64,000 nucleotides of DNA from Paragyromitra xinjiangensis (lineage: Eukaryota; Ascomycota; Pezizomycetes; Pezizales; Discinaceae), in the NCBI GenBank assembly GCA_038503065.1, contig JBCAMK010000004.1, positions 943,001 through 1,007,000 of the forward strand. The letters are read 5' to 3'. Every line of letters starts with the position of its first letter. Position 1 is the stretch's first letter. The notes beneath the pieces were generated by a model that was given only the letters and a program-made list of their open reading frames with translations, did not search any database and was not told the DNA's origin. Of this stretch, positions 1 to 64,000 are shown piece after piece. The position numbers and the translations under genes are program-made.

Positions 1-47
1 AAGACTCCAGTAGCCGGCACAAAAAAATGTTTACAAGATAAACCCAC

Positions 48-995
48 CTTGAACAGTTAGGCTATTCCCAAAGTTGAAAAAATCTGGCCTGGGATCGTTT
101 TCTGGTAAAGGCTCATCATCGTCATCGTCATCATCATAATCTTCATCATCGAATTCATCGTCATCGTCGATTTCTTCAACACGTTGATGATGATGCCCAT
201 GATGCCCATGATGCCCGGGAGGAGGACCCGGGGGTGGCGGTGGTGGTGGTATCCTGGAAGCAGAATATGTTCCCGGAGATGGACTATGAGGAACCTGAGC
301 AGCATACTTTGAGTTTTGTTGTTGATGAGCGTACTGTTCCAATTCTTCGTAGTACGCATCGTACAGAACCTCCAATTCCTCTTCAATAGCAGTTCTTTTC
401 CTGCCACAGACGCTGCAAGAGCACGAATGCTTCTGTTGTTCCTTCATTTTCCGTAGAACCGCTTCTTTCTCCACCTTTACCAGAGACCTACGTTCATCTT
501 CACCCAGAGAAAGCCAAAAATCCTTGATTCTCTCACGTTCTTCATTTGTCGATGTGTTCCAGATTCGATCCTTTTTCTTCGAAGCTCCAACATGGTTTCC
601 CCCACTTGGTACTGCAGAGTTCTGATACAGCTCTTGTGCGATACTTACCCCCTTCTTTTTCTTCTTTTTGTTCTTCTTTTTGCCGGCCAGGGGTGCAGGG
701 GCTGTCTGAATTGGTGGGGTATAAGAATCTTCATCGTCTTCATCATATGTCGGTCCACTGTAGTACTCTTCATCATCTTCTGGGTCAACCAGCTCCGGAG
801 GATGGTCATCATAATCCGGCATTGAAGCTTTGATGTCCTGCTGGTACTGATCCGCCCGGTGGCTAGGGGATGTAGGTCCATTTGTGTGGCTGTATGTATG
901 AGGCTCATTGTAGTAGTCATCGTGACGGTGATGGTGATGGTGGTGATCATGATCATAGTTGTGAATGTGATTATGAGTGTTAGCGGGTGTAGTTG

Positions 996-1026
<31 letters not shown>

Positions 1027-1419
1027 TGCCTGCTGTTGCTGCTGCTTTCCCTTCTTCTTTTTCTTCTTTTTGCCGCCGATGTGATTAGAGCCAGCGTTGT
1101 GGGGGTAATCCATAGATGCGGAGTGCACTGCGGATGACAGCGGAGCGGGAGCTGGACGAGCGGTGAAGCTACCAGCGATGGTAGTAGAATTTGAGATGAT
1201 GGTGTTGTTGTTGCTAATGCTGCTGCTGGTACTGCTAGTGCTGAGGGATGTGGAATCGGGATTGGACACCTTCCTAGAAGGCACAGTAATCAGTTTTGTG
1301 CCGTCCTTGTTGCGAATGTGGGTTGCCTTGCTATTGGCAGGAGACAATAGAGGCTGTCGATGGAGAGTGTCTGCTGTTGTGGTTGATGGTGTGTTGCGCA
1401 TGGGACTTCCAGTGGGCAT
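48..1419 (-). CDS. NST1: Stress response protein NST1 (5' part, truncated by window edge)
   Basis: NST1-family protein; the yeast member negatively influences salt tolerance. The visible N-terminal ~457 residues are low complexity, with Lys runs, polyGln (about residues 124-141), polyHis, acidic stretches and a polyPro block. They enclose the family's conserved core at about residues 283-365: a [16 protein letters not shown] segment, then [16 protein letters not shown] with a Cys cluster, then an acidic helix. The start is the ATG in a CACCATG context. A canonical donor (GTGGGT on the minus strand, plus 42-47) ends the exon at 48, so the long coiled-coil C-terminal part lies outside the window. 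The gene is divergent from the RHO2-type gene. The polyGln tract is encoded by an almost pure CAG run near 1003-1046 and may vary in length. Confidence 0.88.
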
Positions 1420-3048
1420 GGTGGGGCGGGAGAGATCGCTGGGAGTAGCGGGATATGTGGCGGGGGAGGGAGGAGGGGGGGAAGGAGGGAAAGGATAGCG
1501 TAAACGGGTTGGCGTCTGGTTCTTCCGCCTTTTCTTGTTCGAGGGGAATTTTTTAACTCTCTGGAAAGACTTACAAATGGCAGTCAGATCAGATCGGAGG
1601 CAGCGTAATTAGATGGATTTTGCAGGTGAGTGGGTGAGCAAGAGGATTGGCGCGAGGACAGGCAGAATAAGGGAAAAAATTACCCGTTGAACACAATTGG
1701 GGGAAGGGTGAGGAGCCGCAACAATATCAACTCAGACCCGCAGGCATGTATGTATGTGATGCTTTTCCGGGGCTTGGGAGGGCGGGAACGGGAAGATGTG
1801 AGTGGTGATGGAAGCGGCAGGTGATGGTTGGCGGAGCAGAGCCGCAAGAAGAATCGGATAGTGCCGAGGACGGTGGCGGCTACAGTTAGCGTTGAGCGTT
1901 GAGCGTTGAAAAGCGATGGGGCAGTGAGTGAGTGTGCGGGCGGGCGGGCAAGTGGTGGGGTGTCAAGTGAGCGGAAAAGGGCGGATCAGAGCAGGAAAGA
2001 AGCTTAGGTTGTGGTGGTGCTAGCGGTGTGGCGCTGTGGCAGTGCAGTTTGCGGTGACCGGCGGCGGGCAGTAGTCAGTCGATGGATGATGGTAGATGAC
2101 GCGGGTTTCGCTGTTTCTCCTCACTCTCGCTCTTGGGCTGCAGCGCCTATCAGTGTCAAATGCGTACCTTGCGTGTTCAAACACCCTTCGTCCACCTTGA
2201 ATCCAACAAGGGCCTCTATGAGATGTGAGGTTCGGAGGGGCCTACAAGGACTCTGGTTGGCCGCTCGGCGAAGTTGATGCTGACTTCGCCTGCATTAGAC
2301 CGAGTGCTCTGTCGTGCGCGGGGAGGAAGTAGGGCGGGGCACTTGAAGGTAACTTGGTAGGTAGCACAGGCCTAAGCCTCTCTCACTCTCCCTGTCGTCT
2401 TACTGCCCCAACTAACGCACGTCCTGCTCAAGCGCAGACTGACTTACATCGTTCGCTGCTGCTGTGTTGCTGCTGTTGTGTTGCTGCTGTTGCTGCTCAC
2501 CCTCCCTCCTCCTCCCACTTGCTTTCTCGCCGCAACACCAACCGGGCAGCCCTTACACTTATTTCTCCCCTCCTCCTCCTCCTCCTCCTGCTTCTCCTCC
2601 TCTTCTATTCCTCCTCCTCCCTGCCTGAGCTCGCTCCGTCCGTGCCGTCTCCGCGGCCAGACATCGTACCCTCGTCAATCTCGCATTCGTCGCCCCCCCC
2701 GGTCTTCTTCCTCTTCCTCTTCTTCCGTTCCGCACCCTCTCGAATTCCTCTGAGATCTTCTCTCCTATTGCTCTCGTCTTCCCTCCCCTTCTGCTCTCTT
2801 CCGCACAGCCTCTGCTGCTGCAATTTTTCTCTTCATCACCCCCTTCTCTTCTTTTTATTCTCCAGCCTCCTCTTTATCGTTCTTGCTGCTCATCAACCAG
2901 CTCCACAAATCCTATACCATCTTTGGACAATCTTCAGCCTCACTGATAGCATCCCCCCCTGCTATAACTGTTGCTGCTTCTGCTCCTATTTACACACAAC
3001 ACATATCGCTGCTGCCGACTGTCTCCTCATCCGCTCACCTAAAGCACA
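1420..3048. promoter_or_regulatory. Divergent NST1 / RHO2 intergenic region
   Basis: This 1.6 kb spacer serves as 5' region for both flanking genes. The part nearest the GTPase gene (about 2370-3040) is strongly pyrimidine-rich, with TCC/CTC and CTG runs, as is common in fungal leaders. The long reading frames across it are low-complexity artefacts of this composition. I see no conserved coding sequence. Confidence 0.5.
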
Positions 3049-4234
3049 ATGGCTCAGAACCCTGCTCAAAACGTTATACGAAGGTATACTCTAGTTGCTC
3101 TCTCCCTCGGTTGTTGTCAGGATGCTGCTCCTTTGCATTTCTTTCCGCTCGCTTCGGGAAGCTTTCCATCTTTGGAACCGCAACATCATGACATGATGCG
3201 TAGTTACCAAATTTAGACCGCCTCTAGACCGAAACTCAGCTCATCTCCAGCCGTCGGAGGTGGACGCAGGGATGCCTGTCAAAGCTGTTTATAGTTCGAG
3301 CTAACTTAGAACTTCGGCACAGGAAGTTGGTGATCATTGGTGACGGAGCATGTGGAAAGACAAGTCTATTGAGTGTGTTTACATTGGGCTACTTCCCTAC
3401 GGTATGTTGAGACTCTACAATTATTGACGGTCCGCGCGTTTGTGTCTCAACCTATCTGTCTGTCTGTCTGTTTATTGTGATAATTTTGCTAACGTTCCCT
3501 GTAGCATTACGTGAGTTAATTCTACGTGAGCTTTTCGCGTTAGTGCTGCCGAGGGACTCTCTAACAACTTCCGTCTAGGTACCAACTGTTTTCGAGAATT
3601 ATGTAACTGATTGCAGGGTACGCTTGTCATCTTACAAGTTGCTATCATAAACAACTCGCTGACTGTATCCAAGGTCGATGGCAAATCTGTCCAACTTGCT
3701 CTATGGGATACAGCTGGCCAGGAGGATTATGAGGTGCGCCGTCTTGATTCGTTACCACTTTTAGGCAACCCGCTAAACTTTAGACGAACAGAGATTGCGA
3801 CCACTAGCATACGCCAAAGCCCATGTCATTCTGATTGGGTATGCCGTTGACACCCCAGACTCGCTCGAGAACGTTGCCAACAAAGTACATCACGCCACAA
3901 CTCTTCCTATTCGTCCATCCGAACTCTACTAACAATTGCGCAGTGGATCGAGGAAGCTCAGGAACGCTGTCCCGGGGTCCCCATAATACTCGTCGGCCTC
4001 AAGAAGGACTTACGCGAAGACGCCAATGCTCGAGAGGAAATGCGCAAAAAATCACTGCACTTTGTGCAATCAAATTACGCCGAGACAATCGCAAAACAAG
4101 TTGGCGCAAAGAAATATTTGGAATGCAGTAGCTTAACTGGAGAAGGTGTAGATGATGTTTTTGAGGCTGCGACAAGGGCAGCATTGTTGACCTTTGAGAA
4201 AGAGCGGGGAAGTGGATGTTGCATCATCTTGTAG
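3049..4234 (+). CDS. rho2: Rho-family small GTPase, Rho2 type
   Basis: Small GTPase of the Rho2 class, a membrane-anchored switch for cell polarity and cell wall synthesis. Inferred exons are 3049-3083, 3323-3401, 3505-3510, 3579-3617, 3674-3733, 3792-3884 and 3944-4234 (200 aa). Visible motifs are the P-loop GDGACGKTS (about residues 18-26), switch I with the FPTHYVPTVFENY block, the WDTAGQEDYE switch II, the G4-like VGLKKD, the G5-like CSSLTG and a terminal CCIIL CAAX box. A final Leu predicts geranylgeranylation, and the preceding Cys could be palmitoylated. The GDGACGKTSLLSVFTLGYFP context and the EGVDDVFEAATRAAL tail fit Rho2 better than Rho1, Rho3 or Cdc42. The third exon is only CATTAC. 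The last intron has a perfect TACTAAC branch point. Confidence 0.92.
3505..3510 (+). other. rho2: 6-nt microexon of the Rho2 gene
   Basis: CATTAC encodes the His-Tyr of switch I between FPT (exon 2) and VPTVFENY (exon 4). It is preceded by ..CCCTGTAG and followed by a canonical GTGAGT donor. Without it the invariant effector loop would lack two residues, and the frame leaves no other way to supply them. Confidence 0.8.
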
Positions 4235-6119
4235 ATGTGTACAGACGGTATGAGGAATGGGGATGGAGGAATGAAAAGGACCTACGAGACGATTCCATGA
4301 TACAACAAAGAACCACCAATTTTGAGCTCGCCTTATCGAATTTTTCGAGAAGGATGGCATTTGGATTTAGACATCAACACATCGACCACACATGTTGAAA
4401 CACGAGAGGCTATAACCCCCCGCATTACGGCATCTACGCAATCCACCACTGACGTACTGGAAGACGGTCCTTTTCAACTTCAGCTTGATGTATCATACCT
4501 TGATTCATTTTCGCCTTACATACCCTGTTTTTGTTCTTTATCGGCTTTTCCATGTCAACAGCACTTCACTTCTGTATCAGGCGGTGTCTCTCCTTCTAAA
4601 CGGGCTGCTTCCATGCTTTTATTATTCTACTGTTTTTGAGTTTTAATTCGATATTTGCAGCGATTTTTATTGTTTTGTACCCTTCGTTCACTTTTGAGAG
4701 GAGAATTTCTCCGAGGGGAAATTTCTGGTTTTTTTGCTACTTTTCACTTGTTCTTGCTATTTTCGCTAGCTTGCTGTTTGTTTTCTTTTTGCTTACTTGG
4801 AACTGGGTGGTTTTTTTAGACCGGGAAAAATTTATTCTTTTGATATAGGCGTGGGCCGGGTTTTGCTGGTTGGTTCGGGCTTGGATACTGGAAAATTGGG
4901 GACTGGCTGGGGGTGGGAAGTGGTGCCGGTCTTGTGCGTCTGTTTTTTGCTACACAAGAAGGAAAAGGATGAAAAGTAGCTTTCTTCAACGGAGAATATT
5001 TCTTTTCAAATGTGCCCGCAGGAGCGTTTTTTCATCCTGTCAGCTCGGTCCAGTTCGAGGGGCAAGCAAAGAGAAAGGGGAAGGTTAAGCACTAAATCAG
5101 ACGAAAAAGTGATAGACATTCGCGAGAGGAATTCTTTCAGCTGGAGCAGAGGTCCGGGGCGTCGATCACTCATCAAGGTTTATTTTCGTCCGGTTTATTT
5201 TTATCATTTTTTCGCTTGTCTTGTGTTCCTGATATATGCATGTTCGTTGGTTTGGTTTGGAATTGTCGTTTTTGCGTGCGTGCTTTCGTTATTTTTAAAC
5301 CTTCTATCCTCTCCACCTGACGTCATCTCGATCGCTTAGGTGTCAACGGTAGGATTCGGAATGAAGAAACCTACACATATGCCTCATTAAGGACGTTGGT
5401 GATAGAGCAAACTGGCGTGCAGAATCGGATAAAGCGGTGTTGATCCAAATGCTAAACACCATCACGAGTGATCACTCGCACCAATAACGCGCGTTCCCCC
5501 CACCTCTTTCTGGGCATCACGAAGCTGTATCGCCAAGCAGTGTCATCATCGCTTACAATATCGTCCCGTACTCGACACCTGTACGAGAGTTTTTTTTCTC
5601 CAAACCTTTTTATAATTCCATTCCGCCCAATCTTCCCTACTTGCATCCATCCAGAAAAGCTCCCGAGGAAAAAAAAAAATCATTCCCACTACCAAACCCA
5701 CCCGACCACAACCTAACCCCTACCCCACCCTAACATCCAACAAACCAAATTCAAACATACGAGACGGTGGGACAGGACCACATAAAAGAGAAAAGAAAAG
5801 GAAAAAGATTATAGCACACCAGCTGGATGGCGAAGAACACAAGAAAAACACTCGTTGATGCTGTAAATTTTTTTGTCAATTTTCGTGTGGCGTATTTAGT
5901 CATAAAACCCATCCAATTTTTATTTTTGTTGCATCACATGTGCAGACCAGACCAGAGGCAGAGAGTAGAAAGGAAAAGAAAAAAAAATATTATACCGCAC
6001 TCGAGCCGAGCCCCTTCCATCCATCACCAGGCCTTCGTTGGAATTGGGTCAGCTAGCTAGTCTTTAGAACGCGCAACACCAAACACATATTAGCACGATA
6101 AAGCAGACGCGTTACCAAC
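4235..6119. other. Intergenic region between convergent genes
   Basis: Two genes end towards this 1.9 kb interval, so it should hold both 3' UTRs. It has T-rich stretches near 4620-4800 and 5180-5300 and A-rich stretches near 5660-5800. No reading frame in it resembles a protein family. Confidence 0.45.
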
Positions 6120-7988
6120 CTAGTAACGACGACGGTCGTATTCATCATAACCCCTCGGTGGTGGCCCTCGTGGTGGACTCCTGCCTCTATAAGGAGGACT
6201 CACCGGACGCCCTCTATGGGGTTCATCGTAATGCCTTCTAGACCCGCCTCCGTTGGTTCCTGCATATGTATCATCCTCATAGCCACCGCGTCTAGGCGGG
6301 GGATAGTCGTCACGGCCGCCATAACCACCGCTGCCGCCACCACCGCCGCGGGGAGGAGGGTACTCGTCGGCTGGGGGCAAGGCACGCCTAGGTGGGGGTG
6401 ATCTATCACGTCCTCCACCACCGCCACCACCGCCACTATAGTAAGGTTCACGACCTCCTCCGCCTCCCCCACCGCTGCCGCGTGCGGGGGAACGCTCACG
6501 GTAGCGGGAAGCTGGAGGCGACTCATAGCGACGGCCATGACGAGGAGGGGAGTGGTAGCGGCTAGACGGCCCAGGAGAGTAACGACGCCCACCGTAGCCT
6601 CTAGGAGAGACAGAGCGACGGGGAGGCCCGTGCCCGCCACGAGGGGCAGCATCGTGATCCTGCTGTGTCTACTTAGTTTTTGTCCTTAGTTAGATAATAG
6701 TTGTGGGGTAATACATCAGCAGCACAGTTCACATGCGCCCCCTTGAAGTCAGTGCCATCGAGAGCTGCAATGGCACGCTTAAGATCTTCGTAGGTCTCGA
6801 ACTCAACCATCCTGCAATGCTGTTAGTGAATGTTCAGCATAAATGAGTGAAATGAAGGTATAAACATACCCACGGCCATCACGATCACGGCTAACCTCGG
6901 AGAAGACGACGTCGACATTGGACCTGCGTGCGAAGTCTTTGAGATCCTAGGTAGAAGAGAACAGTTCGTATGAGTTGAAATCCGAACATCAAGACCAATG
7001 CAGACTTGTGGCTCCTCCAGTAAAAGCAGACGCGCATTGATACATATTTCCTGGACAAAGACCCGGCAATAATCCCTTGGATATATGGATAAGTCCTGGC
7101 TCGTGGGACACATAAAGATGATGATAGACAGTCCAAGCCATAATAATAGGAAGGGTTTTTTTTCTCTCTTTCAAATCCTGGGGTCCAAAATAACAACAAG
7201 GCAAAATGGCTGTCAGAGGGCCTGGAGAAATCCACCGGTACCAAGGGATAACCATGGCCAGAACCGGCAGAGGATAAAGCAATAGACATAGGAGTGGATG
7301 TAAAAAGACTTCATATATCCTCAAGAGGAGTCACGAATGCCTATGTTGCAGCAGGAATGAGGAATGCGCCCACCTGCCAGCTCGTATCGGGTTGAAGACC
7401 AGTAATATTCATCCTGAAAGCAGTGCGCCTAGGGCGAGGAAAGCTGCGATCCGCGCCGCCAGCGTATTCATGACGGGTATGATGACGGTTACCACGAGCG
7501 AATTGAACTGTAAGAGTTTGTCCTTTGAATTCGCGACCATGATATGCTACACAGGTGGTTGAAACAGAGCAGAGTTAGCGTGAGAACTAGCATGACGCAA
7601 GAGTTACTAAGGCTAGGATGATTTTTTTTCGTACCTGGGACGACGTCCTTCGCGTCGGCCTCGTTGTCATATTGGATAAAGCCAAAGCCATTCATGAGCT
7701 TGACTTCGACAATATTGCCAGTGCCATGTTCTTTGAAGAACTCTTCGACTTCTTGCTTCCTGGCTGTTGCAGATGTCAGTAATCAGGCTAGTGAAGAAAA
7801 GTTTATTAAACGCGCTTCTCATCATGGTCATCTCATCGCGATCTCCAAAGCAGCGAAAACAATGAATCACAGCTAAACGAGCAGCAAAGTAATGAAAAAA
7901 AGAAGTGGGGAGAAAAAAATAAAAAAAGTGACAAACCGTCTTTGTGAAGATTTCCTAAATAGAGGCGAGTTCCCGAATATTCAGCCAT
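6120..7988 (-). CDS. SR-type splicing factor with two RRMs and an RGG/RS tail (Srp2-like)
   Basis: RNA-binding splicing or mRNA-processing factor, nuclear. Exons on the minus strand are 7988-7937, 7763-7635, 7546-7374, 6946-6870, 6811-6715 and 6668-6120 (358 aa). RRM1 starts directly at the N-terminus, with RNP2 TRLYLGNL and RNP1-like MNGFGFIQY. RRM2 begins at FRMNITGL and carries the SWQDLKDF helix typical of the pseudo-RRM of SR proteins. The tail from about residue 190 combines RS/SP dipeptides (RRSVSPRG, RERSPARG) with Gly-rich and RGG-like repeats and ends DRRRY. Introns are 46-173 bp except intron 3 (6947-7373, 427 bp). It resembles fission yeast Srp2 and metazoan SRSF4/5/6; the exact orthology is inferred. 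Confidence 0.88.
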
Positions 7989-10949
7989 GATTAACGACTG
8001 CCTGAAGGGAGTGGGGCAGGGGTGGTTGATGCGTGATGTGATGTCAGAGAACAGAGAACAGTTGACGATGTTGTCTACTGTAAGTGTGGTTAGACGTTCG
8101 CTGTGTTGGGGGGTTGGGCTGGAGACGATGGGAGATGATGGGATGTGTTGTGATGGGATCGACGCGAGCGCTCAGTCAGTTCAAGAGGAGGCGACGGACG
8201 GGGCTGACGGCAGGCAGTCGAGCGGGTCGGGGTTGGGGATCTCTTTTATATCGCCCAACGCCAGAGGCACAACGACGCAAACTCGCCTGGTCGGGGTATT
8301 TCAAACAGTGCGCAAGCCTTGCGAAATCTTGACGCCTTTTCTTTATTTTTTATTTTATTTTATTTTTCGTGCCTAACTGCCCGGGAGATGAGGCGAGACA
8401 AGGCGAGGCGAGGCGAGGCGAACAGCACCGAAGCAAAGCAGCCAAAGCGCCAGAGGAAGCGTAAACAATAGGAAGCACTGGTAATTCTGTGGCCCTTCCT
8501 TCCCCCTGGCTCCCACAAACAGCAGCCAGCAAGCCGAAAGGGGTAAAGCGTCCACCGTGCGCAGTAAGTTTCCCCTCCGCCAAGTTCCGCTTCTTTATTA
8601 TGCCATTTGGTCCTGGTTGCGGTCGCTCTCAACCAACCTACCACATCATCACGAGCTGTGCCCCAAATAATCCCTCATCCGAAATCCGCGGGTCGTGCGC
8701 CAACCACGCGGTGTACCCCGTTCAAGCCACCGAAATCGAGATGCGCGTCAATTCCCGCTACCGAACCAACGCCCTGAGGGGTGATAAAAAGAATCAACTT
8801 CCCCTCCCCCACACTTGGAGAAGGCTGAAGAATTTTCAGACACTGTTATGACCTGCCTTGCAGGAGGCAGGCCATTCGTTACTTGCAACCTCGACTGACA
8901 CCATGGCCATTGTCCCCATTCCTGCCTTCTGTATTCCCACATGCTGCATGCTGCATGCTGTCACGCGTACTTGGACATAGAGCAGTCATCAACCTCAACT
9001 CTGCTCCCGGAAACGGATACTGACACCTCTGAACTTTTAATCAAAGAAGTGAAACTTGTCAACACGATATCTCAAAAGGGAACCCAGACATCTGGAAGAT
9101 CTCGTCACAAATCAAGCCCTGCAGGAACGATGCACTTCGTGCCCACCTTACCGAGAAGGAAGTTCACAACAGATCACAAGCGAGAGACATAAACGTCAGA
9201 GCAAATCCGCATCGAGAAGACACCCCCAGAGCCTGAGTTTTACGAAAGATAACAGTGGTCTTACGCTTTCATGCACGTGGGAAACTCAGTTATGTCAGAG
9301 CTATTTGCAATCCCGCTATCTACAGTTTGATTCGGTAGTTATCTGCCGGGATTTAGGACATGGAAAATCACTCGCAGTAAATTCCTACATATGCTGTTGC
9401 GCCAGTGTGCGAAGTGCAAATTCGATAGCCATGTTCTACGACTCAGTGATTCGACCAAATTAAATCCCTGTGGTTTCATCATTGGCGAGGATTTATCTAC
9501 TCGACCTACAAGGGCTTTATCATTTGATCCATGTCATGTTGGATTCCGAAAACTCTTAGACTACGATACTGTTGGATACCCGCTTGCGGAGCCAAATAAA
9601 AATCGGGAGGTAAAGGAAAGGTGAAGTAGTTTGCCGAAGTAAATAAATTCTAGAATAGGAGGAGACGGGGAAAGCAATTATGGAAGATTAAGAAAACGAC
9701 AAACAATAACCGGGAACAAGCATGACACTGCGGGAACCTGCGGTTAGAAGCAGCCTGGGATCAGGGTCAGGCATGTTTTCTACTGTAAAGAGTTGAGTCA
9801 ATATGGCGCGGAAGGATTACGGCGAGGAGGTCGAAGATATGCATTTGCAGGAAGATTATATCACAAAGGATGACATCAGGGATTATTTCGACCAACTCGC
9901 AGTATGTTCAGGGTTGGTGTTACCTGGTTTTCCCTCTATCTTTTCCTCCCACATAGTGGTTCTTGGGGGACTCATTGGATCACATTTTATCTTTTGATTA
10001 CGTACTTGATAATACTGCTACCATCGGTGTGAACAAAAGCCCTACTTTCCTGAGACTCGATACTTGGAAATCTTAGCTCCTAGAAAATAGTATGGTCGAA
10101 TACGCATTTAGATAGGGGCGCAGCAGACCGCCTCCACGGTCTTTTACCGAAGAAAGTGCAATATCGCAAGATAGCTCAATAGATGTCACTTGGCTGGAAG
10201 TCATGAACAACCCTCAAACATGCCTTAAAAAGTTCGCTCTGCGCAAAAGTTCCCAAGACCCATACCACCACCCTCAGGGATAATCTCCTACCAGATGATG
10301 AGAACGTATTGATTGTAATATCGTTTTATGGATCTCCAATGTTGCACGTATCTGCGTGCAAGGTACTGCGCACTACCGCGCACGCCAACCACAACTACCC
10401 ACCGTACGCTATTAACTCGCCGCGCACATGTCTGTCTCTACAGCCTTGGGGTCTGAAGCTACTTGACTCCAAGGCTACAGGTGTATATAAACCCCATCCC
10501 ATCTTCGTCCCCAACCCCCCACCAAGCATCGAACGAGACTTGGATCTTTCTTCACTCCAGCTGTCATAAGATCGAGGATTCTTCCCTTATCTAGTTATAC
10601 GATTACCACCCAAGTTTCTGGATCCTTAGGAAGCCCAATTTCTCTTTGCCGTCCCTACCATTTTAGATTGCAGCTCTCTACACGCCTTCTCGATCTCGAT
10701 CACGATCACCGAGAACCTTTTATAACCTCTGCTTTCACCGTCCATTTGGCCCCATATCTTCCTTCAGTTGACCCATACAGATTTCTCAGCAAATTCACTA
10801 GTGCTCAAAGCCCTTTAAGGGTAACAATGAGATATCAGATCGTGTTCAAGTCATCCATCAATTTCGTATCTTTAAACATTTGACACTGATCACACAACCC
10901 GGCTCTATAAAGACCAACACTTCTTCACTCTCCTACGACCACCACCCTC
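7989..10949. other. Intergenic region, no supported gene
   Basis: About 3 kb containing the promoter of the SR-protein gene, a short AGGCG pentamer run (about 8398-8420) and T-rich DNA. A TATA-like GTATATAAACC lies near 10482-10493 and a CTATAAAG near 10902-10911. A possible 33-codon open exon at 9803-9901 ends at a GTATGT donor, but I could not find a downstream partner or a family match. Confidence 0.35.
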
Positions 10950-11959
10950 CTAGAACCCAAGAGCAGAGTTGAATGTCGTAACCACCGTCGCATCCCTCAC
11001 ATTCAATGCTGCAACAGCCGCCTTAGCTTTCGCACAAGCATCCAACGCATCCTGTCCAGCATCACACCTATTGACAAGGTTGTCGCAGATGAAGTTGGTA
11101 ATGATATTCGGATTCAATGCGCTCTGCTGACCGCCGAAAAACCCGTCGCTGTTGGTCGGTAGGAAGGTGAATTCCGTTGCTGGCCGCCCGTCGAAACCAC
11201 CACCAAACTTGATAGTAGGGTCTGTACACTTTCCAAGATCGAGATTGAGACTTCCGACACCCGTTCCTGCTGCAGCAGTGGTAGTAGTGTCTTGTGCCGT
11301 ATCTGGGAGTTTATTAGTGAGTTATTTTCCAGAGCGAGGATTAAGAAAACATACCCGTGGCAGCACCAGTATCAGTAGCACCAGTATCAGTAGCAGCTTG
11401 TGTGGTAGCACTCAGAGTAGCGGCGGCAGTGGTATCAGTACAAGTGTGTGTAGCAGCAGCAGTGGTAGCGTCCGCGGCAACAGCCTTAGCAACAGCACCA
11501 CCACCATTGGTTCCAGTAGAAGCTGTAGCAGCGGCACCACCAGCGACAGCTGCATTGAATGCATCCGCCGCAGCTTGCCCAGTGAGTGCATTAGCTGCGG
11601 TAGCACCCGCATTGCAGGCTGTTACACTTGCCGCAGGTGCTTTGCATTTGCTGCTTAGTTGCTGACAGATGAATCCAGTGATGACTTTGATATTTAGGGC
11701 TGAGCCGTGGTTGAAGCTGTTGGGATCTGCGGGTTCGAATGAGGCCTCTGTTATGGTGTTAGTTAAGAACTTCACTATTAAAGGCTTTTGGTATTGGTTT
11801 TATGGTACCTTTTCGTCCGTCGAGTCCGTCGGCAAAGATGATGGAGGCGTCGGAACAGGATCCAAGATCGATTGCTCTTCGTCCGATCTTATCCTGAGCT
11901 ACTGGGGCAGCAGATGCAATGACCGCGGAGGCAATGATAACGGCAAGTGTGAATTTCAT
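10950..11959 (-). CDS. Secreted Ala/Thr-rich protein with a duplicated Cys domain
   Basis: Predicted extracellular protein of 298 aa, function unknown. Minus-strand exons are 11959-11809, 11747-11355 and 11302-10950. Residues 1-18 form a clear signal peptide (MKFTLAVIIASAVIASA) ending near APVAQ. Two homologous domains follow. The first starts IDLGSCSDASIIFADGLDGR and contains LNIKVITGFICQQLSSKC. The second starts LDLGKCTDPTIKFGGGFDGR and contains LNPNIITNFICDNLVNRC. Both are followed by an Ala-rich helix with a further Cys. A long Ala/Thr linker (about residues 105-185) separates them and could be O-glycosylated. The pattern resembles lineage-specific secreted proteins of Pezizomycotina. No catalytic motif is seen. 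Confidence 0.8.
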
Positions 11960-14433
11960 ATTGAAAAGATTGAAATGGTAAGGTCTGTCAAAGACTGGGA
12001 TTTAAATCAAGAAAAAAGAATGGAAAAAAATGTAAGTGAGCACAGCTGTTTAACCTCAAAGTTAGCATTAATCCCGGAAACCCGAAGAGAGAACTCCAGG
12101 GAGTGTTATTCTATACCTCTTGAAAAGAAGGAAGAAGTAATATAAGAACGAAAAAATTGAGGAAGCTGTTGGTCGAGGATGGGGGGGAAAGACAGAGACG
12201 TGTGCGAAAGTCTCTTACTTATGGAACTCTGACAAGATCAGTGTCCATGGTAATTATTCCATAACATGGTGTCCGAGAAGCCAAACCCCCCTTCTCCTGC
12301 GCGTTTAGCTACCTTACGCACAGATCTACTAACTAGTTAACTTTATTCGAAAATTTCTATGTGGAAAGCTGCACAGCACGAGACCCGTGTTTCAATTGAG
12401 GCTCCTGTTGTCTAGGTATAAGTCGCGATTATATCACCTAGTGGCACTATCTGACTCGGCTAGGTCCGATCGTTACGTCCACGACAGCTCAGAGAGATCT
12501 CGTAGATCCATGAGACGGATATTGAAGTTGCAATTGTACCTACATGCGTAGCCGGAGTTTGGGGGCCGTGCGACACAGCGCTTAAAGTGTATGAAACCCG
12601 CGCCTCGAAATTCAGTAGGTACAGATACTAGGAATCGGGATGGAATGCGGCCGCAACAGTTGCTAGAATTTTAGCTGGGAGTCTTTTCCCGAGGACCGGG
12701 TTCCGTCTCGGTACTCGCGATAGGAGGTCGCTGAAACCCGATACGTCTCCAGTAGGACTCAGTGATACGGTTTGAGAACACCACGCTAAAAAGGCCCCTG
12801 TAAGAGCGTTAAGTCATGGTAATTCCCCAACTTTACTAGAGTTAATGATGTTAAGAAGTATCAACGAGTAGTCCGAGATCAGGGAGAGCTTGTTGTATCA
12901 ACAAATTGGCTGCTGTCAATCATCCTGAACCACTCAAGGTTTGACGCCAACTCGTAACTAAGCTTGACTTGCTTTTGACGGTAGGGCGGGCCGTATTCCA
13001 TAGAACTTCTGGAACGCTTATTCTCCGATATAGTTCTAATCCCTAGTACCGTGAGAGATCTCGAGTTTAGCATACAGATGGTTAGTTTGATCGAGGTTAG
13101 TAGTAGTGTATGTTGATACTGAGTAGTGGTGGTCACTTTAGAACCGCCACATTCGAGAGGCTTGTATCAACTGCTTCAAGTGTACCTCCTGGGGGTTGGA
13201 GGGGTGTCGATATAGTAGGGGTAATCTCTTGACTTGACTACATCTAGTTGTGCATACGTACCATAACTCGGTAACCCGATAATATCTAAGTACACGATAT
13301 TTCGCATCAGCAAGGTGGGGGTTTCAAGTTCAAAGAAATAAAAACTAAGTTGAGTCCAGGCCTCCGAGTGTCCCTGGCGCCTCCGCCCTGTGGTACTCGT
13401 TAAGTATACCCAACAAATGTCTGCTACTGTTTCCGAGTGATTTTAGATGACCTTAGGTGTGACACCCAACCTGAAATTAGGAGGAGCAAGTAAGAAATTA
13501 ACATACATCACGCTAAAATTCATTCGCGTGCAGTCTATTAAGTTTACGAAAACTATAGCGAGATACACAGCGAGATACGATGATGATATGCTAATGACCC
13601 TTAGCTGATGGGTTGCCGTTCCTCGAGCGCACTACATACATAATGTAATTTATCTTCCCCCATTTCTTCGGAACGAGGTATAGCTTCATAAAGGCTGCTC
13701 TTCGGGGATACTCGGATGCCCCCGTTGAAATTCGAAATTTTGAGCTTCGCGGTCTTGGAGAGCTTTTGCTGCCTGTGCAAGAAAACTGATACGCTCACGG
13801 CTAGACTTGAGAAATGGCAAGATGGTACTACATAAGAAGGTATTGAATTCACGTACGTGCAGGCTAGGATTGCAGCGTAGACGGGTGCACAAAGCAACCG
13901 CTAAATGTTCACCTACGAGCTACGGGTATGTTTTCATCCCTTTAGAAACCACCTTGTAGAGTCCTTACATAGGTGATAATTCTGCTCATAAGGCAGAATT
14001 GTAGTGGGCAACACATTGAGTTTACGGTAGTGTGGTGTTGGGCGATGGTACTGCATAGGCATAATACACCTAAAACACTCACCATTTCGCAGGGGCTAGT
14101 AGTATAAAAGCTCAAAACCCTCACAGAATTACCATTTCATTTACGATCCAAACAGTACTACTATTACGGCTCAGCGTCTGCCCTTTCCGCCTGTATCATG
14201 TGGCGAGTCATTCTTCATGACCCAAGCCACAACCCTGTGGCGCAATCACAGCCACACACGAACCCTACCTAAGACGCCTTGGCGTCCAAACCTGCATGAG
14301 CTCCAACTTTACCCACTGTTAATACCCATATCTCTAACCTCGTTGACCGCCCCACTACGCTAGCCCATCCCCAAATTCAGCTTCTCCACCTCCAGCTTCC
14401 TCTCCACACTACCCATCTTGCCTATCCTTCAAT
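11960..14433. other. Gene-free interval
   Basis: About 2.5 kb with stop codons in all frames and no conserved motif; the longest frames stay below 100 codons. It probably holds the promoter of the secreted protein on the left and that of the membrane protein on the right. I see no direct or inverted repeats of note. Confidence 0.35.
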
Positions 14434-15248
14434 ATGGATTTCGCACCCTACCAATCCGAATCCCCCGAGGCCTCACGCTCATTCAGCCGCCCGCTCTCAC
14501 CACCGGTCCGCGCGTCTTCGGGCGCTGGGCGTTACTCACCACTCCCAGCTTCGCTGCCACCGCCGATACTACCTACGCATGTGGGAGGTCCTGCTGGGAG
14601 CGGGTATCGCCCAAGTGGGTGGGGTGCGGGTGATAGGGAGACGATTAATCAGTTTGAGACGAGTTTACCGATTAGGTATGTATGTGCTGTGAGGGGAGGG
14701 AAAGGGAAGGGGAAGAGTACTGATTTTGGTGTTGATAGGTTGGACTGGGAGGCGGTTATGGCATATGTGCTTTTACCGCCGGCTGGAGGTGTATTGTTGT
14801 TGATTATGGAGCATAAGAGTGATTATGTTCGGTATGTTGGATTCTCTCGTTTTCTCTAAGGTGTGGCTTGTACTGATGTTGGGTGGGTGGTAGGTTCCAT
14901 GCATGGCAGTCGTCACTGCTGTTTGCGTTTCTTGTCGTGAGTCTACCTCTTTCCCCTCTGGCGTGGGGTTCTTGATGGAGGATGGAAGGCTCAGTTTAGT
15001 GTCTACAATAGATTATGCACGGAATCTTTATGTTCTCGGCGTTTCTCTCGTATACGTTATTGCTGGTAGATCTAGGATTGATTGCGTGGTTGAGTTTACA
15101 CGCTTATAAAGATGCGGACACATTGGACAGGTTTGTTTTTTCACACTCCCCACTAATCCAAACACTGGCAGGAATCAAGCTAACAGACGACAGATGCGAA
15201 GTACCTTTCTTTGGGCCTCTGGCAAGCTCGATTCTGGACGATGAGTGA
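14434..15248 (+). CDS. Four-helix membrane protein, Tic20/DUF4870-like
   Basis: Small integral membrane protein, 183 aa, of the Tic20-like/DUF4870 (formerly UPF0132) type; function unknown. Exons are 14434-14675, 14739-14831, 14894-14936, 15012-15130 and 15194-15248. A Ser/Pro-rich cytosolic N-terminus (about 80 residues, ending NQFETSLPIR) precedes membrane segments around AYVLLPPAGGVLLLI, the conserved EHKSDYVRFHAWQSSLLFAF block, GIFMFSAFLSYTLLLVDLGL and LIAWLSLHAYK. The tail CEVPFFGPLASSILDDE fixes the last acceptor (ACGACAG before 15194) among several nearby AGs. The EHKSDYVRFHAWQS motif is the family hallmark. Confidence 0.85.
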
Positions 15249-16069
15249 GGAATAATTCTACCTTTCCTTTTTTTTGTGGATTTCGATACATAAGCGTAAT
15301 ATCGACGGAGATGGAAAGACGCAAGAAAACGGGCCATGGTTAATCTAATGTTGTTTATGAGTGGGGAAAGGCCTTGATGATAGTTTTTTGGTTTTGTTTC
15401 TTTCATGATCACTCAGAACGACTTGAGGGGATTGTGCGGGGGGTGTTTTTTTCGGCTTCGTTTTTTCTCGGCATATTGGCGTATTTACACCGCGCTTTCT
15501 TCACGGTTGTGTTTGTGTTAGGAGGGGTTGATGGGGAGGGAGAGGCGAGAGTCGATTATGATGCAATGCATTGGATAAATCTAATTTTTTCTGATTTTCC
15601 TCTCTTGGTCGATTTTGGTTCGGCTGTATTATATCCTTGGCATGTGGACGTTTGTCTGGATCTGTTCTTTTTTGCTCTGAAATTACAGCCTAGAAGACGG
15701 ATCAGTATTGGAGGGCTAAGTAGAGTATAAGGACGCGTAACCATTTTCAGGCTCAGGATTACATTGCGCGGCCGCCTGATGACCGATTCGAAGATGAGAT
15801 GAGATGGACACACAAAAATTAAAAGCTGTAGATACTAAGAAATGCCGTTTCAAAACGGAAGATCGATAGCTTGCCTGAAACGTAAGAATACGTGTATGTG
15901 TCAATGCCGAGTGACTGGGCGTGAAGTTATTTTCAATCACAAGAACTGTGTTTGAATCTCCCTGGCTTTGCATAAAGCTGCTGATGCCTTGAAATCTTGT
16001 CATTTGCTATACCTTCTTTTTTTTTAGTAATTTTCTGGGGTTTAGGCCCATAACCGTCTTTCGGAAAAT

Positions 16070-16084
16070 AAAACCCTAACCCTT
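16070..16084. promoter_or_regulatory. Telobox-like motif upstream of seipin
   Basis: AAAACCCTAACCCTT matches two consecutive copies of the complement of the fungal telomere repeat TTAGGG. Interstitial teloboxes often sit in promoters, where Myb-type telobox factors bind. It lies about 215 bp upstream of the inferred seipin start. The role is inferred. Confidence 0.4.
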
Positions 16085-16168
16085 ATACGTAGCAGCGTTA
16101 TCACGTGTTAAACCGACCCCTTCGTTCCTCAACTGAAGCTCTTTACTCAACAACCGACGTCACTCATC

Positions 16169-16261
16169 ATGTCCGGTCACTCAACTCCATCAACCTCCCC
16201 CACAGGCCCTCAATCCAGCGCTGTCGCTCGTCGGCTTTCTTCCCGATTATCAATTGATTGA
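16169..16261 (+). CDS. Upstream ORF (30 codons) in the seipin leader
   Basis: ATG in a CATCATG context opens a 30-codon frame (MSGHSTPSTSPTG...) that stops with TGA 37 bp before the seipin start. It could be a translated uORF that represses seipin, or non-coding. No family was recognised. Confidence 0.3.
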   Translation: MSGHSTPSTSPTGPQSSAVARRLSSRLSID

Positions 16262-16298
16262 ATAGGTCAACTCAGCTAATCTACATGCTATCTTGAAA

Positions 16299-17448
16299 AT
16301 GGTGAGCTTCTCGTTCAGACTGTCTCGGATAATAGCTAACTCGAGTTTTGCAGGAGACGATACTAGCTCCACTCCGCGCAGCGGCCTCGCGCCCAGCCAG
16401 ACGTGCCTATTTAACGACATTCCTCCTCGTTTCTGGCAGTATATTTCTACTGTTCCTATCAGCATTTATATACATCCTCTTTTACATAAACTATGTACCT
16501 CAAATCGGAATACAAGCACCACTCTACCTCCAATACACGTCAGTCCCCCTCCCTCCTTCCACCTAACCTACTAACAAAATCCCATCTAGACCATCTCACA
16601 CCCCAACAGCCCACCTCACCCTCCCACCCTCTTCCATAATCCCACACCAACCCTACACCGTCACAATCCACCTACGGCTCCCCACCTCCCCCACCAACAT
16701 CCAAACCGGCAACTTCATGCTCCACCTCTCCCTCCAATCCGCCTACAACATCACCCTCGCATCCTCCCGTCGCCCAGCAATCCTAACCTACCGTTCCCCC
16801 CTCCTCGACCGCATCGACACCATATTCCGCGCTCCCCTCCTTATCACCGGCTGGCACCGCCAAGAAGAAAAACTCAGCATCCCACTCCTGGAAAACATAG
16901 TCCTCGACGAAGAGGTCCGCGGCGCAACCCTAAGTGTCGGTCCTGGAATCGGTGTCTACGATGTATCCGTTGAATTCCGTGCCCGTTTTCAGGGCATTAG
17001 ATGGTTAATGTATAACTACCGTATCACGACGTTCTTTCTTGCTACGATTGTGTTCTGGGGGATCGAGGTGGTTTTTATGGTCGTTGTGTGGTGGATTGTG
17101 TATTCGCATTTTTCGTCGTCTGCTGAGGGTTCTGGTTTGGCGAGGAAGAGGACGTCGGAGGATGAGGATGATGAGGATTATTTAAGGCGTAGACGGACTG
17201 GGTATCCGACGCCGTCGCCTACGCCTGGGCTGGAGGTGGAGGGGTTGGTGGATGCGGGTGCGAGTGAGGAGGTGTATGCGGATGATGAAGATGAGCCTTC
17301 GTTTTCGTCGGAGGAAGAGGAGCTTGTGGGTGTGGATGTGCGGGATTCGGGGCTGGGGAGTATGAGTGAGAGTGTGGGTAGCAGTTCTAGGGCCAGGGCT
17401 GCGGGAGAGGAGGGACAGAGAAGGAGGAGAAGGGGGAGTAGTAGTTAA
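16299..17448 (+). CDS. SEI1: Seipin (lipid droplet biogenesis protein)
   Basis: Seipin, the ER membrane ring protein that acts at ER-lipid droplet contacts. Exons are 16299-16301 (just the ATG), 16354-16538 and 16590-17448 (348 aa). TM1 covers roughly residues 22-48 (LTTFLLVSGSIFLLFL..FYINYVPQIG). The lumenal beta-sandwich follows, including YTVTIHLRLP, GNFMLHLSLQ, SRRPAILTYRS and VYDVSVEFRARFQGIRW. TM2 is FFLATIVFWGIEVVFMVVVW. The cytosolic tail is acidic and Ser-rich. The lumenal NFML and RPAILTYRSP blocks are seipin hallmarks. The start codon abuts the first donor (ATG then GTGAGC). This start is inferred because the next acceptor restores the METILAPLRAAASRPARRAYL frame; other 5' exons cannot be excluded. 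Convergent with PEX14. Confidence 0.88.
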
Positions 17449-17799
17449 TTGGTGTGGGGCTTGGTTCAAGGTGTTATTTTGCTGAACTTTATTGCTACTA
17501 TAGGACTTTAATTTGTGGTGTTGGCGAATACGAAAGCATGGGATGTGAAAGATTTGAAAGTCTATTGGGTATTGGATTGGGAATATTTCGTTCATTACGA
17601 AAAAGAGAAAAACTATATTCTACATTGCTACATATGATGATTGATGTCCTTTTGACCGCCCTCCCTACTTATGAAAAAACACCCAAAATGAAAGATTTCG
17701 CAGAGATATGATTATAATAATGTCATGCGTGGAAAATATCCAAACCACAAATTAGCAAAGAAAAAAGCACTTAGGAAATCCACAACTGTCATATCAAAT
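17449..17799. other. Seipin/PEX14 convergent 3' region
   Basis: 350 bp, AT-rich, between two stop codons facing each other. It should contain both polyadenylation regions. Nothing else was recognised. Confidence 0.5.
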
Positions 17800-19085
17800 C
17801 TAGCTGGACCCCTCTGCACTCTCGCCGTTCGGTGCCGGCGATGGTGTCTGCGCGCTCTTGTTTGCGGCCGCCATCTGCCATGCTGGAATAGTGGGTCTAC
17901 TTCCTAGTCCCCCAAATGGCAATGAATTATTCCCCCCCTTCCCACCTAATCCACTCAATGTATTCCCCCCAACCCCCAGAGTTTGTCCGCCGTTCCCTCC
18001 TGCCGTGCTGCTTCCCACATTATTGCCATTCATAGCGCCGGGGTCTAGAGGTGGTGTACCGACACCTCCATTTGGTAAGAAGGAAGGTCGGCCTGCACCA
18101 GTCCTGTTCATAACCAACTGTTTCAAGCTCTTCAACTCTGTTTGCAGATCCTCCAATGCCTTCTTCTGACTTTCCTTCTGTCCCTCGAGTGCCTTCGGGA
18201 TCAGATCTCGGAGACCACGAACTTCATCACCAACACGCTTCGATTCGTCTTCACGGCGTTTACCGGCATCTTTGAGGGATTGAATGACAGATTCAACCTC
18301 TTGCAGAGCAGCATCGACACGAGTTTTGCGTTCTTCTTCGGCTGTCTTGAGGAGTGCTGTGTCGGTGGAGAGTGTGTCGAGCATAGAGAAGGCCTTTGCG
18401 AACTCGGCATCGATGTGGGCTTTATCGGTTTCAAGCTGTGGCGGGGTAGGAGGCGAGATGAGGGGGGTGACGTATCGACGGGCAAGGTGATAGAGGCCAT
18501 AAGAGGCAGCGGTAGTCACGGTAGCCATGATGAACCAATCCCGCCAATCACGATCTCGTCGCTGCATTCTGCACAAGGTGGATTTGTAAGCTTCAGCTCT
18601 CATTCTTATCTCCACCAATCCATCGTTATGAATTTAGGTGATGATCACGTGAAACTGAGACAAAAAAACCTACTCGTGAGGAAATGGGGCGTATCGTTGT
18701 TGTCCGGCAAAGTAGCCGCCGCCGTACATGTTGCCCGGTACTGGAGCTACAGCCGCGCCGGTGGGATAGGGAGCTACGGGAACTATAGCCGTTGAGGGGG
18801 CACCCCCGGCTCTTAGAAGGGCTGCATCGACTTCTTCTTTGGTGAGGTTTTTGGATTGGAGGAAGGCGACGCGCTTTTCGAGGGGTGAGGCAGCGACTTT
18901 GGGGTCTTGGAGGACTATGGTAGGGAGTTAGAATTTAGACTGGGGGTATAATTGGGTATGGTTGGCTGGGATAGCTGTTGGGGAAGCTTACAGTCAACCT
19001 GGGGGGGGGATTTGTTAGTGTGGGAGTTAAAAGCTAAGTTTGGATAAGGGGAACCTACGGCAGAGGCAATCAGATCTTCTCGCAT
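17800..19085 (-). CDS. PEX14: Peroxisomal membrane docking protein PEX14
   Basis: PEX14, the docking and translocation subunit for PEX5/PEX7 cargo at the peroxisome membrane. Minus-strand exons are 19085-19059, 18998-18992, 18914-18674 and 18568-17800 (347 aa). The N-terminal PEX5-binding domain reads MREDLIASAVDFLQDP, then LEKRVAFLQSKNLT, with the KKxLT-like helix. The hydrophobic segment WFIMATVTTAASYGLYHLAR follows at about residue 100-120, then a coiled coil (about 140-225) and a Gly/Asn/Pro-rich tail. The Val-Asp between exons 1 and 3 comes from a 7-nt microexon. The first donor must be GTAGGT directly after GCC to keep the frame. The gene is divergent from NDC80. Confidence 0.9.
18992..18998 (-). 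other. PEX14: 7-nt microexon of PEX14
   Basis: On the minus strand GTTGACT lies between a CCCCAG acceptor and a GTAAGC donor. It supplies Val-Asp and the first base of Phe, producing the conserved ASAVDFLQDP helix. Joining exon 1 straight to exon 3 would break the frame. Confidence 0.75.
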
Positions 19086-19659
19086 CTTGGGTATGTGTGG
19101 AGGGCTAGAAGCTGTGCAAGAGCAGGAGAGAAAGATTGACAGAGATTGAGATGGGGACAGATGGGGAGAGGAGAAGGAGATAGAAGAAGAGATGGGAGGT
19201 TGGCTGAGGGAAAGGAGAGAGAGGAGAGGTTGTGGATCTGGAGGCGTTGCTGAAGCCCGTGATGTTCTGTTGTTCGGCCCAGAAAAGTGAACCGAGGTGG
19301 AAGGGGAAGAAACACCTGGTCGTGTGCAATTCGGCAGCAATGTTTATACACAGCCCTGCTCAATGAGGCAATTTTCTGGATGAAAGACCTGTTCTATACC
19401 GCTTCCGATACAATGCTGGACGTTCTGTGTATTTCGTGCCGGTTGCCGTTCGCTGTGAGGCTCAGTTGTTGTTTGTTTTGAATTAGATATCCTGCCTGTC
19501 CCATCATCACTCCCCCACTACATGTAGATGTAGGTACAGTTTATCGCCGCCCCTCCTCATCTCCCCCAACACGCATATCAACACTCTTAGACATACCTGT
19601 CAGGCCAGGAGAACACAAACATATCCTCCCCTTGCATTGTCTGGCTCCCCGCCGCTGCA
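19086..19659. promoter_or_regulatory. Divergent PEX14 / NDC80 promoter region
   Basis: 574 bp shared upstream region between a peroxisomal and a kinetochore gene. The frames that cross it extend PEX14 upstream without conservation. No specific site was recognised. Confidence 0.45.
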
Positions 19660-21903
19660 ATGTCACAAGATCCAAACCTCTTCAGCGCTTTCAAGCGTCC
19701 TCGAGAAGTAACTCCCTCCTCCGAAAATACACAAAACCACCTCTCCAACTACCTACTAACAGCTATATTCACTCTCAGACTATGTCCGGAATCCCCAGTA
19801 GTCAGGGCAATAACATGCACTCCGGCATCCCCCAGCCCGCCTCAGCACTAAAACGGTCAAACTCAAACTCCCGCCCCTCCGCCTCCGCCTCCCGCATGTC
19901 ACTCGCTCCTGGCCTCCTCCGCGCCGGCGCCGGAGCCTCCAGCAGCAGCAGTGGCTTCGGTCGCCCATCTGAAGCCGCAGACATCATGAGCACCGTTAAA
20001 CGCGACCCTTCACGCTATTCTGCCCGTAAATCCTACGCCCCATCATCTTCACAACAACCCCCACCATCACAGCGCAGAAGCTCTGTCATGCGACGGTCCT
20101 CCGTCGGTGGTGGTGCGCTATCCCAGATGAACTCCTTCTTCAGCAGCACCTCCTCGGCCGTTGTCCAGCGCGACCCTCGTCCGTTGAAAGATGGCGCATA
20201 TAGAGCCAAGATTTCGCAGCAGGTTCTCGAGTACCTTCTCCAAAATGGGTTCGAGCTAGACATGAAACATAGTCTCTCCCCAACTGCGTTGAAAAGCCCT
20301 ATGCAGAAAGACTTCATCCTGATCTTCCAGTGGCTATACCACCGTCTCGACCCCCACTATCGGTTCCAGAAGGGAATCGAACATGAAGTCCTCCCGATCC
20401 TGAAGAGTATCCGATACCCGTACGCTTCCTCAATTACAAAATCCCAACTCACCGCCGTCGGGAGTGCAAACGCCTGGCCGATTTTCTTGGGTATGCTGCA
20501 TTGGATGCTGGAGCTCATCCAGACGATAGAGCGGTTCCAGTCCGGGGAATTCGATGAGGCTGCCGCAGCTGAGGGTGTCGATGTTGGCGCGGACCGTATC
20601 ATCTTCCGTTACCTAACACGCTGCTACGCGGCCTTCCTTGTCGAGAATGACGACCACGAAGAATATCTTCAAGAAATGGCCGCCTCATTCGAGGACCGGC
20701 AGTCTGGGTATGGGGAGGAATTGTCTTTGCTGGAGGCCGAGAACGAGCAATTGAAGAAACAGCTCAAGGAGCTCGATGATGGTGTAGAGCCGCTGAAGAC
20801 GCTCGAGGAGACACGAGCCCTGCTCGATAATGACAAGAAGAAGTTTATCGACTACATTGAGCGCCTCGAGGCGCGCATCGGGAAACTCACCGCCACAAAC
20901 GAGAAGCTGAAAGGAGAGTGTGCGACGGCAGATAAAGAGCTGGAGAGCGTAGAACGGGAGAAATCAAGTCTACAAGAGGCGGTAGATCGACAGGGACTTA
21001 CTCCGGCGGATATAGATCGCATGAATACCGAGCGGGAAAAACTATCCAAAGGGTTGAGCGCCATCGCCCAGAAAATCACAGAAGGGAAAATGAAGCTCGC
21101 TGAGCGAGAAGCAGAGGCGCAGAGTAAACTCGAGGCTCTCGAGCGTGCTGTCACCCGCTATAACTCCCTTGCTTACCAAATTGGTATCATTCCCGCCTCT
21201 ACCCCCGCTGCTGCTGGGAAAGAATTCGAACTCTCCATCGTTCCTCTCTCAGAGCCCCCTTCATCCTCACAGAGCGAATCTAATAAACTCCTCCTTGATG
21301 CTACAACTGGTTTCCAGCCCGCGCACCTCTTATCCCGTGACCTGCGCCACGATATTAAGCCCGCTCTTGCTAAACTACGGCAGGAAATTGGTGTCCGTAT
21401 CCATGAAGCCCAAGACGAAAGCATCAAGACGCAAGAGTCAATCGAGCGTATTAGCGAGCAGCTTGCGGATAAGCGGGAAGAGGTGGATACACTTCATGCG
21501 AGGGTAAATAGCGCACACGAAGAGTACCAAGAGCTGAAGGAGACAATGAGCGCCGAGGGGAACGCGAGTAATGCCGAGATCGAGAAACTTGAGAAAGAGT
21601 TAGCAGGTATGAGGCTGGGAATGAGGGATGGTGTGTTGGCGCTAGAGCAGAGGATGCAGAGTGTTACGATTGAGTATGTCCCCTTCCATCTGAACTGCGT
21701 TTTCGAACTATGTTGACTTTCGCCCCAGACGTGATCAATTGGAACATGCAGCCCATGCCCTGCGGGAGAAGTTTCATGGCGAGGTGGATAAGATGCTGCA
21801 CGAGGTTATCAAGTTTAAGGTGCATATCCAGGAGAGCTTGGAGAACTACGAGATGTTAGCCGAGGAAGAGTTGAAGGGGAATGATGCGCTATTGGAGGGC
21901 TAG
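19660..21903 (+). CDS. NDC80: Kinetochore protein NDC80 (HEC1)
   Basis: NDC80, the microtubule-binding subunit of the outer-kinetochore Ndc80 complex with Nuf2, Spc24 and Spc25. Exons are 19660-19707, 19779-21673 and 21729-21903 (705 aa). Exon 1 gives MSQDPNLFSAFKRPRE, which resembles the start of other filamentous-ascomycete NDC80 proteins. Its 71-bp intron has a CTACTAAC branch point. A basic Ser-rich tail (Aurora B target region) leads to the CH domain at about residues 147-300, with RDPRPLKDGAYRAKI, then KDFILIFQWLYHRLDP and VLPILKSIRYPY. A long coiled coil from about 315 onward is interrupted near 500-560 (PASTPAAAGKEFEL), the expected loop region. The length is typical for the family. 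Confidence 0.95.
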
Positions 21904-22531
21904 ATGATATTTAATAGTTCATGTGCTATGATGTGCTATTTGGTCGATGGTTGTGTTCTTTCGTTAATGTTAATGATGGGGTGTTTGGTTTTTGGCTATG
22001 GGTTTTGCGGTTTTTACTTGGTTTTGCTACATACCTATTTTATTTCACTTGTTCATTTTTTGCTACAAAACCATGAGGACATGATCGTTAAGAAGAACAT
22101 TGTATACTGGCGCTGTGTAGAATAGGCAATTTGTTGATGGTGGACCTCTAAGTTGTGGGTTGATTAATCCACCAATATGGCTATGTGATAACGAATCAAA
22201 AACGGTTACCAGCAAAAGGCGTTCTCAGGCTCTTTATGCCTGTCGCGAGTAGTTGCGGGTAGTTATCTTATCGGACATGCATCATTATGCATGACCCCAG
22301 ACTATCCAGATCCCCGGGATTCAACCCTGAAAATCTATCACGTAAAGATGGGATGGTGGCTTTCCCCACCAGTTCCCTTCCTAGAGTTAGGGTGCAAAAG
22401 CGTGGGGATCATTCCCACCCCCGCTTTTTTCTGCAGCTGGCCTGCGGGCGTGCAGAATTGTGCTCAACCTCCCGTCCCCGAGCATGCTCTGCCTTCGGTC
22501 TGTCCTATACTCTACCAATTCAATTGGAATC
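21904..22531. other. NDC80 3' region and promoter of the flavoenzyme
   Basis: 628 bp without a supported gene. A long frame from 22287 runs into the flavoenzyme gene only because its intron happens to stay open. It does not resemble a protein. Confidence 0.45.
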
Positions 22532-24053
22532 ATGTCTGAATACACCGCACCAGCATCCATCATCATTGTCGGTTCAGGAGTCTTTGGACGTAAGTTCTCA
22601 ATTCTCCCAATTCCCTCGATTCCCCTCTCTTTCGTCCTCCCTCACAAGTACCTGCTACATACAACCCCCTCTAACCCCGCAATTCAACTCCAACCCTAAA
22701 CTAACCCACCTCACAGTCTCAACAGCCTTCTCCCTCTCACTTCGCCCTACATTCTCCACCACTCGTATAACAGTCCTCGACAAATCCCCATTCCCTTCTC
22801 CCGATGGTTCCTCCATCGACTCGTCTCGCATTATCCGTGCAGACTACAAAGACCCTCTTTACTCAGCCCTTGCCGCTGAAGCCCAGGTGTTTTGGCGTGG
22901 ACACGACTCCCCCTCTTCTCCGTTCGGCGGGGAGTTGGGTAATAGCACACACTACCACGAATCTGGATTAGTCTTGGTCGGAGATGACGCCGAGGGAAGC
23001 GAGTACGTCCTCAAGAGCATGGAGAACGTGAAAAAGGTCTTTGGGGAGAAAGTGCGGTACTTGGATTCTAGAGACGCAATTAAAGAAGCGTGTAAGACGA
23101 ATGGGGTGACGGGAGAGTCTGGGTATGTTAATTATGCTTCTGGGTGGGCGGATGCAGAAGCGGGGATGCGGTTCTTGAAGGCGAAGGTAGAGGAGCAACC
23201 TAATGTTTCGTTCTTAACGGCAGAGGTTGAGGAGTTATCTTATACTGAGGATGAAGAACGGGTCAACGGTGTTCGGTTGAAAGATGGAGAGGTGCTGGAG
23301 GCAGAATTGACAATTCTGGCTTCAGGGGCTTGGACACCTGGGTTAATAGACCTAGAAGGCCGCGCAGTAGCAACCGGTCAGGTTATGGCATACGTGAAAC
23401 TATCCGAGGAACAGCAAGTTCGATATGAGTCCATGCCTGTAATCCTCAACTTCTCCTCTGGCCTCTTCGTCATACCTCCGCGCGATTACATCCTCAAAGT
23501 TGCCCGCCACGCCGTCGGCTACGTCAACTACGTCGAGAAAATAGATACGAAATCTGGGAAATCCATTAAAATCTCAGTTCCAAAAACTTTCAAGTCCCAC
23601 CCAGGTCTTGATATCCCACTTGAAGGCGAAACTGATCTACGCCGCGGCCTGAGTGATATGGTGCCCGAACTCGGTTCCAAGCCATTTCTGAGAACACGAA
23701 TGTGTTGGTACACGGACACGCCAACGGGAGACTTTATAGTAACCTACCACCCTACTCTCAGGGGGCTGTTCTTGGCAACGGGGGGAAGTGGGCACGCATA
23801 TAAGTTCTTGCCGGTGCTAGGGGAGGAGGTGGTGAACATTGTGGAGGGCTTGGAGGGGGCAAGGTTTAAAGAGTCGTGGAGGTGGAGGGACGTGGTAGAT
23901 GGGATGGTTATTACAAGTGATGGAAGTCGAGGTGGATTAGTTCAAGTGGAGTTGGATCAAGCGTTGAGGGGGGGAGGGTTTGTTGAGGAGAGGGGTAGGG
24001 ACGGTGATCTTGTAGGAATCACTATCGTCGGGAAGTCGAGTGACGAGTCATGA
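22532..24053 (+). CDS. FAD-dependent amine oxidase, sarcosine/pipecolate oxidase family
   Basis: Flavoprotein of the DAO fold, 464 aa, likely oxidising an N-alkyl or cyclic amino acid (sarcosine, pipecolate, saccharopine or fructosyl-amino-acid type). Exons are 22532-22589 and 22717-24053. The start is set by MSEYTAPASIIIVGSGVFG, where a GxGxxG dinucleotide-binding motif is completed after splicing by LSTAFSL. SSRIIRADYKDPLY and GYVNYASGWADA follow the family pattern. RMCWYTDTPTGDFIV (Cys about residue 349) matches the Cys that carries covalent FAD in monomeric sarcosine oxidases. FLATGGSGHAYKFLPVLGE is the C-terminal FAD-binding motif. No clear C-terminal SKL-type signal is seen (it ends SSDES). 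The substrate cannot be read from sequence. Confidence 0.85.
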
Positions 24054-26047
24054 TCCAATATTCGTATGTGAATATTGGTCAGATTTCCGAACTTTAATTC
24101 GTGTAATTTCGAAAGAACCGGAAGGTTGAAAACAGGCGCTGCAATGATGGCTGTAGTTTTACTTTTTCACATGATTGAATGAAATATATCATCCTGCGGG
24201 AAATCAGCATGAATCGAAGATAATTATTGGTGCATCGGGAGTTTAACGTATGAAGTCCCGAATTAACGAAAGTGCTCGTACTAGCAGCACTTTAAGCAAG
24301 ACTATCTTGATAAAAGATACCAATCCTCCGACTTCCGTAAGGGGCCCACAGCGAGTTGCTTCCAATGATGATGAATATCATAGATGTTGATGCCCCAGAA
24401 AATGGTCCAATCATAATCAGGCCCCCGGCCTACGCTCGGAACCGGGGTATGAGAAAGGTACGGGAACTATAGTCTCGGAAGACGGGGTGCTTTAACACCG
24501 CATCGTTAGAATATACGGGAATAGATTAGAGAAACTGTTGTGTCTGCGTTGTAATGCCGCAGATTTAACTCTGCATTCACAAGATACCGCACGAACACCG
24601 TAGTAATTCCGCACACTTCCCGATATTGTGGAGGGCGGAGGGCACATGTACGGGTGCGGGTAGCTACAGGAGTGTCCAAAGTTCCCCTGTTAAGCATCAC
24701 GCCATACATTGACGAATGGAGATGATGATTTCTCAAGCAGCACCTTGCATGATCCAGATGGTGGATAAACGGATATTTTGGATCCACAGCTTTACGAGTG
24801 ATAGAGTTGATAGAACTCAGAGCGTCTTGATGGAGGTGTCATGAAACAAGAGCGGAGATTGATTGCATTCGGAGTTGGGAGATGGTTTATTAATCTTATT
24901 AAGGATTGTTTGTTCTCAGCACGGTCATTGATTAATCGATTAGATCGTTGTGACGGTCAGGGCTGCCTAGGGTACAAGTTTTGCAAAGAACACGTACCAT
25001 CATAACGCCAGAAAGAATAACCTAGTTGAAAGACATGTGGGGCATTCCTCTCACTGGCGGCCCAAACGTACACGTTCTGGGCGGAAAGAGCTTTTGTGGG
25101 TAGCAGGGCACGGTTCAATTCCTGCCGGTTTCCCTTCCCTTTTATTTCAGGGGGGGGGGGGCTGTGGTATGGGAAAACATTAGGTTTAACCCTCTGTAGA
25201 AATCGGGTTAAGAGCCTAGTACCTGGGATTTCCATATGATCACCAGCTGAAGTATTACATATGTAATTACATGATACGGTGCTTGGGTCAATCAAAGGGA
25301 GTCTGCTCCCGGATCTCTCCACTCAAAGGTTACTAGAGTCAGGAGGGAATGCATTGCATTAAGATGTATCAGTTGATCCTATTTAGGGTCTAATCGCTAG
25401 AAGCCGCACCCGCTGCCTAATCATATGAATCCGTCAAGATTTCATCCCTCCCAGCTGCCTGAGAATAGTGTTTAAGCCACGTAAGTCTGTGAGATATATA
25501 TTTAAGGTCTTAGCTATCGATAAAATAGTATAAAATTTCTCTCACCCACTACAAGTCGAGATATACCATTAAATACATGTGGTATCCCTAGCAAAGGATC
25601 TCTCAAACACCAGAGTGTGAGTAACTACATGTAGGCTCGGATTTCCCGTACTTTTAATTCTGGCCTCTTTCTCACCCCTCTTCGAGCTTAAGGGAACTCT
25701 AGCCCCTGTAAGTCACTGTATGTAGGCGGGGGTGCATGTAGGTATACTCGTTGCATTTCGTCGAGAAGGTAATCAAAAATCGATCCGAGGGCAGCTACGT
25801 ATATACGTACTAGCTAAAAGCTTCATGAGGGTTGCGCGTGCACAATGTGCACAAGTGCTGAACCCTACCAAATTGCAAAACGGACTTCCTATGTAATAAG
25901 ATCGAGTTTAACACAAGAATGTGTATCAACTTGATGACCTTGACATGGAGGAAATGCGCTTTGTTTTGGCACTGAAGATTTTTTGTATTGTATGCACTTT
26001 AACTAGGGTCTGTTGCGTTATTTGATGTGGTTTAGGCTGTTGCTATT
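24054..26047. other. Gene-free transition into the repeat-rich block
   Basis: 2 kb without conserved frames. It includes a poly-G tract at about 25149-25161 and a stretch (25242-25308) related to 50751-50808. Probably decayed transposon DNA. Confidence 0.35.
25242..25308 (+). repeat. Dispersed repeat C, copy 1
   Basis: The ACCAGCTGAAGT..., CATGAT.C.GTGCTT.GGTCA segment also occurs at 50751-50808 in the same orientation with many substitutions. It is likely an old fragment of one transposon family. Confidence 0.4.
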
Positions 26048-26487
26048 TACAGTGCTTCCCTACCTACCGGCGTTCCCTCGGTAACGGCGCGGCGTTTGGG
26101 CCACTAAATTTTAGAAGCACTAAAAACAATTGTAAAAATCTGAAAAAATTCAGGTTGAAGAATAATATTAGTAAAGTAATATAGGAGAAAATCTAATGTG
26201 TGCAATTGTTTCTGGTTGCAATAGCCCAACTCTGGAGTTGGGGTTTTGTGCCAGCTTGTGTTGAGGGCTGCAACCAAAATACTTGGCTGCAAGAATAGAG
26301 ACACAGCACCAAGCCCGAAAAGTTTATGCAAACCGAACTCAGTAGAGTATACACCAGATATTATACTATCATGCTATGAATTTTCAGCGCATCCTGCTAA
26401 TGTTTGTTGGGAAAGTTCGGGCGTTGCAATCTGGTCGAAATGCCACGACGTTACTAAGGGAGCGCCGGTAGGTAGGGAAGCACTGTA
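26048..26487. mobile_element. Non-autonomous inverted-repeat element (MITE-like), TA-flanked
   Basis: The left end reads TA + CAGTGCTTCCCTACCTACCG (26048 onward) and the right end is its exact reverse complement ending ..GGGAAGCACTG + TA (26487). The perfect inverted repeat is about 25 bp counting the TA, and the element is about 440 bp. The flanking TA dinucleotides fit target duplication by a Tc1/mariner or pogo/Fot1-type transposase. No transposase is encoded. It lies 270 bp upstream of the gag array. Confidence 0.8.
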
Positions 26488-26661
26488 CCTATTTCGTACA
26501 CTGTTTGTTATGTTGCAGAATTGATAAACGTGTGTTTATATGTGACCTATAATGCAACTAGGTTTCATGGACAGGGTCAGGCACATGTGCGGTGTTAAGG
26601 ATTAGTCATTGTATTATTTCGTTGTGTTTCTTTGTGATTCGGTTGGGTTGCTTCGAATGGT

Positions 26662-26706
26662 TGAGTCATGAATGAGTCATGGAAAGGGGAAGATTGGGTA
26701 TATAAG
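26662..26706 (+). promoter_or_regulatory. Putative promoter of the gag array: two TGAGTCAT sites and a TATA box
   Basis: TGAGTCAT occurs at 26662-26669 and 26673-26680, an AP-1/Gcn4-type bZIP site in tandem. TATATAAG at 26699-26706 follows, about 60 bp before the repeated leader begins at 26761. This arrangement lies only ahead of the first unit. It may be the element's own promoter or host DNA at the insertion site. Confidence 0.5.
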
Positions 26707-27016
26707 CGATGGATTTTCGCGGTTGTGATTGTTCTTTTCTTTCTTTCTTTAAGCAACGTTTCTTCTTCTCCTCGCTACGCGACCTTCCCCATTAGGAAAT
26801 AGCAACGCCAACATTTCTCCACTTTCTCACGATAGTTCTTTAACTTTGGCTTCAACGCCTACCCCGCACAACGATACGTTGGACTTCGCTTCCCCAACGC
26901 AACTTCGTTTCGCCTAAAGGGTACTCGCACAGAGCCCTCGTTCTCCTCTACCCACCAGTTAGTTATTGATACGGTCGGCGTCAAAACTGGCTCATCAATA
27001 CACTCTCGACGAAATC

Positions 27017-28738
27017 ATGCCTCGCGGTAAGCGAGCTCCATCAAGTCAGTCAGGGAGGGCAGAGACGCCTTCTCAACACCACGTTCAAACCACCATCCCC
27101 TTCCACCAAACTCCCTCTCGCTCCAGTACCCCGTCTGGAAAACCTTACCACCTTTCCCCACCTGCTGGGGTCACGTCCGAAGTTAAAATCCTGGGGGCCA
27201 TCATAGTTAGAAAACCCAAACACATTGAACAACTCCTCGGTCGCTGGTTTGCAACCAATGATCCAGACTGGATTTCCGCCTGCCAGACCTGTCCTGCCAA
27301 CCCAGGACACCCAGATCACAAGGGAGTTCTTTTCCCTTCCCGCCCCTCTTCACCAATTCACCTGCAAGATACTGAGATGAGCACCGGAGTCGAGGAAACA
27401 CAACTCAGTCAGCTCAACCCTCTCCCCCTCCCGCCTCTTTCCTTCACGCAACACTCTGGCAACATTCCATGGAGCCAGACCCCCCTTCCGGAATCCCAGG
27501 ACACCAATTTACCCCCCCGCCCACCAGTTGACTCTGATTTTGAAACAGGATTCAAAACCAGTGTAGACTACACTGGCTGTAAAGCCTCTTTCCCTAGCCA
27601 TGACCTTTGGCTCATGGCCAGTTTTCAAGCCTGGTCCTCGCACCATGCCACCTTCCCCCTTTTAAAAACCATCCAGCAACTACAAGGAGAGGTCGCCCGT
27701 CTCCATACCGAGTCCCGTGATCTTCGCACGCAAGTCCTCAAACTTGCCAACCGACCACCTCCACCACCGGTTGTTCCCGCCCCTCTTGCTGCCTTGGCCA
27801 CTCCAGCCAATGCCCCCCCACCCCCACCAGTTAACTGGGCTGCAGTAGCTGCTGCTCCAGCTCCAGCTTCCAAACCTGCCCCCAAACCCAAGCCCGCACC
27901 CCTCATTAAACCGGATTATACCAGGGTCAATCGTGAGCTGGTAGTTCAGGTTGAGGGTCCCATTCCCAACCCCCCAACAGACGACAGGATCAAATCGGTC
28001 GTCAACAAAGTTCTGGACAGCACTGGTGCCAGTATCATCATGGCTCGCCGTACCCCCCGCAACAACATAATTCTCGAAACCCCGCTTGACACTCCAGCCT
28101 CCGTAGTAGATGTCTACTCCAAGGAAATTGGAGAAGCACTCCAGGAAGAAGGGATCTCGGTCACTTCAATCCACATTAACCAAGTTTGGTCAAAGTTCAT
28201 CGTCCACGGTATCCCTACCTCTGTCGGCGACGGTTCCGAAGCAGGCAACCTTGTGGCTTCTGAGCTCAAGGTTACTTACCCCTTCCTCACTCTTGCACAA
28301 CTCCCACGATGGCTCTCCTCTCCCCAGTCCCGTGAAGGAAAAGCACATTCCTCCATGGTCTTATCCTTTAATGGCTCTTACAACATGTCTACCCTCGGTG
28401 TCAAGAGCTTCATCATGTTCAACAGGAACTGCAAAGTTCAGCCCTATGTCTCGTTTCAACCCGACACTCAATGCAGGAAATGCTTTGCATATGGACACGC
28501 TACCACTATGTGCAAACATGATACCGGTCGTTGCGCGGTCTGCGCAGAACCCCATCTCACTCGCCATCACAAATGCGCCTCCTGTAAAGGAGGTTCGTCA
28601 TGCACTCACCCACCCATCCGCTGTGCCAACTGCCCCGGCAGACCTGGACACAAAGCCGACGACCCGAATTGTCCATCAAGGGTCAAACACGCGATCGCAA
28701 ACACAGGCAAAGGAAAGGAAGTCCAGATGGAGGTTTAG
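27017..28738 (+). CDS. LINE-like ORF1 (gag-like, zinc knuckles), unit 1
   Basis: 573-aa nucleic-acid-binding protein, gag-like, presumably packaging element RNA. The N-terminal third is Pro/Ser-rich. A short coiled segment (LLKTIQQLQGEVARLHTESRD) leads to a Pro/Ala linker, then a conserved core (VNRELVVQVEGPIPNPP..., about residues 302-450). Near the C-terminus are CRKCFAYGHATTMC (CX2CX4HX4C), CAVCAEPHLTRHHKC and CANCPGRPGHKADDPNC. The start is the first ATG (MPRGKRAPSSQSGR). The frame is open back to a conserved TTG at 26966, so non-AUG initiation is possible. This is the most divergent of the three copies. The zinc array resembles ORF1 of Tad/I-type LINEs. Confidence 0.82.
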   Translation: MPRGKRAPSSQSGRAETPSQHHVQTTIPFHQTPSRSSTPSGKPYHLSPPAGVTSEVKILGAIIVRKPKHIEQLLGRWFATNDPDWISACQTCPANPGHPDHKGVLFPSRPSSPIHLQDTEMSTGVEETQLSQLNPLPLPPLSFTQHSGNIPWSQTPLPESQDTNLPPRPPVDSDFETGFKTSVDYTGCKASFPSHDLWLMASFQAWSSHHATFPLLKTIQQLQGEVARLHTESRDLRTQVLKLANRPPPPPVVPAPLAALATPANAPPPPPVNWAAVAAAPAPASKPAPKPKPAPLIKPDYTRVNRELVVQVEGPIPNPPTDDRIKSVVNKVLDSTGASIIMARRTPRNNIILETPLDTPASVVDVYSKEIGEALQEEGISVTSIHINQVWSKFIVHGIPTSVGDGSEAGNLVASELKVTYPFLTLAQLPRWLSSPQSREGKAHSSMVLSFNGSYNMSTLGVKSFIMFNRNCKVQPYVSFQPDTQCRKCFAYGHATTMCKHDTGRCAVCAEPHLTRHHKCASCKGGSSCTHPPIRCANCPGRPGHKADDPNCPSRVKHAIANTGKGKEVQMEV

Positions 28739-28888
28739 TTTTCCTTTTGTTTATTTATTAGTTAAGGTTTTTTCATTTTTTCCTTTATCTTCGCTTGATA
28801 TTTTACGTTTGACTTTGATTCATGTTGCGCGGGTCAGAAGTAACCCACTTATGTATTTAAAATTTTGGCGGAAAGGATGGCGCGCGAT

Positions 28889-28904
28889 AAGCATTCAGTT
28901 GCTT
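28889..28904 (+). other. Conserved 3' stem-loop of gag unit 1
   Basis: AAGCA-TTCAGT-TGCTT, set in GGCGCGCGAT...CTATGCG, which can extend the stem through CGC/GCG. It sits about 12 bp before the ATT-rich tail. Stem bases are identical in all three units (31059-31074, 33233-33248). A LINE reverse transcriptase could recognise such a 3' structure in trans. Confidence 0.55.
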
Positions 28905-29187
28905 CTATGCGAAATAAATTTTATTATTATTATTTCTTCTTCTCCTCGCTACGCGACCTTCCCCATTAGGAAATAGCAACGCCAACATTTCTCCACTTTC
29001 TCACGATAGTTCTTTAACTTTGGCTTCAACGCCTACCCCGCACAACGACACGTTGGACCTTGCTTCCCCAACGCAACTTCGTTTCGCCTTAAGGGTACCT
29101 GCACAGAGCCCTCGTTCTCCTCTTCCCTCCTGCTAGTTTTTGACTCGGTCGGCATCAAAACTGGCTGATCAACTCCCCTCCTCCCAC

Positions 29188-30903
29188 ATGCCTCGCAATA
29201 AGCGAGCCCCCTCCTCACAGTCTGGGAGGTCCCAGACCCCCAACCCAAACCAGCCCCAAGTCCAAACCACCCTCAGCCATGCCTATGGTGGTCCCCCCCA
29301 GAAACCAAGAGGAATGTTCGACCCTCCTCCCCCCCTTCCTAAAATCCCACAGCACCCACCCGGTCTCATTCCAGAGATCCCTCAGCCAGCGGGTAGATTC
29401 GTTCCCCGACCCGTTCACTGGGAGAAGCTCTTAGGACACTTCTCCGCTACCAACAACTACGACTGGATCCAAGCGGGCATTGACTGCCCCGCCCACCCAC
29501 ACCACCCCGATTTTTGTGGGGTAATCTTCCCTACCTTCTCCCGTTCCAACACCCCAGCCCCCGCCGACACCCAGATGGAATCAGGAGTCCCTGAAACCCT
29601 CCTTCCCCCGTCTGATCCACTCCCATGGAGTCCCACACCGCTTCCTGAATCTCAGGACACCAGCCTCCCTCCCCGTCCCCCAGTTGACTCTGACTTTGAA
29701 GTTGGATTCAACATCAATGTCGACTACACAGGCTGCAAAGCCTCCTTCCCCAACCACGACCTTTGGCTCATGGCCAACTTCCAAGCCTGGTCTTCGCACC
29801 ATGCCACCTTCCCCCTTCTAAAAACCATCCAGCAACTACAGGGAGAGGTCGCGCGTCTCCATACCGAGTCTCGTGATCTTCGCTCGCAAGTTCTCAAACT
29901 TGCCAACCGACCCTCTCCTCCACCCCCTCCACCAGTTGTCCCCGTTCCACTTGCTGCTTTGGCTACTACAGTCAACGCTCCCCCACCTCCACCAGTCAAC
30001 TGGGCTGCAGTAGCCGCTGCTCCAGCTCCAACTTCCAAACCCGCACCTAAACCCAAGCCAGCACCCCTCATCAAACCAGACTACACCAGAGTCAATCGCG
30101 AACTGGTTGTACAAGTTGAGGGCCCCATCCCCAACCCACCCACTGACGACCGGATCAAGTCCCTCGTCAACAAAGTCCTTGACAGCACTGGTACCAGTGT
30201 TATCATGGCACGACGCACCCCCCGTAATAATATCATCCTAGAAACCCCGCTCGATACTCCAGCCTCGGCCGTAGATGTCTACGCCAGGGAAATTGGAGAA
30301 GCCCTACAGGAAGAAGGGATTTCGGTCTCCTCCATCCACATCAACCAAGTCTGGTCAAAGTTCATTGTCCACGGTATTCCCACGACTGTCGGCGATGGTA
30401 CTGATGCAGGCAACCTTGTGGCTTCTGAGCTCAAGGTAGCTTATCCATTCCTCACCCTCGCGCAACTTCCACGCTGGCTCTCTTCTCCTCAATCCCGTGA
30501 AGGAAAAGCTCATTCCTCCATGGTTCTTTCGTTTAACGGCTCTTACAACATGTCCACCCTCGGTGTTAAGAGTTTCATTATGTTTAACCGGAACTGCAAA
30601 GTTCAACCCTACGTTTCGTTCCAACCAGACACCCAATGCAGGAAATGCTTCGCATATGGTCATGCCACCACAATGTGCAAGCACGATACCGGTCGCTGCG
30701 CAGTTTGCGCCGAACCCCATCTCACTCGCAACCACAAGTGTTCCTCCTGTAAAGGAGGTTCCTCATGTATTCACCCACCCATCCGATGTGCCAACTGCCC
30801 TGGCAGACCTGGTCACAAAGCCGACGACCCAAATTGTCCATTGAGGGTCAAACACGCCATCAGTAACAAAGGCAAAGGGAAGGAAGTCCCGATGGAGGTT
30901 TAA
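29188..30903 (+). CDS. LINE-like ORF1 (gag-like, zinc knuckles), unit 2
   Basis: 571-aa copy with intact frame from ATG (MPRNKRAPSSQSGRSQ). The N-terminal part differs from unit 1 (PHAYGG.. and GRFVPRPVHWEKLLG segments), while the core and zinc knuckles are almost identical in protein sequence although many third codon positions differ. That pattern suggests purifying selection since the copies split. All Cys and His of the knuckles are retained. Unit 2 shares its leader exactly with unit 3. Confidence 0.82.
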   Translation: MPRNKRAPSSQSGRSQTPNPNQPQVQTTLSHAYGGPPQKPRGMFDPPPPLPKIPQHPPGLIPEIPQPAGRFVPRPVHWEKLLGHFSATNNYDWIQAGIDCPAHPHHPDFCGVIFPTFSRSNTPAPADTQMESGVPETLLPPSDPLPWSPTPLPESQDTSLPPRPPVDSDFEVGFNINVDYTGCKASFPNHDLWLMANFQAWSSHHATFPLLKTIQQLQGEVARLHTESRDLRSQVLKLANRPSPPPPPPVVPVPLAALATTVNAPPPPPVNWAAVAAAPAPTSKPAPKPKPAPLIKPDYTRVNRELVVQVEGPIPNPPTDDRIKSLVNKVLDSTGTSVIMARRTPRNNIILETPLDTPASAVDVYAREIGEALQEEGISVSSIHINQVWSKFIVHGIPTTVGDGTDAGNLVASELKVAYPFLTLAQLPRWLSSPQSREGKAHSSMVLSFNGSYNMSTLGVKSFIMFNRNCKVQPYVSFQPDTQCRKCFAYGHATTMCKHDTGRCAVCAEPHLTRNHKCSSCKGGSSCIHPPIRCANCPGRPGHKADDPNCPLRVKHAISNKGKGKEVPMEV

Positions 30904-31058
30904 GTTTTCCTTTCGTTAAAGTTTATTGATTAAGGTTTTATGTTATTTTCCTTTACTTGTCGCTTGATATTTATGTTTGAATTTGATTCATGTCGCATGG
31001 GTTTAATAAGTTACCCGTTTATGTATTTATCTTTTTGGCGGTTAGGCAGGCGCGCGAT

Positions 31059-31074
31059 AAGCATTAAGTTGCTT
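31059..31074 (+). other. Conserved 3' stem-loop of gag unit 2
   Basis: Same stem, loop TTAAGT instead of TTCAGT. The only change is in the loop, which supports structural conservation. Confidence 0.55.
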
Positions 31075-31358
31075 CTATGCGAAATAAAATATTATTATTA
31101 TTATTTCTTCTTCTCCTCGCTACGCGACCTTCCCCATTAGGAAATAGCAACGCCAACATTTCTCCACTTTCTCACGATAGTTCTTTAACTTTGGCTTCAA
31201 CGCCTACCCCGCACAACGACACGTTGGACCTTGCTTCCCCAACGCAACTTCGTTTCGCCTTAAGGGTACCTGCACAGAGCCCTCGTTCTCCTCTTCCCTC
31301 CTGCTAGTTTTTGACTCGGTCGGCATCAAAACTGGCTGATCAAACCCCCCGCCAAAAT

Positions 31359-33077
31359 ATGCCTCGCAATAAGCGAGCCCCCTCCTCACAATCTGGGAGA
31401 TCCCAGACTCCCAACCCCAACCAGCCACAAGTCCAAACCACCCTAAGCTATGCCTACGGTGGTCCCCCCCAGAAACCACGAGGGATGTTTGACACTCCTC
31501 CTCCACCTCCCAAAATCCCACAACATCCTCCGGGCCTTGTCCCAGAGATCCCACAACCAGCGGGTAGATTCGTTCCCCGACCCATTCATTGGGAGAAGCT
31601 CCTAGGACACTTCTCCGCAACCAATAATTACGACTGGATCCAAGCGGGCATTGACTGCCCCGCCCACCCACATCACCCCGATTTTAGTGGGGTAATTTTC
31701 CCCACCTTCTCCCGCGCTAACACCCCAGCCCTACCTGATGACACCCAGATGGAATCAGGAGTCCCAGAGACTCTCCTACCTCCGTCTGACCCCTTACCAT
31801 GGAGCCCGACTCCACTCCCTGAATCCCAAGACACTAGTCTTCCCCCTCGTCCCCCCGTTGACTCTGATTTTGAAGTCGGTTTCAACATCAACGTTGACTT
31901 CACGGGCTGTAAAGCCTCTTTCCCCAACCACGATCTCTGGCTTATGGCCAATTTCCAAGCCTGGTCTTCGCACCACGCCACCTTCCCCCTCCTGAAAACC
32001 ATTCAACAATTGCAAGGAGAGGTTGCCCGCCTCCATACGGAGTCACGCGACCTGCGGTCGCAAGTTCTCAAACTCGCCAACCGTCCTTCTCCTCCTCCTC
32101 CTCCACCAGTTGTCCCTGTCCCACTTGCTGCCTTGGCTACTACGGTCAATGCTCCTCCCCCACCACCAGTTAACTGGGCCGCAGTAGCTGCTGCTCCGGC
32201 CACAGTCTCCAAACCCGTCACCAAACCCAAGCCCGCCCCCCTCATTAAACCTGACTATACCAGAGTCAATCGCGAATTGGTAGTCCAGGTCGAGGGCCCC
32301 ATTCCCAACCCCCCCACAGACGACAGGATCAAATCGGTCGTCAACAAAGTCCTTGATAGCACCGGCACCAGTGTCATCATGGCCCGTCGCACCCCCCGCA
32401 ACAACATTATTCTTGAAACTCCGCTCGACACTCCAGCCTCTGCTGTAGATGTCTACGCCAGGGAAATCGGAGAGGCCCTACAGGAAGAAGGGATCTCGGT
32501 CTCTTCCATCCACATCAATCAAGTCTGGTCGAAATTCATTGTCCACGGTATTCCCACGACTGTTGGCGATGGTACCGACGCAGGCAACCTTGTGGCTTCT
32601 GAGCTCAAGGTGGCCTACCCATTCCTCACCCTTGCTCAACTACCACGCTGGCTCTCCTCTCCTCAATCCCGTGAAGGAAAAGCGCATTCCTCCATGGTTC
32701 TTTCCTTCAATGGCTCTTACAACATGTCCACCTTGGGAGTAAAGAGTTTCATCATGTTCAATCGGAACTGCAAAGTTCAACCCTACGTTTCATTCCAACC
32801 CGACACCCAATGCAGGAAATGCTTCGCTTATGGTCATGCCACCACAATGTGCAAGCACGATACCGGTCGTTGCGCAGTTTGCGCAGAACCCCATCTCACT
32901 CGCAATCACAAGTGTTCCTTTTGCAAAGGAGGTTCATCATGCATTCACCCACCCATCCGATGCGCCAACTGCCCCGGCAGACCTGGCCATCAAGCCGACG
33001 ACCCAAATTGTCCATCAAGGGTCAAACACGCCATTAGCAACAAAGGCAAAGGGAAGGAAGTCCCGATGGAAGTTTAG
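31359..33077 (+). CDS. LINE-like ORF1 (gag-like, zinc knuckles), unit 3
   Basis: 572-aa copy, intact, closest to unit 2. Differences from unit 2 are mostly synonymous or conservative (PIHWEKLLG, PATVSKPVTKPK, CSFCKGG). Zinc-knuckle residues are complete. The stop is followed by T-rich 3' UTR and the conserved stem-loop at 33233-33248. No ORF2 follows, and after the tail a broken host gene begins on the other strand. Confidence 0.82.
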   Translation: MPRNKRAPSSQSGRSQTPNPNQPQVQTTLSYAYGGPPQKPRGMFDTPPPPPKIPQHPPGLVPEIPQPAGRFVPRPIHWEKLLGHFSATNNYDWIQAGIDCPAHPHHPDFSGVIFPTFSRANTPALPDDTQMESGVPETLLPPSDPLPWSPTPLPESQDTSLPPRPPVDSDFEVGFNINVDFTGCKASFPNHDLWLMANFQAWSSHHATFPLLKTIQQLQGEVARLHTESRDLRSQVLKLANRPSPPPPPPVVPVPLAALATTVNAPPPPPVNWAAVAAAPATVSKPVTKPKPAPLIKPDYTRVNRELVVQVEGPIPNPPTDDRIKSVVNKVLDSTGTSVIMARRTPRNNIILETPLDTPASAVDVYAREIGEALQEEGISVSSIHINQVWSKFIVHGIPTTVGDGTDAGNLVASELKVAYPFLTLAQLPRWLSSPQSREGKAHSSMVLSFNGSYNMSTLGVKSFIMFNRNCKVQPYVSFQPDTQCRKCFAYGHATTMCKHDTGRCAVCAEPHLTRNHKCSFCKGGSSCIHPPIRCANCPGRPGHQADDPNCPSRVKHAISNKGKGKEVPMEV

Positions 33078-33232
33078 TTTTTCCTTTCGCTTAAGTTTTA
33101 GTTAAGGTTTTATTTATGATATTTTTCCTTTATTTTTCGTTTGATATTTACGCTTGAATTATTCATGTTGCATGGGTTGAATAAGTAACCTATTTATGTA
33201 TCTATTCTTTGGCGGTTTGGTAGGCGCGCGAT

Positions 33233-33248
33233 AAGCATTCAGTTGCTT
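33233..33248 (+). other. Conserved 3' stem-loop of gag unit 3
   Basis: Identical stem and loop to unit 1, followed by GCGAAATAAAATTTATTATTATT at the array end. Confidence 0.55.
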
Positions 33249-33299
33249 CTATGCGAAATAAAATTTATTATTATTTCTTACTTTACTTCTACCCTACTG

Positions 33300-33530
33300 T
33301 TATAGAAATACCATCTCTGTTTCCACCTCAGAAACATCGTCGTCGCTGTCGCTGTCACCCCCAGAGTCACCTCGACTCTTACCCTACGTGAGGCCTGTGG
33401 AAAACATTGTATTATCATTGTAGCGACGTCTCATTCAAGTAGCACTGCTCACCTTTGGGGATACCGAAGGGCTTGACAAAACCTCGCTCCCTGAGACTAG
33501 GCTGAGCATTTTTGAGGGCTGTCAGACAGT
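33300..33530 (-). pseudogene. 3'-terminal fragment of a spliced host gene
   Basis: Read on the minus strand, a CTGACAG acceptor (branch-like CTCTAACC upstream) opens ALKNAQPSLRERGFVKPFGI, followed by a GTGAGC donor. A later acceptor opens an acidic Ser/Asp tail (SDSDDDVSEVETEMVFL) ending TAA at 33302-33300. Splice signals look intact, but I cannot find the upstream exons. The piece may be the end of a gene cut by transposon activity or a decayed transposon gene. The family was not recognised. Confidence 0.4.
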
Positions 33531-34059
33531 GGACAAGGGTTAGAGCTATCAAGGGCACAGGGCTATGAATAGGGCACTAGTTTTTTGCATCCTTTTTATA
33601 GCCCTGTACCCTCCTAATAGTGCGCACCTACCTAAATTATAACACCCATTCCCCAGAGTAGATTCCGCTTAGAGGAACAAGTACCCTCTTGGTAATCCTT
33701 ACCAAGCCCTCACCCATCAGCAAAAAACAGAAATGCCGTAAAGTCCCTCTGGACGCCAAAATGCCATGGCGGAAACCTACCCTTCTGGACGCAGCGTGGT
33801 CCAACTACACGTCGTCCAGAAGACATGGGGTAGGAGCTCTGGTCGCCTGGGCAGGCTCTGGTCGTCTGGATGAAGCCTGTCGACCTCTGTATGTCCGGGG
33901 GAACCTCTTGCGGGGCCAGCACATTTTGGTAGGTTTGGAATTGCACGCTTTGCTTGTATGGCTTGTATGGCTTGTATGGCTCGAATTCATTCTATTGATT
34001 TATTTACTATTCTATGGATCTATCTATATATATATGTACAAACATTTACTACCCGCAGC
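33531..34059. other. Repeat-derived spacer
   Basis: No gene. Contains three direct GCTTGTATG copies near 33951-33979. CTGGACG-containing segments around 33750-33790 have a diverged relative near 35370-35420. Confidence 0.35.
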
Positions 34060-34835
34060 GAATCGACCTATTTCGCAGGGCGGGCGGAAGCTCGCAGCAT
34101 AATGGGAATTGACCATAGCCGGAGAATGAGGCAATGAGGCTGCAGCAGCAAATCGACCATATGGCAGAGGCGGCGGAAGCTCAGGCAGCAGAGCGACCAT
34201 GTGGCGGAGGCGGAGGAAGCGCAGGCAGCGAATCGACCATATGGCGCAGGCAGCGAATCGACCTATTGGCGCAGGCAGCGGAAGCTGCAGCAGCGAATCG
34301 ACCATATGGCGCAGGCTGCAGAAGCGCAGGCAGCGAATTGACCATATGGCGGAGGCAGTGGAGGCAGTGGAGGCTGCAGCAGCAAATCGACCATATGGCA
34401 GAGGCGGCGGAAGCTCAGGCAGCGAATCGACCATATGGCGCAGGCAGCGAATCGACCTATTGGCGCAGGCAGCGGAAGCTGCAGCAGCGAATTGACCATA
34501 TGGCGGAAGCGGAGGAAGCGGCGGAAGCTGCAGCAGCGAATTGACCATATGGCGGAGGCAGCGGAGGCAGCTGCAGCAAATCGATCATATGGCAGAGGCG
34601 GCGGAAGCGGAGGCAGCGAATCGACCTATTGGCACAGGCAGCAGAAGCTGCAGCAGCGAATTGACCATATGGCGGAGGCGGAGGAAGCTCAGGCAGCGGA
34701 TTGACCATATGGCGCAGGCAGCGAATTGACCTATTGGCGCAGGCAGCGGAAGCTGCAGCAGCGAATCGACCATATGGCGCAGGCGCAGGCAGCGCAGGCA
34801 GCGAATCGACGACCTGCCAGAGGCTGGCAGCAAAT
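34060..34835. repeat. Complex minisatellite built on GCAGCGAATCGACCATATGG
   Basis: About 780 bp of interleaved tandem repeats. The core GCGAATCGACCATATGGC (variants ACCTATTGGC, AATTGACC) alternates with GGCAGCGGAAGCTGCAGCA modules; higher-order periods vary, about 39-66 bp. Because module lengths are mostly multiples of three, several frames on both strands stay open and give false proteins rich in AAN-RPYG or Leu/Pro. No evidence of coding. Confidence 0.85.
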
Positions 34836-36417
34836 TTAGCTGCCTCCTGAGCTCGCTTAGGCGGAAGCAGCGAGGCAGGCAGTGTGAATCGAACCGAGTC
34901 TAGGAGGCATATCAGCGGGAGTCAAATAAACGGAAGCAAGACGTTACCTAGGAGGCTCTTGGGAAGCAGAGCTTAATGCATGAGGCCTAAATCTCACGAT
35001 GTTAGTAGTGTTGCGAGGTAGAGAATGGGTAGGAGAGAATAGGGGGAAGCAGATGGGAAGGAATAGGGGGAGGTGTCTTAGTAGGCGTTGCTTAGGCGTT
35101 GCTTAGGCGACACCTAAGCGAAGTTTGAAGATTTTGAAAATCGCTAAGTGCCTAGGGTCAGGGTTTTGACTTAGCGAAATAAAAAAAAAGTTCCGGCAGC
35201 TACACGCATCGGGAGGGTGTCGGACGCACACAGGTCGGTTGGTGAAAGCACGGGCTTCAGGAAGGGCGCTCGGGTGTTGGCTGGTGGTAAGAGTTAGTCA
35301 GAGCGCGTCTAGATGCAGCACAGGCGCAGGCAGGCCGTCAGGAGGGGTTCGAGAGGCAATGCCCGTCTTCTAGAGGGTCAAAATGCCATTATACAATGTT
35401 ACCCTTCTGGATGCCTTTTTTTTTTTACTGATGCCCCTGTCCGCCGTTCGTTACTCTACTCGCGAATTTATTTGATATCGAGCGAGCCGAAAACCCTAAC
35501 CCATACTCTGAGCAGCGATGGAACCAATACATCTAACTTCAGCAATCGTAGCCAAACAACTTAAAATGCGTGCAAATTAGGCTCTTTCCTATCTCTTACT
35601 GCCTATGGCTGCTGCGCAGTATGGGCCGGGCACGAGACTACGTGCGCGTGCAAATTAAAGATAAGAGGTTAAATAAGCACCTAGCTACCCCAAAAATGTC
35701 ACTGCACCCATAGTGTGTTCCGCTAGATCTTACTGAGAATGGTAGAAGCTGTATCTTACATCTTGTAATTTACTGTTTTAACACTAATATATATGTAATT
35801 CACCGTATTTTTGTAACCCATACTACACTGGAGTTCAGATTGTATGAACTAGGAGCGCACCTTCCCTAAATAAGATATATCAGCTTCAAACCAGGTAAAC
35901 CTAAGCTTCATGATGAATGCATTTTGTGGGTATTTCCTGGTCTCGCATCGCTATTTGTTCACTCTAAATAGCCACCAACACCCAAATTTAGAAGGGTCGG
36001 CACGTGACAAGTTGGTTGCGAGACTAGGTGTTTCTACCATATCATCACCCAAAACACAGCTTTCAAAAATCCAATTAATTACATCATGAAAATATCTTCA
36101 ATTTTGAAAGGTTCTCCATAGATATTACGTCTATCACTTAGTGGCCTCTTATATAGATCTATTTCCTTAAAAACTCTTCCTATTTAGCTATAATAAATCA
36201 CCCTCAAAAAGGTATATGTTTATCGTTTCTGCTATTATATCTAGTACCACACTCTAGGAAAATATCACAGGAAACCCCAGTTAACAACTTTAGCATTGTT
36301 ATGATTTAGATTAGAAGCGGGGTAGGAGCTGTTTCGTGATGTCTTCTGTTCTCACGCTTCCTCTCTACCTACGATTTACATACACGGTCTGATATCTGCT
36401 ATCATTTTATTATCAAA
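34836..36417. other. Gene-free interval upstream of the first CoiA-like gene
   Basis: Includes TTGCTTAGGCG repeats and short inverted copies (AGGTGTC near 35071, GACACCT near 35108), then AT-rich DNA. A leader-like segment just before 36418 resembles that before 51140. Confidence 0.35.
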
Positions 36418-37536
36418 ATGTCCCATATCCTACAACCAACATCAGGAAACTCCTCTACTAGCCTCAGCTACTCCAGCGGGCTCGATGAATACCCCATCGA
36501 TTCCGACTTCGAAGTAGGGCTAGTTGCTCAGGTTGAAACTACTGAGCGTGCTATGAAGCTTAAGGCCAGAGCTACTAAGCGTGAAGCAAGAACCGAAATA
36601 ACTACTTCTACATCTAAAACCGTGAACACTCCGGCACGCAGTACCGCAGCCTTCCTCCAAAAGCCCAAGACTAGTGAGGCAAACGAAGCCCGCGTAGGCC
36701 ATATACATAGAAGTACGCTAGCAGCCATCGATCCTGCGACTGGTTCTTTCGTCTACCCCATTTATGCCCGCCGCCAATACCCCTACCTCTGCCCAGCCTG
36801 TGATGGAAAGGTTCATCTTAGGGCTGGGAAGAAACTACGAGCTCACTTTGCACACTACCGCTCAAAATCATCTTGCAGGCTTTACGACCATCGCAGCGAG
36901 TCGGAAGAACACAAATACGCGAAGAAACTGCTCAAGGCATATCTTAAATCGCGTCAAGGGCCTATAGTGATTTGGCACTCGTGTTCCCGGGACCCGGATT
37001 CCCGTCCCTCCTGTTGCGGCGACACCGACTCCCGGTCCAAAGAAATATTAAAACTCGAAAGCGACGAACAGGTCGTACTTGAGTACACCGACCCAAACAA
37101 GAAATGGAGAGCCGACCTTGCGGTTCTGGACGGGCATGGAAATGTGAGGTTTATTGTTGAAGTGAAAATGGCACACTCTACCACAACGAAAAGGCCGGAA
37201 CCATGGTATGAAGTTGATGCGAAAGATGTTATAAGGCAGGGGTTTAGATTTAAGAAGGAAGGAAAGAACATAAATCTATCCGAATTGCGGCAGACCCACT
37301 CCCGGATTTGTGACGTCTGTAAACGAGCTGAAGAGCGCTGGGCGATGGATATACCAAAGATTAAGTTAACCCGGGAGGATGGGAGATGGATTTCAGAAGT
37401 TGTGCCTTGTTTGTGTTGTAAGAAAATTAAACCTTACCAATATCAGTGGATTGGGGGGAGAACTAGGCAGGTATGTAATAGCTGTTTTAAATATCGTGCG
37501 GAAGTTGTCAAGGCGAGGTTCATGTGGCCGAGCTAG
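36418..37536 (+). CDS. CoiA-like zinc-finger nuclease, paralogue 1
   Basis: 372 aa, single exon. The middle and C-terminal parts match the layout of CoiA-like proteins, which in bacteria act in competence for DNA uptake. A zinc finger reads C125-P-A-C128 ... HFAH (143-146) ... C153, followed by SESEEHKYAKKLL. A PD-(D/E)XK-like nuclease core has E222 (VLEYTD), D233 (RADLAV) and E248-V-K250, then PEPWYEVDAKDV, which recalls the PWIEVDA motif of CoiA-like families. A C-terminal Cys cluster (C298, C301, C331, C333, C334, C353, C356) looks like a further zinc ribbon. The N-terminus has DEYPIDSDFEVG and a basic linker. It has no intron, unlike every confidently assigned host gene here. Bacterial, viral or transposon origin is inferred; function in the fungus is unknown. 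Confidence 0.7.
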   Translation: MSHILQPTSGNSSTSLSYSSGLDEYPIDSDFEVGLVAQVETTERAMKLKARATKREARTEITTSTSKTVNTPARSTAAFLQKPKTSEANEARVGHIHRSTLAAIDPATGSFVYPIYARRQYPYLCPACDGKVHLRAGKKLRAHFAHYRSKSSCRLYDHRSESEEHKYAKKLLKAYLKSRQGPIVIWHSCSRDPDSRPSCCGDTDSRSKEILKLESDEQVVLEYTDPNKKWRADLAVLDGHGNVRFIVEVKMAHSTTTKRPEPWYEVDAKDVIRQGFRFKKEGKNINLSELRQTHSRICDVCKRAEERWAMDIPKIKLTREDGRWISEVVPCLCCKKIKPYQYQWIGGRTRQVCNSCFKYRAEVVKARFMWPS

Positions 37537-37905
37537 GAATTGCCGATAACGAGAGGTGTGTTAAACTCAAAACTTATTTTCTCTTAATTTCCCTTCTTGA
37601 AAAAATAGCTAAGCTTTCTACATCAAAAGGGCAACCTGAAATATCCCTTGGAGTATTTTACCAAACATCTAAGTACTACAACGGAGAGATATCGTTTCGC
37701 ACATCTACCTGGGGGGGGTTATAAAGCTTGAGAAATGAATGGTGGGAAGTTAAGTTGGTTCAGGAGGAGATTATGTATGCACCACTGTCGCTTAGTACTG
37801 GATTCGATCAAAAATCAATATAACACCTTCGTTCTATGCCAACGTAATGACCATGAAGTGCTTCAAAAAATCAAATAAACTTGTGCCTTCTGTATACGTA
37901 CTATG
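37537..37905 (+). repeat. 3' flank duplicated with paralogue 2
   Basis: Shares patches such as AATAGCTAAGCTTTC, ACCAA(A/G)CATCTAAG and GAGATAT with 52223-52735. The segment duplication therefore extends beyond the coding region. Confidence 0.5.
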
Positions 37906-40837
37906 CTTGCGATGGCGGGTATATATTGCTAGTTTAATATCTCTACGAAACAAATATATATCTATACTTTAAAGGTAAATAATAACTTAGCATGTTATTT
38001 AACTTATTAATATTTTCTATATCTCTCTTCACTTGACTTCTGCTTCCTGGATTGTTTCAGGTTATGGTACTCTCGGGTTGCTTTAGAGACACAAATTTTT
38101 TTGGGATGGAGTTGAGCTTTATATCTCCACGTTGTAGAGTAGCAGGAGGTGGAAGGAAGCGATGGGTAGTTACGTGCGAAATCACGTGGGCGAGGGTTAG
38201 GGATGCGCGGTGGAGGATTTCGTATATCTCTTACAGGCTGCTGCTGTCGAGCATAGCCTATCGAGCCTTACCTATTATTCTTTATTCTCTTCTATCTATC
38301 TATCCGTCCCCTATTCTCTGCGGCAGGCGCTTTGCCTTGCCTATTCGTTAGAATATTAGCTCTATTCCGTGCTAGGTATCCGCATATATGTGTCTTGCTA
38401 TAGGGCACAGGGGTCCACGTCGGCGTAGTCTCTTCTTCACAACATGGGGGCAGCGAATATCGTATCTCTGCGTCAAACTGCCAGAGCGCTCTACACGCTT
38501 GCCCACAGCGCGCGCAGTTTTAGGCATCGACCGGCTTTTTGAACCCTAATTCCGAGTCGCGCATTACACAAAATTACACAAGCAAAGCTAAATATTCTCT
38601 AGGAGAATAGCCTAAACACTAAATAGCTTTGTATAAGGTAAGGAGTTGTGTGGTTGTAGCGGAATTATACCTCACTTTAGGTGTAAAAAGTGCAAAGTAG
38701 AGCCATCCACAAAATACACGTACTGTGACCAGATATACTAGAATCGCGAATACCCCGCTTTTGCTTTATTACCCCACCACTGCAAATGTATGGGGCCTTA
38801 GCAGGCATCTAAATACTGTTCTAAGGTGCTTTGAGCAATGATGAGCCTTCGTTGACGAAATTGAAGCAAAGGATCGGGGCTTACCTCCACTTCTTACCTT
38901 AATCATTACTCTCTTTAGTATTCAACCACTCTACTCTTTTGCTCTCATACCTACCCTTCTCTAAAGTATCCTCTTCAGGCTCTTTATAGTTCAGTAGGGC
39001 GTCTTACAAAAGGCCGAGAAGCTGACCGGAATAATTGGAACAAAAGAAGAAGAGGGAGAAGAATACCTGAATCACTCATTAAAGCACCATGGTAGCCAAA
39101 AACCACAGCCTGGAGACACAGAAGCAAGGCTACACCAGCAGAGTGGGCCTTGACTGCCTCTTGGCTGTTTGGCTGCCATTTGAAATCATCGAAAAGCTCT
39201 GACTTCTACTATAGTAGGAGCGGAAATCAAAGGGAAGCGTGCACAGAAATGGACACGTGGGTGAGAACAAACATTAATAGGAAGCGTACACGAGCACGGA
39301 AGCGTACGCCAGGGGTAGGTGTATTTATAGGAGTACTTATAGACACTTAGTAGGGGAGTGTGTACCTAGACCTAACTGCAAATGAAACTAACTAGCCAAA
39401 CATGCAACTAAACCTGATTCAAGACGCAAAGTCCTGGCACCCCACAACTTGCTGATAGTAAATCAAAGCGATGAAAACTATGGAAATACTGATATGCCAA
39501 AGAACACCTAATAGCTTTATATGTTACCTCTTACAAAAATTATCACCCCGATCCGCCAGCGGTCGTGCTCAATAGAGAGGAGGGTGCCAAGACTTTCCGG
39601 ACAGCACTGTACACTACGTAAGCAAACATTATTTAACACGGACACGGACATCCGCCAGATTCTACACCACCATTCTGTCCAGGATATGGTAAGGCTGAAC
39701 AAAATTCTTCCCTTTATTCGGACTATTAAAATTAAAGCTGCGTGCACCACGTAGTGCGGCTCTCTGGGGAGAGTTCCCTTTGTTTTAAAATGCGCTCAGA
39801 GTAGGAATACAGCTCTTTGATCTGTGAGATTAGTTGTACTAGAGAATTGAGGAGTTCACACTTATTCATTAGACTTCAAAAGAGCAGTGAGACGGGGGCG
39901 TGACCATGATGCGTTCATACCCACCCCGTATGTAGGTTTGTGCGTGTGATAGTGTTGGGAGTGGACATTAGTGCTAGTGTGTGTGCAACAGGGCGTGTAT
40001 GACAGAAGCACGTGAGGGGCAACGCGGACAACAGGTATGTGTGGCTGGATAATGGGCGTATGTGGCTGGGCGTGTGAGGAAGCATGTTACTATTTTCGAT
40101 CAACTAAATACCAAGAATGTCTGATGCTGTTTCTAATTGGGCGAAAATTGGTTATTCTGCCAGATCGAAGCAAGTTTTCCCACCAGAATCTGTGTGGTAT
40201 TTGGCTGATCGAAGATAGTAGTGAAACGGACGTAAGCGAGAAGTGGACGTGTGGGTGGGCGTGTGTGGATGGAGGAGCGGACATTAATGGAAGCGGGCGT
40301 CGGTGGAAGTGGTGGGGCAGGATGTGTGTGAAGATCAGTGGGGTGCACGGACGCGGATGTCTGTGAAAGTGCGAACCTAGCGTAACCTTATTTTAACACG
40401 GACACGGACGCGCACATCAGCTCGGCCCGAACCGCGGTTTAGCATAGTAAGGGTCTCTACCGTACCGAAGGCTATATGATTCACGGTGCTACGGATTAAC
40501 AGAGAGCATAAACCCTAGATTTGCTATGTTTTTCTCGATCAAAAGCAGTATTGAGCTAGCCAAAATTTCTGATAACTCCAATCGCGTTTGTGTTATCTTC
40601 CCCACGATGTGTCGTAGCTTGAAGGATTAGAGTAAGTGCACATGGAAAGCTAAGCTGCAGTATGTCCTTCCGGTGGCCTTGTTGATGGTGTTCCACCGGA
40701 GAAACCCATCGTGAAGCATGGGGGCCGTTTGATATGCTCTTTGCTTGAGCCTAGATGTGATGAGAGGCCGGCAGCATGCGCGTCGGTTAATTCAAGGCAG
40801 AGAGCACAAGAAACATAATGGTCTTTCATCTCTTGCC
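37537..40837. other. Repeat-rich, gene-free interval
   Basis: The first ~370 bp resemble the 3' flank of the second CoiA-like gene. GT-rich stretches (39940-40080, 40240-40370) and a TTTAACACGGACACGGAC motif at about 39630 and 40391 look like transposon debris. Short frames at 39517-39754 are open on both strands but match nothing I know. Confidence 0.35.
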
Positions 40838-40961
40838 TACTCGTATTCTCATGACGTTTTTAAAATGGCCAGGTTTGCATACCATACAAACTGCCCTGAA
40901 TCTACCTATTTTATGAGGTGCAGAGGTAGCCCGTTTTAAAAACGTCATGAGAATACGAGTA
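40838..40961. mobile_element. 124-bp palindromic MITE, TA-flanked
   Basis: TA + CTCGTATTCTCATGACGTTT at the left (40838) and its reverse complement ending GAATACGAG + TA at the right (40961). The arms are identical over 26 bp and near-identical to 29, with a ~62-bp spacer. Flanking TA fits Tc1/mariner or pogo-type insertion. It encodes nothing, and a transcript would fold as a hairpin. Confidence 0.78.
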
Positions 40962-41878
40962 AAGTGATGCGCGTTATCCTTGCACTTAACTATCTGATTG
41001 TGTCCCTTCTTCCCTTTGGTTACGTGTGTAGTCAATGTCGGTGTCACTAACTCAACTCAATTCAACTGAGCGATAGTCACAGCTATAAAATAGCAGTCAA
41101 GGGGATCACTATAGGTTTTAAAATGCTGAATACTGCATGTAGATAATTATATAACGGGCCGTGGGCTACTATGACATTTGCCGTATATTAGTGTTAAATA
41201 AACAAAACTGGCGGATACGTAATATATCCTTATTCGGTTCCAAAAAGATCTTGTTTGTATCCATGCCTATCAATTGCAAGCACCACAACTTCTGCAGCTG
41301 GGTGACGCCTAACGAACAATTAATTATAGCTATTTACGCATATCGCCTGCCATGTGAAATAATATTTGAGCCCTAACCCCACTGCTTCTAATACTCCAAT
41401 ATCACAAAGCTCGTAGAGGAGGTCGCTATTTAAGATTTGTAGATTGTTATAGCTTACTCCTGGCCTATCCACCCGAACCGCAAACTAGGGGAGGAGATAT
41501 TCCCGTCGGAACTAAACCTAGGATTTTGTCTCCATTTTAACCTTTGTTGGACTTAATTGCACCTCATCCTATTATTCCTTGAGTACGCAGCGAGAAATGT
41601 TTATGTAACGACGGAAATACGTTTGGTCACCATCTCTATCTCTGGAGGGGCTGGCCTACACCCCGCTTGACAATTTATCACACGAATTTAGGCACTTGGT
41701 TATTGTTCATTGAGGGGTGAGCAACAATAGTTTTCATCAGAAGAGTGGTACATCATCAATTCAATTCAACAGTGCAAACAGCCCAAAGCGCACACCCCAA
41801 ACCTCCAAACCCTTTCCAAACCCTTCTCAAACAACCGGGGAAACAATATCAGACAACCAACCCCATAATCCCAACCAT
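40962..41878. other. Gene-free interval
   Basis: 0.9 kb of mixed composition. Nothing supported apart from the likely 3' region of the following minus-strand gene. Confidence 0.35.
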
Positions 41879-42178
41879 TTATCTTACTGGGTAGCCACCA
41901 TCCATCCAATCCTTGAATTTTTTCAACGCTTCCGGGGGGAATTTCTCGCTGGAATCTCTTCTAGCTGCCGGCGGCATACCGTATGAAGATAATTCATCGT
42001 AAATTCTTTGGGCTGTCGCGGGCTCGGACACGGCGTCGTAGCTTTGGAGGTCTAGGCGATGTTTGCCCATTCGCTCGACCCAGTAAGTGCCGACAACCCT
42101 CCGATTCTCAGGAGGTTCAATCCAGTACGGGGCGGTGAACAAAGCTGCAATATCATTTTCCCACGTCGGGGTTGTCAT
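41879..42178 (-). CDS. Small heme-less cytochrome-like protein
   Basis: 99 aa, single exon, function unknown. The layout MTTPTWENDIAALF ... LDLQSYDAVSE ... IYDELSSYGMPP ... FPPEALKKFKDWMDGGYP recalls short cytochrome-c-like domains (W..DI..LF at the start, MPP and a final W..GG) but has no CXXCH heme site. Similar small proteins occur in bacteria and fungi; I cannot name the family with certainty. No signal peptide. It is 2.9 kb from the tyrosinase and in opposite orientation, so a functional link is only a possibility. Confidence 0.6.
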   Translation of the reverse strand: MTTPTWENDIAALFTAPYWIEPPENRRVVGTYWVERMGKHRLDLQSYDAVSEPATAQRIYDELSSYGMPPAARRDSSEKFPPEALKKFKDWMDGGYPVR

Positions 42179-42406
42179 TTTGGAGGACTAAGAAGGTATG
42201 AGGGGTAGAAGTATATGTCTAGTCTTTTTTGGGGTGGAGGGTTCGAGTTAATTTTTTGATCAAAATACTGGGCTTCTACTTGTTTTATATCTTGAGTCTG
42301 GTACCCCACCAGGCGAGTTTACCACCTACCGCGCGTGAGGTCCTTTCACATGCAAAAGATGGCCGCTAAAGCTGTGGCCAAGTGATATTCAGGTGGGATT
42401 TGGCGA

Positions 42407-42573
42407 TACCGTATGTACTCTTCAAATACGACCTGCACCTGCCTCACGCTAAACTTAATATGGTGCCGAATGTGGCAGAAAAAGAGAGCAACAGGAACTC
42501 GACCATTCAGAAGATTACTCTACGCGTAAGCCACGGGGCAAGTGCAGGTCGTATTTGAAGAGTACATATGGTA
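42407..42573. mobile_element. 167-bp MITE with ~36-bp inverted repeats, TA-flanked
   Basis: Left arm TA + CC(G)TATGTACTCTTCAAATA from 42407; right arm is its reverse complement ending CATATGG + TA at 42573. The arms match over about 36 bp with two transitions. The sequence differs from the other two inverted-repeat elements. No coding content. Confidence 0.78.
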
Positions 42574-45013
42574 CTCTTGGTGGTCGTGAACTCTAGGAGG
42601 AACGAGAATTCTCATTGGTTTGGGCATAGGGTGAGTGTCTTACTATGCGCAGTGACGATTTTACAACCACACTATCCATGAAAAAGCCAGGACGTTGATA
42701 GTATTGTAACCAGTTAACGCTTAGAGAAATGTGCTGACGTGACCCATTGGCTTTGATCGGCAACTGTGTCTGTGATTCAGTAAATGCGGTATACATGTAT
42801 GTTTTCTTTTCAAGCTCCCCTCTTTCACAAGCATAGAGATTCTCAGCGAAATTGCACTTCAGGCAACAAGCACAATGCACGCATATTATATTGGGCTTAA
42901 TTATTAAGTTCATGAGAAGAGCCTATAGCTATCGCTAGATAAGCAAGGTTCATTATGGAAACAAAACGGAGACCATAGACCACGGCGGCGAGGGTTTAGC
43001 ACTGTAGTTATATGGCTGAAGATTTGCAGTTTAAGCATGTCTTATAACTTTTGCGATTAAAAGGATATACTATTGCTGGCACAATACGTAATAGAAACCA
43101 TGACATTAACTATAGCAGCCCGGAGAATGAATACCGATTGAACAGCATCAAAGGGCACAAAAAACCATACCCAATCATCCCCGAATCACCCCTATATAAA
43201 CCCCGTTTGCCAGATACAGTCACGAGGTGGGTAATTCGCTAGAAAAAAGGCTAGCCTCGAGCTGCTGTTCACTTGATCGTGAAATTTTATTATCAAGTTG
43301 TATGGTAAGACTAAGATGTGGTAGTTAATAGCAATTATGATAGGTAGCCCGAGAACCTTTAGTCGGGCTGGAATGAGCGTTGCTGCGGATCTTGCCGGTT
43401 TGCGTATGGCCATGGGAGAATTCGAATATTATCATACCTACGCGCTTTACGATCGGTCGCACGCATTAGTTAAGAGTCCGCAAGACAATCGGTATAATTG
43501 GAGATGGATCAGGTTTTATTTCATATGTACCCAATACCGATTATGCCGGTGAGTTTTAACAATTCGGGGTATCCGGCAGATGTGTGTGTAGTTGTAAGAC
43601 CTTTGGAAACTTCTCTCTCATGATCATGCAAGCGTGCCCTATTCGGGAAGTGATCGAATAAAATAGAACAACCCGTGACTCCGACAGCACTTGTCGGTAT
43701 TCCAAAGACCGACGAACGCGAGATAATACGAAATTTATGCTTGAGAGTGACTCTCCAAAGTTCTTGCATATCCGCGAGATAGAGTAGAATTATCCTTTAT
43801 TCCCGAAGCAATTCATTATCTTAATTCGCCTTGTTAAATCTTAGTTACGGGTGTGTATGTGTGGGTACGGGGATAGTGAGTTATTCGAGGGTTAGTTTTA
43901 TATCCAATATACGTACCCCATCGTGCTTCTTCGCTTTTGGATCAGCATTGCCGCGGAGCTATGGCCTTGCTGTGTCATATCTCTTGCACATCAGTTGCAG
44001 CGCGCGGTGGACATTTGGCACTGAATTTTCCGTTTTGGGCATCATATATCGGTGGTAGTGTGATAATATTTTCACTCGGAAGGGCTATTTCATGCCATAC
44101 AAAAACCCGCCAAGTCACATTTCTATATACACTATGGTGCATTCATCGAGTAGGGTATGTGTAAGGAGCACGAATACATAGTGTAAATTGCATTACCTAT
44201 ACAAGTTATGATCAGAGCTTTGTAAGATACACTGGGTTTATGTGTAGTATCTTAAGCTGTAGCCACTCCACACAAATATATTGTGTTATTAGAAACCCGA
44301 AGCTTAAGGTAATGGTGTTTATAATAAAAACCTTAGTTAAAGGGCCCTAGTTTTTTGATTTCTGTCAATATGCCTCATGGTCTCATGGCCTAGCTATCGC
44401 CAATTCTCACCAAACGGCTGAAGGTCCAAGCCTCCCCAGTATTATTCCTTAATTCATTAGTCTTAGCTTCACACACATCCTCTATACACCTTTTGCGCAT
44501 TTCCGGCTCATCCATTTCACACCTCTTTCGCAATGTTCCCACTTTTCACATTCTGTGCGTGTTTGCAATTGACGCACATTTTACGCTAGTTTTACACATT
44601 TTATGCACACACAGACTGCGTGTGGGATATGTCATGTGCACTTTGTACAATTAGGTTCAATGTGTTACATACGCACTGCCCATCCATAGTGTATAGCATG
44701 CAATACCGGTCGTGTTCGAAAATGTTGGTGGGGAGTGCAGACTGGTTTGAAGATGTTGCAGTGATGTGTAGAAACAGGATCTAAAACAGGGTTTAGGCGG
44801 CTACCCCGGTCAACAGGACTCTTACATCCGCAGTAATTTTGCCCACCATTGTGCTGGGTACGGTGTGAGGAGGCATGGGGAGGTCTGTCACCGAATTTTG
44901 CGTTAAGCTGGGTACGGGCACTGCATCTCCCAATCCCCATAGCTCGATCGACCGCAAACGCTAAAACCCACATAACTACATGTACCCACTGTAGTTTCTC
45001 AAGCCAAAGTTGC
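42574..45013. other. Gene-free interval upstream of tyrosinase
   Basis: 2.4 kb with no conserved frames. Contains a CTATATAAACCCC TATA-like motif near 43191 and TTTTACGC/TTTTATGC-type short repeats near 44570-44620. Confidence 0.35.
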
Positions 45014-45020
45014 TATATAA
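45014..45020 (+). promoter_or_regulatory. TATA box of the tyrosinase gene
   Basis: TATATAA in TTGCTATATAAGGAAC lies 79-85 bp upstream of the inferred start codon. Confidence 0.55.
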
Positions 45021-45098
45021 GGAACCCAGGGCCGCCCTCAGACATTGCCCAAGATATTATAGTTCATCGCATCTCGCTAAAACTACTACCCATTCAAC

Positions 45099-47577
45099 AT
45101 GTATATCAATGGCACGGGAACTCTTAGTACCCGACTCAATATCGATGTCTTGAGCGATCCCGCTCCCGAAAACCCACATAAAATCCAATGGGATCTCTTT
45201 TTACGCTCTCTCCTAGAGCTTCAGCAGGCGCCTCCGGAAGACCCCCTGGGTTATTACAGAATCGCTGGTATTAAACTATTTTTTTTGATACTACTCTTAC
45301 AAAAACAACTCTGACGGTGGTAAGGTATCCATGGTTGGCCAACGGACACGTGGCCGGAGATAAATGCGCAGTTTTCAAAGCTTTGGTATTGCTCTCATGG
45401 AAAGTAAGCTTCCCTCTCTTTTAATTCCAGCTTGCCCTAGTTCCGGTGAACAATGTTAGATTCTAACTACGCTGTGTACGGTCTGTAAATAGTACAAAGT
45501 TTCTCACCTGGCACCGCCCCTACATTCTTCTGATGGAAGTTAGTATCATCTAGCACATGACGTATAGAATTAAACGTTGATATTGAACTTCTAGCAACGC
45601 ATTTGTGAAATAGCTGTCAGGTTGGCGAACGATGCACCCCCTGATTTGCGGCCCGTATACATTGAGGAAGCGAAGAAAATCAGAATGCCGTAAGTCAATA
45701 GCAATCCTTTTGGTTCAGCTCATTGACGTATGCGGAATTGACATATGCAGATTCTGGGATTTCGGATATAAATCAGATCTGCCTGCCGCCGCAGTGAAGA
45801 GGACTGCTCTCGTCATTATTCCTGAGAGGGACAGAGAGAACCCAATTACCATACACAATCCTCTATACTCATATAGGTCCACGGGCGCTGGCCTTGATCC
45901 TGTACACTCCCTCGCCCTAGAGGACTCAAGTTCCCTTAAAAGCATAGTCACCCACTAACTGATCTTGTTGATAGTTCATAAATGCGACTAATCGCCCCCC
46001 AGATAGTTTAGTAAATAGAAGGTTGGGAGCCAGCGGGTAAGCAAGGAACTAGGCTTGGTATTTTTATGTGGCTACTAGCTAATCTTGTGCACTTATATTT
46101 AGCCTCCGCTCCGACGTCTACCACGCACTCACCGCTAGGCAAAGATACAATGCATTCAGCAATACAACTGATGGGAACATTTCAATAGAGAAACCACATA
46201 ACAGTGTCCACAGTAGGTACTTTCCTTCATTTCCAGTGTATTTGTTGGAGTTGGTTGTGGATTTTGGTATTAATGTGCTCCTAGATGCGCTCAGCCCCAC
46301 AATGCAGGATCCTTTGGTCACTGCATTTGATCCGATCTTCTGGTAAGTAGAATCACAGATAAATGCAATAGTGGTACTCGAGAGGGTTGCTAACGCGAGT
46401 TAGGTTGATGTATGCCTTACCCTAGCACTTGCTGTAACATTGATTGATTAATTGATTAATTGATGTTGCTATGAGACCACTGCTAACGACGCGACTTATA
46501 GGCATACTGCTATAGACTACTACTATGCAATGTGGCAGGCGAGGAACCCTGATGAGTATTACAACGATAATACACCAGGCGGGATTAGTATCGACAACCA
46601 CCTCGCACCCTTCTACCGTAGCGAGGAGAAGGGTGCATGGACAAGCCGTATGGTCCAAAGGTCTGAGAACCATTTCCCAACGTATGTATACACTGGAGCC
46701 GTAAGAATATGTTTACCCACAGCTAACACTGAAAGTACATATGAGGTGGGATACCAATATCCCGAAACATTGGCAAGTTTGACGGTGGAAGAACGAAAAG
46801 CCGCCGTGAATGCCGCCATTGATGAGCGCTACAAACCCCAAGATGCTAACGGGGGGATCCCCGGGTTGACGAAAGAGAAACCTGTAGATTTTCCCAAGGA
46901 TATTCCACGTATGTCACCCTGCTCCAGGTTAGCCGCACAATGGCTGACTAACTGGTGATGTGCTGCAGCCGAGGCCGTTAGTCGGCGCGAATGGCGGTTG
47001 GTGGCCAAGGTTAAGAAGAACCTAGTCCTGAACAACTTTGGTATCTATTTCTTCCTCGATAAACCGCCCGACGAGGTCGAGGATTGGGCTGCCAAGGCTG
47101 TTGGGTCGTTCCATACTTTCAAGGCCCCTCTGGAGAAATGCGAAAACTGCCAACGTCAGGAAGAATTCTTTATGAATGGGTCGATATATCTGACGGATAG
47201 GTTGGTTGAACGGTTGCCTCGGAATACCTCGCTCTATGATAGAGAAGATGTACAGAATTGGCTGAAGGGGAATTTACACTGGAGGATAGGCAAGGTAAGT
47301 CAGATAAATTCGATTAAAAATAGTAACGCCCTTAACTGATATTTGCATATATATATAGGTGGATGGGACGGAGTACAAACCTCAGGATGAAGACGCAAAG
47401 AGCATCTCTATTAGGTTAGAGAGCTTTGAGGAGGCCTACGTCCCTACCGGTGAAAGTTTCATACCTTCAATAACCGAGGATATCCTTGGTCGCACATTCG
47501 ACCTCCAAGATCATGACGCAGTAGATGCTCGGGGGTCTGCTCAGCTGCCCTCCAGGAGAACCGAAATTGTTTCCTAG
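45099..47577 (+). CDS. Tyrosinase (type-3 copper oxidase)
   Basis: Tyrosinase, oxidising monophenols and o-diphenols to quinones (melanin or phenolic metabolism). Inferred exons are 45099-45267, 45325-45403, 45493-45538, 45595-45689, 45751-45929, 46003-46036, 46103-46342, 46403-46408, 46502-46908, 46969-47294 and 47359-47577 (599 aa). CuA ligands are H59 (GIHGWP), H81 in C79-S-H81 (Cys-His thioether motif) and H90 (LTWHRPY). CuB ligands are H233 and H237 (HNSVH) and H284 in DPIFWLMHTAID. No signal peptide, so the enzyme is probably intracellular. The C-terminal lid-like domain is present. The donor at 45930 (GTTCCC) is weak and the exon 5/6 junction is the least certain. H283 of the usual HH pair is Met. 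Confidence 0.85.
46403..46408 (+). other. 6-nt microexon in the CuB site of tyrosinase
   Basis: GTTGAT follows a CGAGTTAG acceptor (branch GCTAAC) and precedes a GTATGC donor. It joins TG (exon 7) and GCATACT (exon 9) to give W-L-M-H inside the CuB signature. Direct joining of exons 7 and 9 would delete two residues from the signature. Confidence 0.7.
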
Positions 47578-48677
47578 TCCATAACAGCTGGATGCTTGCT
47601 GATGGAAATTTTATTCGAGATCAACTCCCGCCCCAAAAAAAAGGAAGAAAAAAAAGATGCGTCTGTCAGTCAAATATTCATCTAGTGTCAGGTGGGATTA
47701 TCATATGTTGTGTGGTTGTGTAGCAGTGTTATTGGAGAAATGGATTATGAGTTGTATTAGCAGAATGAATTTACGAGATCGATAACAGAACTGAATGCCC
47801 GCGTGGTCATGTGACGAACTTTGAGGAGCGCCTGGATCTGCATCCCAGTAGCGTACCGTAGCGTGTATTCGAGTTCTATTACAAACCTCCCGTGGGCTCC
47901 TGAAATATATTGTGCCCCCTTTGGTAGGCTTTCGCGATGCTTGTTATGCACTGTATCATTGACTCTAACACGCCACCGTTTTCGTTAATATTCGTGTTAC
48001 ATGGCGTAACCCCATCATATCCCCAGAATCAGCTTTAGTCTCACCACCATCCCACCATTACCCTACCTACAGAAGCCCTACTACCCCCGAAGGAAACCAA
48101 TGCCCGCACAGTCAATTAGTCCGTTTCTAGACTAACTACACCTGATTTACTATGGTGAAGTGTCCCCCCCCCCCGCAGACGAAGTGGCTGATCGATGACA
48201 TCGCTGGTGTCCCCCGCTAAACAAGGCTGCATAATTGTTCTATCGCGGGCCATATATATATCATTCCCCCCTCGCCCTATTAGGGACCCCCCTCCACACA
48301 CAGCGCGCCTAGAACCTCGCCCTATTGCCTCCCTATAGCAGGCAGATAGTCGAGTAGACGAGTAGGCAAACAAGTAGTTGGCGCAGGGCGGTAGGTGGAG
48401 GGCAGATGGGGGACCTTGGGAACTTTTAGGAGAGAAGCCACAGCAGGAGTCCGACTATTCAGCTTTGCCCCAGGGAAGACCAACCTATGCAATCGATCAG
48501 CCACTTCACCCTAGGAGGGACATGATACCATAGTAAATACTTTGTCTTTTGCCCAAAGAGACTGTCCGGCCCCACCCCACCATCGATCCCGCCGCCGAGG
48601 AAACATCAATGCATCGACCTACTGCATGCGCGAAACGAATTATGGAATATCATCGGAATCACTACTCTTACCCGTTG

Positions 48678-48745
48678 GAGATGCTCCCTAACACGGGGCG
48701 TGGCTTCGGGGTTGGAAATGATTGAGAGACAGGCACCCGAGAGAG
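48678..48745 (+). repeat. Dispersed repeat A, copy 1
   Basis: A ~66-bp block containing CGTGGCTTCGGGGT and GAGACAGGCACC recurs at the right window edge (63935-64000) in the same orientation. Most differences are transitions. Confidence 0.6.
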
Positions 48746-50492
48746 CTATTTAGATAGGGGTCGTATGCCCACCTCTAGCAAGCAAAAAATCGAGCCTTCT
48801 ATTCCTCCCTACGTGCCCCAATATTACAACAGCTCTGTTGAAAAACTAGAAATCGAGAAATGATTGATTTTCTCGCTTAGGGTCTACAAACTCAAATATA
48901 TAAAAAAACACATACTAGTACAGGAAACTCTTCAACACCGAGATCCCCGTCCTCGTCCCTCGAGCCTCCTACTATGGCCCGCTTCCGGTACCCGATTAGA
49001 GGGCCTTTTTTCAACACACTTCCTGCGCAGGAAGGCCGACCGACCGACCGACAGAGTGACCTATTAGGAGTCTATGGGTTTCTTACCGGCAGTAGTAGGA
49101 TCTTTAAAGCTTTTGTAGGTGATTTTCTGGGTATCAGGATGCGAGCGGTTAAGTTGAAACATTTTGTATCTATAATTATGATCTTCTTATTCATGCTCTT
49201 AAGTTTTGAAAGAACTATATATAGTCCCTATGCGATTTTCTGTGTGTTGGCAAAGGTGGGCGATTTTGTTGTATTTTTCCAAGAAGGCGAATACAAGGTT
49301 GAAATGCGAGTATTATTCTTCTCTCTTCAGTAGCCCCTAAACGAATAAAAAGTCTAACAAAACTGTTCTCCCGTCTTGTTGCCTGTCACTGAACTTACAG
49401 TCGTGGTACCCCGCGGTGCTGGGCTGTTTTGATTGAAACTTGGGAGATTTTCGTTTGGGAGATTTCTCGTGATCTCCTTTCATCTTCAGGATGAAGCACT
49501 GCTGTTTTGCTCTGCCATAGATTAGAGGGCTTAATACCCACGTGTTTAGGCGTATGGTAGTCTGTGTACAAAATGGGTGCTTGGTGTACGACACGCCGCA
49601 GACACTAGGAGCCCACTTGATCCAATGAACTAATCATTGCATTGAGCCCATATCACTCTATTAAAGTAGGTGTACTCTTAGTGGCGTTTTATTAGGCATA
49701 TGTGTGTATATTCGTTAGAAGTGAGCCGATCGCTTCACTAGCCCATTTGCTGATTATCCTGTGCCTCAGGCAGTCCAAGGAGCGGTGGTCTGTTTCTCTC
49801 CTGCAATTAGTATTTTCCCGCTAGCTATTCTCGACTTCGTGTACTGATCCCCTGTGACAAATCATAGTTTTAAATTCATCTCCGAGAAATCCATAGCCAA
49901 AACACATGTCTTCATCCTCGACTAGTGAGAATATAATCAAGTGCCGCAAAATACAAAAAAAACAGCCCAACGATTTATCCTAGCTATTATCTCCTCCGGG
50001 TTCGTTTCTTTGGGCTAGGTCTGCAGGTTTTTCCGCTGGGGCGGGGCCTGTACATGTGGGTGTAGGATTTTGTGCCTTCCCTGTGCTGATCGTGCTAAAC
50101 TTGCTGCGGCTATATTTCTCGAGCTCGTATCGATCGTAAACCTTTTTAGTAGCTGCAAAAAAGTCTATCAGCTAGGCTCACCAAATATTCTTAGTAATCC
50201 CTAACCTTTAAATATATTGGTCTTTAAGCTGTCCCTATCCTCCAGGCAGAGTCCGATCGAACACTGTCTTCGCCCTCAAATTTACCCCACCTTTGGGTAG
50301 CGGGATTGCTAGCTCAATTCCATGAAAAGTACTAGTCAATGCTTCTATAGCAATAGTATCCGTCGGCTCTTGAGGATTGGTGCCAGTGCTATCTTTGCGT
50401 ATCCCTTATGTGCGAGTTTCAGTCGACTCCCGTGCATCGGTGTCGGTGGTGATGGCTATCTATTTGAATTGGGCCTGACGGTTTAAGGGATG

Positions 50493-50568
50493 GAGTACAG
50501 TGTTATGGCTAAGAGGGAGTGACTTTCTATGATCAGTTATCTGGGGTAAGGTGTGCTGGAATAGGTGG
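50493..50568 (+). repeat. Dispersed repeat B, copy 1
   Basis: GAGTACAGTGTTATGGCTAA ... GGTAAGGTGTGCTGGAATAG is repeated at 54406-54481, same orientation, about 85 percent alike by eye. Confidence 0.6.
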
Positions 50569-50750
50569 TAGCTGTTACATGTAATTGTTTGAGGAGCCTA
50601 GCGTTTTATCAGTCGTTTATCAGGCTTTGCTGGAACCTGGCACCAGTCCCGACCACTACAACTATACGGATATGCAAGTGAGAATCAGGAAGTGAATGAC
50701 ACAGAGGTCGGGTAGAGAGCTCAGTTTTTGTGATCCCCATGCGGCCAGCA

Positions 50751-50808
50751 ACCAGCTGAAGTGCTAATGCCATGATGCAGTGCTTAGGTCACTTGAAGGA
50801 AGCCTATA
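50751..50808 (+). repeat. Dispersed repeat C, copy 2
   Basis: Relative of 25242-25308; begins ACCAGCTGAAGTGCTAATG. Confidence 0.4.
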
Positions 50809-51139
50809 TTCATTTTTTCTTCTTTAATAAGATTGATAGTCTAGTGCGGGGAGAAATACGGTTCGTAACCCATAATATGCCAATTGGTCCCACGTAAGTT
50901 CCGATCACTACAAATTACATCTGCTGCCTGGCCCCGATTCTCTATCTTAACAGACACAATATCAATGCAGTACCACAGAGCACTGCAGATAATTCTAGTC
51001 AGCAACTTAGTCTTGTGATGACACATATTAGAAGCTGGATAAACGCTACCTTTTTACCCCTGCGCTGTCTTCTCTTTCCCTACCTCTTTGTTCACGATTT
51101 GCATCCACTACCTAGTACAAACTTCTCTGTATTGTCAAA

Positions 51140-52222
51140 ATGTCCCATATCCTACAACTAGCGTCAGGAAGCCCCTCTGCTGCCCCCGGGGTCGACGAAT
51201 ATCCTATTGATTCAGATTTCGAAGCAGAGCTGATTGCTCAGGCTAAAACTGCTGAGCGCGCTACAAAATTCAAAGTTAAAGCTATCAAGCGTAAAGTAAG
51301 AGTTAGAACAACCGCTTCCAAACGTAAAGCCGCGAACGCTACGAAACACTATGCCACAGCCTCCCCTCATCATTCCAAAGCCAGATATAGACGCACAAAC
51401 AAAAACCGCGCAGGCCGCAGACGAACAGTAGCAGCCATCGGTCTTGCAACTGGCTTTTCCGTCTCCTCCGCACATGCCAGCTGCAGCCGAGATTACATAT
51501 GCCCAGTCTGCGACGAGGAAGTCTATTTCAAAGCTGGGGAAATACGAAGGGAATACTTTTCGCACAGCCGCTCGGCCACACGTTGCAATATTTACGCCAG
51601 TCGCAGTGAGTCAGAAACACACAGATACACAAAGCAACTACTCAAGGCACATCTTGAATCGCACCGGGGGCGTATAGTGATCCGGCACTCGTGTTCTCGG
51701 ACCTGGAAGTCTCGCCCGCACTGTTATGGCGCCGGTTTCAAGTCCAGTAAAATACTAGCGCTCCAAAGCAACGAACGGGTCATACTCGATTATAGCGATC
51801 CAGACGGGGAATGGGTAGCTGACCTTGCAGTTTTGGATAGCGATGGAAATATGAAATATATTATTGAGGTGAAGACACGTTTTGCCACGACGAAAAGGCC
51901 AGAGCCATGGTTTGAAGTTGATGCAAAAGAAATTGTAAGGCAAGAGCATGAGAAGAAGGACATAGTATTGAAAGCACTGCGGCAAACACGCCGCCAAATT
52001 TGCAACATCTGTGAACGGGTTGAAACGCCTTGGGCTGCAAGGATAGAAATTGTTGAGGGCATTCCAACAGCAAGTGGGAAACTTAAGACAAAAAGTATGC
52101 CTTGTAGGTGTTGTGGGACGGTTATGCATAATACACACCAGTGGGTTGCGAATATACCTAGGCAGGTGTGTAAGAAATGTTTTAGGGATGATCCGAAAAG
52201 CATCGAAGCAATGTTCGCGTAG
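51140..52222 (+). CDS. CoiA-like zinc-finger nuclease, paralogue 2
   Basis: 360 aa, single exon, paralogue of the gene at 36418 in the same orientation. The first six residues (MSHILQ), the DEYPIDSDFE block, zinc finger, nuclease core and C-terminal Cys cluster are all shared. The finger keeps C121-P-V-C124, H142 and C149, but the first His of HFAH is Tyr (EYFSH). Nuclease residues are D217, D228 and E243-V-K245, followed by PEPWFEVDAKEIV. The N-terminal linker is strongly basic (Arg/Lys rich). The frame is intact although the proteins have diverged substantially, which suggests selection on both. The leader and 3' flank also resemble those of paralogue 1, so the unit was duplicated as a block. 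Function unknown. Confidence 0.7.
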   Translation: MSHILQLASGSPSAAPGVDEYPIDSDFEAELIAQAKTAERATKFKVKAIKRKVRVRTTASKRKAANATKHYATASPHHSKARYRRTNKNRAGRRRTVAAIGLATGFSVSSAHASCSRDYICPVCDEEVYFKAGEIRREYFSHSRSATRCNIYASRSESETHRYTKQLLKAHLESHRGRIVIRHSCSRTWKSRPHCYGAGFKSSKILALQSNERVILDYSDPDGEWVADLAVLDSDGNMKYIIEVKTRFATTKRPEPWFEVDAKEIVRQEHEKKDIVLKALRQTRRQICNICERVETPWAARIEIVEGIPTASGKLKTKSMPCRCCGTVMHNTHQWVANIPRQVCKKCFRDDPKSIEAMFA

Positions 52223-52735
52223 TTGTAGCTGGGTCGTTGATAACGACGAGATCGGGAGGTATGTTGAACCCAATACTTCTTAAAAAACGAAATGAAGTGA
52301 AATGGAATAGCTAAGCTTTCCTATAGGGATCTTTGCTATTAAAATTCGATTTTAAACATCTTCCGAAGCATCCTACCAAGCATCTAAGCACAATACAGAA
52401 GAGATATAAGTTATGCGTGTCATTGGGGAGATCTCGAGGCTATATATGGGGGCCTGAGAAGTAGATATCGGAAATCCAAGTTGATTTGAGAGGAAATTTT
52501 TGTGTTTATATTTCTATAGCTTGGTGATGGATACAATTAATGGGCCAGGCAAGAAGGAAATCATATCTTCAGTAATGCATCCTGAAACTTCCGCCCTCCC
52601 ATATAGATCATGATTAGCTGCTTATGAGGCTAAAGCCACATGTATGCTACATCTGATACCATACCAACGTGGTGACTGTAGAGTGTTTCAGAGAAATCAA
52701 ACGAACCTACGTCTTCTACATTCCGCCTATAACTG
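52223..52735 (+). repeat. 3' flank duplicated with paralogue 1
   Basis: Patches similar to 37537-37905 (AATAGCTAAGCTTTC, CAAGCATCTAAG, then GTGGTGACTGTAGAGTG versus GTAATGACCATGAAGTG). Marks the 3' extent of the duplicated unit. Confidence 0.5.
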
Positions 52736-55700
52736 ATGGCAAATATTGTAGGCTTAATTTTTTTACGGAGGAAATATACTTTCAAGATATTCAACTTCAT
52801 TAATGTGGGAACGACAATTCCTGCATAGATATGAAGCTTAAGGCTCATTTGGCAAGCGACCCATATACAATGTTCAAGTTACCAATGTACACCACCACCC
52901 CCCCCCCCCCCTACAGCCATCTGTAACCGATATACCGCTACCATCACTCTCATAGCCGTCAGACACCAGCTCTCATTATGATGGCCTAATACTATTGCGA
53001 TTCCTTCATGCTACTAGAAGTAGAACTTCTTCACCCCAGCTCGGTTGAGTTGAGTATGAGTGCTAGGGCTATAGATCGCACGCACGCTAGTTTTTTCTAT
53101 CACACAATACTGATATTCTCTAGAAGCAGGGATGCGTCCAACTGTTCGCAGTTGGTATTTTTCGGCCTTCGCACCGAGGCCTGGGCAGGTTTACTATTAC
53201 TCCCTAGTAGTCAAGCTCCGTGCTAGCAGCTATTTTATCAACGATATTATCTTATGAAGCGGTTATTCCATAACTTAATATTCAGTTAGAAAAGCGATTC
53301 TCACGCTCTATAACTCTTCTAAATAGAAACCAGTCAGGTCGGTTAACTAGGTCGGCACATGAGACCTAAGTGTGGGGAACAGCTTGCGTTGCCAAGACAG
53401 ACAAGTTAGAGGGAAACCTTCATCTAAACCCTAGAGGGTGGGGAAATGTGAAAATGATTATTTTCCCCACGAAATAAACTATAGGTAGTTTCCAAACCAG
53501 TCTTCAGATCCATACTAGGGTTAGAAACTACGGCTCTAGCTCCCAACCCAATTGGCAGTACTGATTACCAACCAAAACTAATCACGAATAACTCGAAGTA
53601 AGCGTTTTAATCAGAAGCCATCCCATAGGTCAGATATTTTTTTGTGTTCGGTCTCAGAAATATACTCTACCAATCAAGATGCTAGATACTCTTACACTAC
53701 ATTCCAAGAACCCAGAGACATGTAATACGGAGAGCCTCTCAAATTTATATATATCATGACTCACAACCACACTTAATGTCTAGGCGGCAGGAGATGACCC
53801 ACGGCTCTGAGAATGCAGCAAAAGTAAAACAAAAATATGCACATAAAATCTATGAACTAACTTATGCTTTCCATCACACTAAGAATGTGTAAAAACACGT
53901 TCGAGATATATCCCACCGCTGACCGGTCGACCGGAGAAAGCTTCTCAAGCAAAAGACCAATCACATCTACACAACACACCCACACCGTAAGAAATAAGGC
54001 CGGGGTGCGCACCAATATACCGCTTCTCCCCAGCCTACCATTTGCCCCTGTTTCTCAGAATCTTCAGGTTGGGGGCGCCGCCAAACCCCGGGATATGCAG
54101 CGCGCGTTTAATTTCCAATAATTCGTACTTCAACACCACTACAGCAAACAACAAAGCCATAGCCAGCTCAGAGGTGAGCCTATGGCATCCAGAGGGTTCG
54201 GTAGCACGGCGCTCAGGGCAAGAGAGCTAGGATACAGCATTAGAGATCGGCAATAGGGACACAACAGCGGGACGGCACATCACGGCAACTAGCACCAATA
54301 GGTTACAGATAACGTCTTGAAAATTGCATTAGATAGGTGTATCGTTTTGGCCATGTATGATGTGGTGGTGGTTGATACGGTACGCACATACTACGCACAT
54401 GTATAGAGTACAGTGTTATGGCTAAGATGCGAGTGACTTGCTGTGATCAGTGAATTGGGGTAAGGTGTGCTGGAATAGGTGCGCCGAGCCGATTATCGAC
54501 CGGATTTTGATTCGAACTGGTCGGATCATAGTCTGGACCTTTTCAGTCTGGCCGGTTGTGTATATACGTATTAGGGTCCTAATGGCGAAGGGGCTTACAT
54601 ATTTGTTTCGTATGTAATTAACACACGTTGGCGCTAAGAAATAACTGACCTCCTACAATCCATAACCACAAACAAAGTAATAACAGAGGTTCCTGGTTAT
54701 AACTATATGGTAAGGCTATCCTAAAACACTTAACTCGGGTATTGGGGCATGGTTGTGAGATTGATTCCTCTTGCGCTTACGAGCCAGAAAATAATGTCTG
54801 TCCGGTTCGGCATTCTCCACCTGTACAACTAGCTCTCCAAAACTAACAAATTAAATAGAAAACTTCATAACAAGATGTATCCATGTGGATGGGCATGTAT
54901 AGGATATGAAGAAATCCGTTATTCTTGAGATTCCCTTCCACGCTGCCCGTACCGAACCAAACAGACTTTATTTCCTCGCTATCACCGTACCTCCGTATGA
55001 AAAGCAGTAGAGCTAGTTTTATCTCTTTTCGTCATCTTGATTTTATTCATGCTCTGGTTTAGCCGAAGCCATATGGTGTAGTTATTTAGGGCTTGTGTAT
55101 GGTGGACCTTTTTAACCCCCCCTCAAACCCTTACATTGTGCAAGGTGATTGGGTTATGATTAAGCACTCAAGTACCTGCAGCCCCCTCTGACTAGGATAT
55201 GCTCGGGAACTAAGAAACCCTGGGACAAAAAAAGCTTATCTGTTTATGAGATAAGGGAAGATGTTATTCGTTAACTATGACTCCAAAATATAAAAAGGGG
55301 GGAGGGCCGAATGGAAACCGGCGAGAAAAGTCCGATCTTGAAGGAGATAGTGGTGCATTCATCGGGGTTGTAACTCTGTAAGATATCGTATTTAGCGAAG
55401 ATGACGACGTAATAGAAACCTGAGGAGAGGCATTGCGCACCGAAGTTACGGGTTTTTGTAAATACGAGGAGGGGTTTAGAAAGAGTAAAGGATGGTAAAG
55501 ATCCCGAAACAATGAACCCACACTTACAAAGGGATGTTTCCGAGGTACTCGGACCGGTGTTTCTTTTTACTCCAATAGTTATAACTCGCCTCTAGCGGGG
55601 TAGGACTGTTCTAGCGGGGATGCTAGAAAATGGAATCAAAGACTTCCCAACAAAGCTAAGCTCCTCCAAAACTGATCTTTTTATGGGGTACTGCTAGGTA

Positions 55701-56736
55701 CTAAAAGTTTCTAGAGCGGGTGTTGCAAATTGTTCTGGCGCCCTTTTTCCCCGCTAAAAACTTTTTTATCTACTTTTAAAAACGTTTCTGTTGCCGTTTC
55801 TGTAAAACCTCCCTCGGTTGAGATCTAAGACATGTCGCCGCGGTTCAAAGCCGAAAGACAGCATCAGGCAATGGCCTTTTCCCTGAACGCTAGGGAAAAA
55901 CAAAAATACTTCTTAAAAAGCAGCTAACCTCAAAGAAGTAATCCTCGGAAGTGAAAAAATAATGTGGTTCCCAAGGAGAGTGCCAGCTGATCGTGAGGGG
56001 TGATTTTCTATGATCTGATCCGCCCCTCACCTGGTATCAATTCCGTTGCTCGCTCGCGTACACATGTCAATGGAGTCAGTGCATGCAGTATACCTAGTAC
56101 AGATCTGAGACGCCATACATTATTATCCCCCACATGCAAAAGAGCTGTCCAATAAAACGTAAAAACCTCCACCACACAAAGTGTACTAAAAATGTAGTTT
56201 TCGCACAAAAAGATGAAAAAAATACTAGATAGTCTTCAAATGTAGAACATAGAAATCCACCCTATGACAAATTTCGTCCCCTTAATTCTAGAGATACCTT
56301 CTTGAAACATTGTTCGTAAACACCGAGCACAATCTTGCCCCTGCTTCCTTTTCCTTTTTCCGGTAAAAATATCAACCCCAATCCCAATCTATGCCAGGCA
56401 ACAAACAAAACATCAAGGGTAGCAGCGACTATTCCCAGTAGTTCAACAAACCGGACTGAAATACATAATCCAAAGAAAATTCAAATCGTACAATGCGCAA
56501 GACCCCATAGCCTAGTCATAAGCCATCTTGCCTACTCCAAAAACACATCACAGTCATCACGAATTGACCCCACAAACTCGCCAGCGTACATACGTCAAAG
56601 AAGGGAATAAAAGACTGAGAGAGGAGTGGTGTCTATGCACGAATAAAAAGAAGCAAAATGTACAGAATTCGCATAATTCGCATAAAGCCGCCCAAAGACT
56701 AAGAAATACGTAGAAAATTAACTCGCTGGATGGGGT
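52736..56736. other. Gene-free interval
   Basis: 4 kb with a long C-tract near 52894-52911, repeat B copy 2, and TAGCGGGG/CCCCGCTA motifs at 55593-55780. No coding region supported. Its right end holds the 3' region of the GDS1-like gene. Confidence 0.35.
54406..54481 (+). repeat. Dispersed repeat B, copy 2
   Basis: Second copy of the 50493-50568 block. Confidence 0.6.
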
Positions 56737-58016
56737 TTAAAAATCCAGGAGGTCGTCTAGTTCATCAAGCTCAACACTTTCTGGGCTGCCTAGATGTCTC
56801 TCTAGTTCACCGCCCCAATTACCAAGCCCAAGACCCAAAATAGATTCTGTAGTGCTATGGGACTTCTCTTGATCCCGGTCATGGTTCTGAGCGGCATCGG
56901 AATCTGTGGAGTTCTCTTTTACCGCTGTAGTAATGGAAGCGGTAAGAGTTGTAGGCCCAACCATAGGGCTAAAAACGTTGACAGTTGGCGCCGAAGTACC
57001 GTAGCCTAGAAGCATTGTGGCCGCATCGTTGGTCGATGTTTCGGTGTGGCGATCGTCGCTGCCGTCAGCTTCATACTCTCCCCGGGACCTTTTGTTACTG
57101 GTTTCCTTGCTCTGGTCTAATTCCCTGGATACCGATCGGCGCACAATAAAAATCGCGGACTGACTGAACTCTCGCTCATCGCCTTCAAGCGCAGGTGTAG
57201 AAAGAGCACTCTTGGTATCCAGAGAAGCGGGGGAATTTGTTCGTTCGCGCGCGATGATGCTGGTCCTCGAAGTGCTTAAACTGCTGCTTGTTTCACCGGG
57301 GGATTCGGCCTCAGATTCCTCGCCCAATTCTAGGTCAACTTCTGGACTGGGCGACATTTCTGTCCTCCTCCTGTCTTCTTCGTCATCAGATAGGGCGGGC
57401 GAAACAACGCTCCGTTTAGGGGGAGCGTCGCTTTCATGTTTTGGGATCGGTTGGTGAGGACAAGTAGTAAGGTAGAAATAAATGCGCCTCGGGTGGGTTG
57501 TGATAAGTTGTTTCGCGATAATACAAGGCGTCGATGGAGTGTATCCACGTTTAAGAAACGAATTTAATCGTGAGGAAATGATCGCGTGGGGATTAGCCGA
57601 GCTGTGGGGCACGTCAGCATTGCATGAACACCAGATACAGTACGAAATCGCCAGATCATGGAAACTTACTTCTCGACGATGTTTACAGCGCCAGCAAGTT
57701 CAGCGGCTAATTCTTTGACAGTATGCGGCCGATTTCCTGTCCTTTCAAGAACATCTACAACACCAGATACTATTTCATCATTGATACCATCATGGCTGAT
57801 CCTGGTTTCTGGTGGTGGCGAAGGAGGAAGATTACTGCCATAACGGTCTTGTCGGGCGACTGGAGGAGAATGATCTCTCTTGAATTTTTTCTGAAGAGGC
57901 TGGTCGCTCTTTGCTGGGGAAGGGGGATTCGTTTGAACCTTTTTTCCTGAACTCTGGGGCAGTTGTATTCCTAGGGAGGGCAGCGACAACGACTTTCGAC
58001 GAGTATTGTATGGCAT
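56737..58016 (-). CDS. GDS1: GDS1-like winged-helix protein
   Basis: Nuclear protein of the fungal GDS1 family (yeast GDS1 was linked to growth on glycerol and nitrogen regulation). Minus-strand exons are 58016-57670 and 57601-56737 (403 aa). The conserved domain spans the splice junction: DEIVSGVVDVLERTGNRPHT, then VKELAAEL, NIVE|NSANPHAIISSRLNSF, LKRGYTPSTPCIIAKQL and HPRRIYFYLT, a winged-helix pattern at about residues 83-170. The rest is Ser/acidic-rich and disordered, ending LDELDDLLDF, which could be a short acidic activation-type motif. The start MPYNTRRKSLSLPSLGIQLP is chosen over an upstream in-frame ATG because this N-terminus looks family-like. Confidence 0.85.
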
Positions 58017-59955
58017 TGTTTGGTTGGCAAAGAAAAGAAATGGGATTATTGATTCGAAAAATACGTCGTTTGGGGAGTCGAATGTAACTTTTACAATCGA
58101 ACGTTCATACACCGATCACCAGTGAGAGGGTATGAGTGTCAGAGATCAATCGGAGAAGTCGTCGGTTTGCTATTTTTTTTGACGAAGGCACTCTATCGGA
58201 GAAGGAGCGTGCGAAATTGCCTACGCCTGCGGCACTGACTAGGTAGGTCGGATAAAAAATGAGGTGTGGTGGTTGCACAAAGAATAATATGTTGTAGGTA
58301 AACACAACCTGTTAGGGGGCGGAGAAAAAAAAAAGCAGCCAACAGAAAAATAGCGTCGCTTGGAAATACTGGCGACAACAGCGGCGAGAAACCGGCAGTT
58401 GATAAGTTATCCCCGCGATAGTGATACTAGTATTTGATGAAGGAAGAACGACGTATGCAGATATATTTTAGGGCTCTAGAGTTTGGAATCTGCCTGCCAA
58501 TATGAACGCAATCTGCGTTTGTAAAGATGTTGTTAACAGAAGATGTTATGCGCGTAGGTGGAGAGAATGAAGGGAAGTAGAGAAAGGCGAGAGGAATGGT
58601 AAGTTGGTTGGAGCAGAGACGACGAAATTCCTCGATCTGGGAGGGATTTGGGATGATGGAGTACATCTTCTTGGATTTCCTGTTGTTACTAAGGATGGAG
58701 ATTTGAGGCGCAGAGGATCCTGGGTAGAGACAGGGAGTGTGCAGCGACTGATATCGCTAGGATTATTTGGTGAGGGTGTCTGAGGTTTTTTTCTTCCTTT
58801 TTTTCGCCTTTTCTTTTTTTTCCCGTCATTCTGTTTCGTGGTGTCACGTCTTTTCCCCTCAGACTATTTTTTTCGACCAACAGCGAATTTTCCATACACG
58901 AGCCAGTGATCCTAGTCGAATCCACACCCGCAACTTGAGGAGACTCCTTGTCCGCCAGGCGACCGCCGCTCCGGCAACCCTGAGACCGACCGCCGTTTGC
59001 CCTTTCCGGCGGACAGTTGCGAAGGCAGCCGCAAAGAAGATAGCCAATCACAGTGACGTGACCCCCTGTCCATTTCTAGCGGCGACGACTCATGCATCGT
59101 CAAGAAAATGCCGACCACTTCTAGATCCGGAAAGACTAAATGCTTCTCCGGTCATATCGGAAAATAGTTATAGTGCTAAGTGCCCACCCCCACAGCCTTA
59201 CCTCGATATGGGATGACCCGATATCACGCATTCCAGGCTGTTGTGTCGTTACCCTAGGGTGGGCTGCATGCGTCGACGGTCGCAAACTGCCCCGTGCCGA
59301 AGAATGGATCCCAGAACAAACTTGCCGCTGGGTCGGGTTTCTTCGTTTGTTGATGCTGTGTGCCCCCTTGTTTCGGGATGCGATAAGCCTGCTTCATCGG
59401 TTATGTGTATCAAACATCTCCAGACTGTGACGTGCAGCATGAAAATCCAAGCCTGGAAAATGTAAATTAGTACGTACCTCGATCGCCAAACCACCTTCTT
59501 TTTCTATTTGTTTAGCACAGGACCAGCTATCACACTGGAGCGTGTATTTCTGAGATGAGGTACACAGTAAGCATGGAAAGCGCCGACAATGGAGCGATGC
59601 ACGCGTCCATCTTTTCCGAGCGGGACGTGGCAAAGCGCAGATCGCCACCTCAGAGAAGCCCAAATCCGCTGGGCTTGTTCCAGGTGACACTCAACGTCAG
59701 AGCTCCCAATTTCCAAAGGACAACTCGTCATATCGGTACTTTTGCGAGACCGCAAGAAATGTATCATCATGACCTACCCGCGACTGCCTTGTCGATGGGG
59801 CTGTTAGACTCATAGGAATTTGAACCATTTAGTTGAATTTTAGTTCTAAACATGTTAGCGAATCATGTTAATTTTTATGTCTCCATCTATTGTCACCCGA
59901 CCAGTTAAACTCACATAAATATTGTACAATGGGTGTACCATTTAACCACCAGGCT
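58017..59955. other. Intergenic region, no supported gene
   Basis: 1.9 kb between the GDS1-like start and the stop of the methyltransferase gene. A frame at 59555-59815 (86 codons) has no recognised family. T-rich run at 58786-58822. Confidence 0.35.
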
Positions 59956-61342
59956 TTATGAGTCAATCGTTGCCTTCGATTTCAATGAATTTGGCGGAGA
60001 CAACGACTCAGCTGGCCTCGCTTCGATCCAATACGTAGTCCCGAAGTGATACCTTGAAATTTTATCGATCACCAAACCACTCTCTTTCAAAATAGCTTCT
60101 ACGTCCCGGTTCCACCAGCAGCCCCACGTTTCTGCATGCTTCGGTGCAAGCGAATCCAGGACGTCGTTGAGCCATTTGTAGTGGGATCTTCCGTGCTCCA
60201 ATAGAATGATCTTCCCACCATCTCTTTTGCAAGCCTTTCCTAGGTTCCTTAGAAGCTCTACCGGAGAGCTATGAGAACATAGTCCCATAGATTGGATGAC
60301 TGTATCATACTCCTTCCCTGTTTGGGGTAACCTGATTGGCTCGGCGGCATCTTGAACTATAAAACGTATATTCTTATATTTTGGATATTGTTCTGTGCCG
60401 TATATCAAAATTTTGATTAAGAAAAGTGTCAAATTGTCGCTGCGGGAAAATGGTATTAACCAACCTTTAAATTTTTTTCTTGCCTCTTCCAACATACTAG
60501 TACTGGTGTCTACCATCGTAATTGAATTGCATTTTTTAAGTGGGTAATACCCAGAATTTCTACCAGTCCCTGCCGAGACTTCTAGAACATCGCCCTTCAA
60601 TCACTCGTCGTCATGAGTATCAATATTAGCATTTATCCATTCATATTTACATAATCTTAGTTAATCTATCACACAAGGGAAGTAAGGGAATACTCACTTC
60701 GGCTCTCTTTCCTAATGACCTCCTCAACAGTGGCATGCCCATGAAGAACTCACTTGCCCATATCTCGCTATCATACTTTCTCGCTATATTTTCATAAACG
60801 TGAGACTTGTCGATCTGCTCCTCTTTCTGAGGAGTATGCTCAGGGATATTCTTGATGGAAAAATAAACATAGGCTCCATAAGCAGCGAGGACGTAGGCTG
60901 CTACGCCTGCGAACACAAAAGGTGCTTTTGGTCTTGGCTTTAGTGATGCTTTTGGCGGGGTACCGATTTTTAGTGGGGTAGTTTTGGTGGCCCTACGGAA
61001 AAAGCGGTTAGTGAAGTCTGAATGGGGGTTATTGCATAGAAGAAAAATCACATTGGAACCTCAGAGACTCAAAGAGTCAGTGCCCACTGTGACTGCCATT
61101 ACAGCGGATATAGTGTGATGACATAGCTTTTAGAAATATCTCAAAAATGCTAATATGCGAATTTTTCATGTAGAAAATGGGTCTTACTGTGACATCGGTG
61201 CTCCTCCAGCTGACAATGACCCCCCTGTCCTCGCCTTGCTCACGGCGGAATGTGAGGGATGAGTAGAATGACGAGGAAGAGATGGAGGAGCACGCTCAGC
61301 AGCTTTACCAGCTTTCTTTCCAGCTATGGGAGCGGTGCCCAT
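59956..61342 (-). CDS. Membrane-anchored SAM methyltransferase, OMS1-like
   Basis: Class I SAM-dependent methyltransferase related to mitochondrial inner-membrane OMS1. Minus-strand exons are 61342-61188, 60992-60698, 60594-60465 and 60392-59956 (338 aa). A basic Ser/Ala-rich N-terminus may target mitochondria. A membrane anchor (FVFAGVAAYVLAAYGAYVYF) is followed by SHVYENIARKYDSEIW. The SAM-binding motif is VLEVSAGTGRNSGYY, then SITMVDTSTSMLEEARKKF, IRFIVQDAAEPIRLP, KEYDTVIQSMGLCS and GKIILLEHGRSHYKWLNDVL. GTGRN and EHGRS are typical of the OMS1/METTL7-like group. Intron 3 (60393-60464) is 72 bp and stop-free in frame, so retention would add 24 residues after motif II. Confidence 0.87.
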
Positions 61343-62734
61343 GATTTCTCAAAAAGGATATCTAATTGATTCCAAGGTGGACAAAATGATCGAGAGGTCC
61401 AGAGAATGTTGTCTGTATGTCTGTATGCCACAGAGAATGAGTTGAAAAGAAACGGAAACAGAATTCCGTATCGAAAAGTTCTTGCAGTGGGAAAAATGAC
61501 TCCAGTATCGAGGAGAAGAGATTTTAACTTGGTAGCTGTCCAGCAGTTTCACAGACGATCGATCGAAGAAGACCCCGTCGAAGGGATCAACAAGACTGCC
61601 AAGACTTGAGGCTGTTTTAGGGTCAGGGGAAAGAAGTTTTCTTCTGCTTCTCCCATGAGGTATGTCAGTTCCACAACAACAAAAAAGCCTTTAGGTTACC
61701 GAGTTCTAACATCTATGTTATAGTGTCCTAACACTGCGTCGGAGGATAGGCCTGATATTTGACGGATGCCCAGGCGGTAATCAGATCTTTGATGGCTTAA
61801 TGATGACTTAATGATGGCTAGGTCCCACCTTCTTTCATCTGAAGACTTTCCTCAATAACATGCAATGTTACAAGATGCTAAAATACATGTAGGTATTGAT
61901 TTCGGTAAGTCCTAGTAGATTTGTGGTTGATTTATTTGGATATACGCCCATCTTGTTATAACCCAACCACCTGCAGTGTTGATCACCACCTGAACTTCTC
62001 ACATCACCGAGTTTTTGATATTCTGTGTATTTACCTATTAACATCTATCTTCTGAGAGAAATGCTTTACCTGGGTTTGCGCTGACTGGCGTAGTTTACTA
62101 AATATCCTTCCGCTAAGTATACGAGTGAGTCATATGCAACTGAGGGGTATTGCTGGTTCTAAAGCAATATTTGGTACACTTATTTCAAGTCATAGCTCAT
62201 GAGTGAATGGCGGAAAGGGATTATGTTATAGCATAACTGTTATTGTGCGGGAGTATTCATAAACCATCTCCCTCGGCCGGAGTGGAAATGGTGTTTGATC
62301 ATGGAATGTCACTCGGCCAAGTTGATACACACTTCCTCTAGCGGTTTCGTATCGACCATCTTCCGCCACCACTTTACCACAATGGCCAAGAGAACTGGAT
62401 GGCTCAGGTCGTTCCCCAGGTTAAAAACATTTACCTGGCTTAACTTCTCACTAAAGTCGATAAATGAATCTATTCTAGCCAGCCCGGAAAAACCGAGGTT
62501 CGGGACTGGTCTGATTGTTACCAATGTTTTTGCTACATGATGAAGGGTTTTAGTCCACAAGATGGTTGACTATTTTACTCAGTTCCACTACTAAGCGGTG
62601 TTTCGAAACTTGACCTAAAGAAATTCTATCTTAATTCTATATAGCTCCAGCATCTCACCATCTTTTACGCATAAACCGAACTATTAAAGACCCTAAACAA
62701 CAACACCAATCATCGTCCAAGATCCACCAAACAC
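61343..62734. other. Intergenic region, no supported gene
   Basis: 1.4 kb. Overlapping open frames near 62295-62560 on both strands are not family-like. Confidence 0.35.
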
Positions 62735-63385
62735 CTAACTCTCACGCCCCTCAAGCTTCTTAAACTCCGTCAAAACCGGATACATATCATCAAAAATCGC
62801 CTCCATCGCCTCTCTCGTCTTCGCCCCAGTAACAACAACCCTCCCCGACGCAAAAACCAACATAACTCCTCTCCCTATAAGCCTGTAAACCAGTCCCGGA
62901 AAAACCTCCGGCTCATACCGCGCAAACATCCAATCCTTCCTTACCAGTCCTTCCAGACGAACACTAAACCCCAGCGCACAAGTCGCGACCACATTCTGGA
63001 TCTTAAACTCCGTGAACTGGACTCGATACCCAATCTTTTGAATGATGCGGGTGAATTTACGGGCTGCGAGTCTGGCAAGATCTTCGGATTTGGCACCGGT
63101 TATTACGAGCTTGCCGGAGGAGAAGACTAGTGCGGTGGATTTGGGGTCGCGGATGCGGAGGATGATGGCGGCGAAACGCCGGGGTTTGTATTCGCTGTTT
63201 CGGGCGTGGAGGGCGATGGTTTTGAGGTCTAGGTGGGTTTGGAGGTTGACGGTTGCGACGATGTTCCTGGGAGAGCTGTTAGTAGAGGTTTATGGAAATT
63301 ATGGGGGGAGTACTTACTGGATTGTGGGACGGGTAGGTATGGCTCGTCCTGTATTGCTAGAAGGTGAAGGGGTTAGTGCGGGCAT
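62735..63385 (-). CDS. TATA-binding protein, divergent (possible TBP paralogue)
   Basis: Two-repeat TBP-fold protein, 199 aa, nuclear, binding TATA DNA for Pol I/II/III initiation. Minus-strand exons are 63385-63318 and 63266-62735. The N-terminus is very short (MPALTPSPSSNTGRAIPTRP) before IQNIVATVNL. Repeat 1 is close to canonical (LDLKTIALHARNSEYKPRRF, STALVFSSGKLVITGAKSED). Repeat 2 is more diverged (NVVATCALGFSVRLEGLV, FARYEPEVFPGLVYRLIGRG, MLVFASGRVVVTGAK). The four DNA-intercalating Phe positions appear retained (RF, VF, VF, VF). The usual KPKIVLLIF block is replaced by a one-residue-shorter GRGVMLVF. It could be the sole TBP of a divergent lineage or a TRF-like second copy. Confidence 0.88.
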
Positions 63386-63528
63386 GGTAATTCTGGCGGG
63401 TTGTAAAGAGCTTTAAGTCGATTATCGTTATCTTGATATCACTGTAGTGAACTTTGGCGTGATGGTGGAATTAATGTTAAGGACGTTCTATCGCATATAT
63501 TTATAGTCTATCTAGTAGCACAGTACAT

Positions 63529-63624
63529 TCAAGATAGCCAAACATGAAAGTTTCAAAAGCCCATGGCGATATCAAGATAGCACAACAAGAAAGTTTCAAG
63601 AGCCCAACGACAATATCAAGATAG
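63529..63624 (+). repeat. Local 43-44 bp tandem repeat
   Basis: TCAAGATAGC..AACA.GAAAG followed by TTTCAA(A/G)AGCCC occurs at 63529 and 63572, with a third partial TCAAGATAG at 63616. Confidence 0.7.
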
Positions 63625-63934
63625 TTCCATGTCCTTAAAATTGCAGCTAATCTTGAAAGATCGTTCCACCTGTGCTGAAACGTAGTGGCACATAAATATT
63701 TTTTACGCAATGGTGGAATGTTGGAGGTATGTATACTAGAAGATTTGTCATCTGGGTTGTTTCCCACTATGTACTGCTATCACCTACACCATTCATCTAG
63801 ACAACCTGCGCAGTTCAAAGTTTTGTTTAGTGATGTTGCCTACTGGTTAATCACTCGTCCCGTGGGTGTTTATTCTGTCAACCCGAGAAGAAGGGTCATC
63901 ACCCATCACTCGGCACTTTGAAAAGCTCCCTGTT

Positions 63935-64000
63935 AGGGATGCTTCCCGGTGTGGGACGTGGCTTCGGGGTCGGAAATAATTAAGAGACAGGCACCTAGAG
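63935..64000 (+). repeat. Dispersed repeat A, copy 2 (cut by window edge)
   Basis: Matches 48678-48745 up to the last base of the window, so the element probably continues outside. Confidence 0.6.

What the first reader, a model, noticed from the sequence alone, without database searches (positions are those of the whole stretch)
26761..33276. Head-to-tail array of gag-only LINE-like units resembling HeT-A architecture
Three complete ~2.17 kb units abut directly, each tail meeting the next leader with no spacer. Each encodes only a zinc-knuckle gag-like protein and no reverse transcriptase or endonuclease. Seen: repeated leader, intact ORF, conserved 3' stem-loop, ATT-rich tail. Known: Drosophila HeT-A is a gag-only non-LTR element that forms such arrays at chromosome ends using a reverse transcriptase supplied in trans. 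Inference: this fungus may have a comparable trans-mobilised element with targeted tail-to-leader insertion. Nothing here shows a telomeric position.
Basis: partly seen in the sequence, partly recalled or inferred. Interest (0 to 1): 0.82.

Follow-up and report, generated by a model that had tools for sequence, protein, structure and literature searches.

The report
Gag-only LINE array inside LTR promoter
In what looks like a fungal genome, small "jumping genes" that lack their own copying enzyme sit one behind the other at one exact spot in the start switch of another kind of jumping gene, probably copied there by the machinery of a full-length relative that lands at the same spot.

Summary
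Three gag-only LINE-like units (26761-28934, 28935-31105, 31106-33275) abut head to tail. The whole array interrupts a solo LTR (26563-26760 + 33276-33496, flanked by the 5-bp duplication CTAGG) of a chromodomain Ty3/gypsy retrotransposon. In the genome, 24 of 24 A leaders found begin either at this LTR site, with TATATAAG 61-63 nt upstream (17), or directly after another unit's tail (7). Empty LTR sites exist (14 abutting flank pairs). A full-length APE-type LINE ("B": ORF1 plus EN-RT ORF2) shares the last ~70 nt and the target and sits in the same arrays, as does a 1.26-kb unit without a long ORF ("C"). In the window, units 1 and 2 are each closest to copies on other contigs, and gag is under purifying selection (dN/dS ~0.12), so the array is repeated independent insertion, not duplication. 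A parallel set (A'/B') has its own matched tail and LTR target; a third set inserts in gypsy integrase sequence. HeT-A-like in logic (gag-only, probably trans-mobilised, arrayed) but not telomeric and not shown to be a HeT-A relative. New variant: a site-specific LINE guild living in LTR promoters.

The parts
26558..26562 (.). 5-bp target duplication CTAGG of the host solo LTR (left)
   Evidence: repeated at 33497-33501
26563..26760 (+). 5' half of the Ty3/gypsy LTR (target 1)
   Evidence: same LTR flanks an intact gag-pol element
26699..26706 (+). TATATAAG box of the LTR, 62 nt before the insertion point
   Evidence: present 61-63 nt upstream in 17 of 17 LTR-inserted leaders
26751..26760 (+). 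AAGCAACGTT, last 10 nt before the insertion; AAGCAACGT is complementary to the first bases after the LTR (putative self-primer / mRNA start)
26761..28934 (+). gag-only unit 1 (subfamily alpha)
27017..28738 (+). gag ORF of unit 1, 573 aa
28879..28912 (+). conserved 3' stem-loop of unit 1
28935..31105 (+). gag-only unit 2 (subfamily beta)
28935..29172 (+). leader of unit 2, identical over 238 nt to that of unit 3
29188..30903 (+). gag ORF of unit 2, 571 aa
31049..31082 (+). conserved 3' stem-loop of unit 2
31106..33275 (+). gag-only unit 3 (subfamily beta)
31359..33077 (+). gag ORF of unit 3, 572 aa
33223..33256 (+). conserved 3' stem-loop of unit 3
33276..33496 (+). 3' half of the Ty3/gypsy LTR (TCTTACTTTACTTC...CCTGAGA)
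33497..33501 (.). 5-bp target duplication CTAGG of the host solo LTR (right)

Best explanation
The units are a non-autonomous, gag-only LINE family (A) that is reverse transcribed in trans by a full-length APE-type LINE (B) with the same 3' end. Its endonuclease nicks one fixed site in the LTR of a Ty3/gypsy element (AAGCAACGTT^TCTTACTTTACTTC), about 62 nt after the LTR's TATA box. Target-primed reverse transcription starts there. The 3' side of the site (TCTTACTTTACTTC...) is left intact next to the new element's (ATT)n tail, so the site can be used again and A, B and a 1.26-kb unit without a long ORF (C) stack head to tail. Sitting at the LTR's promoter, the first unit is probably transcribed by it. 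SHOWN: fixed site, empty sites, shared 3' ends, mixed arrays, independent origin of the window's units 1 and 2, purifying selection on gag. INFERRED: B supplies EN/RT, TPRT, LTR-driven transcription, which side of the array grows, what the A gag does.
For: Site: 24 of 24 A leaders at LTR1 (17) or after a unit tail (7), none elsewhere; 45 of 45 3' ends matched by the pattern are followed by an A/B/C leader (7/5/6) or by the LTR1 (18) or LTR2 (9) site, one of the 9 with a base change. Empty sites: 14 abutting flank pairs among 40 listed hits on each side; 6 were read, 4 with the exact sequence and 2 with one or two base changes. LTR identity: paired LTRs ~5.6 kb apart around an RT, one of them with intact gag and pol (RT, RNase H, integrase, chromodomain); 5-bp target duplications at the window array, one C3 and one C17 array. 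Partner: B ORF1 513 aa, ORF2 1044 aa with Exo_endo_phos_2 and RVT_1, directly abutting A units and ending in the same terminal sequence and target; 10 loci at 81-100%, some partial or with stops. Independence: C4a groups with C12/C16/C17 copies, C4b with C17_1522 (support 0.999). Selection: 16 of 22 stitched units have an intact ORF; median dN/dS 0.123 over 120 pairs, 0.048 in the C-terminal half. Parallel set: B' (5 of 5) and A' (4 of 4) share another tail and LTR2 site; 54 empty-type LTR2 sites with up to 2 mismatches, 0 in the control.
Against: No activity, RNA or biochemical data. Rescue by B is inferred from shared 3' end and target only; a diverged unseen LINE could do it. The stem-loop is not unusually stable in single sequences. 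The TCTT at both ends leaves open whether there is a short target duplication or none. The self-primer match is only 9 nt (91 of 5000 shuffles reach it for LTR1, 27 of 5000 for LTR2) and lies upstream of the site in LTR1 but 9 nt downstream in LTR2. Genome searches score only the best candidates, so lists are lower bounds. One assembly; reads were not available.
Confidence: 0.85

Rival explanations
1. Tandem duplication (unequal crossing-over) of one insertion, or an assembly artefact.
For: Units 2 and 3 have identical 238-nt leaders and lie in one small clade.
Against: Neighbours differ deeply (C4b-C4c dS 0.66, C4a-C4b dS 0.88); unit 1 groups with C12/C16/C17 copies and unit 2 is closer to a C17 copy than to unit 3. 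Arrays mix different unit types A, B and C.
Confidence: 0.05
2. The gag-only units are internal deletion products of full-length LINEs, i.e. dead remnants.
For: No ORF2; shared 3' end with B; 6 of 22 units have a broken or interrupted ORF.
Against: A and A' gags form one clade apart from B and B' (supports 0.998 and 0.980; A-A' 66%, A-B 45%). 16 of 22 ORFs are intact with dN/dS about 0.12. In the 22 stitched units the A-type 3' end follows the gag without ORF2.
Confidence: 0.06
3. True HeT-A-type telomere element or relic of telomeric arrays now internal.
For: Gag-only plus autonomous partner in head-to-tail arrays, as in HeT-A/TART (PMC5537684, passages).
Against: The 17 leaders that start an array lie in an LTR. 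TTTAGGG repeats, the likely telomere repeat, were seen near 1 of 6 contig ends read (C13), and no A leader lies within 200 kb of a contig end.
Confidence: 0.03
4. A is mobilised by a LINE other than B and merely shares the niche.
For: A gag is not close to B gag; several other LINE lineages exist.
Against: Matched tail and target in two parallel pairs (A/B at LTR1, A'/B' at LTR2) is what partner dependence predicts.
Confidence: 0.12

Closest known systems
Drosophila HeT-A / TART / TAHRE (PMC5537684, passages seen)
   Same: Gag-only element plus autonomous APE-type partner, head-to-tail mixed arrays, RT in trans
   Different: Here the target is an internal LTR site, not a chromosome end; 3' UTR short (about 200 nt); homology to HeT-A gag not tested
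HAL1, mammalian half-L1 (PMC5753468, passages seen)
   Same: ORF1-only LINE derivative
   Different: HAL1 is described as an L1 derivative that arose several times; A gag forms its own clade with A', is target-specific and arrayed
CNL1 / MoTeR of fungi (PMC12810828, passages seen; the non-autonomous MoTeR2 is recalled)
   Same: Fungal, telomere-targeting or arrayed non-LTR elements with sequence preference
   Different: CNL1 is described there as R2-related and subtelomeric, MoTeR as its nearest relative; B has an APE-type endonuclease and an LTR target
Sequence-specific LINEs of the Tx1 and R1 clades (PMC4640811, introduction passages; SART, TRAS and Tx1L partly recalled)
   Same: LINEs with one fixed multicopy target; transposons are named among known targets
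   Different: Target here is the promoter region of a Ty3/gypsy LTR; clade membership of B not tested
SINE/LINE pairs with stringent 3'-end recognition (PMC3747384, passages seen)
   Same: Non-autonomous unit carries the LINE's 3' end
   Different: Unit A encodes and conserves a gag; unit C is 1.26 kb

Membership tests
HeT-A (telomeric gag-only LINE) | encodes gag, no RT/EN | tested here: met
HeT-A (telomeric gag-only LINE) | head-to-tail arrays with an autonomous partner | tested here: met
HeT-A (telomeric gag-only LINE) | at chromosome ends | tested here: not met
   nearest 204,606 bp; LTR flanks
HeT-A (telomeric gag-only LINE) | Jockey-clade ancestry | not tested
   no reference sequences at hand
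site-specific APE-type LINE (partner B) | APE-like endonuclease plus RT in ORF2 | tested here: met
   nearest solved structure by sequence L1 ORF2p, E 7.2e-14
site-specific APE-type LINE (partner B) | one fixed insertion sequence | tested here: met
   6 of 6 B-type 3' ends with DNA meet LTR1 (5) or an A leader (1)
R2/CRE-like site-specific elements (CNL1, MoTeR) | single ORF, restriction-like endonuclease | tested here: not met
   two ORFs and an APE-type domain
HAL1-like ORF1-only derivative | ORF1 derived from the present partner | tested here: not met
   A groups with A', not with B
LINE ORF1 with RNA-binding domain and zinc knuckles | RRM-like domain before CCHC knuckles | tested here: inconclusive
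Tf1-like self-primed Ty3/gypsy (the target) | LTR segment complementary to the primer site next to the LTR | tested here: inconclusive
   9-nt match in both LTR families; 91 and 27 of 5000 shuffles reach it

The most novel reading that the evidence does not exclude
A LINE lineage that lives in the promoters of Ty3/gypsy LTRs: autonomous, gag-only and non-gag units use one nick site at the LTR transcription start, hijack that promoter, and stack in arrays. The gag-only lineage has persisted through at least one switch of autonomous partner, changing its 3' tail and its LTR target together (A/B at LTR1, A'/B' at LTR2), and gag-only forms arose again in a third lineage that targets gypsy integrase.
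Probability: 0.55. Interest if true: 0.85.

Novelty: new variant of a known kind. Interest (0 to 1): 0.74.

Why it matters
It shows a HeT-A/TART-like division of labour away from telomeres, with replicate systems in one genome. That lets one ask directly what a gag-only LINE gains by keeping gag, and whether tail and target identity together define partner choice. A LINE that inserts at the start site of an LTR promoter would be a parasite of a parasite that solves the LINE promoter problem, and its endonuclease would be a new site-specific nickase.
Full report
WHAT IS THERE. Repeat and ORF scans confirm three direct units of about 2.17 kb that abut without spacer. By genome coordinates they are 26761-28934, 28935-31105 and 31106-33275. 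Each has a ~250-nt leader, one ORF (573, 571, 572 aa), a ~200-nt 3' UTR, a conserved stem-loop and an (ATT)n tail. Pfam finds no enzyme domain; the zinc knuckles are seen by eye and as sub-threshold hits in units 2 and 3.

THE ARRAY SITS INSIDE AN LTR. The sequence left of the array has 42 listed matches and that on the right 40 (of 101 and 110 candidates). In 14 places among 40 rows per side (two partial rows dropped) the two halves abut with a one-base overlap: the empty site. Of six such sites read, four show AAGCAACGTT^TCTTACTTTACTTC with TATATAA 62 nt before the cut and two differ there by one or two bases. Pairs of these sites lie about 5.6 kb apart around a reverse transcriptase, and one such element carries an intact gag (Retrotrans_gag) and pol (RVT_1, RNase H, Integrase_H2C2, rve, Chromo): a chromodomain Ty3/gypsy element. 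The window LTR is 26563-26760 plus 33276-33496, with CTAGG on both sides; a C3 array (GCTTG) and a C17 array (CAGAG) also lie in solo LTRs with 5-bp duplications, while several other arrays continue into the gypsy interior.

SITE SPECIFICITY. Of 27 leader matches, 23 span the whole leader, two are the two parts of one split C9 leader, and two belong to A'. The resulting 24 A leaders begin either at the LTR site (17; TATATAAG 61-63 nt upstream in 17 of 17) or directly after a unit tail (5 after A/B tails, 2 after C tails), none elsewhere. Of the 34 3'-end matches, 30 came with DNA; by reading, the 24 A-type ends are followed by the LTR (12), an A leader (4), a B leader (4) or a C leader (4), and the 6 B-type ends by the LTR (5) or an A leader (1). 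In all DNA held, 45 ends match the stem-loop pattern (47 rows, two false ones inside coding sequence dropped); 45 of 45 are followed by an A, B or C leader (7, 5, 6), LTR1 (18) or LTR2 (9, one with a base change). Insertions are mostly full length: 22 of the 24 A leaders pair with one of the 24 A-type 3' ends, 26 loci in all, three of the 22 being longer than usual.

A FULL-LENGTH PARTNER SHARES END AND TARGET. At C12, right after an A unit, comes a 5.1-kb LINE (B) with ORF1 (513 aa) and ORF2 (1044 aa: Exo_endo_phos_2, RVT_1), ending in the same ~70 nt and (ATT)n and followed by the same LTR half. Ten B loci are listed (81-100%, some partial or with stops); A-B or B-A neighbours occur on C12, C16 and C17. 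A third unit, C (about 1.26 kb, longest stop-free frame 108 codons), carries the same stem-loop but a CCTTTACCTT-type tail, and stacks with A and B. The stem-loop pairs covary, though single sequences fold no better than shuffles.

NOT DUPLICATIONS, NOT DEAD. In the gag tree of the 16 intact copies, unit 1 groups with copies on C12, C16 and C17, and unit 2 with one on C17 (0.999), with unit 3 next to that pair, so at least units 1 and 2 arrived independently. The C13 pair also joins two subfamilies by segment identity. Sixteen of 22 stitched units have an intact ORF; median dN/dS is 0.123 over 120 pairs and 0.048 in the C-terminal half; units 2 and 3 have dN 0.016, dS 0.657. The leader is the best conserved part (mean identity 0.919 against 0.887 for the best ORF part, 0.890 for the 3' end and 0.795 for the 3' UTR; 19 units), and units 2 and 3 share an identical leader, which needs constraint or local conversion. 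Leader motifs are shared with A', B, B' and in part with the third lineage (by eye).

A PARALLEL SYSTEM. The A gag's nearest relatives (68-69%, 4 loci) are another gag-only family, A'. All 4 end in ...GCGATAAAATATTAATTGA..., less than 300 nt after the gag, followed by a second LTR (TTGAGCCCTTAAGATTC or a near match). A second full-length LINE, B' (ORF2 51-52% to B, 5 loci), has the same tail and the same second LTR site in 5 of 5, and a C-like unit precedes one A' and one B' copy. The LTR2 empty-site sequence occurs 54 times with up to 2 mismatches (10 exact), 0 in the control. ORF1 identities are A-A' 66%, A-B 45%, B-B' 50%; the tree puts A with A' and B with B'. So the gag-only lineage is not a recent by-product of either partner, and its tail and target go with the partner. 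A third lineage (C8, C19) also has gag-only units in tandem and, on C8, in front of a full-length LINE with RNase H; the two outer ends read lie at the same point of a sequence that matches the integrase core (rve, E 1.5e-7, 0.6 bits under the cut-off on this 72-aa piece); the site has 39 matches with up to 3 mismatches, the two occupied ones included, 0 in the control.

MECHANISM. Most likely B's endonuclease nicks the LTR, B's RT copies A, B or C RNA through the common 3' end, and the intact 3' side of the site allows repeated use. The site is where the LTR promoter should start RNA: 62 nt after TATATAA, next to AAGCAACGT, which is complementary to the first bases after the LTR, as in self-primed Tf1-like elements (recalled; 9 nt, 91 of 5000 shuffles reach it; LTR2 has a 9-nt match starting 9 nt after its site, 27 of 5000). 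LTR-driven transcription of the first unit is therefore likely but not shown. Partner use, TPRT and promoter capture are inference.

COMPARISON. HeT-A/TART: same logic, but the defining position at chromosome ends is not met. HAL1: ORF1-only, but A is not derived from its present partner. CNL1/MoTeR: fungal, arrayed or telomere-targeting, but CNL1 is described as R2-related. Target-specific LINEs: the majority of known families lie in early-branched, Tx1 and R1 clades (PMC4640811, passages); B's clade was not tested. I saw no report of a LINE specific for an LTR in the searches listed under Tried and rejected.

Noticed in passing
L080 (C8:718500-724900), L081 (C19:952600-957200), L083: Third gag-only/LINE system: gag-only units in tandem (C8, C19), on C8 followed by a full-length LINE with RNase H, tail (AAATTGG)n, outer ends at one site in gypsy integrase sequence.
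   Followed up: partly
C units (e.g. L031, L060) and 3' UTRs in L080/L081: A motif GTGCGGTTGGT-N3-9-ACCATA, often after CTGTAACG, recurs (two per unit where whole units were read) in C units and in third-lineage gag-only 3' UTRs; no Rfam match for a C unit. Candidate structured RNA module.
   Followed up: partly
genome contigs, e.g. C8 690-852k, C6 1.31-1.49M, C22 607-736k: By eye, LINE and gypsy matches cluster in one mid-contig region on many contigs; candidate centromeres.
   Followed up: no
L087 (C13 end): One of six contig ends read carries TTTAGGG repeats, while TTAGGG x4 is absent from the assembly: plant-like telomere motif.
   Followed up: no
window 26039-26488: About 450-bp stretch with terminal inverted repeats (GTGCTTCCCTACCTACCGGCG...), MITE-like, just left of the LTR (by eye).
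   Followed up: no
window 34136-34824: Imperfect GC-rich array with 25/40-bp units, unrelated to the LINE array.
   Followed up: no
leaders of A, A', B, B' and third lineage: Shared 5' UTR motifs (CACGATAAGTCTTTA..GGCTTC, ACGGTCG) across autonomous and gag-only units suggest a conserved 5' RNA element; leader fold z -1.68, 11 of 200 shuffles as good.
   Followed up: partly
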